In this document: positions 1-34,591 of the stretch, in pieces
Position numbering within the stretch: position 1 is the stretch's first letter
Layout: every line of letters begins with the position of its first letter
NCBI GenBank assembly: GCA_021736785.1
Contig: JAIPFF010000057.1
Span: forward strand, 1-34,591
Length of the DNA stretch: 34,591 nucleotides
From: Thiohalocapsa sp.
GTDB taxonomy: Bacteria > Pseudomonadota > Gammaproteobacteria > Chromatiales > Chromatiaceae
Direction: 5' to 3'
Notes under the pieces: generated by a model
Seen by the model: only the letters and a program-made list of their open reading frames with translations
What the model was told of the DNA's origin: nothing
Database searches by the model: none
Translations under genes and position numbers: made by a program

Positions 1-1
1 C

Positions 2-1126
2 CCCGGCAGGGCGGACGACGTGAGCGCGCTCGTTGCGCTGGAGAATGCCTGCTTCGACGGCGATCGCCTGACTCGGCGGCAGTTCCGCTACATGCTCGCC
101 CGCGCCCGTGCGACGCTGCTTGTCGCGGAGGACGCCGGTACCGTCGCTCATACGCCGCGTTCGCCGCTCGGCTACGTGCTGGTGCTGTTCAACCGGGCGA
201 CATCGGTTGCGCGCCTGTACTCCATCGCCGTCGCCGCCGAGGCCCGCGGGCGCGGCGTCGCAAAGGCCTTGGTGGAGGCCGCCGAACGGGCCACCTGGGC
301 GGCGGACCGCGCCTACCTCAGACTCGAGATTCGCCGCGACAACCCGGCCTCTCAGCGGCTCTTCGAGGGACTCGGCTACCGGCGCTTCGGCGTGCTGTCC
401 GACTACTACGAGGACCACATGGAGGCCCTGCGCTACGAGAAGACGTTGGCACGGCATCTGACGCGCACGCCGGCGCGGGTGCCGTTCTACGAGCAGACGC
501 TGGATTTTACCTGCGGCGCCTCGTCGCTGATGATGGCGATGCAGGCGCTGACCCCGGAGCTGTCGCTGGACCGCACGCTGGAGCTTCGCATCTGGCGCGA
601 GGCGACCACCATTTTCATGACCAGCGGCCACGGCGGCTGCGGGCCGTTCGGCTTGGCGCTCGCTGCCCGCGCGCGCGGCTACCGCGCGGAAGTATTCGTC
701 AACGACCGCGGCGTTCCGTTGATCGACTCGGTGCGCAGTCCCGACAAAAAAGAGGTCATGCGCCTGGTGCACGAGGAGATGGTGGCAGAGGCGCAACGGC
801 TCGGGATTCCGGTCACCTACGGGACGCTCGGGCTCGAGGAGTTGGAGCAGCGTTTCTGCGCCGGTGCGGTGCCGCTGGTGCTGATCAGCTCCTACCGTAT
901 CTATGCCGAGAAATTTCCCCATTGGGTCGTCGTCACCGGCTTCGATCAGGGCTTTGTCTACGTGCACGATCCTTACGTGGACTACGACAACGGCGAGCGA
1001 CCCGTCGATTCGATCAACATGCCGATTCAACAGTCCGAATTCCGGCGCATGGCCCGCTACGGCCGCGCCGGGCTGCAGGCGGTTGTCTTGATTTCGTTGC
1101 AGGAGCACGCGCACGGACATGGCTGA
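2..1126 (+). CDS. GNAT acetyltransferase / C39-peptidase-like fusion protein (5' partial)
   Basis: The reading frame is open to the left edge. Upstream of the GTG at 20 it reads PGRADDV, which continues the usual GNAT N-terminus, so the true start lies outside the window. Counting from that GTG, residues 1-150 are a GNAT acetyltransferase domain: RGRGVAKALVEAAE is the acetyl-CoA loop and NPASQRLFEGLGYRR the typical C-terminal part. Residues about 155-365 resemble papain-like C39 peptidases, with a candidate nucleophile Cys in DFTCGAS (near 164), His in FPHWVVV (near 300) and Asp in VHDPY (near 316). Such fusions are known beside RimK-type ligases, as here, where the next gene starts inside this one (8-base overlap). 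The natural substrate is unknown; peptide or protein tailoring is an inference from the neighbour. Confidence 0.88.
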   Translation, partial: PGRADDVSALVALENACFDGDRLTRRQFRYMLARARATLLVAEDAGTVAHTPRSPLGYVLVLFNRATSVARLYSIAVAAEARGRGVAKALVEAAERATWAADRAYLRLEIRRDNPASQRLFEGLGYRRFGVLSDYYEDHMEALRYEKTLARHLTRTPARVPFYEQTLDFTCGASSLMMAMQALTPELSLDRTLELRIWREATTIFMTSGHGGCGPFGLALAARARGYRAEVFVNDRGVPLIDSVRSPDKKEVMRLVHEEMVAEAQRLGIPVTYGTLGLEELEQRFCAGAVPLVLISSYRIYAEKFPHWVVVTGFDQGFVYVHDPYVDYDNGERPVDSINMPIQQSEFRRMARYGRAGLQAVVLISLQEHAHGHG

Positions 1127-2627
1127 GCATTTACTGCTTGTGGAGCAGGCCGCCGACTGGAAGCCGGACTTTCCGGACATGCCGGTGGTCACGGCGAGAG
1201 ACTATCTGAGCAGCCGTGGCGCGGAAGGCCCCGGGGGCTCGGCCAAGCGCCAGCCGCGGGTGATCAACCTATGCCGAAGCTACAGGTACCTGAGCATCGG
1301 CTACTACTGCTCGCTGCTCGCGGAGGCGCGCGGCCACAAAGTCGTACCGAGCGTGGGCACGATTCAGGAGCTCTCCAGCCGGGGCTTGTACGGACTGGCC
1401 ACGGAAGCGCTGAACGAGCGCGTGCAGCGCCTGCTCGGCAAGCGTCGGGGCGGCCCGCAGCCCGCCGCCTATGCGCTGACGATCTTTTTCGGCCAGTGCG
1501 GGATGCGCGAGCTGCAGCCGCTGGCACGGCAAATCTTCGAGACCTTCCGCTGCCCCATCCTGCGCGTCGAGCTCAAGCAGGGCGACCGCTCGCCGGCAGA
1601 TCCTTGGCGCATCGCGGCCGTCGGGGCCCTGTCGCTGAACGATTTGCCCGAGGCGCAGCAGCGCGAGTTTTTCGCGGCGCTGGAATGGTACCTTTCCCAA
1701 CGCTGGCGACGGCCGCGGGCGCGACTGGGCTATCGCTACGACCTTGCGATCCTGCACGACCCGCAGGAAGAGCTGCCGCCGTCCAACCCGAAAGCCCTCG
1801 CGCGCTTCCGCCGGGCCGGCAAAGCCCTCGGCGTCAACGTGGAGCTCATCCAGCGCAAGGACTACGGGCGTTTGGCCGAGTACGACGCGCTGCTGATCCG
1901 CGAGACCACCCGCATCGGCCATCACACCTTCCGCTTCGCCAAGAAGGCCGACAGCGAGGGCATGGTGGTCATCGACGACCCGGACTCGATTCTGCGCTGC
2001 ACCAACAAGGTATTTCTGGCCGAATTACTGGATACGCACCGAGTTCCCCGCCCGCGCACGCTGATCCTGCGCCGCGAGACGCTGCTCGATGCCGAGGCGC
2101 TCATCGGCTACCCGGTGGTGCTGAAGATCCCGGAAGGCTCGTTCTCGCGCGGTGTCTACAAGGCGGCGGATCGGACGGAGCTGAAATCATTCGCCAAGCG
2201 GCTGTTTCAGGAGTCGGACCTGATTCTGGCGCAGGAGTATCTGTATACCGAGTTCGACTGGCGCATCGGCATCCTGGCACGCAAGCCGATCTACGCCAGC
2301 AAGTACTACATGAGCCGCGATCATTGGCAAATCGTCCGCCATCACGGCGACGGCCGCCGCGAGGAGGGCCACTTCGACACGGTGGCGGTCGAGCAGGCGC
2401 CGGCGGACGTGGTGCGCGCGGCGCTGCGGGCGGCGAATTTGATCGGCGACGGGCTCTACGGCGTCGACGTCAAGGCCGCGAATGGGCGGGTCGTGGTCAT
2501 CGAGGTCAACGACAATCCCAATCTGGACGCCGGAATCGAGGACAAAGTGTTGGGCGACATGCTGTACCGGATGATCATCGAAAACATGGTAGCGCGGCTG
2601 GAGCGGCGCCGGGCGGGACTGCGCTGA
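1119..2627 (+). CDS. RimK-family ATP-grasp ligase with N-terminal RLAN domain
   Basis: This 502-residue protein has an N-terminal RimK-like ATP-grasp N-terminal (RLAN) region, roughly residues 45-185 (RVINLCRSYRYLSIGYYCS onward), a linker, and a C-terminal ATP-grasp fold from about residue 300. The ATP-grasp part shows YPVVLKIPEGSFSRGVYK (nucleotide-binding lysine and glycine-rich loop) and the metal-binding VIEVNDNPNLDAG near residue 460. ATP-grasp ligases of the RimK group join an amino acid or peptide to a carboxylate through an acyl phosphate. RimK itself adds glutamate to ribosomal protein S6, but the RLAN type has no substrate I can name. The ATG at 1119 overlaps the preceding stop by 8 bases, and its own stop overlaps the next ATG by one base, so all three genes are probably translated together. 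Confidence 0.9.
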   Translation: MAEHLLLVEQAADWKPDFPDMPVVTARDYLSSRGAEGPGGSAKRQPRVINLCRSYRYLSIGYYCSLLAEARGHKVVPSVGTIQELSSRGLYGLATEALNERVQRLLGKRRGGPQPAAYALTIFFGQCGMRELQPLARQIFETFRCPILRVELKQGDRSPADPWRIAAVGALSLNDLPEAQQREFFAALEWYLSQRWRRPRARLGYRYDLAILHDPQEELPPSNPKALARFRRAGKALGVNVELIQRKDYGRLAEYDALLIRETTRIGHHTFRFAKKADSEGMVVIDDPDSILRCTNKVFLAELLDTHRVPRPRTLILRRETLLDAEALIGYPVVLKIPEGSFSRGVYKAADRTELKSFAKRLFQESDLILAQEYLYTEFDWRIGILARKPIYASKYYMSRDHWQIVRHHGDGRREEGHFDTVAVEQAPADVVRAALRAANLIGDGLYGVDVKAANGRVVVIEVNDNPNLDAGIEDKVLGDMLYRMIIENMVARLERRRAGLR

Positions 2628-4162
2628 TGGGCCGCTATACGCCGGGGCGGGCCGATCTCGAGGCGGCGTTGGACCGTTATCGCGTCCTCTTCGACGACAT
2701 CGCCGCGGATTGGGACGGTTTTCTCGACGCCCTGCTGCGACCGCTGCCGACCTGTGTCTGGAGCAACCCGTTGCGGCTCGATGGCGAGGGGCTGGCGGCG
2801 CTGATCGCGGACGAGTCTCTGCCGCCCGGGCACGCCGCGCCGCAACCGATCGGCTGGCGCTCGGATTCGGCGCTCGGAATGGCCTTTCGGCTGCCGCCCG
2901 GTTTCAAGGCCGGCCAGCATTGGTGGTACTGCGCCGGGCTTGCCCATGCGCAGGAAGAGGTCTCGCAGCTGCCGGTCACGCTGATGGACCTGGCCCCGGG
3001 GCAGCGGGTGCTGGACCTGTGCGCCGCGCCCGGCGGCAAGACCGCGCAGATCGCACTGGCGCTCGGTAACCGGGGTACGCTGCTCGCGAACGATTTCTCC
3101 CCGGAGCGCATTGCCGCGCTGCAGGGCAACCTCGATCGGCTCGGCATCGTCAACTGCAGCACCACTTGGTGCGATGGCGGCAACTATCCGGCCGCGGCCG
3201 GGCAATTCGACCGCATCCTGGTGGACGCCCCCTGCTCCAGCGAGGGCACGCTGCGGCGCAACCGAAGTCTGGTCGTCAAGCTCGGCGAAGACCGCTCCGA
3301 GCGCATGCTGCGGCGCCAGCGCACGCTGCTGCGCAAGGCGCTGCAGCTGTGCCGCCCCGGCGGGCGCGTCGTCTACTCCACCTGCACCTTCGCGCCGGAA
3401 GAGAACGAGTGCATCGTCGCCGAGGCGCTGGAGGCTGCCGGCGGGCGCTTTCGGCTGCTGCCGATCCGCGTGGAAGGCCTGACCACCTCCCCCGGCGTGA
3501 CACGCTGGCAGGGCCGGACGCTCGATCCGAGCCTGGCCCGCTGCCTGCGGCTCTGGCCCCATGTCAACGACACCGGGGGTTTCTTTGTCGCCGTGCTCGA
3601 GAAAGAGGGCGCCGGCGACGGGATCACGGAGAGCGGGGCGGACATCGAGTCGCAAAGGGGGTCGCAAAGGGGGTCGCAGGCGGGCGCCGTGCCCGTCGCG
3701 GACTTGCAGCCCGATGTCGACGATGACCGCGGTTTGGCGCTGCTCGCCGAGCACTACGGATTGCCCGAGCGCCTCTGGGCGCAGTATCGGGTACATCGCC
3801 AGACGCGCCGGGGGCTGCATTTGGCCGCCGCGGACCACCTGCCGCCCGCCGTGCCGAAGGCGCAGGGCTCGGGGCTGTTCTTCCACCGCACCAATATCCG
3901 TCCGCCGAAGCTCACGACCGGCGGTGCACTGCTGCTCGGGGCGAGCGCGACCCGCCGCTTCATCGATGTCGATGCCGATCAGCGCGACGCCTATCTGCGC
4001 CGGCAGCCGCAAACGCCGAATCCCGCGCAAGTGCGCGATTGCCGCCCAGGGCACGTGCTGGTGCGCTACCGCGGCTTTGTCCTCGGCGTTGCGGTGCTGC
4101 ACCGCTCGGGCACGCTCGAGAGTCTGTTTCCGAGCCGCTGGAGCGGTTGTACCGCGGGTTGA
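2627..4162 (+). CDS. RsmB/RsmF-type RNA (cytosine-5-)-methyltransferase with C-terminal PUA-like domain
   Basis: A 511-residue protein starting at ATG 2627, whose A is the last base of the preceding stop. SAM-binding motif I is DLCAAPGGKT. The two catalytic cysteines of m5C RNA methyltransferases are present in VDAPCSSEGT (PC motif) and YSTCTFAPEENE (TC motif). The C-terminal third ends in a PUA-like module (GHVLVRYRGFVLGVAVLHR, then LFPSRWSG) as in RsmF/YebU, and its length also fits RsmF. The expected role is to methylate a specific cytosine of 16S rRNA, though tRNA cannot be excluded. Between the catalytic part and the C-terminal domain is a short linker encoded by a 12-base tandem repeat (SQRGSQRGSQAG). 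Coupling with the RimK-type ligase is unusual and may point to a shared ribosome-related role. Confidence 0.9.
   Translation: MGRYTPGRADLEAALDRYRVLFDDIAADWDGFLDALLRPLPTCVWSNPLRLDGEGLAALIADESLPPGHAAPQPIGWRSDSALGMAFRLPPGFKAGQHWWYCAGLAHAQEEVSQLPVTLMDLAPGQRVLDLCAAPGGKTAQIALALGNRGTLLANDFSPERIAALQGNLDRLGIVNCSTTWCDGGNYPAAAGQFDRILVDAPCSSEGTLRRNRSLVVKLGEDRSERMLRRQRTLLRKALQLCRPGGRVVYSTCTFAPEENECIVAEALEAAGGRFRLLPIRVEGLTTSPGVTRWQGRTLDPSLARCLRLWPHVNDTGGFFVAVLEKEGAGDGITESGADIESQRGSQRGSQAGAVPVADLQPDVDDDRGLALLAEHYGLPERLWAQYRVHRQTRRGLHLAAADHLPPAVPKAQGSGLFFHRTNIRPPKLTTGGALLLGASATRRFIDVDADQRDAYLRRQPQTPNPAQVRDCRPGHVLVRYRGFVLGVAVLHRSGTLESLFPSRWSGCTAG
3649..3684 (+). repeat. 12-bp tandem repeat inside the methyltransferase gene
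   Basis: GTCGCAAAGGGG occurs twice in perfect tandem (3649-3660, 3661-3672), followed by an imperfect third copy GTCGCAGGCGGG (3673-3684). Twelve bases keep the frame, so copy-number change would only lengthen or shorten the linker between the catalytic and PUA-like domains. Confidence 0.85.
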
Positions 4163-4175
4163 GTCGCCGCCGACG

Positions 4176-4445
4176 ATGATGGTTTTTACAATCCACTTCG
4201 CCGTCGCGCTGGCCGGCAGCGCGGCGCTCTTTTGGCTGTTCTTCCTGGCGGCCGGGGAGGAATCCACCTCCGCGCCCTTCGGGCTCGTCTTCGTCGCGCT
4301 AACCGCCGGCGTACTGGCGCAATTCCTGTCTGCTTGGTCGACGCCCCTGGTGCTCTATTTGTACTTGCTTGGCTGTCTGCGCGAGCACGCTGCAGCATGT
4401 TGCGCAGCCGATGCCGCCGGCCGAAACGCCGATGCGCTGCGTTGA
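4176..4445 (+). CDS. small hydrophobic membrane protein of unknown function
   Basis: An 89-residue protein starting at ATG 4176 (a second ATG follows at once), 13 bases after the methyltransferase stop. It has two likely membrane segments: FAVALAGSAALFWLFFLAAG near the N-terminus, and a second stretch from FGLVFVALTAGVLAQFL to LVLYLYLLGCL which may form one or two helices. The C-terminal 25 residues are polar with a cluster of Ala and Cys. I do not recognise the family. The spacing suggests it could be read through from the upstream operon. No clear ribosome-binding site is seen, so confidence is moderate. Confidence 0.55.
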   Translation: MMVFTIHFAVALAGSAALFWLFFLAAGEESTSAPFGLVFVALTAGVLAQFLSAWSTPLVLYLYLLGCLREHAAACCAADAAGRNADALR

Positions 4446-4512
4446 TGGCGCCATTGTCGGCTAGACTTCACCGCGGCGCGGCGGCTTGCGCCCCGACGAG
4501 ACAGCGACGGCG

Positions 4513-5280
4513 ATGATGGATATGCGGATGAATCGACTATTGAGTGTGCTCCTTTGCACGGCGCTTTGCGGCTGCCAGGCGTCGATGGACGCGACCACCC
4601 GCAACGGCGCCGCGGCCGCCGACGGTGCGACCGTCGGCGAGGCTGCCGCGCAAGAGCAGGACACGCGCACCGCGGCGGTAGGCGCGAGCGCCGGCGAGCC
4701 TGCCGCGCGCGATGCGGACACCCGGCGCGAGACGGCTGCCGGCGCCCCCGGCGCGCCTGGAACTGCGCCTGCAGAGCAGCAGCGCAGCGCGGCGGCGCCC
4801 GGCGACACCGGCGCTGCCTCGGCCCCGAAAGCCGCCTATCGACTGGGCCCCGGAGACAAGGTCCGCGTCACGATCTACGGCGATCCTTACTTATCCGGCG
4901 AGTTCAGGGTCACGACCGACGGCAAGATCTCGCTGGCGCTGATCGAGCCGGTCGATATCGCCGATCTCACCGTCCCCGAAGCCGAGGCCGCCATCGCCGA
5001 GGCGCTGGCCGGCGCCTTTATCGGCGAGCCCAAGGTCAGCGTCGACATCCTCGAGTACCGGCCCTTCTACATCATGGGCGCGGTGCAGAACCCGGGCGGC
5101 TATCCCTATGTCGCGGAAATGACCGTCCTGCATGCGATCTCCATCGCCGGCGGGTTTACGCCCGACGCCTCCAAGAGCCGGATTCTGATTCAGCGCGACG
5201 GCGAGACCGGCATTCGGGCCGGGTCGACAACGCCCGTGCAGCCCGGCGATGTCATCACCGTGAAAGAGCGATTCTTCTGA
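4513..5280 (+). CDS. polysaccharide export lipoprotein (Wza-like, Poly_export/SLBB)
   Basis: Starting at ATG 4513, the product has a lipoprotein signal peptide (MNRLLSVLLCTALCGCQAS, lipobox LCGC). About 85 Ala/Gly/Asp/Glu-rich low-complexity residues with loosely repeated AAxDxxTxxGExAA units follow. Then comes a Poly_export domain (YRLGPGDKVRVTIYGDPYL, DGKISLALIEPVDI) and an SLBB-type segment (FYIMGAVQNPGGYPYV, ITVKERFF at the end). Proteins of this family form or gate the outer-membrane export channel for capsule or exopolysaccharide. Here it stands alone: no Wzc kinase, glycosyltransferase or other export gene is nearby, so the substrate is unknown. A TTG at 4486 is an alternative start but would add a non-signal-like leader. 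The linker is long for the family. Confidence 0.85.
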   Translation: MMDMRMNRLLSVLLCTALCGCQASMDATTRNGAAAADGATVGEAAAQEQDTRTAAVGASAGEPAARDADTRRETAAGAPGAPGTAPAEQQRSAAAPGDTGAASAPKAAYRLGPGDKVRVTIYGDPYLSGEFRVTTDGKISLALIEPVDIADLTVPEAEAAIAEALAGAFIGEPKVSVDILEYRPFYIMGAVQNPGGYPYVAEMTVLHAISIAGGFTPDASKSRILIQRDGETGIRAGSTTPVQPGDVITVKERFF

Positions 5281-5770
5281 GCGCCGGGGCTTCGCCGGCC
5301 GTCCTGCCCGATAACTCGTGTCCGCTTCGGCATCCGGCGGCGTCTCATCGAGCGCCTGCCGGGCCCGCGCCCGGGTGGCGCAGACGCCGGCGGGCGGAAC
5401 GCGGATGATCGCGGCCGCCGCGGTACGCGACGTCGCTCGTCGCCCGTGCGTCGACCCGGCGAGCACGGGTTCGTCGTTAATCGTTGTCCGCCTTCACCCT
5501 ACCCGCGAATGCGCTCGACGCCGGTGCCGGCCGGCGATGCCGCCGTCTGTGACGCGCGTCCGGGCCTCCCGTTCCCGGCTCGGCTAATTCTGAAGGCAGT
5601 CGTGACGGGACGCTCCGCGCAGCCGCTGTTTCCGCCGCAAGTGCACGCCGAAGTGCCGCATCCCGTGCCACTGGGGTGCCCCGCACGCTGCGCCGATCGG
5701 TCCGTCACCTGCCCCGAAGCAACTCGCAGGCGCCGACCGGAGCGTCGAGTCACCGCGATAGGAGTAACGC
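5281..5770. other. intergenic region without a supported gene
   Basis: About 490 bases. Several open frames cross it, but their translations are Arg/Ala/Pro-rich without family resemblance, as expected by chance in GC-rich DNA. A short GC hairpin (GCCGGGGCTTCGCCGGC-like, about 5282-5300) follows the exporter stop but has no T-run. At the right end, GGAGTAACGC just before 5771 is a good ribosome-binding site for the next gene. No RNA gene or convincing promoter was recognised. Confidence 0.6.
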
Positions 5771-7462
5771 ATGTCTTTCCGCGATCGTGCCATCGGCAGC
5801 TTTCTCGGACTCGCGCTCGGAGACGCCTTCGGCCGGCCGCTGGAGCCGTTGCAGGGGGCCGCGGTGCGCGCCCTGCCGGTCGACGTTTCGGGCGATCGCT
5901 TCGATTGGGCCGACGCCACGCATATGGCGCTCTATCTGGCCTCGGCGATTCTCGAGCAGGCGCCCGATCGGCTCGACGAGAACGTCTTCGCGAAGTCCGT
6001 CGGCAAGGTCTTCTGCCGCTGGCTTGCGGACCCGTCGACGGCCAGCGCCGCGGCCGGAGCCGGTTGCTTGAAGGGCGTCGGCACTTGGTGCCGTACCCGC
6101 GATTGGCACACCAGCGGCGTACCCGATTCAGACGGCAGCGGCGCGGTGATGCGTATCGCGCCGCTCGGCGTCGCGTTTGCGGGCGCGGAGCTCGACCGCA
6201 CGGCCTTTATCTCCGCCAAGCTCACCCATGGACATCCGAATGCCGCCGAGGCAGCCGTGGCCGCCTGCCGGTTGCTGCGGGCGGTGCTGGTGCGAGGGCG
6301 GCTGGACAGTGCGCTGGTCGAGCAGACGGCGGCGGGGCTCGAGTCCGGCAGCATGGTTGCCGCCGCGCTGCGTGCGGCTATTCGGCAAGCAACGGAACCT
6401 CTGAACGGTTGGCTCGATGAGCGCGCAATCCCGTCCGGCGACGGCGGCTGGCGCGCGCCGAGCGCGCTCGGGCTGGCAGTGGCGGCGGCGCTGCGCTGGG
6501 GAGAAGATTTCTCCGTCGCGGTTGAGAAGTCCGCTCGCATCGACGGCAATAGCCAGTCGGTGGCGGCCTTGACCGGGATGTTTCTCGGCGCCGCCGGCGG
6601 CACCGCGGTGCTGCCGCCGGGCTGGTGCGCGGGGGTGCGCTCGCGCGAGATGCTCGAGACCCTGGCCCGGTCTCTGGCGGTGCGCGGCGAGCCCTGGGTC
6701 GCGGTGTCCGATCTGCATGGGCGTGCGGACAGGCTGCAGGCAGTCGTGGATTGGGCGGACCGGCGAATGACCGGCTGGCGGCTGGCGCTGCTCGGCAACT
6801 ACGTCGATAACGGTCCCGACGTCCCGGAGCTGCTCGATGCCATCGTGCGGCTCAAGGCCGAGCGCGGCGACGGCACCGTCGCGATCGCCGGCAATCACGA
6901 CTGCGTCTGCAGCCGCGCCTTGGAGACGCTGGAAGCCGGCGACGACGATGCGCATCGGTTTTGGGCCGGAGAGTGGCGTCGCGGGTATTGGAATCCCCTT
7001 GGCGATACGCCGAGCAGCTATGGCGCAATGCCGGGGGACATCGCCGGTCTCGCCCGGCGGATTCCGCCGGCCCATCGACGCCTGCTCGCGGATCTGCCCT
7101 GGTTCCACGACACCGGCCGGTGGCTGTTCGTCCATGCCGGGCTTGCCGCCGGGCAGATCGGGCCGCAGCTCGCCCATTTGTCCGAGCGCGATGCGCGGCC
7201 GGGACGCTACCGGGAAAACGGACTCGACCGCGGCCTGCCGCCGCACCTGTGCGGTCACAGCCTGGACGACGTCGCCGATGTGCGCTGGGACCGGGTCGTG
7301 GTGTCCGCACATTCGGCGCGCCGGCGCCCGCCCGGTTGGGAGGGTCCGAATCGGATCGCGCTGCGCGCCACCGAGCGCCCCGGTGACGACGTCTACGCCG
7401 TCCTGCTGCCCGATCGCGTCTATCTGCGACTGTGCCCCGGCGGCGACGCCGTCCCGGTCTGA
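5771..7462 (+). CDS. ADP-ribosylglycohydrolase-like / PPP-phosphatase-like fusion with altered catalytic sites
   Basis: A 563-residue protein with a strong ribosome-binding site (AGGAGTAACGC). Residues 1-300 have the ADP-ribosylglycohydrolase (DraG/ARH) fold signature: GSFLGLALGDAFG, GSGAVMRIAPLGV and SVAALTGMFLGAAGG. Residues 305-563 resemble calcineurin-type PPP phosphatases: SDLHGR, LGNYVDNGPD, AGNHDC, FVHAGL and VVSAHS. Key residues differ from the active families. The usual TDDT is ADAT (residues 47-50), the usual DxDT is NSQS (260-263), and the metal-bridging Asp of GDxVDRG is Asn343. The first domain has thus lost most of its metal ligands and may only bind ADP-ribose or a related ligand; the second may be impaired or altered. 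The gene appears to stand alone, so its role is unknown. Confidence 0.88.
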   Translation: MSFRDRAIGSFLGLALGDAFGRPLEPLQGAAVRALPVDVSGDRFDWADATHMALYLASAILEQAPDRLDENVFAKSVGKVFCRWLADPSTASAAAGAGCLKGVGTWCRTRDWHTSGVPDSDGSGAVMRIAPLGVAFAGAELDRTAFISAKLTHGHPNAAEAAVAACRLLRAVLVRGRLDSALVEQTAAGLESGSMVAAALRAAIRQATEPLNGWLDERAIPSGDGGWRAPSALGLAVAAALRWGEDFSVAVEKSARIDGNSQSVAALTGMFLGAAGGTAVLPPGWCAGVRSREMLETLARSLAVRGEPWVAVSDLHGRADRLQAVVDWADRRMTGWRLALLGNYVDNGPDVPELLDAIVRLKAERGDGTVAIAGNHDCVCSRALETLEAGDDDAHRFWAGEWRRGYWNPLGDTPSSYGAMPGDIAGLARRIPPAHRRLLADLPWFHDTGRWLFVHAGLAAGQIGPQLAHLSERDARPGRYRENGLDRGLPPHLCGHSLDDVADVRWDRVVVSAHSARRRPPGWEGPNRIALRATERPGDDVYAVLLPDRVYLRLCPGGDAVPV

Positions 7463-7517
7463 TGCCGCGGCCCAAACAGGCTTGCCGACTGCTGCATTGC
7501 CCGGACTGGCCGGGGCG

Positions 7518-7605
7518 GAGCCCTGAGCCCTGAGCCCTGAGCCCTGAGCCCTGAGCCCTGAGCCCTGAGCCGGAGCCTGAGCCGGAGCCGGAGCCGGAGC
7601 CGGAG
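7518..7605 (+). repeat. tandem heptamer and hexamer repeat tract
   Basis: Seven perfect copies of GAGCCCT run from 7518 to 7566, followed by six hexamers of GAGCCG (one copy is GAGCCT) from 7567 to 7602, ending GAG. The tract lies between the ARH-like fusion stop (7462) and the small gene at 7744, outside any supported coding sequence. The rest of the 280-base interval holds nothing else I can name. Such slippage-prone arrays can vary in copy number between strains. Confidence 0.95.
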
Positions 7606-7743
7606 GAAAGTCCGCTCAGCGGTGATGGCCGCACTGCGCTGGAGACGTCCGGCATTGCGTGCTAGCCTTCTGCGGCCGGTGCCGGAGCGCGCCGCCGCAG
7701 AGCCCCGATTGCCGACACCGCCGCTTGCATTCGTCCCGTCGCC

Positions 7744-8034
7744 ATGACCCAACCCGAGATCGTCGAGCAACTACTCGAACTGCTGAGCGAGCTGACCTCG
7801 GATACCGAGGGCTACCTCGAGCGCCAAGATGATGCGCAGCTCTGGTACAACCGCGGTTACGCGAACGGCATGGCGGCGGCGCTGCGCCAAGCCGGGCTCG
7901 GCGAGCGGGTCGACGCCCTGATCGGGGTCGATCCCTATGAAAACGCCCGCGATCAGGATCACTTGCCGTGGGGCAAGGCCTACGTGCACGGGCGCTCCAT
8001 GGGCGAGCGCGAGGCGCTCGATATCCTGTCGTAG
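7744..8034 (+). CDS. small hypothetical protein
   Basis: A 96-residue acidic soluble protein starting at ATG 7744. It begins with an amphipathic helix (EIVEQLLELLSELTSDTEGYL), contains LWYNRGYANGMAAALRQAG, a short run typical of helical alpha-proteins, and ends with ERE-ALDILS. There is no signal peptide or membrane segment, and I do not recognise the family. The protein-like composition and clear amphipathicity support a real gene, but the ribosome-binding site is weak. It is downstream of the tandem repeat tract and 142 bases before xthA. Function unknown. Confidence 0.65.
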   Translation: MTQPEIVEQLLELLSELTSDTEGYLERQDDAQLWYNRGYANGMAAALRQAGLGERVDALIGVDPYENARDQDHLPWGKAYVHGRSMGEREALDILS

Positions 8035-8176
8035 GGACCGGCCGGCGGCCGACGGCTCGTCGCCCGGCCGCGCGTGCGCCGCACCGATGCCTGATTCGCC
8101 GAGCCGGCCGCCGCCGTCTCGCGCGTAACTATTGCCGACGCCACCGTGCGGCGGCGTCCGCCCGAGGAAGGAACGC

Positions 8177-8992
8177 ATGCCCAAGCTCGTCTCGTTCAAT
8201 GCCAACGGCATCCGCAGCCGCCCGCACCAACTCGAGGGCATCAAGGCCCGCCACGATCCCGAAGTCATCGGTATCCAGGAGTCCAAAGTGGCGGACGAGG
8301 CGTTTCCGCTCGAGATGATCGATGCGCTGGGCTACCTGCCGAGCTACCACGGACAGAAAGGGCACTACGGAGTCGCGCTGCTCAGCCGTCAGACGCCGCG
8401 GTCCGTGACCAAAGGCTTCCCGACGGACGAGCCCGATGCCCAGCGGCGCATCATCACCGGCGTCTACTCGCTGCCGGACGGTGCGGAGCTCATCGTCGTG
8501 AACGGCTACTTTCCGCAGGGGGAGAGCCGCGATCATCCCACCAAGTTTCCCGGTAAGCGCCGCTTCTACGCCGATTTGGCGGTCTACCTGCGCCAGCACT
8601 TCAGCCCGGATCAGAATATCGTCCTGATGGGGGATATGAACGTTGCGCCGCTCGACGCGGATATCGGCATCGGTGCCGACAATGCCGCCCGTTGGCTGAA
8701 GAGCGGTAAGTGCAGCTTTTTGCCGGAAGAGCGCGGCTGGCTGCAGACGATCATGGACTGGGGACTGATCGACGCCTATCGAACCCTGTATCCGGACGTG
8801 GACGACCGTTTCAGCTGGTTCGATTATCGCTCCCGTGGCTTCGAGCGGGATCCGAAGCGGGGACTGCGCATCGACCTGATACTGATTAGCCAGCCGTTGC
8901 GCGAGCGTCTTCGCGATGCCGGCATCGATTACGACATTCGCGGCCTGGACAAGCCGTCGGATCATTGTCCGATCTGGATCGATCTCGAATAA
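8177..8992 (+). CDS. xthA: exodeoxyribonuclease III
   Basis: A 271-residue enzyme of the exonuclease III/AP endonuclease 1 family. ATG 8177 follows the ribosome-binding site AGGAAGGAACGC. The family signature appears in order: FNANGIRSR at the N-terminus, GIQESKV (metal-binding Glu), NGYFPQGES, LMGDMNVAPLDADIG (catalytic Asp and Asn), FSWFDYRSRGF, RIDLILIS and the terminal KPSDHCPIWIDL (catalytic Asp-His). It cuts the DNA backbone 5' to abasic sites and degrades 3' ends in base-excision repair in the cytoplasm. Length and motifs are normal. It is convergent with hsp20, and an intrinsic terminator lies between them. Confidence 0.95.
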   Translation: MPKLVSFNANGIRSRPHQLEGIKARHDPEVIGIQESKVADEAFPLEMIDALGYLPSYHGQKGHYGVALLSRQTPRSVTKGFPTDEPDAQRRIITGVYSLPDGAELIVVNGYFPQGESRDHPTKFPGKRRFYADLAVYLRQHFSPDQNIVLMGDMNVAPLDADIGIGADNAARWLKSGKCSFLPEERGWLQTIMDWGLIDAYRTLYPDVDDRFSWFDYRSRGFERDPKRGLRIDLILISQPLRERLRDAGIDYDIRGLDKPSDHCPIWIDLE

Positions 8993-9120
8993 TCGCCGGC
9001 ATGGCGCCGATGGCGGCATTTTCGCCGCGACGGGGCCGATGATCCCGGCTTACCCGAAACTTGTCCGCGACGGTACGAATGCGCGCATCCGCACCGGCTT
9101 GACGCCGGGCCTAAACGCGC

Positions 9121-9148
9121 AAGCCCGGCACGATGTGCCGGGCTTTTC
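9121..9148 (+). terminator. intrinsic terminator between xthA and hsp20
   Basis: A 9-bp perfect stem, AGCCCGGCA (9122-9130) and TGCCGGGCT (9136-9144), with a 5-base loop and a short T-run on the plus strand (CTTTTC). It can serve xthA, about 130 bases downstream of its stop. It may also end hsp20 transcripts from the other side, although the U-run is poorer in that direction. Confidence 0.8.
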
Positions 9149-9194
9149 AGCGGGGGCATCCGCGGGTGCCGGCCGCGGGGGCCATGTCACGCGG

Positions 9195-9680
9195 TCATTT
9201 GACGGCGATCTTCTCCCGCTTTGTCGCTTCCTGCTTCGGCAGATGGATCTCGAGCACGCCGCGCTCGAAGGTCGCATCGGCGGCATCGGCCTTGACCTCC
9301 GTCGGCAACTGCAGCGTCCGTCTGAAGCTGCCGCGAATGATTTCGGCGCGATAGTAGTTGCCTTCCTCCGTCTTCTGCTCCTCGTGGCGCTCGCCGCGCA
9401 GCGTCAGCAGGCTGCCGGTCAGATCGATATGGATGTCCTTTTTGTCGATGCCGGGCAGCTCCGCGCGCACCAAGATTTCGGTATCGCGGTCGATGACGTC
9501 GACCCGTGGCGCCGTGAGCTCCGGCTTACCTTCGAAGGCTGGCCAATCGGGCCACAGCTCGCGGAACGGGCGCAGCCATCCGCGATGCATCATGGCGTCG
9601 AAAGCGCGGTCCATGTCGTCGAACAATCCCGCCGTGTGCTGTTGCAATGCCGTGCCGGTGGTTTTGTCTTTCGTCTTCAT
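9195..9680 (-). CDS. Hsp20/alpha-crystallin family small heat shock protein
   Basis: A 161-residue small heat shock protein. The ATG at 9680 is preceded by GGAGG (in AAATGGAGGATCATC on the minus strand). The N-terminal arm is followed by an alpha-crystallin domain from about residue 50 (PRVDVIDRDTEILVRAELPG) through GSLLTLRGERHEE to FERGVLEIHLPK, and ends with KREKIAVK. These ATP-independent holdases bind unfolding proteins as oligomers in the cytoplasm. The 5' leader has a perfect 6-bp hairpin (9727-9747), and farther upstream lies an AT-rich stretch with CTTGAGA (9798-9792), close to the sigma-32 -35 box CTTGAAA. Heat regulation is therefore plausible but not shown. Confidence 0.93.
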   Translation of the reverse strand: MKTKDKTTGTALQQHTAGLFDDMDRAFDAMMHRGWLRPFRELWPDWPAFEGKPELTAPRVDVIDRDTEILVRAELPGIDKKDIHIDLTGSLLTLRGERHEEQKTEEGNYYRAEIIRGSFRRTLQLPTEVKADAADATFERGVLEIHLPKQEATKREKIAVK

Positions 9681-10046
9681 GATGATCCTCCATTTGTCTT
9701 TCCTCTCACTAAAAATATAGTTCGCGCCGGCTGCTTCCGCAAGCCGGAAGAGATGGTTAAAGTGCATTTAAAACAATTATTTAAGGTCGTCTCTCAAGGC
9801 GGTGGAAAAGCCCCGGGCGGGCGCTTCTCCGGTGGGGCGGGCGGCGCCCGAAGCGCTGCGATGGCGGTGCCCGCGAGCTCGGCCCTATACCCGCACTGCG
9901 TGCCGTCGACTTGTCGGGAAAGTTGCGATCTGCGCGGTTGCCGGTCGACATAAACCGGCGCGTTTGCGGCATAATCGCGTGTTCAACACGGCGCGCGAAG
10001 TTCGTCGCGGCGTGCGCATCCAGATCGGCAAAGGTGCTTGAGTGTA
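9681..10046. promoter_or_regulatory. divergent promoter region of hsp20 and the coiled-coil/OmpA/GTPase operon
   Basis: About 366 bases without a gene. The left part (9700-9800) is AT-rich compared with the rest of the window and holds the hsp20 leader hairpin (CCGGCT 9727-9732 with AGCCGG 9742-9747) and CTTGAGA on the minus strand at 9792-9798. Toward the rightward operon there is an inverted repeat GCCGGT-N8-ACCGGC (9940-9959) and a CATAAT -10-like hexamer (9970-9975) with TCGACA 19 bases upstream. The repeat overlaps that -35 position, so it could be an operator. No experimental support. Confidence 0.4.
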
Positions 10047-10634
10047 ATGGCGAAACAATCCGAGACCGAAGCCCGCTCAGCCGAGGGCGAAGACGCGGCG
10101 CCGACCATCGATCCGCCGCAGCCGACGCCCGAATCGCATATGGAGCAGCTTCGTCATCTGCTGTTCGGCGAGCAGATGCGCGAATTTCGGGCGCGCTTCG
10201 ATGAGCTCGACGAGCGTCTGAGCGCCGAGTTGGGGCGGGCGCGCGAGGAGCAGCAAGCGAGCGCCGACGCGCTCGGTGCGCTGATCCGCGGCGAAATCCA
10301 GCGCCTCGGCGACGAGCAGCAGCGCGAGCACGAGGCGCGTCAGGCCGCCAATCAGAGCGTGCTCGACCAAGTGCAGGCGCTGTCCCGTGATCTGGGGGCG
10401 CGGCTCGACGCGTTGCAGGCGGCATTGTCGGACGAGTCCGAGGCGCGCGAAGCGTCGCTGGCGTCGACGGCGAGCGAGCTGACCGAAGCAATGGACGAGC
10501 GCATCAGGGCACTCGACGGCATGCTGCGTGAAGAGGGCGATCGCCTGCAGGAGCAGAAAACCGGCCGCGACGAGCTGGCCCGGCTGTTCGGCGAGCTCGC
10601 CGCGCGCCTCGACCCCGATCTGCGCGGCGCCTGA
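10047..10634 (+). CDS. coiled-coil protein of the OmpA/GTPase/kinase operon
   Basis: A 195-residue cytoplasmic protein; ATG 10047 is preferred over a TTG at 10038. After a Glu/Pro-rich start, residues 30-190 are almost continuous charged helix (EQLRHLLFGEQMREFRARF, later EEQQASADALGAL, DLGARLDALQAALSDESEAR), which predicts a long coiled coil. There is no signal peptide or membrane segment. The motif LRHLLFGEQ...RFDELDERL closely resembles the start of the next protein (LRGLLLGEE...LQQRL), so the two may share an interaction element. It heads a same-strand unit with an OmpA-domain protein, a Ras-like GTPase and a hybrid kinase. An adaptor role is inferred. Confidence 0.85.
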   Translation: MAKQSETEARSAEGEDAAPTIDPPQPTPESHMEQLRHLLFGEQMREFRARFDELDERLSAELGRAREEQQASADALGALIRGEIQRLGDEQQREHEARQAANQSVLDQVQALSRDLGARLDALQAALSDESEAREASLASTASELTEAMDERIRALDGMLREEGDRLQEQKTGRDELARLFGELAARLDPDLRGA

Positions 10635-10928
10635 CGCGCCGGTGGCGCCGCGGCGCCTCCGGACACGGCCCCCCCGTCACAAGCTAATGATGTACCCGAT
10701 GCAGCAGCGGATCGTGTCCAGCGAGGTATTGTCCGTGGCTCCCGCGACCGGCGCCGCGACTGGCTTGGCCGCCGGCTCGGCGACCGGCTCGGCGATGGCT
10801 TGCACGCGGTCCGGCGCGCGGGCTGGCGCGCCACCCGGGTCGTCCGGCGGCGTCGTCCCCGCGACAGCTTACGGGCCGCGCCGGCCCCGCAAGGCGGCAT
10901 CCGGCCCGAGGCGGGCGGGCAGCCCACG
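10635..10928 (+). other. in-frame GC-rich spacer between the coiled-coil and OmpA-domain genes
   Basis: A 294-base interval open in the same frame as both flanking genes; the only stop between them is the TGA at 10632-10634. Its translation is Arg/Pro/Gly-rich, and in-frame starts are limited to rare codons, including TTG 10800. If the OmpA protein starts at TTG 10800 rather than GTG 10929, part of this is a basic N-terminal extension. I see no RNA gene or terminator. Confidence 0.5.
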
Positions 10929-12821
10929 GTGAGCGAATTCGACCGCCTGCGCGGCCTGTTGCTCGGCGAAGAGCGCTCGCGCCTCGATTCGCTGCAGCAG
11001 CGCCTCGACGATCCCGGCGAGCGTACCCGCGACGTCGCCGATGTGCTGCCGGAGGCGGTACGCGTGCGCGCCGCGGAGGACCAGCGGCTGATCGACGCCT
11101 TGCAGGAACCGCTCGAGGCCTGCCTGCGCCGATCCGTCCAGCGCGACCCCCGCAGCATCGTCGATGCCTTGTTCCCGGTGATGGGCCCCGCCATCCGGCG
11201 CGCGATCACGGAAACGTTGAAGGGCTTCGTGCAGTCCATCAACCAAGCGGTCGAGCACAGCCTATCCATCAAAGGCCTGCGCTGGCGTATCGAGGCCATG
11301 CGCAGCGGCTCCAGCTTCGCCGAGGTGGTGCTCAAGCACACGCTGCTCTATCGCGTCGACGCCGCCTACCTGATCCATCCCGACACCGGGCTTCTGATCG
11401 ATCACGCCCTGGCGCAGACGCAAACGACCCTGAAGGACGAGGACGCGATGTCGGCGATGCTCACCGCCATCGAGGACTTCGTTCAGGAATCCTTCAGTCA
11501 AGACGGCGAAACACTCGAAACCGTCGAGATCGGCGATCGCTCCCTCTGGGTCTTCCGAGGACCGGTTGCCGTGCTCGCCTGTGTCATCAGCGGTATCCCG
11601 CCGCAGTCACTGCGCTCCCAGCTCGAGGGCGTACTGCACGACATTCACAAGGCCTTCGGCCCCGCGCTGCGCGACTTCGACGGCGACAAGGAGGCGCTGG
11701 CGGCGGTGCATCCGCTGCTGGAGCAATGCCTGGCACTGGAGTACCGGGAGGCCGATCCCGCGACGCGCTCCGTCAATTGGTGGCCCTGGGCGATCGGCGC
11801 GCTGTTTCTGCTGTCGGCGCTCGGCTGGTTTTGGTGGCAGGGGTACCAGTGGGATCGGCGCCTGCAGACGGCGCGCGCGGCGCTCGAGGCCGAGCCCGGT
11901 GTGGTGCTGCTCGACTGGCGTTCCGGTCGCCGCCCGAGCGCGCGCCTACTGGTCGATCCCCTCGCCGCCGATCCGGCCGGGCTGATCCGGGACCATGAGG
12001 TGGCTGAGCGGCTCAGCATCAGCCGCCGACCGTACATTTCCGCCGATGAGCGCATCGTTCTGGCCCGATCCCGGCAGCAACTCAAACCACCGGATACTGT
12101 TATGCTGATGCATGATCAGGGTGTATTGCGCATATCCGGCGTCGCACCGCGGGATTGGATCGCGCGCCTGCGCGCCTCGGCGATATTGCCGCCGGGCGTG
12201 GAGTCGATGGATCTGGACGCGCTGATGCCGGACGACTCGGATCTTGCCCGGCGCGTGCGCGATGCCATCGAGCCGCCGGGCTCGGTCGCTTGGCGCTTGA
12301 ACGGCGCCGATCTGGTCCTCGCCGGCAGCGCGCCCTATCGCTGGATCGACGGCCTGCCCGCGCGGCTGGCGAAGGTCGGCGGGCTCGGCGGTTGCGACAG
12401 CAGCGCGCTGAAGATCGCCGAGGCCGAGGAAGCCCGCGCGCTGGCAGAGACCCTCGCCGACGTCGAGGTCCGCTTCGACGAAGGCGTGCAACCGCTGCCG
12501 GATGCGGTCTCGGCGCTGGACCGGGCCGCGGCCGCCATCCTGCGGCTGGGCGAACTGAGCGAGGCGGCCGCGCTCGACCTGCGTATCGCGGCGGTCGGCC
12601 ATTCCGATGGCATCGGCAGCCCGCAAAGCAATCACTGGTTGCGCCGCCAGCGGGCCGAGTTCGTGATTCGACAGTTGCGCGAGCGTCGTGTGCCGATGAG
12701 CCTCGTGCAGGCGGAAGCAGCGACCGACTTCCGCTCCAGCATGACCGCGCGCCCGGAATTGCGCCGCGTAAATCTTCACGTCGATCTCGGTATTCCGCCA
12801 TCGCCGAACTGTGGTAACTGA
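10929..12821 (+). CDS. single-pass membrane protein with cytoplasmic helical domain and periplasmic OmpA-like domain
   Basis: A 630-residue protein if GTG 10929 is the start (TTG 10800 is an alternative). Residues 1-270 form a large cytoplasmic helical region with the conserved-looking stretch FPVMGPAIRRAITETLKGF and LSIKGLRWRIEAMRSGSSFA. One transmembrane helix follows near 282-305 (WWPWAIGALFLLSALGWFWW). The periplasmic part ends in an OmpA-like peptidoglycan-binding domain (about 513-630), with the Asp of AVGHSDGIGSPQSN and the Arg of RRQRAEFVIRQLR that in this family contact diaminopimelate. The topology would tie the cell wall to cytoplasmic partners. The gene sits between a coiled-coil protein and a Ras-like GTPase gene that begins 4 bases after its stop. 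Confidence 0.88.
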   Translation: MSEFDRLRGLLLGEERSRLDSLQQRLDDPGERTRDVADVLPEAVRVRAAEDQRLIDALQEPLEACLRRSVQRDPRSIVDALFPVMGPAIRRAITETLKGFVQSINQAVEHSLSIKGLRWRIEAMRSGSSFAEVVLKHTLLYRVDAAYLIHPDTGLLIDHALAQTQTTLKDEDAMSAMLTAIEDFVQESFSQDGETLETVEIGDRSLWVFRGPVAVLACVISGIPPQSLRSQLEGVLHDIHKAFGPALRDFDGDKEALAAVHPLLEQCLALEYREADPATRSVNWWPWAIGALFLLSALGWFWWQGYQWDRRLQTARAALEAEPGVVLLDWRSGRRPSARLLVDPLAADPAGLIRDHEVAERLSISRRPYISADERIVLARSRQQLKPPDTVMLMHDQGVLRISGVAPRDWIARLRASAILPPGVESMDLDALMPDDSDLARRVRDAIEPPGSVAWRLNGADLVLAGSAPYRWIDGLPARLAKVGGLGGCDSSALKIAEAEEARALAETLADVEVRFDEGVQPLPDAVSALDRAAAAILRLGELSEAAALDLRIAAVGHSDGIGSPQSNHWLRRQRAEFVIRQLRERRVPMSLVQAEAATDFRSSMTARPELRRVNLHVDLGIPPSPNCGN

Positions 12822-12825
12822 CGAC

Positions 12826-13356
12826 ATGGTAAGCCGCAAAATATGCATCGTCGGCGACTTCGCGGTTGGCAAGACGAGCTTGGTGCGCCGTTTCGTCCGG
12901 CAGCAATTCTCCGACAAGTACCTCACGACGATCGGCGTCAAGGTCGATACCAAAGAACTGGTGCTGCCCGACCTCCCGCCGCTGAAGCTCGCGATCTGGG
13001 ATATCGCGGGCACCGATACGCCCTCCGACCTGTTCGTGCGCTACGCCCGCGGCGCCGCCGGCTTCCTGCTGGTTGCCGATGCCACGCGGGCCGAGACCCT
13101 GCATTGCTGCGGAGACCTGCGCGAGGCCATCTTTGCCTCGGTCGGCCGCCTGCCGCATGTCGTGCTGGTGAACAAGAGTGATCTCGTCGACGAGTGCGAG
13201 CTGGACGCCTCCATGGCCCGCACGACACTCTACGGTGCGGTCGATTGGCTCGACACCAGCGCCCTGACCGGCGACAACGTCGAGCGGGCCTTCGAAATAC
13301 TGGGCAAGGCCGTGCTCTCGTCCGGCACGCCGAAGCCGCCGGCGGCGGATCCATGA
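12826..13356 (+). CDS. Ras/Rab-like small GTPase
   Basis: A 176-residue stand-alone small GTPase. ATG 12826 is chosen because it lies 4 bases after the previous stop; a GTG at 12811 would overlap. All G motifs are visible: P-loop GDFAVGKTS (G1), the switch I Thr in YLTTIG (G2), WDIAGTD (G3), NKSD (G4) and TSA (G5). The fold is of the Ras/Rab superfamily, with no lipidation tail. In G3 the residue equivalent to the catalytic Gln of Ras (DTAGQ) is Thr, which should slow intrinsic GTP hydrolysis or make it depend on a partner. Its stop overlaps the kinase ATG by 4 bases. It probably acts as the switch linking the OmpA-domain protein and the kinase; that is inference. Confidence 0.92.
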   Translation: MVSRKICIVGDFAVGKTSLVRRFVRQQFSDKYLTTIGVKVDTKELVLPDLPPLKLAIWDIAGTDTPSDLFVRYARGAAGFLLVADATRAETLHCCGDLREAIFASVGRLPHVVLVNKSDLVDECELDASMARTTLYGAVDWLDTSALTGDNVERAFEILGKAVLSSGTPKPPAADP

Positions 13357-14930
13357 CCATCCCTGTCTCCATCGCCAGGCATCTGCGCGAGCTTTTGATG
13401 GCGCAGGTGGGTCCCTGCCTGCTGCGGATCGGCCCCGGCTATCGCGTCGAGACCGTCGTCGGCGATGCCGAGCGCTATGGTCTCGGGCAGGTGCGCCGCG
13501 GCGACGACGCACGCGAGCACCTCGCCTTTCTGCACGGGGCCGATCTGCAGCCGCCGATCGACCGGCCGCTGCACTGGCCGATGATCGCAGTCGCCGACGA
13601 CGTCTACGCCGACGTACTGATCAAGGCGGTGCACGACGGCGCGAGCATGCTGCTGCTGACCGACGTCTCGCGCGAGCATGCCGAGCGCCAGGCGTCCCAG
13701 CAGCATGCCCACGAGGTGGAACTGCTCAACCGCCGCCTGCGCCGGACCTTGCGCCAGCTCGAGGCCGCCCGCGGCGAGCTCGAAGAGAAGAACCGCGAGC
13801 TCGATGAGCTTAACCAGCTCAAGAGCGGGTTCATCGCCAGTTTGTCCCACGAGCTGCGCACGCCGCTGACGTCGATACTCGGTCACGTCGAGCTGCTGCG
13901 CGATCGCGTACCCGTCGCCGAGCCCGATGCGCTGATGGAGAGCCTGAAGGCCATCGAGGCGGGCAGCGGCCATCTGATGTCGCTGGTCAACAACATCCTC
14001 GATCACGCCAGCATCGAGACCGGGCAGCTGGCGCTGAATCCGGTGCCGACCGATCTGCGCGCTTTATTCGAAGACGTCTGCGTGATGGTGCGCCCGATGG
14101 CCGCCCAGGGCGGCTTGCAGTTCCGGTTTCGGCTGAGCGGCAACCTGCCGCTGTGGGTCGACACCGACGCCACGCGGCTGCGTCAGGCGGTGATCAATCT
14201 CGTCACGAATGCCATCAAGTACACGCCCGCCGGCTTCGTCGAGCTGGCCGGGCATTGGGTCGACGGCATTCTCGATGTGCGCGTCACCGACAGCGGGCCC
14301 GGCATCTCGCCGGATCAGCGCGAGCGTATCTTTCTGCCCTTTCAGCGCGGTCAGAATATTGCCGGCCGGCACGGCGTCGGGTTGGGCCTTGCGATCAGCT
14401 CGCAATTGGTGAAGCTGCTCGGCGGCGAGCTTCAGCTTGAAGATCGCGAGGGCGGCGGCTCCATTTTCGGCTTCGCCATCCCGGCGCGGATGGCAGGCGG
14501 CGGCAAGCCGATGCGGGATCCGCCGCCGCGGCGCGTGTACGGCCGGGCAGGAGAGCGGCGCGCCGTCCTGCTGATCGACGATGCCTACGAGATTCGCCTG
14601 CTCTATGCCAATGTGCTGGAAACGATGGGCTATGCCGTCGACGAGGCGCCCGACGAGGAGACCGCGCTGCAGCGTTTCACGATCCGCCGCCCGGACATCA
14701 TCATCGTCGATCTGCATCTGGGCAATCGCGACAGTGCCGGGCTGATCCGCCGACTGCGCGAGCTCGGCCACGACGGCCTGATCGCGGCTTGGTCCGCCTC
14801 CTCGCTGCGCGAGGACCGCGAGCGGGTGCTTGCGGCCGGCGCCGACGCCTACCTGGTCAAGCCGGTTCCGCCGCCGGTGCTGCAGCAGGCGCTGGAGCAA
14901 CTGGCCGAATCCGGCGGCGCCGACGAGTAG
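13353..14930 (+). CDS. hybrid sensor histidine kinase with receiver domain
   Basis: A 525-residue cytoplasmic kinase; ATG 13353 overlaps the GTPase stop (ATGA). The order is a PAS-like N-terminal domain (residues 15-105), a coiled-coil linker (LRRTLRQLEAARGELEEKN), and HisKA with the phospho-His in SHELRTPLTSILGH. The HATPase_c domain shows N box NLVTNAIKY, DSGPGI and GVGLGLAIS. The C-terminal receiver (about 405-515) has the acidic pair in LLIDDAYE, the phospho-acceptor Asp in IIIVDLHLG and Lys in YLVKPV. There is no membrane segment, so any envelope signal must come through partners such as the OmpA-domain protein and GTPase. No output domain or separate response regulator is next to it. 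Confidence 0.93.
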   Translation: MTIPVSIARHLRELLMAQVGPCLLRIGPGYRVETVVGDAERYGLGQVRRGDDAREHLAFLHGADLQPPIDRPLHWPMIAVADDVYADVLIKAVHDGASMLLLTDVSREHAERQASQQHAHEVELLNRRLRRTLRQLEAARGELEEKNRELDELNQLKSGFIASLSHELRTPLTSILGHVELLRDRVPVAEPDALMESLKAIEAGSGHLMSLVNNILDHASIETGQLALNPVPTDLRALFEDVCVMVRPMAAQGGLQFRFRLSGNLPLWVDTDATRLRQAVINLVTNAIKYTPAGFVELAGHWVDGILDVRVTDSGPGISPDQRERIFLPFQRGQNIAGRHGVGLGLAISSQLVKLLGGELQLEDREGGGSIFGFAIPARMAGGGKPMRDPPPRRVYGRAGERRAVLLIDDAYEIRLLYANVLETMGYAVDEAPDEETALQRFTIRRPDIIIVDLHLGNRDSAGLIRRLRELGHDGLIAAWSASSLREDRERVLAAGADAYLVKPVPPPVLQQALEQLAESGGADE

Positions 14931-15068
14931 GGCGCCGCTGCCCGTGCAGGCCGAGGTCGCCGCCGCTATGCCTGCGCCCCCGCTTGGCGAGGCCGCCCAC
15001 GGTCCCAACATCACGGGCACGGATTAACCGGCGCCGCCGGCGCCCAACGACAAGCGAGTAACGAATCG

Positions 15069-15308
15069 ATGGAAACAGAAGCAGTAGCACAGCTCATCCG
15101 CGACGGTCTTCCCGGCGCCGAGGTCGAGGTCAGCGGCGACGGCAGCCACTTCGAGGCGGTGGTCGTCAGCGACGCTTTCGACGGGCTGACGCCGATCAAA
15201 AAGCAGCGCTTGGTCATGGATACGGTCAAGGCGCAGATCGCGAGCGGCGAGCTGCACGCGCTGTCGATCAAGACCCTGACGCCGGACCAGAAGGCCGCAC
15301 AGGCCTGA
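15069..15308 (+). CDS. ibaG: BolA-family protein, IbaG/YrbA type
   Basis: A 79-residue BolA-like protein. VSGDGSHFEAVVVSDAFDGL and KKQRLVM...LHALSIKTLTP match the short IbaG/YrbA subgroup rather than BolA proper. Members bind [2Fe-2S] clusters with monothiol glutaredoxins and help in iron-sulfur trafficking and acid stress. In many gammaproteobacteria ibaG lies beside murA and the toluene-tolerance (mla) genes. Here it is alone, 138 bases after the kinase gene and convergent with phoR. The length is normal. Confidence 0.9.
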   Translation: METEAVAQLIRDGLPGAEVEVSGDGSHFEAVVVSDAFDGLTPIKKQRLVMDTVKAQIASGELHALSIKTLTPDQKAAQA

Positions 15309-15360
15309 CCGAGGCACATCGTCGCCGGCCGGGCGCCTCGCCGCCTCTCTCCGGCCTCAA

Positions 15361-16701
15361 TCAGCCGCCCGAGACACGCGCGTTTTCGACACGCCGGCGC
15401 AGCCGGCTCTCGCCCGGGAAGCGGCAGGTGAAGGTGGTGCCGTCTCCGGGCTCGCTCGCGATGCCGAGTCCGGCATCGTGGCGATTCAGCACGTGCTTGA
15501 CGATGGCGAGCCCGAGACCGGTGCCGCCCGACGCACGCGAGCGCGCCTTGTCGATGCGGTAGAAGCGCTCGGTCAGGCGCGGAATATGCTCGGGTGCAAT
15601 GCCGGGGCCATTGTCCTGCACCGAGAACACCGGACCCAGTTCGCTGTCGCGCCAGACGACCTGTACCCGACTGCCGGGCGGCGTATGCTTCACCGCGTTG
15701 AACACCAGATTCGACAGGGCGCTGCGCAGTTCGTTCTCGTTGCCGAGGACCAACAAGTCCTGGTCGGCATCGATATCGATCCGGTGCTCGCCATTGCTCA
15801 ATGCGGCCGCATCGGCGACGATCGACTGCAGCTCGTGGGCGACGTCCACCGGCGCGACATTATGCGCGTGATCTTCCATCTCCAACCGCGACAGCGTCAG
15901 CAGATCTTCGATGATGGAGCGCATGCGCTCGGTCTGGTTCTGCATCAACAGTAGCGGGCGGCGGTGATTGTCCGGTGTCTGCGCGGAATCCCCCAGGCTC
16001 TCGAGGAAGCCGGCGATCACGGTCAGCGGCGTGCGCAGCTCATGGGATGCGTTGGCGACGAAATCGCGCCGGATCATGTTCAGGTGGAACACTTTGGTGA
16101 TGTCGCGCCCAACCACCAGGCGCTGCTTTTTGCGCTCTCCGAACGGCGCGACCCGGATCGACAGCATGATCGAGCGATCGTGCTCCGGCGACACCTCCAG
16201 CGGACGCCCGTACTCGCCCGCGTCGATATAGTCGGCTACCTCCGGATGCGCGAGCACGTCGGTCAGGCGAATGCCTTCGTCTCGCGGCCAGCAGATATCC
16301 ATCAGCGCGGCCGCCGCGGGGTTGGCCCACTCGATGCGCTTGTTCTTGTCCAGTACGACCAGGGCGTCGGGCACGGAGTTGGCGGCTTCGCGAAAGCGTC
16401 GGGTAAAGCGGATCTGGCGCTTGCGGCCCTTGCGCCCGCGCTGCTGATACTGGCCGACGGTACGATAGATTTCTCCCCAGAGGCCTGCCGGGAAAGGCGG
16501 CACAAGGCGGTGATGACGGCGAATCATCCGTGCCAGGCGCCCGAACAAGTAGAGGTGGCGCGCCATGTAGGGTGCCAGCACGAGCAACGCCGCCCGTTCC
16601 GCCGGCAGCCCGGCGGCGGCCAGCAACAATGCGGAAGCGACGAGCAGCGCGCCGAGACCGACCTCGAACAGGACCGGGCTGCGGATCGACAGAGCGCTCA
16701 T
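15361..16701 (-). CDS. phoR: phosphate regulon sensor histidine kinase PhoR
   Basis: A 446-residue sensor kinase; ATG at 16701, 16 bases after the phoB stop. The N-terminus has two close membrane segments (FEVGLGALLVASALLLAAAG and AALLVLAPYMARHLYLFG), then a basic linker and a PAS domain (PDALVVLDKNKRIEWANPAA). HisKA has SHELRTPLTVIAGF, and HATPase_c has NLVFNAVKHTP, DNGPGI and GGTGLGLAIVKH. This matches the PhoR architecture with no large periplasmic sensor. PhoR phosphorylates PhoB under phosphate starvation, under control of the Pst transporter, whose genes are not in this window. Confidence 0.93.
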   Translation of the reverse strand: MSALSIRSPVLFEVGLGALLVASALLLAAAGLPAERAALLVLAPYMARHLYLFGRLARMIRRHHRLVPPFPAGLWGEIYRTVGQYQQRGRKGRKRQIRFTRRFREAANSVPDALVVLDKNKRIEWANPAAAALMDICWPRDEGIRLTDVLAHPEVADYIDAGEYGRPLEVSPEHDRSIMLSIRVAPFGERKKQRLVVGRDITKVFHLNMIRRDFVANASHELRTPLTVIAGFLESLGDSAQTPDNHRRPLLLMQNQTERMRSIIEDLLTLSRLEMEDHAHNVAPVDVAHELQSIVADAAALSNGEHRIDIDADQDLLVLGNENELRSALSNLVFNAVKHTPPGSRVQVVWRDSELGPVFSVQDNGPGIAPEHIPRLTERFYRIDKARSRASGGTGLGLAIVKHVLNRHDAGLGIASEPGDGTTFTCRFPGESRLRRRVENARVSGG

Positions 16702-16717
16702 CGGTCCCGCAATCCGG

Positions 16718-17398
16718 TCATTTCTCCGACAACCGGTAGCCGACGCCGCGGACCGTCTGCAGCAGCCGGTCGTGTCCGGTGGCTTCGAGTGCCTTGCGCA
16801 AACGGCGTACATGGACGTCGACGGTGCGCTCTTCCACGTAGACCTGATCGCCCCAGACCTGATCCAGCAACTGGGAGCGGCTGAAGGCGCGGTCGGAATG
16901 GGTCATGAAGAAGTGCAGCAATCTGTATTCCGTCGGCGCGACCTCGACAGCCCTGCCGTCGGCCGTGACCCGGTGGCTGATATTGTCGATGCACAGGCCG
17001 CCGATCTCGATTTCGTCCGTCACATTGTCCGGCTTGCTGCGGCGAAGGACCGCATTGACGCGGGCCACCATCTCCCGAGGCGAAAAGGGCTTGGTGATGT
17101 AGTCGTCGGCACCGGTGTCCAACCCTTTGATTCGATCCTCCTCTTCGCCGCGGGCGCTGATCATGATGATCGGCGTCGTGCGCGTTTTCGGATTCTGCTT
17201 GAGCTGCGCGGCCAGCTCCAGGCCGGAGCGCCCGGGCAGCATCCAGTCGAGTAGAACCAGATCGGGCTGCTCGAGCATGAGCTTGCGGGCGTCGTCGGCA
17301 TGACCGGCCTCCAGCACCCGGAAGTCGGACTCCTCCAGTGCGAAACGGATTACTTCGCGGATATCGGGCTCGTCATCGACGATGAGTACGGTAGCCAT
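16718..17398 (-). CDS. phoB: phosphate regulon response regulator PhoB
   Basis: A 226-residue OmpR/PhoB-class regulator; ATG at 17398. The receiver has VLIVDDEPDIREVI, the phospho-acceptor Asp in LVLLDWMLPG, and DDYITKPFSPREM. The winged-helix DNA-binding domain ends VDVHVRRLRKALEATGHDRLLQTVRGVGYRLSEK-like (key residues RRLR and VRGVGYR). It activates pho-box promoters when phosphorylated by PhoR, which follows in the same operon. I see no clear two-repeat pho box upstream; an inverted repeat CGGTC-GCGT-GACCG sits about 60 bases upstream. Confidence 0.95.
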   Translation of the reverse strand: MATVLIVDDEPDIREVIRFALEESDFRVLEAGHADDARKLMLEQPDLVLLDWMLPGRSGLELAAQLKQNPKTRTTPIIMISARGEEEDRIKGLDTGADDYITKPFSPREMVARVNAVLRRSKPDNVTDEIEIGGLCIDNISHRVTADGRAVEVAPTEYRLLHFFMTHSDRAFSRSQLLDQVWGDQVYVEERTVDVHVRRLRKALEATGHDRLLQTVRGVGYRLSEK

Positions 17399-17455
17399 TG
17401 ATTTGTCATCGCTTGAGGTCGCTGCGGAAGCCGGCATTCTATTTCCGAGGCGTTA

Positions 17456-17469
17456 CGGTCGCGTGACCG
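17456..17469. repeat. inverted repeat upstream of phoB
   Basis: CGGTC (17456-17460), a 4-base spacer and GACCG (17465-17469) form a short perfect inverted repeat between phoB and the small gene ending at 17497. It could be an operator or a weak hairpin closing the transcript from the small gene. No T-run follows, and the function is not determined. Confidence 0.35.
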
Positions 17470-17496
17470 CGCAGGCATTGGCCTGGCGCGCCGGAG

Positions 17497-17682
17497 TCAG
17501 GCTTCATCGCGATAGTCCACGCCCCGGCTCAGCAGCCAGCTTCTAAAGCGTGCGATTTTGGTTTCCAGGCAGCAGGTCGGCGGCAGCGTGTCGAGCCAGC
17601 GCCCGTACTCGATGAGCAGCTCCGTCTGCTCCTGCGGCCCTAGCTGCGCCCACGGTCGTGCCGGTCCATCGGTCTCGCTCAT
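17497..17682 (-). CDS. small hypothetical protein upstream of phoB
   Basis: A 61-residue protein; ATG 17682 is preceded by GAGAGG at good spacing. The translation has the look of a real small protein: amphipathic helix PQEQTELLIEYGRWLDTL, a vicinal Cys pair (PPTCCLETK), and IARFRSWLLSRGVDY. There is no signal peptide or membrane segment. It lies on the same strand as phoB-phoR, about 100 bases before phoB, and could share its transcript. I do not recognise the family. Confidence 0.6.
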   Translation of the reverse strand: MSETDGPARPWAQLGPQEQTELLIEYGRWLDTLPPTCCLETKIARFRSWLLSRGVDYRDEA

Positions 17683-17874
17683 CAACTACCTCTCGCCGGG
17701 TCCGGCCGGGCCGCGAAGGGTCGCGGCAACGCCCGAAACGGTTCGTTCATCCTCGCCCGGTATGCTGGGCGCAGGGTGGCCGCTTGAGCGGAATTCTAGC
17801 GCAATGTCCCCATCTCACCGACGAGGGGAGGTGGTTAGTCGGCTCCTCCGTTGTTCGAACTTTGGAAATTCTGC

Positions 17875-18675
17875 ATGTCTGATCTTGGTTTTCGCTTCCT
17901 GGGCGTCGGCAACTCGCAGGCTCTGGCGCTCGGCTCGTCTGCCGCCGTGCTGGAACGCGGCGATCAACCGCTGCTGCTGGTGGACTGCGGCCCCGGCACG
18001 CTCGACAGCTACCTCGGCACCTACGGCGAGCTGCCGCCGGCGCTGTTCATTACCCATGCCCACCTGGATCATATCGGCGGGCTTGAGGGGCTGTTCTACC
18101 GCCTGGCAACCGCGGCCGAGCCGCCGTTGCCGACCAAACTCTTTGTGCCGGTTACGCTGATCCCGGTGCTGCAGCGCCGCTTGGCGGATTATCCGAATCT
18201 GCTCGCCGAGGGCGGCGTCAATTTCTGGGACGTGTTCCAGCTGATCCCGGTCTCCGAGCACTTCTGGTATGAACAGCTGAGCTTCACCGTGTTCCCGGCG
18301 CGCCACCACGAATATCTCAGTGCCTTCGGCTTCGCGCTCGAAGGCGTATTTCTGTACACCGGCGACACCCGCCCGATCCCGGAAGTGATCAACCGCTACG
18401 CCAACCGCGGCGAGTGGATCTTCCACGACTGCTGCACGACGCGCAATCCGTCCCACACGTCGGTCGAGGACATCCGCGCCGAGTACAAGCCCGAGCAGTG
18501 GCTGCGCATGGTCGTGTACCACTACGAGTCGCAGAAGGCCGCGGACGATATCGAGCGCGCCGGCCTGCGCATCGCACGGCGCGGCGAGCGCATTGCGCTG
18601 CACGAGCGCCCCGACGCGCCGCGGCGCGAGATCATCGGCACGCTGCGCCCGTTACCCGGGGCCGTGGGCTGGTAA
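17875..18675 (+). CDS. metallo-beta-lactamase-fold hydrolase (RNase Z-like)
   Basis: A 266-residue MBL-fold protein; ATG 17875 is preferred over an in-frame TTG at 17851. Metal-binding motifs are in order: THAHLDHIGG (HxHxDH), ARHHEYL, the bridging Asp in YTGDTRPIP, and a late His in VVYHYES. The overall layout resembles tRNase Z-like or phosphodiesterase members (PF12706-type) rather than beta-lactamases or glyoxalases. The substrate cannot be named. The Nudix gene starts 37 bases downstream on the same strand, so the two may be co-transcribed; this may suggest nucleotide-related metabolism, but only weakly. Confidence 0.88.
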   Translation: MSDLGFRFLGVGNSQALALGSSAAVLERGDQPLLLVDCGPGTLDSYLGTYGELPPALFITHAHLDHIGGLEGLFYRLATAAEPPLPTKLFVPVTLIPVLQRRLADYPNLLAEGGVNFWDVFQLIPVSEHFWYEQLSFTVFPARHHEYLSAFGFALEGVFLYTGDTRPIPEVINRYANRGEWIFHDCCTTRNPSHTSVEDIRAEYKPEQWLRMVVYHYESQKAADDIERAGLRIARRGERIALHERPDAPRREIIGTLRPLPGAVGW

Positions 18676-18712
18676 CATGGGGCGACGTGTTGCAACCGAG
18701 CGTCCGCAAGCC

Positions 18713-19297
18713 ATGTCCACGCACGAAGAAGAAACCGCTGCAGCCACCGTCGCGGAGCCCGCTGCCGCTGGGGGCCGGCGCACCGTTTTCCGCGGCAAGG
18801 TCGTCGACGTCGGTGTCGAGACAGTGCGTTTGCCCACCGGCCGGGACGTGGAGCTCGAAGTCATTCGCCACCCCGGCGGTGCCGCCGCCGTTGCCATCGA
18901 CGATCGCCGGCGCGTGTGCCTGTTGCGCCAGTACCGCTATGTCGCCGGTGGCTGGCTGTGGGAACTGCCGGCCGGCAAGATCGACCCGGGCGAGGGACCG
19001 TCTTCCACCGCCGAGCGCGAACTGGCCGAAGAGGCCGGCGTGGTCGCCGCCAGCTGGGAGCCGTTGGGCCTGCTGCACAGTTCCCCCGGCGTCTTCGCCG
19101 AGATCATCTACCTCTATCTGGCTCGCGGCCTCAGCGAGGTCGACCTCGGACACGAGGGTGACGAAGTCATCGAAGTCCACTGGCTACCGATGACCGATGC
19201 GCTGGCTTGGTGCGACGACGGCACCATCACCGATGCTAAGACGCTGATCGGCCTGTACCGCGCCGACGCCCTGCTGCGGGCCGGAAACGGCTGCTGA
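18713..19297 (+). CDS. Nudix hydrolase, ADP-sugar pyrophosphatase type
   Basis: A 194-residue Nudix protein; ATG 18713 is chosen, with an in-frame ATG at 18677 possible. The Nudix box is complete: GKIDPGEG followed by AERELAEEAGVV fits GX5EX7REUXEEXGU. The preceding sequence (VVDVGVETVRLPTGRDVELE, QYRYVAGGWLWELPAG) and following GLLHSSPGVFAEIIYLYLA match the ADP-ribose pyrophosphatase (NudF-like) subgroup. These split ADP-ribose or other ADP-sugars into AMP and sugar phosphate in the cytoplasm. The first 25 residues are Ala/Glu-rich and probably disordered. Confidence 0.9.
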   Translation: MSTHEEETAAATVAEPAAAGGRRTVFRGKVVDVGVETVRLPTGRDVELEVIRHPGGAAAVAIDDRRRVCLLRQYRYVAGGWLWELPAGKIDPGEGPSSTAERELAEEAGVVAASWEPLGLLHSSPGVFAEIIYLYLARGLSEVDLGHEGDEVIEVHWLPMTDALAWCDDGTITDAKTLIGLYRADALLRAGNGC

Positions 19298-19704
19298 ATC
19301 CTGCCGGGCTTTGCATCGCCGCGCTCCCGGCGACGGCAAGCAGTTTCCGCTGAGCTTCCGCCCCAACAGCCGCAACCAGCCCGAATCGGCACTCCCCTAT
19401 ACCGCCCCCGTGATCCAAGCACTGCAAACCGGCAGCCGCGTCAAAGTCCTGTCCTACGAGGCAGGCACCATTGTCGACGCGCCGCTGAAGGGCTCACGTC
19501 GGGCGCTGGCGCAGGTGATCTCGTCCTGCTGAGGCCTGCAGCGCAGCGATCCGCGCTACCGCGCTTTTCCGCCGCCGAGAAGCAGGGCACGCCGGCCGAG
19601 GTCGCCGCACTGCTCGCACCCTTTCGGTCTTTCCCCGACGAGTACTGCGTGACCGCCCGGGCCAGGTCGGGCGAAAGGGGGGCACGCTAAACGGCATGGG
19701 GCCA
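19298..19704. other. intergenic region with a possible degraded gene fragment
   Basis: About 400 bases without an intact gene. On the plus strand, one frame (about 19340-19532) reads like the C-terminal end of a secreted protein (LPYTAPVIQALQTGSRVKVL, then APLKGSRRALAQV, stop), but it has no start or upstream part. I could not assign a family. Another short protein-like run (EVAALLAPF, FPDEYCVTARARSGERG) follows in a second frame and ends near 19690. Together with the adjacent toxin-antitoxin pair this suggests a spot that has suffered insertion and deletion. Confidence 0.35.
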
Positions 19705-20007
19705 TTATTTGCCGGAAGGTACCCGCGATACATCCATTCGTTTATGAAGCACCCTGACGATCGAAATGTGGGTTGCGGAAACAGTGTCGTAATAGATCAT
19801 GTGGCTTTGAAATGGGTGCTTTCGCAGATCCGAAGCAATGTGTCCACAGGAAACGCCGAGCGTGGGAGAATCGGCCAGCCGATGGAAAGCATCGTCCATT
19901 CCTTTCAAATAAAGTTGGCGCTGTTCTCGTCCCCATCGTCGTTCGGTGAATTTCGCGATATTTCGCAAGTCGGACTTCGCGGCGTTAGTCAGCGAAAATG
20001 CACCCAT
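19705..20007 (-). CDS. parE: ParE-family toxin
   Basis: A 100-residue RelE/ParE-superfamily toxin. The ParE pattern is visible: LTNAAKSDLRNIAKFTERRWG at the N-terminus, YLKGMDDAFHRLADSPTLG, SDLRKHPFQSHMIYY, and the ending ISIVRVLHKRMD. Chromosomal ParE toxins typically poison DNA gyrase, and their antitoxin neutralises them. The ATG overlaps the antitoxin stop by one base (TGATG), the usual antitoxin-first arrangement. Local base composition is visibly more AT-rich than the flanks, consistent with horizontal arrival. No frameshift or loss of key segments is seen, so it is probably functional. Confidence 0.92.
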   Translation of the reverse strand: MGAFSLTNAAKSDLRNIAKFTERRWGREQRQLYLKGMDDAFHRLADSPTLGVSCGHIASDLRKHPFQSHMIYYDTVSATHISIVRVLHKRMDVSRVPSGK

Positions 20008-20246
20008 CAGGTGATGTCTTTATCCAGTTCCGCCATGAAGCTCTCGTAGTTGTACTCTGCTGTCCCACTCTTACGGCCTTCTTCGATCAATCTGCGTAAC
20101 GCATCCAGCTTTTCTTCTTCGGTTTCGAGCAAACGCAGCCCGGCCCGTACGACTTCCGTAGCGGAGCCATACCGTCCTTTTTCAAGCTGAGCGGCAATAA
20201 ACTGATCAAAGTGCTCGCCAAGGCTCATGCTGGTGTTTTTGGCCAT
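20007..20246 (-). CDS. parD: ParD-family antitoxin
   Basis: A 79-residue antitoxin of the ParD1/CC2985 type. The ribbon-helix-helix N-terminus is MSLGEHFDQFIAAQLEKGRY followed by GSATEVVRAGLRLLETEEEK. The disordered C-terminus (GTAEYNYESFMAELDKDIT) would wrap the toxin. It has a GGGGG-containing ribosome-binding site. ParD dimers bind the operator in front of the operon and repress it together with ParE. The promoter area carries three TACCA/TGGTA half-sites with exact 10-base periodicity, fitting this autoregulation. Confidence 0.92.
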   Translation of the reverse strand: MAKNTSMSLGEHFDQFIAAQLEKGRYGSATEVVRAGLRLLETEEEKLDALRRLIEEGRKSGTAEYNYESFMAELDKDIT

Positions 20247-20254
20247 TGCGCCCC

Positions 20255-20290
20255 CGGAAATACCAATAAGTACCAGATTATGGTATGGCG
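20255..20290 (-). promoter_or_regulatory. parDE promoter/operator with 10-bp spaced half-sites
   Basis: TACCA starts at 20261 and 20271, and the inverted TGGTA at 20281. That gives three half-sites one helical turn apart, immediately upstream of parD. On the minus strand this region also contains CATAAT, a -10-like hexamer. The position and symmetry fit a ribbon-helix-helix operator for ParD. Confidence 0.65.
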
Positions 20291-20640
20291 GCCCAGGGAG
20301 TCGGTCAAGTCGTTCGCCGGTGAACGGTGCGCCGGCGAAACCGGCGAAGGGGATCGACGGCGAACGACTCGGTGGCGGTATCGGGGGTGGGGGAGCAAGG
20401 TTGTGTCACCTTCGGAGTTGCAGACAATGCGAGACTCGTTGTTGAGCCGCGCCGACCGGGTTCCGGCGAGCCCCTTCTTCAGCGGCCTGCGCCCCAGGCC
20501 CGGGGAAGCCTTCGCCGTCGGCTTACCTGCAATACCCCGCCGCCGATGCCGGTCTAGCGAGAGAACCCCGACTACGCCCGGCGCCGCGAAGCCGGCTAAC
20601 CTAAACGCGTGCCGGCCAAACGCGAATCCAACGGACAGAC
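20291..20640. other. intergenic region without a supported gene
   Basis: About 350 bases between the parDE operator and the TVP38-reductase fusion. Chance open frames exist on both strands, but none has protein-like composition. The left part has several short CCGGCGAA/TTCGCCGG-type repeats (about 20315-20370) that could form local hairpins. I see no RNA gene, terminator or clear promoter. Confidence 0.5.
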
Positions 20641-22782
20641 ATGCGACCAACCATCACCCGAGCCCTCGTCCTCGTCGTCATCGCGCTGCTGATCGGCAGC
20701 TACTTCTGGCTTGACCTTGGCCAATACGTCAGCCTGGAAGAGCTCACACGGCGCCGCGACCAGCTGCTGACATTCACCGAGCAGCATTTCTGGGGCATGC
20801 TCGCGGCCTACATGGCCGCCTACATCCTGATGGCGGCGCTCTCGTTGCCCGGTGCGGCGATCCTGACCTTGGCAGGCGGCGCGCTGTTCGGGCTTGTGGC
20901 CGGATCCATCGCCGTGTCTTTCGCGTCCAGCATCGGCGCCACGCTGGTCTTTCTGGCGGCCCGTTTCCTGTTTCGCGACAGCATCCAGAAGAAGTTCAAG
21001 AAGCGCCTGCGCGCGATCAACGCCGGGGTGGAGAAGGACGGCGCGTTTTATCTGCTGGCGCTGCGGCTGGTGCCGGTGTTTCCGTTTTGGGTCATCAACC
21101 TGGTCATGGCGCTGACGCCGATCCGCACCTGGACCTATTACTGGGTCAGCCAGGTCGGCATGCTCCCGGCCACCATCGTCTACGTCAACGCCGGCACCCA
21201 GCTCGGGCGGATCGAATCGACCGGCGACATCCTCTCGCCCGGCCTGATCGGCGCGTTCGCGCTACTGGGGCTGCTGCCGCTGATCCTGCGCTTCGTGCTG
21301 CGTTTTTTGAGCAACCGCAAGGTCTACGCGGGGCACAAAAAGCCGAAATCCTTCGACTACAACGTCATCGTGCTGGGCGCCGGCTCGGCAGGGCTGGTCT
21401 CGGCCTATATCGGCGCGACCATCAAGGCAAAGGTGGCGCTGATCGAGAAGCACAAAATGGGCGGCGATTGCCTGAACACCGGCTGCGTGCCGTCCAAGGC
21501 GCTGCTGCGCACCGCGCGCCTGGTGCAGGAAGCGCGCGACTCGGAGCGCTTCGGCATCCGATCCATGAGCGCCGATTTTTCGCTCGCCGACATCATGCAG
21601 CGGGTTCGCGACGTCATTCGCAAGGTCGAGCCGCACGATTCGCCCGAGCGCTATCGCGGCATGGGCGTGGACGTCATCCAAGGCGAAGGCAGGCTGGTCT
21701 CGCCCTGGGCGGTGGCGGTGAACGGCAAGACCCTCACCGCGCGCAGCATCATCCTGGCCACCGGCGCCGAACCTTTGGTTCCGCCGATCGACGGCCTGTC
21801 CGAGATCGGCTACCTGACCAGCGACACCGTCTGGGAGCTGCACGAGCTTCCGCAGAGGATGGCGGTGCTCGGCGGCGGACCGATAGGGGCGGAGCTGGCC
21901 CAGGCGTTCGCCCGGTTGGGCAGCGAGGTCACGGTGATCGAGATGGCGGAGCGGCTGCTGCCGCGCGAGGACCCGGACGCCAGCGACCAGCTGATGCAGC
22001 GCCTGAAGCGCGAGGGCTTGCATCTGGCCACCGGCCACAAGGCCAAGCGCTTCGAGGCCGTCGGCGATTCGGGCCGGGTCATCTGCGAGCGTGACGGCGA
22101 GGAAGTCAGCATCGAATTCGACCGCCTGCTGGTCGCTCTCGGCCGCCAGGCGCGCACGCGCGGGCTCGGCCTGGAAGAACTGGGCATTCGAGTCAGCGGC
22201 CGCGGCACCCTCGAGACCGACCCGTTCCTGCGCACCAACTTCCCCAACATCCTGGTCTGCGGCGACGTCGCCGGCCCGTACCAGTTCACCCACGTCGCCG
22301 CGCATCAGGCCTGGTTCGCCTCGGTCAACGCACTGCTTGCGCCCTTTTGGTCTTTCCGCGTCGACTACCGCGTCATCCCCTGGGCCACGTTCACGGAGCC
22401 CGAGGTCGCCCGCGTGGGGCTCAGCGAAACCGAGGCCGTGGAGCAGGACATCGACTACGAAGTCACCCGCTACGGCATCGACGACCTCGACCGCGCCATT
22501 GCCGACAGCGCCGACTCGGGCTTCGTCAAGGTTTTGACCGAGCCCGGCAAGGACCGGATCCTGGGCGCGACTATCGTTGGCTCCCACGCCGGAGAGCTCA
22601 TCGCCGAGCTCGTTTTGGCCATGAAGCACGGGCTCGGCCTGAACAAGATCCTGGGCACCATCCACATCTACCCGACCATGAACGAAGCCAACAAATTCGC
22701 GGCCGGTGAATGGAAGAAGGCCCGCAAGCCCGAGGCCGCACTGCGGTTCGCCGAACGATTCTTCGCCTGGCGTAGGGGGTAG
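20641..22782 (+). CDS. TVP38/DedA membrane domain fused to FAD-dependent disulfide oxidoreductase
   Basis: A 713-residue fusion. Residues 1-225 are a TVP38/TMEM64 (SNARE-associated, DedA-like) membrane domain with about five hydrophobic segments, including LSLPGAAILTLAGGALFG and LLALRLVPVFPFWVINLV. Residues 240-713 are a class I pyridine nucleotide-disulfide oxidoreductase: FAD-binding VIVLGAGSAGLVSA, the redox-active pair in GGDCLNTGCVPSK, NAD(P)-binding VLGGGPIGAELAQAF, and the C-terminal dimerisation domain with IHIYPTMNEANK. It resembles mercuric reductase and dihydrolipoamide dehydrogenase but lacks a heavy-metal-binding domain. This fusion occurs in other proteobacteria. The substrate is unknown; a membrane-anchored thiol or metal redox role is likely. 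Confidence 0.93.
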   Translation: MRPTITRALVLVVIALLIGSYFWLDLGQYVSLEELTRRRDQLLTFTEQHFWGMLAAYMAAYILMAALSLPGAAILTLAGGALFGLVAGSIAVSFASSIGATLVFLAARFLFRDSIQKKFKKRLRAINAGVEKDGAFYLLALRLVPVFPFWVINLVMALTPIRTWTYYWVSQVGMLPATIVYVNAGTQLGRIESTGDILSPGLIGAFALLGLLPLILRFVLRFLSNRKVYAGHKKPKSFDYNVIVLGAGSAGLVSAYIGATIKAKVALIEKHKMGGDCLNTGCVPSKALLRTARLVQEARDSERFGIRSMSADFSLADIMQRVRDVIRKVEPHDSPERYRGMGVDVIQGEGRLVSPWAVAVNGKTLTARSIILATGAEPLVPPIDGLSEIGYLTSDTVWELHELPQRMAVLGGGPIGAELAQAFARLGSEVTVIEMAERLLPREDPDASDQLMQRLKREGLHLATGHKAKRFEAVGDSGRVICERDGEEVSIEFDRLLVALGRQARTRGLGLEELGIRVSGRGTLETDPFLRTNFPNILVCGDVAGPYQFTHVAAHQAWFASVNALLAPFWSFRVDYRVIPWATFTEPEVARVGLSETEAVEQDIDYEVTRYGIDDLDRAIADSADSGFVKVLTEPGKDRILGATIVGSHAGELIAELVLAMKHGLGLNKILGTIHIYPTMNEANKFAAGEWKKARKPEAALRFAERFFAWRRG

Positions 22783-22819
22783 TCGTGACCCCGACCCCCT
22801 TGGAAGCCTGACCCCGATC

Positions 22820-24412
22820 TCACGTCTGGTTATGCCAAGCGTGACCCGTGCGCGCCGGCAGCTCATCCGCGGCCTCCGGCCCCCAGCTTCCGGCCGGGTA
22901 GGGTGCCGGCGCCCGACCGGCGGCATCGGCCTTGGCCCAGGCCTGGAGGATCGGGTCGACGATGCGCCAACCGGCCTCGATGCTGTCGGCGCGCTGAAAC
23001 AGCGTGGCATCGCCGTGCAGCGCGTCGTAGAGCAGGGTCTCGTAGCCGGTGGCGGGGGCCGCGCCGAAGTGGTCGCGGTAGCAGAATTCGAGCTCCGCAT
23101 CGTCCATCCGCATTGCCGGCCCCGGCCGTTTGGCCTCGAAGCGCAGCAGGATCGCTTCCCGCGGTTGGATGCGGATCAGCAGCCGGTTTGCCATCGGCGG
23201 CCAGTCTGCGCGGGCCCCGGTGCCGCGGAACAGAGGGGCCGGTATCCGACGAAACTGGACCAGTATCTCGCTCTGGCGGGCGGCCAGGCGCTTTCCCGTT
23301 CGCAGGTAAAACGGGACGCCGGCCCAGCGCCAGTTGTCGATGGTCAGCGGCAGCGCGGCATAGGTCTCGGTGGTGGAGTCCGCGGCCACGTCGTCCTCGT
23401 CCCGGTAGCCGCGAGCCTCGGCGCCGTCATCGCCGTTGCGCGCCGCTCGATACTGTCCGCGCACGGCCCGTTCGGCGGCAGCGGCGGCAGTTTCCGCCGT
23501 GACCGCGTTGAGGACCTCTGCCTTGGCCGTGCGCACGGCCTCTGCCTCGAAGGAGCTCGGCGGTTCCATGGCGATCAGCGACAGCAGCTGCATCAGGTGG
23601 TTGGGCACCATGTCCCGCAGCGTGCCGGCCCGATCGAAATAGGCCCCCCGGCTGCCGATACCGCCGTCCTCGGCGACCGTGATCTGCACATGGTCGACAT
23701 AGCGGCGGTTCCAGATCGGCTCGAAGATCGCGTTGCCGAAGCGCAGCACCAACAGGTTCTGCACCGTATCCTTGCCCAGATAGTGGTCGATCCGATAGAC
23801 CTGGTTCTCGTCGAGGTGCTCGAGTAGCCGGTGGTTCAGTGCGCGCGCCGACTCCAGATCGTGGCCGAAGGGCTTCTCGATGACGATGCGCGAGCGCGCC
23901 TGCCAGTCCCGGCGCAGGATGCCGGCCTCGCAGAGATGCTCGACGATGCTGCCGAACAGCGACGGCGGCAGGGCCAGATAGTGGATCTCGTTGTCCGCAA
24001 CCGGCTCTGCGTCGGCGGATGATGCCTCCTGCTGCCGACAGGCGTGCAACATCTCTCGCAGCTCGTCGAGGCGCCGGCCGAGGCGGTCGTAGAAGTCCGG
24101 GTCGCTCACGTCGCCCGATTCGTAGTGGACTTGTCGCGTCAGGCGGCTGCAAACCTCGAGGTCGAGGTCGTCGCCGATCTCCGTGCGCAACGCATCCGCC
24201 ACTTGCCCGCGAAAATCGTCGTCAGACATCGCCGTGCGGCCGTTGCCGAGCACCGCGAAGTCGTCCGGCACCAGGCCGTCGCGGGCCAGGTTGTACAGCG
24301 ACGGCAGCAGTTTGCTGCGGGCCAGGTCGCCGGAGGCGCCGTAGATGACCAGGATGCCGTGGCAGGGCGGCTTCAGGCCCGGATCGTCGTCGTGCTCGTC
24401 GTTCGGGGTCAT
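22820..24412 (-). CDS. zwf: glucose-6-phosphate 1-dehydrogenase
   Basis: A 530-residue enzyme that oxidises glucose-6-phosphate to 6-phosphogluconolactone with NADP, the entry of the oxidative pentose phosphate and Entner-Doudoroff routes. The N-terminal Rossmann motif is YGASGDLARSKLLPSLYNLA. The substrate-binding and catalytic motif is VYRIDHYLGKD, with conserved IVIEKPFGHDLESA and FYLRTGKRL. The length exceeds the usual 490 or so because of inserts near residues 130-145 and 330-355 (Ala/Glu/Asp-rich). It is convergent with the TVP38-reductase gene and stands alone: no pgl or edd is adjacent. The 230 bases upstream hold no other gene. Confidence 0.95.
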   Translation of the reverse strand: MTPNDEHDDDPGLKPPCHGILVIYGASGDLARSKLLPSLYNLARDGLVPDDFAVLGNGRTAMSDDDFRGQVADALRTEIGDDLDLEVCSRLTRQVHYESGDVSDPDFYDRLGRRLDELREMLHACRQQEASSADAEPVADNEIHYLALPPSLFGSIVEHLCEAGILRRDWQARSRIVIEKPFGHDLESARALNHRLLEHLDENQVYRIDHYLGKDTVQNLLVLRFGNAIFEPIWNRRYVDHVQITVAEDGGIGSRGAYFDRAGTLRDMVPNHLMQLLSLIAMEPPSSFEAEAVRTAKAEVLNAVTAETAAAAAERAVRGQYRAARNGDDGAEARGYRDEDDVAADSTTETYAALPLTIDNWRWAGVPFYLRTGKRLAARQSEILVQFRRIPAPLFRGTGARADWPPMANRLLIRIQPREAILLRFEAKRPGPAMRMDDAELEFCYRDHFGAAPATGYETLLYDALHGDATLFQRADSIEAGWRIVDPILQAWAKADAAGRAPAPYPAGSWGPEAADELPARTGHAWHNQT

Positions 24413-24643
24413 GTCCGATTCCCATCCACTCGGTGCGTCGTCGTGGCGGTGGCCCGGGGGTGCGTGTCCGGCGTCGAGATCGGCCCCGTCTCCCGGGCAT
24501 TACCACCGCGCGAGGGCCAAATGCACCGGGTGAAGGGGCCATCCAAGGGCCATCTGTGGGCGCTTTTCTCGCTGATCGGTCTCTGCCGGCCAGGGCGCGC
24601 TCCGAGGCACGCCCGCTTCACGCCTGCTCCGGCTGCGACGCCC

Positions 24644-25420
24644 CTATTGGCCGTTCTGCTTGGCCGGCTCGTCGGTCTTGCCTTGCTGGCTTTGATCCTC
24701 GTTGTCGGCTGTTTCGAGCGCGCTGAATTCGGACCGCAGCTCACTCTCGCTCATCGGGTCGCTGATCGTGCCGACGATGATGGTGACGGGCGTGACGACG
24801 CGGCCGTAGTAGGCGGCGTTGGCTTGCTCGTCCCAGAAGATGTCGCTGACGCTGATGGCGAGATCCCCGTACAGACCCTCGGTATCCGACCAGACGACCA
24901 CATCCGCGCCCTTGCCGGCAGATACCTGCGCCCGCTCGGTCCAATCGATGATCGTCAGGCCGGCATCCGCATTCAGAGAAAAGTTGTGCTGGTTCTCGAA
25001 GCCGTCCAAGGCATCGTCGCTCATCAACAGAAAGGCGATCGAGCCGCCCTCGACGCCGGCGGCGGCGCCCAGATTGATGGCGCCGATATTGTAGAAGGCG
25101 GGGGCCGACCAGCCGTCGTCGGTGCGGGCGATCAGGATTCCCTGTCCGCCGGCGCCACCGACGATCAACGAGGCGCGCGCGTAGTCGGGCACGATAAAGA
25201 CGGCATCCGCTTGATCCAGCAGCTGCCGGGCATCGGCATCGGCGCCCATTTGCTCGACCACCGCCGCGGCCTCCAGAACCGTCTCCTGCGCGTTGCCGAG
25301 CTCCTCGGCGCGATCGACGGGGTCATCGCCGCCGTATCCGGCGTCCTGAGCGAGGACCGGCGCGGAGCCCAGGAAACTCAGGCTGATGACGGCAAGCAGT
25401 GCGGTGATTCGACGCTTCAT
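24644..25420 (-). CDS. secreted SYLF-domain (Ysc84-like) protein
   Basis: A 258-residue protein; ATG 25420 is preceded by AAGGAG at ideal spacing. A Sec signal peptide (MKRRITALLAVISLSFLGSA, cleavage after VLAQ) leads to a SYLF/DUF500 domain: DQADAVFIVPDYARASLIVGG, GGQGILIARTDDGWSAPAFYN, GAAAGVEGGSIAFLLMSDDA. A Glu/Gln-rich C-terminal tail follows. SYLF domains bind lipids or actin in eukaryotes; in bacteria they are periplasmic or lipid-associated with no defined role. It is transcribed divergently from the MscS gene across 286 bases, which must hold both promoters. Confidence 0.88.
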   Translation of the reverse strand: MKRRITALLAVISLSFLGSAPVLAQDAGYGGDDPVDRAEELGNAQETVLEAAAVVEQMGADADARQLLDQADAVFIVPDYARASLIVGGAGGQGILIARTDDGWSAPAFYNIGAINLGAAAGVEGGSIAFLLMSDDALDGFENQHNFSLNADAGLTIIDWTERAQVSAGKGADVVVWSDTEGLYGDLAISVSDIFWDEQANAAYYGRVVTPVTIIVGTISDPMSESELRSEFSALETADNEDQSQQGKTDEPAKQNGQ

Positions 25421-25706
25421 GGCAAATCTCCTTAATCGGTTGAAAACGATTCGATACCGCGACCCGGCGCGCGCCGACCGGGTTGCGAACAGGCGCAAAC
25501 CGTCGGCGCATCGAAAGTCCGGCATCGATTTCGAATGCAGCATCGATCGTGCCATGGCCGAATCGATAGCACGGGCTCCCCCCGTCGCGACCTCGATCAA
25601 CCTCTGATGACGGGTGGCCCTTCGGTTCCGGCGACATCTCCCGAGCGCGGTTGCACCGAATCGCCGGCTCCGGTGAAATGTCGGAATAGCTTCCCCAGGA
25701 GTCACG

Positions 25707-27287
25707 ATGAACTATCGAACCGCACTCGCGCTTGGCGTCGTTCTGGCATTGCTCGCGTCCGGTATGGGCGCGATCGCCGCCGATGAGCCGGCCGAGGCGC
25801 AGCCGCTAACAACGGCCGACCCGGATCTCCCGACCGAGGAACTGGAGCTTCTGCTCAAGCCGCTCACCAAGGATCAGCTGTTGGTCGAAGCACAGGCCTG
25901 GCAGTCGCTGGTGCAGGAGAAGGCCGAGGAGATCGCCCGGGCGGAGATCGCGATCAAACGCCAGAACCGCGAGATCGACATGGCCGCCGAGATCCAGAAA
26001 GAGGCCGAGGCAGCCAAGAACGAGCGCGAAGCGGTCGAAGCAGAGGCGCGCGAGAGCGGCGACAGCGAGGCCATGGCCAAGGTCGAGGAGGCCGCCGAGA
26101 GCGCGCGCGAGCAGACAGCCCCGGCCGATTCGCTCTCGCGCACCGAGCAGGCCATGGCCGCCTCGGCGCGGGAGAAGAAAGAAGAGAAAGTCCTGCTATT
26201 GGAGCAACTGGCCGAACTTCGCGAGCAGCGTACCGTCCTGCTGGACCAGCTCAAGGCCGTGCTGGCGGCGCTCGAGGTCAAGACCGATGCGGAGGATACC
26301 GAGACTCTGGCGAAGATCCGGGACTACCGCCTCTACGCCTCCGCGGTGCGAGGCGTCGATCTCGACGTGAAGGACACCACCTCGGCCTGGCTGGCGATCA
26401 AGGGCTGGGCAACGTCGGGGGAGGGCGGCATCCGCGTTGGGCTGAACGTGCTCACGTTCTTTGGAATCCTGATCGCCGCATGGCTCGTCTCGGGCATCTT
26501 CAGCGCGCTCATCCACCGGGCGATGAAACGCATCTCCGGCACCTCGAAACTGCTCGAGGAGTTTCTGGTCAAGGCCGCGCGTTGGGTCGTGATGGCGATC
26601 GGCGTGATCATGGCCCTCGCGGCGCTCGAAGTCAGCATCGGTCCGCTGCTGGCTCTGGTCGGCGCCGCCGGTTTCGTCATCGCCTTCGCGCTGCAGGATT
26701 CGCTGAGCAACTTCGCCAGCGGCATGATGATCCTGTTTTTCAAGCCGTTCGACGTCGGCGACGTGGTCGACGCCGGCGGGGTCTCGGGCACGGTTGGCTC
26801 GATGAACCTGGTCTCCACCACGATCAAGACCTTCGACAACAAAAAGATGATCGTCCCCAACAACAAGATCTGGAGCGACGTCATCGTCAATGCGAGCGGT
26901 GCGAGCGAGCGCCGCGTCGACATGGAATTCGGCATTGGATACGACGACGACATCGACCGCGCCCAGAGCATCCTGGAAGAGGTGGTGAGCTCCCATCCGC
27001 AGGTGTTGAAGGAACCGGCGCCGACCATTCGGCTAAGCGCGCTGGCGGATTCGTCGGTCAACTTCATCGTCCGCCCCTGGGCCAAGACGGCCGATTACTG
27101 GCAGGTCTACTGGGACCTCACCCGCGCGGTGAAGCAGCGCTTCGACGCCGAGGGGATCGGCATTCCGTTCCCGCAGCGCGACGTTCACTTGTACCTGGGC
27201 AACCCCGAGACCGCGAACGCGCTGCGACAACTTGCCCAAAGTCCCCCGGGCGAAAGGGCTCCTGGCGAAAACGACCGGCAGGATTGA
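25707..27287 (+). CDS. MscS-family mechanosensitive channel with long periplasmic coiled coil
   Basis: A 526-residue protein; ATG 25707 with CAGGAGT upstream. A signal peptide (residues 1-25) is followed by a strongly charged helical region of about 45-195 rich in Glu, Ala and Lys, predicting a periplasmic coiled coil. Membrane helices begin near 235 (VLTFFGILIAAWLVSGIFSA). The MscS pore helix and beta domain are clear: GAAGFVIAFALQDSLSNFAS, GMMILFFKPFDVGDVVDAGG, and KKMIVPNNKIWSD. The channel opens under membrane tension to release solutes during hypo-osmotic shock. The N-terminal extension is larger than in the minimal MscS and may sense the wall or other envelope parts. Confidence 0.92.
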   Translation: MNYRTALALGVVLALLASGMGAIAADEPAEAQPLTTADPDLPTEELELLLKPLTKDQLLVEAQAWQSLVQEKAEEIARAEIAIKRQNREIDMAAEIQKEAEAAKNEREAVEAEARESGDSEAMAKVEEAAESAREQTAPADSLSRTEQAMAASAREKKEEKVLLLEQLAELREQRTVLLDQLKAVLAALEVKTDAEDTETLAKIRDYRLYASAVRGVDLDVKDTTSAWLAIKGWATSGEGGIRVGLNVLTFFGILIAAWLVSGIFSALIHRAMKRISGTSKLLEEFLVKAARWVVMAIGVIMALAALEVSIGPLLALVGAAGFVIAFALQDSLSNFASGMMILFFKPFDVGDVVDAGGVSGTVGSMNLVSTTIKTFDNKKMIVPNNKIWSDVIVNASGASERRVDMEFGIGYDDDIDRAQSILEEVVSSHPQVLKEPAPTIRLSALADSSVNFIVRPWAKTADYWQVYWDLTRAVKQRFDAEGIGIPFPQRDVHLYLGNPETANALRQLAQSPPGERAPGENDRQD

Positions 27288-27323
27288 GGGGGGATACCGA
27301 CGGCCGGATGCGGAGCAGGGAGA

Positions 27324-27344
27324 GGGTCAGCATTTGGCTGACCC
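27324..27344. repeat. 8-bp hairpin downstream of the MscS gene
   Basis: GGGTCAGC (27324-27331), loop ATTTG, GCTGACCC (27337-27344) form a perfect stem 37 bases after the channel stop. No T-run follows on either strand, so it is not a classical terminator. It may stabilise the mRNA end or be part of a dispersed repeat: GTGACCCCGACCCCC at about 22784-22798 is similar in wording. Confidence 0.6.
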
Positions 27345-27370
27345 CGGAAACTTCTCCGATAAAACACGGT

Positions 27371-27832
27371 TCACAAGTCCGGACCTAGCCACGAGCCCGA
27401 CCCCAGACTCACGATGACCGCGCCGATAATAATCGCGGCAACGATGGCCCCCGCCAAAAGCACCGAAACCGAAAACACGGCCGTTGCCCCTCCCAGGCCG
27501 ATCGCCAGTCCGCACGGCAGATACTCTTCTCTTCGCAGAAATCCCAACACGCCGAGACTCAGCGCGGTCAGTGCTGCGATCATGGCGCCTTTCGCCACCC
27601 ATTGATCCACATCCTGCTCTGTTTCGCGTTGGGGTGGAAGGTACTCCTCGCCTTTGAGCTTCGCGGATATCGCATTCTTGATGCTGACGGTTTTCTCCGC
27701 GATAAAGTTCTCCACTGGCTCCGGTTCTTCAATCGGTCCGAAGTAGAAATGAGCGATTGCCACGAGCAAGCTCAACAAACCAAGAACCGTACCGAAGAGC
27801 CCGAGCGCCGGGGGCCTTTTCGGAGTATGCAT
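27371..27832 (-). CDS. small multi-pass membrane protein of unknown function
   Basis: A 153-residue protein; ATG 27832 is the first good start, since upstream in-frame sequence is basic and not protein-like. It has a membrane helix near the N-terminus (ALGLFGTVLGLLSLLVAIAH), a polar middle (EEYLPPQRETEQDVDQW) and three further hydrophobic segments (MIAALTALSLGVLGFL, GLAIGLGGATAVFSV, LLAGAIVAAIIIGAVIVSL). Codon choice and base composition are more AT-rich than the core genes, suggesting acquired DNA. I do not recognise the family. It is convergent with the MscS gene. Confidence 0.7.
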   Translation of the reverse strand: MHTPKRPPALGLFGTVLGLLSLLVAIAHFYFGPIEEPEPVENFIAEKTVSIKNAISAKLKGEEYLPPQRETEQDVDQWVAKGAMIAALTALSLGVLGFLRREEYLPCGLAIGLGGATAVFSVSVLLAGAIVAAIIIGAVIVSLGSGSWLGPDL

Positions 27833-28077
27833 CGGTGCTGCCTCTTCTCGAGCGTTTTCAATGCACCGGCGGCTGTGGACGGTGGCATTGAAACGTGGGG
27901 TTTTTGTCGAGCCGCGAGCCGAACGGCACTGCTGGCGCCGAAGTGCGCGGGCGCCGTGCCGCGGATCATGATGACTCCGTCCGCGGTAAGTTGCATTGGT
28001 GGCGGGCCGAGTTCGTGACGTCGGTCGCGTTCCTGTACGCCTCAGGCGAAGAGGCGACAGGTTGTCCGGTCGTGCAT

Positions 28078-28338
28078 TCAAGCATCTCGCCTGTCGGTCC
28101 GCTCGGTCGAGGTGAACTCGACGCTTGCCTCGAATCGCCCTATGGCTCGGCTTACCGTCGAGTCGTGAACGCCTAAGAAGGCTGCGATCTCCTGCTTGCT
28201 GTCGACGCCGGTGCGGAAGGCGCGGGCCATGGCCTCGTCTCGGTCCGGATCATGACGGGCAAAGACGGCGAGGGGCTTGGCCGGAGACCGACGCTGCGTG
28301 CGCGGGACTTCGCGCAGCTGATCCAGGGGCTTGACCAT
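28078..28338 (-). pseudogene. C-terminal remnant of a RAYT-like (IS200/Y1-type) transposase
   Basis: The minus-strand frame reads, from about 28338 down, LREVPRTQRRSPAKPLAVFA, DRDEAMARAF, KQEIAAFLGVHDSTVSRAI and a stop. This is the C-terminal helix-turn-helix end typical of REP-associated tyrosine transposases. The catalytic Y1 domain with its HUH motif is absent: upstream of about 28340 the frame is unrelated and coincides with a group II intron fragment on the other strand. It is therefore a truncated remnant. The 245 bases between it and the previous gene hold nothing else I can name. Confidence 0.6.
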
Positions 28339-28341
28339 TGA

Positions 28342-28712
28342 CACGTAGGTAGTGCCGAGCTGGACCACTGGCTGCGACGACGTATCCGTATGTGCTACTG
28401 CAAGCGGTGGCGCGGGGTGCCCAATCGTATTCGCCGGCTGAGGGCTTTGGGGACACGGGCATGGACCGTGATCTGGACAGCCTTGAGCTCGCAGAGCTAT
28501 TGGCATCTGTCCCGCTCGCTGGGCACGCGAACCGGGATGACCAATGACTGGCTGAAACGCCAGGGCTTGATCCAGCATTCGCGATCAACGGATGAAAGCG
28601 CATGGCTATGCCTGAAATCGTCGTGTGCTCCCTTCTTGTTAACCGCTTGAGTAGCGGGCCCGCATGCTAGGTGGTTTGGAGAGGACGGGCTAAACACCCG
28701 CCCTAACCCGAT
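28342..28712 (+). mobile_element. 3' remnant of a group II intron (maturase C-terminus plus domain V/VI-like end)
   Basis: From about 28357 to 28650 the plus strand encodes the C-terminal maturase (X/DNA-binding) end of a group II intron protein: ELDHWLRRRIRMCYCKRWRG, NRIRRLRALG, SYWHLSRSLGTRTGMTNDWL, then KRQGLI. The reverse-transcriptase part is missing, and a stop lies just upstream at 28339. After the coding end, GGGCCCGCATGCTAGGTGG and the hairpin AGGACGGG-CTAAACA-CCCGCCCT, ending CCCGAT, look like intron domains V-VI and the 3' splice end (AY). It cannot be active. The junction with the transposase remnant lies at about 28340. Confidence 0.72.
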
Positions 28713-28727
28713 TAGGCGATCTTTTTT

Positions 28728-28758
28728 CTCCGGGAATTAAGTAAACTGGCCCCGGAAC
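28728..28758. repeat. REP-like palindrome next to the intron remnant
   Basis: CCGGG (28730-28734) and CCCGG (28751-28755) flank AATTAAGTAAACTGGC. The wording (AATT-AAGTAAACTG-CCCCGGAA) resembles the extragenic palindromes associated with RAYT transposases in many proteobacteria. That fits the transposase remnant 400 bases to the left. The resemblance is from memory and would need a genome-wide search. Confidence 0.4.
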
Positions 28759-28769
28759 GGACACATGGG

Positions 28770-29672
28770 TCATGCCTGCGGCAGCCGCACCACCAGGCGA
28801 TTGATCGGCATCGAGAAACGGCCGAGACCGCCGTGTCCGTGACGCGCGAATAGCGCCCCGATTTCGCTCAGCATCCGGGTGCGCGACGGTGGCGACAGCA
28901 AAAAGGCCGCATAGAAGAACCCCGCGGCCTCGCGCGCCAGCGCATCCGGGGGGCCAACTTGGTTCACCACCGCCGCTTCGATGCCGATGTTGGCGCCGGG
29001 GAAGCTGTTCGCCACCAACTCCGTCAGCGCGGCGGTCGTGCGCACGCGTCGATCGCCCAGATCGATCTCGCCATAGCCGGGATACTCTCGCTGTACCCAG
29101 CCGTAGATCAGGTGGTGCAGTTCGTCGTAACCCGGTGCCGTGGACAGCTCGCCATCGACGATCGCGGCCAGGATGCCCTTGGGGCGCAGCACTCGCCGCA
29201 GCTCGGCCAGGACAGGTTCGATCGGGTCCATCAAGGTCAGAGCCCAATGGCAGATCACCACATCGATGCTGTCATCTGCGATGAACCCCATCTCCTGCGC
29301 CATGGCGCGATGCAGCACCACGACCGGGTCCGGCACACGCCGACGCGCCAATGCCAACTCATCGACGCTCATGTCGACACCGATCAGGGCAACATGTCCA
29401 CCGAAGCGCTCGTGGCATAGGGCGGTGAGTGCGCCGCTGCCGCACGCCAGGTCAAGCAGGGTTCGATGCTGGACGGGGTCGACGACCTCGGCCAGCCATT
29501 CATAGCTATTGCGGCCACTTGCGTCGCGACAGCGCGCGGCGCAGGCCTCCGTGAAACCGGGGTGCTGCCGGTGCACCTCGAGCAGATGCTCGCGCAGCTC
29601 GGCCCGGCCGGGCCGCTCACCCCGTTGCAGGCGCCGCGACCAGGGCGTATCGATGTGGGTGACTTGCTGCAT
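28770..29672 (-). CDS. class I SAM-dependent methyltransferase (distal gene of the EgtD cluster)
   Basis: A 300-residue methyltransferase. ATG 29672 has GAAGGA upstream and is preferred over a TTG at 29690. SAM-binding motif I is LLDLACGSGALTAL; the acidic motif II is VDMSVDELALARRR; motif IV lies in IDVVICHWALTLMD, and LRRVLRPKGILAAIV follows. These are typical of Methyltransf_11/25-type small-molecule methyltransferases. The target atom cannot be told from sequence. It is the last gene of a five-gene minus-strand unit, about 40 bases after the MFS transporter stop, so it probably acts on the same metabolite as its neighbours. Confidence 0.88.
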   Translation of the reverse strand: MQQVTHIDTPWSRRLQRGERPGRAELREHLLEVHRQHPGFTEACAARCRDASGRNSYEWLAEVVDPVQHRTLLDLACGSGALTALCHERFGGHVALIGVDMSVDELALARRRVPDPVVVLHRAMAQEMGFIADDSIDVVICHWALTLMDPIEPVLAELRRVLRPKGILAAIVDGELSTAPGYDELHHLIYGWVQREYPGYGEIDLGDRRVRTTAALTELVANSFPGANIGIEAAVVNQVGPPDALAREAAGFFYAAFLLSPPSRTRMLSEIGALFARHGHGGLGRFSMPINRLVVRLPQA

Positions 29673-29712
29673 AGTTGTGGAATCCTTCAAGAAAAAACGA
29701 AGCCCGACAGGG

Positions 29713-30975
29713 CTAAATCGATCGCGGTGCTGGTGCCGCGTGTTCGCGCAGCAGGCTCGGCAGCATCAGCGCCAGGCCCAACGCACTGGCACAGACCAGC
29801 AGTGACAGCAGCGTTGCTTGTCGATCCAGGCCGACACCCTGATCGATCAGCAAACCCAAGATTGCCGGCGCAAGCGCGGTTGCCAAGACCTTCAAGGCCA
29901 CGACGAGAGCACGAATTGCTCCCAGGTGTGCCGTTCCGTAGAGCTCCGCCAAGGCGGCCGCCCACAAGATCGTCGCCGCGCCCGCGGTCGCACCCATCGC
30001 CGCCATGAACCCGGCGGCCGTTGCGATGGAATCACCGCTGCCAAGCAACGCGAGCCCAACCGCCAGCGGCAGCAGGAAGAAGGGCAGCAGTCGTAGTGCA
30101 CCATAGCTATCGACGAGCCAACCGCAGGCAAGCGCGGCGACGGTCCCGCTCGCGGCATAGAGCGGGTAGCAAGCGGCAAAGTCCGACAGGCTCCAGCCCT
30201 TGATCTCGACCAGATGCAACTGGTGAAAAAACACCCCGGTGATCACGAACGGGGCAGCCAAAATTCCCGGCAGTAATCCGTAGAAACGCGGGTCGCGCAG
30301 GACCTGCGCCCGAGTCCAGGACCACTCCGAGGGCCGTTCTGCTTGCGCCGTCTGCCCTGGCGTCTCGATCGAGCCATCGCTGGGCAGTCCACGTCCGAAG
30401 AGAAACAGCGCCGGTACCAGGATCACGACAACGGCGATGGCGATGCCGACCCAGATCCAGCGCCAGGTGAACAGTCCGAGCAGGAGGGCGACCAGGATCG
30501 GAAGTACGGCCTCGCCAGCCGGATAGCCGAGGAAGGTCAGACCCAGCGCGCGACCGCGCTCGCGGCCAAACCAGCGGGCGGTAAAGGTCATTGCCAGATG
30601 ACTCGTCATGCCTTGCCCGAATAAGCGCAGACCGAACAACGCGATGACCAGCCAAAGCACCGAGTCGGCCCCGGCAAGCAATAGCGCGGACCCTGCCAAA
30701 AGGGCCAGGGTCAGGGCTGCGACCATGACCGGATCGCGTGAATCCGCGACCTTACCGAGCCAGACCAGCGTCAGGGCGCTCGCGATCGTGGCGAGCATGA
30801 ACAGGCCGCCGAAGCCACCGTGACTCAGACCAAGGTCCGCTCGCAGCGGCACGGCAAACAGCGCGATGAAATAGGTTTGGCCAATGTTGGAGCTCAACGT
30901 CAGCAGCAAAGCAAAGCCGAGCGCCGCGGTTGCCCGGGTTCGCTCTGCTGGTTGCCGAAATTGGCGGGGAAGCAT
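29713..30975 (-). CDS. major facilitator superfamily transporter
   Basis: A 420-residue membrane protein (ATG 30975) with about twelve hydrophobic segments in two halves separated by a polar loop near residue 200 (SIETPGQTAQAERPSEWSW). The MFS loop 2-3 signature is recognisable as LGKVADSRDP. The first helices (TLSSNIGQTYFIALFAVPLR) and the symmetrical second half (GWLVDSYGALRLLPFF) resemble proton-driven carriers of small organic compounds. Direction of transport cannot be deduced. Its place inside the EgtD/PhyH cluster suggests export or uptake of the cluster product. Confidence 0.9.
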   Translation of the reverse strand: MLPRQFRQPAERTRATAALGFALLLTLSSNIGQTYFIALFAVPLRADLGLSHGGFGGLFMLATIASALTLVWLGKVADSRDPVMVAALTLALLAGSALLLAGADSVLWLVIALFGLRLFGQGMTSHLAMTFTARWFGRERGRALGLTFLGYPAGEAVLPILVALLLGLFTWRWIWVGIAIAVVVILVPALFLFGRGLPSDGSIETPGQTAQAERPSEWSWTRAQVLRDPRFYGLLPGILAAPFVITGVFFHQLHLVEIKGWSLSDFAACYPLYAASGTVAALACGWLVDSYGALRLLPFFLLPLAVGLALLGSGDSIATAAGFMAAMGATAGAATILWAAALAELYGTAHLGAIRALVVALKVLATALAPAILGLLIDQGVGLDRQATLLSLLVCASALGLALMLPSLLREHAAPAPRSI

Positions 30976-31024
30976 CGGCAAGCCGCAAGTCTTTGCGTTG
31001 AGGAAACAGAAGACCGGTCTCGGC

Positions 31025-31870
31025 TTAGGGGCGATTTGCTCGAATAAAGATCAACTGCACCTTTTGCGTGAATCGCCAGCTGTTCGTGTGTCGGCAAGTC
31101 GACAAATAGTCGCCGGTGATGTGGTGATCCAGCATCTGCTGCAAGCTGATGGAGTCATCGAAAACGCAGCGTTGCAAGTATCCCTCGACCTGTTGCCACT
31201 GTGCCGACGGCGCGCCGTTCTGATAGTTGATCTCCAGCGTCTCGAAACTCGCGCCCATTTGCCGCAGCGACGCGATGATCTGCTCGGCCGTGGTGTAGGG
31301 CGTGCCTTGGCCGTCCCGAAAGGCGTCAAGGTAGTGGCGGTAGAAGCGCAGATAATGGGCATCGGCACTGGCATGGGCGATGAAGCCAACGTCGCCAATG
31401 GCCCGGATGAAGCGCTCCAGGCCCGCCTGCAACTCCTCTGCCGGCAAGGCATAGAGGGCGTGCGTGGCCCAGACGATATCGAAGGCCCCGTGCTCGCAAT
31501 CGAGTGCCTGTAACGTCGAGACATACTCGCGACCCGCGACAAAGGGCCGCGCCAGAGCGCGGCGCGCCTCGGCGACGGAGAACGCCGCCGGGTCGAGCAA
31601 GGCGTAGTCGATGGGTTGGATCGCGGCCGCGGCGACGTCGGCATGCCGGATGAGGGCGCTGGGGAACTTGCCCGAGCCACAGGCGACGTCGAGCAGACGC
31701 AATGGGCGATCGCCCGCCTGTTGTTGCCGTGCCTGCAGCCAGGCCTTCCAGTCGAGGGCCTCGGCAAGATGGCGATAGTCGACAGTCGCAAGGGCATAGA
31801 AGGCCTCCATCCCGGCCCGGCCCGCCTCGCTCCAATGCTCGCAGCTGCGCTCAAAGGTATCTTCAGGCAT
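31025..31870 (-). CDS. class I SAM-dependent methyltransferase (second in cluster)
   Basis: A 281-residue methyltransferase; ATG 31870 overlaps the oxygenase stop by 8 bases. Motif I is LRLLDVACGSGKFPSALI, followed by the acidic region in IDYALLDPAAFSVAEARR and motif IV in FDIVWATHALYALP. The C-terminal half is longer than the bare fold and has an aromatic-rich part (YLRFYRHYLDAFRDGQGTPY) that may shape the substrate pocket. It is clearly different from the other methyltransferase of the cluster. Direct coupling to the PhyH-type oxygenase suggests that it methylates the hydroxylated product, for example on oxygen or on an imidazole nitrogen; this is inference. Confidence 0.87.
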   Translation of the reverse strand: MPEDTFERSCEHWSEAGRAGMEAFYALATVDYRHLAEALDWKAWLQARQQQAGDRPLRLLDVACGSGKFPSALIRHADVAAAAIQPIDYALLDPAAFSVAEARRALARPFVAGREYVSTLQALDCEHGAFDIVWATHALYALPAEELQAGLERFIRAIGDVGFIAHASADAHYLRFYRHYLDAFRDGQGTPYTTAEQIIASLRQMGASFETLEINYQNGAPSAQWQQVEGYLQRCVFDDSISLQQMLDHHITGDYLSTCRHTNSWRFTQKVQLIFIRANRP

Positions 31871-32888
31871 GCGTTGGTGACTCCGCCGGCCAGCAGACCG
31901 GATTCAGGACGCTGGCGGCAAGGTCGCCGGGTTGGGTGTCGGGTATGAACTTCTGCCAATCGCCTGACACCATGGTCGGCGCATCGACAACGCGCGCACC
32001 GTCGGCGTAGTAGGTGTTGGCCAGCACGATGCGGCTCTGCCGGGTGCGATTGGCCGCGGCGGTATGGAAGCTGAGATTGTGGTGAAAGCTGACCTCGCCG
32101 ATCTCGAAGGGGCCGTCTTCGACCGCGACCGCATGGTTGCGAAATACCGCTGCCACCTGGCGGTCATAGCTGGTGTCGAACTTATTGAAGGCGATGCCTT
32201 CGACCAGCTTGTACACATCGATCGGCCGGGCGAAGGCCAGTGGCCCCATCGCCCGAGATATGGGCTGTGCGGGGATCCAAGCCGTGACCACGTCGTGGGT
32301 GGCCAGCGGGAAGTGATGGTCATCGTAGTGCCACGGAGTGCGCCCGCAGCCGGGCTCCTTGGACATCGCGTTATCGTGATAGAGGCGCACGGCCGGCACG
32401 TCGAGCAGGTCGGCGGCAATCTTCGCGATCCGCGGACTCAACACGTAGTCGCGCAGCAGCCGGTTGTGCAGCCAAGCCAACTCAACGCTGAGAAAACGCG
32501 CCATGGTGCCGCCGTCGAGGACCGTGTCGAAGGTCGTGCTGAGCAGTTCGACGAGCTCATGACGAAGGCGTAGGGTCGCCGCGGGCGAGAGCACGCCGCG
32601 CAGCTTGATGAAGCCGTTGTCGCGAAAGAATGCCCGATCGGCGGGCGACACCGAAAACGGCGCGCGCAACTCCTCAGCGACGACGGACGCGTCGATGGCG
32701 GCAAGCTGCGGCAGCGGGTCGGCGTCGCGCAGCGCCGCCACGGGATCATCGGCATTGTCGGCCAGCGTCAGATACCAATCCCACCAGGCTTGATTGTCCT
32801 GCTCCCAGGGTTGGTCGACATCGGTGCGCCGCGCGTTCTCGCCGACGAGCTTCGGGCTGGTTTGGGCGCTCTTGCCGCCCGAGGTCAT
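31863..32888 (-). CDS. PhyH-type Fe(II)/2-oxoglutarate dioxygenase
   Basis: A 341-residue protein; ATG 32888 overlaps the EgtD-type stop (ATGA). The iron-binding facial triad is visible as HxD in WHYDDHHF (His187, Asp189) and a distal His (His275) in SFHHNLSFHTAAANRTRQ. Arg286 is placed to hold 2-oxoglutarate. FFRDNGFIKLRGVLSP is the usual start of the phytanoyl-CoA dioxygenase (PhyH) fold. PhyH relatives hydroxylate, desaturate or cyclise many small molecules, including amino acids and betaines (ectoine hydroxylase is a PhyH-family member). Given its fusion-like coupling to an EgtD-type gene, a trimethylated amino acid is the likely substrate. Confidence 0.88.
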   Translation of the reverse strand: MTSGGKSAQTSPKLVGENARRTDVDQPWEQDNQAWWDWYLTLADNADDPVAALRDADPLPQLAAIDASVVAEELRAPFSVSPADRAFFRDNGFIKLRGVLSPAATLRLRHELVELLSTTFDTVLDGGTMARFLSVELAWLHNRLLRDYVLSPRIAKIAADLLDVPAVRLYHDNAMSKEPGCGRTPWHYDDHHFPLATHDVVTAWIPAQPISRAMGPLAFARPIDVYKLVEGIAFNKFDTSYDRQVAAVFRNHAVAVEDGPFEIGEVSFHHNLSFHTAAANRTRQSRIVLANTYYADGARVVDAPTMVSGDWQKFIPDTQPGDLAASVLNPVCWPAESPTHA

Positions 32889-33919
32889 CCGCGCCAGACC
32901 AGGCAGTGTACGCTGAACAGCGGCGGTTGATCGCTGTCGGCGTCGGCGTCGGTCCAGACCTGCTCGGCCTCGAAGCCGGCGCGCCCGGCGAGTTGATGAA
33001 AACTGTCGACGCTGTACTTGTAAGAGGATTCGGTGTGGATCGATTCCTCTACTCCAAACGTAAAGCGTTGTCCGGCGACGACCACGTGCTGCTCGCGGGT
33101 GCTGATCAAGTGCATCTCGATTCGACTCGATGCGGGATTGAACCAGGCGCGATGGCGGAAGCCGGTCAGATCGAAGTCGGCATCCAACTCGCGATTGATC
33201 CGAGTCAGTAGGTTCAGGTTGAAGTCCGCGGTCACGCCGGCGGCGTCGTTGTAGGCGGCCTCCAGAATGCGGTGATCCTTGACCAGGTCGACACCCACCA
33301 GCAGACGCCCCTCTGGACCCACCAAGTCGCCGACTCGGCGCAGAAGCCGCTCGGCATCCGCTGGGTCGAAATTGCCGACGGAGGACCCCGGGAAAAAGGC
33401 CGCGCGCGGATGTTCGTGGTCATCCACCGGCAGTTCGAAGGGAACCGAGTAGTCCGCGCAGACGGCATGCACCTGCAGCGCGGGGAAGGTCGCGGCCAGG
33501 GACTCGGCAGAGTGCAGCAGATGGTCCTTCGAGATGTCCACCGGCATGTAGACCGCGGGGCTCAGGGCTTCCAGCAAGACGCGAATTTTGAGGCTGCTGC
33601 CGCTGCCCAACTCGACCAGCAGCGCGTCACGCCCAAGGCGCTCGGCCATTGCCGCCCCATGGCGGCGCAAGATGTCGATCTCGGTGCGGGTCGGATAGTA
33701 CTCCTCCAGCTCGCAGATGGCATCGAAGAGGCGAGAGCCGGGGGCATCGTAAAAATACTTAGCCGCCAGACGCTTTTGCGGGAGCATCAGGCCATGGAGC
33801 ACATCGGCACGCATGTCCGCCGGCGCTGGATGCAGGTCTTGAAAATGGACCTTCGCCGGCGCACCGTCGCTGCCGGACTGCCGCGCGAAAGTGCGCGGAG
33901 AGGTTGATGATGTGTGCAT
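32885..33919 (-). CDS. egtD: EgtD-type L-histidine N-alpha-methyltransferase
   Basis: A 344-residue protein of the EgtD family (DUF2260/Methyltransf_33). Signatures: KYFYDAPGSRLFDAICELEEYYPTR (shown here as its key parts KYFYDAPGS and EYYPTRTE), LVELGSGSSLK for SAM, FFPGSSVGNF and AYNDAAGVTADFN. Residues recalled as histidine-binding in Mycobacterium smegmatis EgtD (Asn166, Tyr206, Met252, Glu282, Ser284) have exact counterparts here: Asn183, Tyr223, Met269, Glu297 and Ser299. It should therefore trimethylate histidine to hercynine. It is the first gene of the cluster. The sulfoxide synthase EgtB that normally accompanies it is absent from the window, as are EgtC, EgtE and an EanB-like rhodanese. 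Confidence 0.9.
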   Translation of the reverse strand: MHTSSTSPRTFARQSGSDGAPAKVHFQDLHPAPADMRADVLHGLMLPQKRLAAKYFYDAPGSRLFDAICELEEYYPTRTEIDILRRHGAAMAERLGRDALLVELGSGSSLKIRVLLEALSPAVYMPVDISKDHLLHSAESLAATFPALQVHAVCADYSVPFELPVDDHEHPRAAFFPGSSVGNFDPADAERLLRRVGDLVGPEGRLLVGVDLVKDHRILEAAYNDAAGVTADFNLNLLTRINRELDADFDLTGFRHRAWFNPASSRIEMHLISTREQHVVVAGQRFTFGVEESIHTESSYKYSVDSFHQLAGRAGFEAEQVWTDADADSDQPPLFSVHCLVWRG

Positions 33920-34207
33920 CGTTAATGAGGGTTTTGCTTTGGCGCTAGGAGGACGTGGGGACTCGTGGTCACCGCGGGCAGTGCGTAGAGTTGGCCCTAG
34001 GGTGATGACGGATCGATGAGGCGGGCGTCAGACACGGTCGCCGCGAGATCAATGACGAGGAGCGGCCGGTATGCGGTCTATGTCTACCGCCGTGAACTGT
34101 CCCGCGCGGTAAAACCACAGTCGCTTCGTAGGCAAATAGATATCGCCGACGGATGGGGAATTCAACCGCGCTTGGGATTCCGGGGGGATTCGGGGATTCC
34201 AGGGACA
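33920..34207. other. region upstream of the EgtD cluster with GGGATTC repeats
   Basis: About 290 bases with no supported gene. It must hold the promoter of the leftward cluster, but I see no convincing -35/-10 pair and no strong ribosome-binding site before 33919. At its right end GGGATTC occurs three times (34174, 34185, 34193), running straight into the start of a group II intron. The repeat block GGGATTCCAGGGACA resembles RAYT-associated extragenic repeats. Confidence 0.45.
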
Positions 34208-34591
34208 GTGCGGCCTGGCAAGGCCGCGTGTTCTAGCGGGTGTGACTCCCGCCTGGGTAATCGTGCGCCGCGAGCCCAGTATCGAGCCTTACGGCGTCGC
34301 TGGTAACAGCGGCGCCGATGCGTAGGCACGAAAGCAGGCGAGGTGCAAGGGTAACGGGTGATGCCGACCTTGAAGGTGTTGAGCCCCGAAAAGAATCACT
34401 TGGGAGTGCCGACGGGTTTGTCCCACCGGCAGGCAACAATCCGTGCTGCATTCTGGCGAGCGGCACGGGTACTTCCCGGGGTCCGAGGCCGTGTCGAGCC
34501 TGACAGTGAGAGCACGTGGTAACCAGGGAGATCCGCGCATCGGTCCGCTGGAGGCGGGCACCCGTGAACGAGTGTAGAAAGCGAGGACACG
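34208..34591 (+). mobile_element. 5' end of a group II intron (continues past the window)
   Basis: GTGCG at 34208 matches the bacterial group II intron 5' consensus GUGYG. It is followed by the stem GCGGCCT-GGCA-AGGCCGC, by GCGGG-TGTGACT-CCCGC, and by GC-rich helical stretches and loops (TTGAGCCCCGAAAAGAATCA, GGTAACCAGGGAGATCCGC) of the kind found in intron domain I. No protein-like frame occurs in these 384 bases, as expected before the intron-encoded protein. The maturase gene and 3' end should lie to the right. The orientation is the same as that of the 3' remnant at 28342-28712. Confidence 0.68.

Follow-up and report, generated by a model that had tools for sequence, protein, structure and literature searches.

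The window, meaning the whole stretch of 34,591 nucleotides that was analysed, is an entire contig (C17) of a Thiohalocapsa genome, and the view of the locus ends with it on the upstream side. Inspection of its open reading frames bore out the five tightly packed minus-strand genes described in the initial annotation, all of which are present between positions 28770 and 33919:

32885..33919, minus strand: EgtD, L-histidine N-alpha-trimethyltransferase, one of two copies in this genome (344 aa; TIGR03438, PF10017, 4pim alignment)
31863..32888, minus strand: PhyH-type Fe(II)/2-oxoglutarate oxygenase, central component of the module (341 aa; PF05721, alignment A2)
31025..31870, minus strand: MT1, class I SAM methyltransferase, optional member (281 aa; weak Methyltransf_25/23/11, alignment A4)
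29713..30981, minus strand: MFS carrier, optional member (422 aa; MFS_1)
28770..29672, minus strand: MT2, class I SAM methyltransferase, almost always accompanying PhyH (Methyltransf_11, alignment A3)

The junction sequences also agree with the overlaps said to join the first three genes, in that the EgtD and PhyH frames share ATGA and 8 bases are common to PhyH and MT1. The MT2 frame as listed (28770-29690, 306 aa) begins at TTG 29690, although ATG 29672 is the likelier start because AAGGA lies upstream of it. The five-gene arrangement is not a product of chance, since it recurs across many genera.

In a profile search the window EgtD scored 393.9 bits against TIGR03438, passing the equivalog cut-off of 290.9, and it scored 363.8 bits against PF10017. 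The solved EgtD 4pim aligns with its residues 32-328, and the residues that we take to form the histidine pocket of Mycobacterium smegmatis EgtD (Y39, F47, Y56, G161, N166, Y206, M252, E282 and S284) are all kept in that alignment, read by eye, as Y57, F65, Y74, G178, N183, Y223, M269, E297 and S299; with the exception of M269, these positions are invariant across 14 aligned rows. Because an egtB-egtD pair is present on another contig (C64), the window EgtD is the second copy in this genome; it is 72% identical to the C64 copy. Apart from the egtB of that pair (575.5 bits, cut-off 360), the genome has no full EgtB. Thus, the initial claim that a sulfur-insertion gene is missing stands for the cluster, in which profile searches of the five genes detected no EgtB, but not for the genome. 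An egtB elsewhere that the window EgtD might serve, a possibility also raised at the outset, does exist, although it has its own egtD beside it.

PhyH matches PF05721 at 56.7 bits (gathering cut-off 22), and by its alignment (25 rows, mean column identity 66%) it can be assigned to a tightly conserved subfamily held by SAR11, OM43, Rhodobacteraceae, Chromatiaceae and others. The HxD pair H187/D189 and the distal H275, which presumably form the metal site, and R286, the presumed 2-oxoglutarate arginine, are invariant in all 25 rows and align with human PAHX, consistent with an intact metal site of the hydroxylase type. An N-terminal motif, DNQxWWDWY, is conserved in the subfamily and is a candidate aromatic cage for a trimethylammonium group. 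The best AlphaFold model of PhyH reached a pLDDT of 89.6, with two of the five models at 68.1 and 65.7. Foldseek matched it to SnoK, SnoN, MysH, proline hydroxylase H11, EctD and GriE, a set that takes in hydroxylases of amino acids and of ectoine, while sequence alignments to solved structures were to SnoK, SnoN and human PAHX. Among solved structures the best sequence and fold matches are SnoK/SnoN and MysH, which act on polyketides and a mycosporine, respectively; the metal and 2-oxoglutarate residues of SnoK and SnoN align with those of PhyH, but identity in the fold alignments is only about 16-22%. The ectoine hydroxylase EctD, a 2-oxoglutarate enzyme of the PhyH superfamily that hydroxylates a small solute of bacteria from saline habitats, has a related fold but was not among the sequence matches, and DNQxWWDWY and the EgtD/MT2 partners are features of the module subfamily. 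Four plasmid relatives of PhyH are 28-43% identical to it, and both plasmid loci inspected, one of them carrying the 43% identical relative on a Streptomyces plasmid, have unrelated neighbours. A phage-borne origin was rejected: phage records gave no match, and a pattern scan of viral contigs yielded 21 stretches, not one of which is a relative.

MT1 has only weak matches to Methyltransf_25/23/11 (alignment A4: 14 rows, mean column identity 64%), while MT2 matches Methyltransf_11 at 62.1 bits (alignment A3: 22 rows, mean column identity 59%) and has an AlphaFold model with a pLDDT of 91.0. Both are class I methyltransferases, with no named equivalog over its cut-off among the matches listed. 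The attempt to deduce the methylated atom from MT2 was abandoned, and nothing is concluded on this point, because its profile and fold matches include O-, N-, S- and C-methyltransferases alike. The MFS carrier matches MFS_1 at 126.9 bits; its top NCBIfam match, an L-lactate MFS type, scored 72.2 bits, far below the cut-off of 320.

A survey of 80 PhyH loci confirmed that EgtD-PhyH neighbourhoods are conserved in other genomes, accompanied by MT2. Within 6 kb of PhyH, MT2 was found at 77/80 loci, EgtD at 44/80, MT1 at 33/80 and MFS at 16/80, so that of the proposed cluster membership the PhyH/MT2 core stands as near-constant, but MT1 and MFS are optional. Gene order also differs, being PhyH-MT2-EgtD in SAR11 and EgtD-PhyH-MT1 in the window. 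EgtD is present in 67 of the 69 PhyH-bearing genomes searched (47/49 from a first set and 20 from a second, in which G033 is repeated), compared with 103/398 phylum-wide; for the 47/49, Fisher's test gives p = 1e-22, uncorrected for kinship or habitat. EgtD was not found in G033, a poor metagenome-assembled genome, and neither EgtD nor EgtB was found in Rhodosalinus sediminis (G038), though PhyH, MT1 and MT2 are present there. Within Thiohalocapsa the co-occurrence says little, because EgtD is common there with or without PhyH (EgtD in 9/10 genomes, PhyH in 3/10). Occurrence in SAR11 is patchy, at 3/117 genomes from the order of one Pelagibacteraceae genome, that central genome included. Many of the genomes compared are single-cell or metagenome assemblies, and gene absences are therefore softer than they appear.

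The distribution of EgtB bears directly on the product. Among 49 module genomes, in a search that left out 30 of the 80 loci, including every one of the 19 in SAR11 where EgtB adjoins PhyH, EgtB scored above 300 bits in 22 (18 of them over the cut-off), was in broken pieces in G033 and was not found in 26, save for a 25-bit partial match in G043. EgtD is present in 25 of these 26 and lies beside PhyH or MT2 in 22, which matches the expectation if hercynine is diverted from ergothioneine. TIGR03440 at E <= 0.001 gave zero matches and zero candidates in 14 SAR11 and 5 OM43 PhyH-bearing genomes, and in all 19 of these EgtD adjoins PhyH or MT2. EanB has several rhodanese domains and a length of about 450 aa; a domain-only search with PF00581, using no EanB-specific model, matched in 26/26 genomes, and the frames listed in the 19 SAR11/OM43 genomes do not exceed 322 aa, with larger ones in G000 and others. 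An alternative sulfur route to ergothioneine was set aside as regards EgtB, which the cluster does not have; as regards EanB, for which the search covered the rhodanese domain only, such a route may exist. Selenoneine and ovothiol were likewise rejected as products, SenA and OvoA homologues not being among the five cluster genes; two EgtB-type proteins, from C64 and from one SAR11, fell below the SenA and OvoA cut-offs.

On the EgtD tree, the PhyH-linked EgtDs are scattered and a single clade of them was rejected. At least six changes between PhyH-linked and EgtB-linked EgtD are needed, with gain and loss not told apart. The scattered pattern suggests that EgtD joined the PhyH/MT2 neighbourhood on several separate occasions.

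From the genes, families and catalytic residues of the module, its conservation and co-occurrence and the scattered PhyH-linked EgtDs, all of them read from sequence, we infer a pathway with a particular substrate, order of steps and role. On balance, we favour the view that the five genes form a module for the biosynthesis of a histidine betaine other than ergothioneine, one that is oxidised and carries further methylation. Its role may be that of an osmolyte, antioxidant or signal. EgtD would trimethylate the alpha-amino group of histidine to form hercynine, which PhyH, with Fe(II) and 2-oxoglutarate, would oxidise, most simply by C-H hydroxylation. MT2 might then methylate the new hydroxyl, the carboxylate or an imidazole nitrogen, a second methyl might come from MT1 in loci that have it, and the MFS carrier would move the product or a precursor. 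Example formulae for such a hydroxylated, methylated hercynine are C10H17N3O3 ([M+H]+ 228.134) and, with MT1, C11H19N3O3 (242.150). Where an egtB-egtD pair supplies hercynine, the module could run without its own egtD, and egtD may have joined the cluster repeatedly where no other supply existed or where a dedicated one pays.

That PhyH and MT2 instead tailor ergothioneine or an EgtB intermediate into a modified thiol or thione is unlikely, despite the egtB of the Thiohalocapsa genome and the presence of EgtB within 6 kb of PhyH, together with MT2 and EgtD, at 20/80 loci (19 of them SAR11), where a sulfur-containing product is possible because EgtB shares the neighbourhood. Against it stand the 26/49 PhyH genomes in which EgtB was not found, of which 22 have EgtD next to PhyH/MT2, and a quick tree of modest support, in which PhyHs lacking EgtB surround the SAR11 group that bears it. 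It is distinctly unlikely that PhyH, MT2 and MT1 act on an unrelated substrate and share with EgtD only stress or osmotic physiology: although G038 is without EgtD, 36/80 loci have none within 6 kb and the EgtD of two SAR11 genomes has ProX/ProW betaine-uptake-type genes nearby instead, 67/69 PhyH genomes have EgtD, PhyH-linked EgtDs are scattered over the tree and the window genes overlap.

A reverse order, in which PhyH and/or MT2 modify histidine before the cluster EgtD trimethylates it, needs the same gene set, and the variable gene order accommodates it. The window EgtD, however, retains the residues that hold unmodified histidine, and the EgtD of 20/22 EgtB-bearing genomes adjoins EgtB and not PhyH, so that an ordinary EgtD seems enough; we regard this order as quite improbable. 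Least credible by far is that the window EgtD is a spare copy boosting hercynine for ergothioneine and placed here by chance. It does group with the EgtB-linked EgtDs of its own genus, the genome has the egtB-egtD pair and no other searched genome of the genus has two EgtDs, but its operon-like overlap with phyH and the adjacency of EgtD to PhyH/MT2 in other lineages argue otherwise.

The favoured pathway for an oxidised histidine betaine resembles aerobic ergothioneine synthesis (EgtD-EgtB, with EgtE) in having a genuine EgtD that makes hercynine, but in place of EgtB it has an oxygenase together with MT2 and, in some loci, MT1. In the carnitine/trimethyllysine route (TMLH, BBOX), betaine-forming N-trimethylation is likewise followed by a 2-oxoglutarate oxygenase acting on the quaternary amine, although that route uses lysine and oxygenases of another family rather than histidine, EgtD and PhyH. 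SAR11 and OM43 are streamlined surface-ocean bacteria with few dispensable genes. That hercynine can be further decorated in marine holobionts is shown by 6-methylhercynine from a Characella sponge (PMC8779493), which differs in being C-methylated at imidazole C-2 and carrying no hydroxyl. Our literature search, within the collection of papers that it covered, returned no paper linking ergothioneine to SAR11 or hercynine to phytanoyl-CoA dioxygenase, none joining Pelagibacter, phytanoyl-CoA dioxygenase and a methyltransferase, and none on histidine betaine as an osmolyte in halophilic organisms; hydroxyhercynine, hydroxyhistidine betaine and hercynine hydroxylase were unnamed in it, and only 'hydroxyergothioneine' turned up.

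The bacteria that carry the module, oceanic or salt-loving and often without the ergothioneine sulfur gene, probably make a previously undescribed small molecule. This is directly testable because carriers with strain numbers exist: Thiohalocapsa halophila DSM 6210, Thiorhodococcus minor DSM 11518, Jannaschia donghaensis CECT 7802 and Rhodovibrio sodomensis DSM 9895. Hercynine has so far been regarded as an ergothioneine intermediate. We tentatively propose that it stands at the hub of a second betaine pathway, one free of sulfur, alongside that to ergothioneine, and that SAR11, in which the module is present though patchy, OM43 and many halophiles make hydroxylated, methylated hercynine. If true, this would add a new betaine class to marine and hypersaline chemistry, would account for the occurrence of EgtD where a genome has no EgtB, and would mean that egtD alone is no proof of ergothioneine.

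The five minus-strand genes described in the initial annotation, which encode EgtD, PhyH, MT1, an MFS carrier and MT2, are all present as open reading frames in the window and are arranged as it had proposed, with an ATGA overlap joining EgtD to PhyH and an 8-base overlap joining PhyH to MT1. Members of the EgtD family synthesize hercynine; the window EgtD scores 393.9 bits against the TIGR03438 equivalog cut-off of 290.9, its alignment with the solved EgtD 4pim spans almost the full length, and the histidine-pocket residues are retained in alignments. PhyH scores above the PF05721 cut-off and retains H187-x-D189, H275 and R286, which align with the iron- and 2-oxoglutarate-binding residues of human PAHX. 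Family profiles identify MT1 and MT2 as class I SAM methyltransferases, with no named equivalog, and the fourth gene as an MFS carrier. MT2 more likely starts at the ATG at 29672. The cluster and the features around it are:

28770-33919, minus strand: the five-gene module
29701-29714, minus strand: terminator-like hairpin and T run in the MFS/MT2 gap, of a kind no commoner than in shuffled sequence
28078-28578, minus strand: 166-aa ORF with weak HTH matches, every one under cut-off, and a C-terminal part similar to that of a REP-associated transposase; possibly a remnant adjoining the cluster
34243-34491, plus strand: Group II intron RNA (RF02005, 137 bits) near the contig end, probably the repeat at which assembly stopped

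A scan of genome contigs yielded 149 PhyH relatives, of which the best 80 were used; these come from SAR11, OM43/Methylophilaceae, Rhodobacteraceae, Rhodospirillaceae, Filomicrobium, Chromatiaceae and others, and several carriers are marine or halophilic, judged by name. Within 6 kb of PhyH at these best 80 of 149 loci, MT2 was found at 77, EgtD at 44, MT1 at 33, EgtB at 20 and MFS at 16, all lower bounds because some contigs stop early; the survey proposed in the initial annotation recovered conserved EgtD-PhyH neighbourhoods. The most frequent neighbour sets were MT2+EgtD (20 loci), MT2+EgtD+EgtB (20), MT2+MT1+MFS (15) and MT2+MT1 (13). MT2 is missing at three loci, of which L003 and L027 stop at a contig end and L018 does not. 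PhyH itself is unusually conserved, with a mean column identity of 66% and the N-terminal motif DNQxWWDWY over 25 aligned rows, and it was found neither in phage records nor by a pattern scan of viral contigs. At locus L036 (8001-13490) and six similar loci of one alphaproteobacterial group, PhyH-MT2 is followed by an extra gene, c24, sodium-symporter-like by eye, with MFS and MT1 downstream on the opposite strand.

Whole-genome searches for 50 of the 80 loci covered 49 genomes (L010 was left out) and found EgtD in 47; a second set of 22 loci, representing 21 genomes with one repeat (G033), gave EgtD in all 20 new ones. EgtD is therefore present in 67 of 69 PhyH-bearing genomes, with 8 of the 80 loci outside the search, and all 67 meet the same threshold (E <= 1e-20) at which it occurs in 103 of 398 evenly drawn Pseudomonadota. 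Fisher's test of 47/49 against this background gives p 1e-22, which is overstated, given the kinship among the genomes and a background not matched by habitat. Within the order of a Pelagibacteraceae genome, PhyH occurs in 3 of 117 genomes, centre included, and EgtD above cut-off in 12, among them all three PhyH carriers (hypergeometric p 8e-4). Whole-genome search did not find EgtD in G033, a low-quality MAG that carries two PhyH loci and a fragmentary EgtB, or in G038, Rhodosalinus sediminis, a real counter-example that counts against the EgtD-PhyH link unless its substrate is imported.

Among the 49 PhyH-bearing genomes, 22 gave an EgtB match above 300 bits (18 of those above cut-off), G033 held EgtB in pieces, and in 26 it was not found, save for a 25-bit partial match in G043. 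EgtD is present in 25 of these 26, beside PhyH or MT2 in 22 (about 0.9 kb past MT2 in G037) and away from both in three SAR11 genomes, G016 (fragments), G018 and G019, while in the 22 EgtB-bearing genomes it adjoins EgtB in 20 and lies elsewhere in two (G036, G048). EgtD therefore stands with the partner that uses its product. In 19 SAR11 loci outside the first set of 50, EgtB, PhyH, MT2 and EgtD form one run; their PhyHs nest among those of EgtB-less SAR11 in a quick tree of modest support, suggesting that EgtB was a later addition there. At L033 (2101-11169) and similar SAR11 loci, this run is flanked by genes that by eye resemble those for glutamate-cysteine ligase, ATP-grasp enzymes, EamA and MFS transporters and a cupin; thiol genes may therefore adjoin the module.

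The proposal that egtB is lacking holds for the cluster and fails for the genome (5.2 Mb, 96 contigs, completeness 99.95%, contamination 3.05%), in which a search found a full EgtB (575.5 bits, cut-off 360) adjoining a second PF10017 gene on contig C64. The window covers contig C17 in full, and contamination is an unlikely source of this contig, because its EgtD is 72% identical to that of C64 and clusters with EgtB-linked EgtDs of its own genus, and its PhyH clusters with those of Thiohalocapsa and Thiorhodococcus (SH-aLRT 88). EgtD occurs in 9 of 10 genomes of the genus, two copies only in this one. The PhyH subfamily was found in 3 of 56 genomes of a relatives search (this one, G173 and G174), a fourth match, at 1.7e-35, being a distant PhyH. 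The genus appears to be Thiohalocapsa, as two congeners from that search have EgtDs at coordinates identical to those in genomes reached via Thiohalocapsa loci (G174/G031 and G173/G034).

On a tree of 66 EgtDs, whose groups were named once neighbourhoods were known and in which several rows have long branches, at least 6 changes are required between the labels near PhyH/MT2 and near EgtB, a soft count in which gain and loss are not distinguished; a single clade for all 42 PhyH-linked EgtDs is rejected (p-AU 7e-48). The plain reading is that EgtD probably arrived independently in SAR11, OM43, Rhodobacteraceae, the Chromatiaceae of the window and the L059/L078/L081 group of loci, because EgtD is far commoner than PhyH, whose subfamily (E <= 1e-60) occurs only in this genome among the 398 background Pseudomonadota. 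The same partners joined again and again usually indicate a shared pathway.

In the pathway that we propose, EgtD converts histidine to hercynine, which PhyH would hydroxylate, as its intact facial triad and fold neighbours suggest; a structure search placed SnoK/SnoN, MysH, proline hydroxylase, EctD and GriE among the latter (of the five PhyH models the best reached pLDDT 89.6 and two fell below 70). MT2 (pLDDT 91.0) would then add a methyl group, at an atom to which its wide profile and fold matches do not point, MT1 might add a second, and the MFS carrier may export or import the product or its precursor. The calculated [M+H]+ values expected are 214.119, 228.134 and 242.150. Betaine uptake genes of ProX type (above its cut-off) and ProW type (below) are close to EgtD in two SAR11 genomes in which EgtB was not found (L137, 5912-11005; L138, 5565-8364), a weak hint at a compatible solute: a GcvT/DMSP-demethylase-like gene (below cut-off) and an unnamed gene intervene at L137, one of the two EgtDs falls slightly below cut-off (282.2 vs 290.9), and the proximity may be coincidental.

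Published work records hercynine from cyanobacteria (PMC3826126) and 6-methylhercynine from a sponge (PMC8779493). In the open-access literature searched, we found no joint mention of hercynine and phytanoyl-CoA dioxygenase or of ergothioneine and SAR11, and hydroxyhercynine was not named, which does not prove novelty. Taken as a whole, the explanation towards which we lean from sequence comparison is that the module would be a histidine-betaine pathway leaving the ergothioneine route at hercynine; its marine and halophilic carriers hint that the product may be a compatible solute, or as plausibly an antioxidant or signal.
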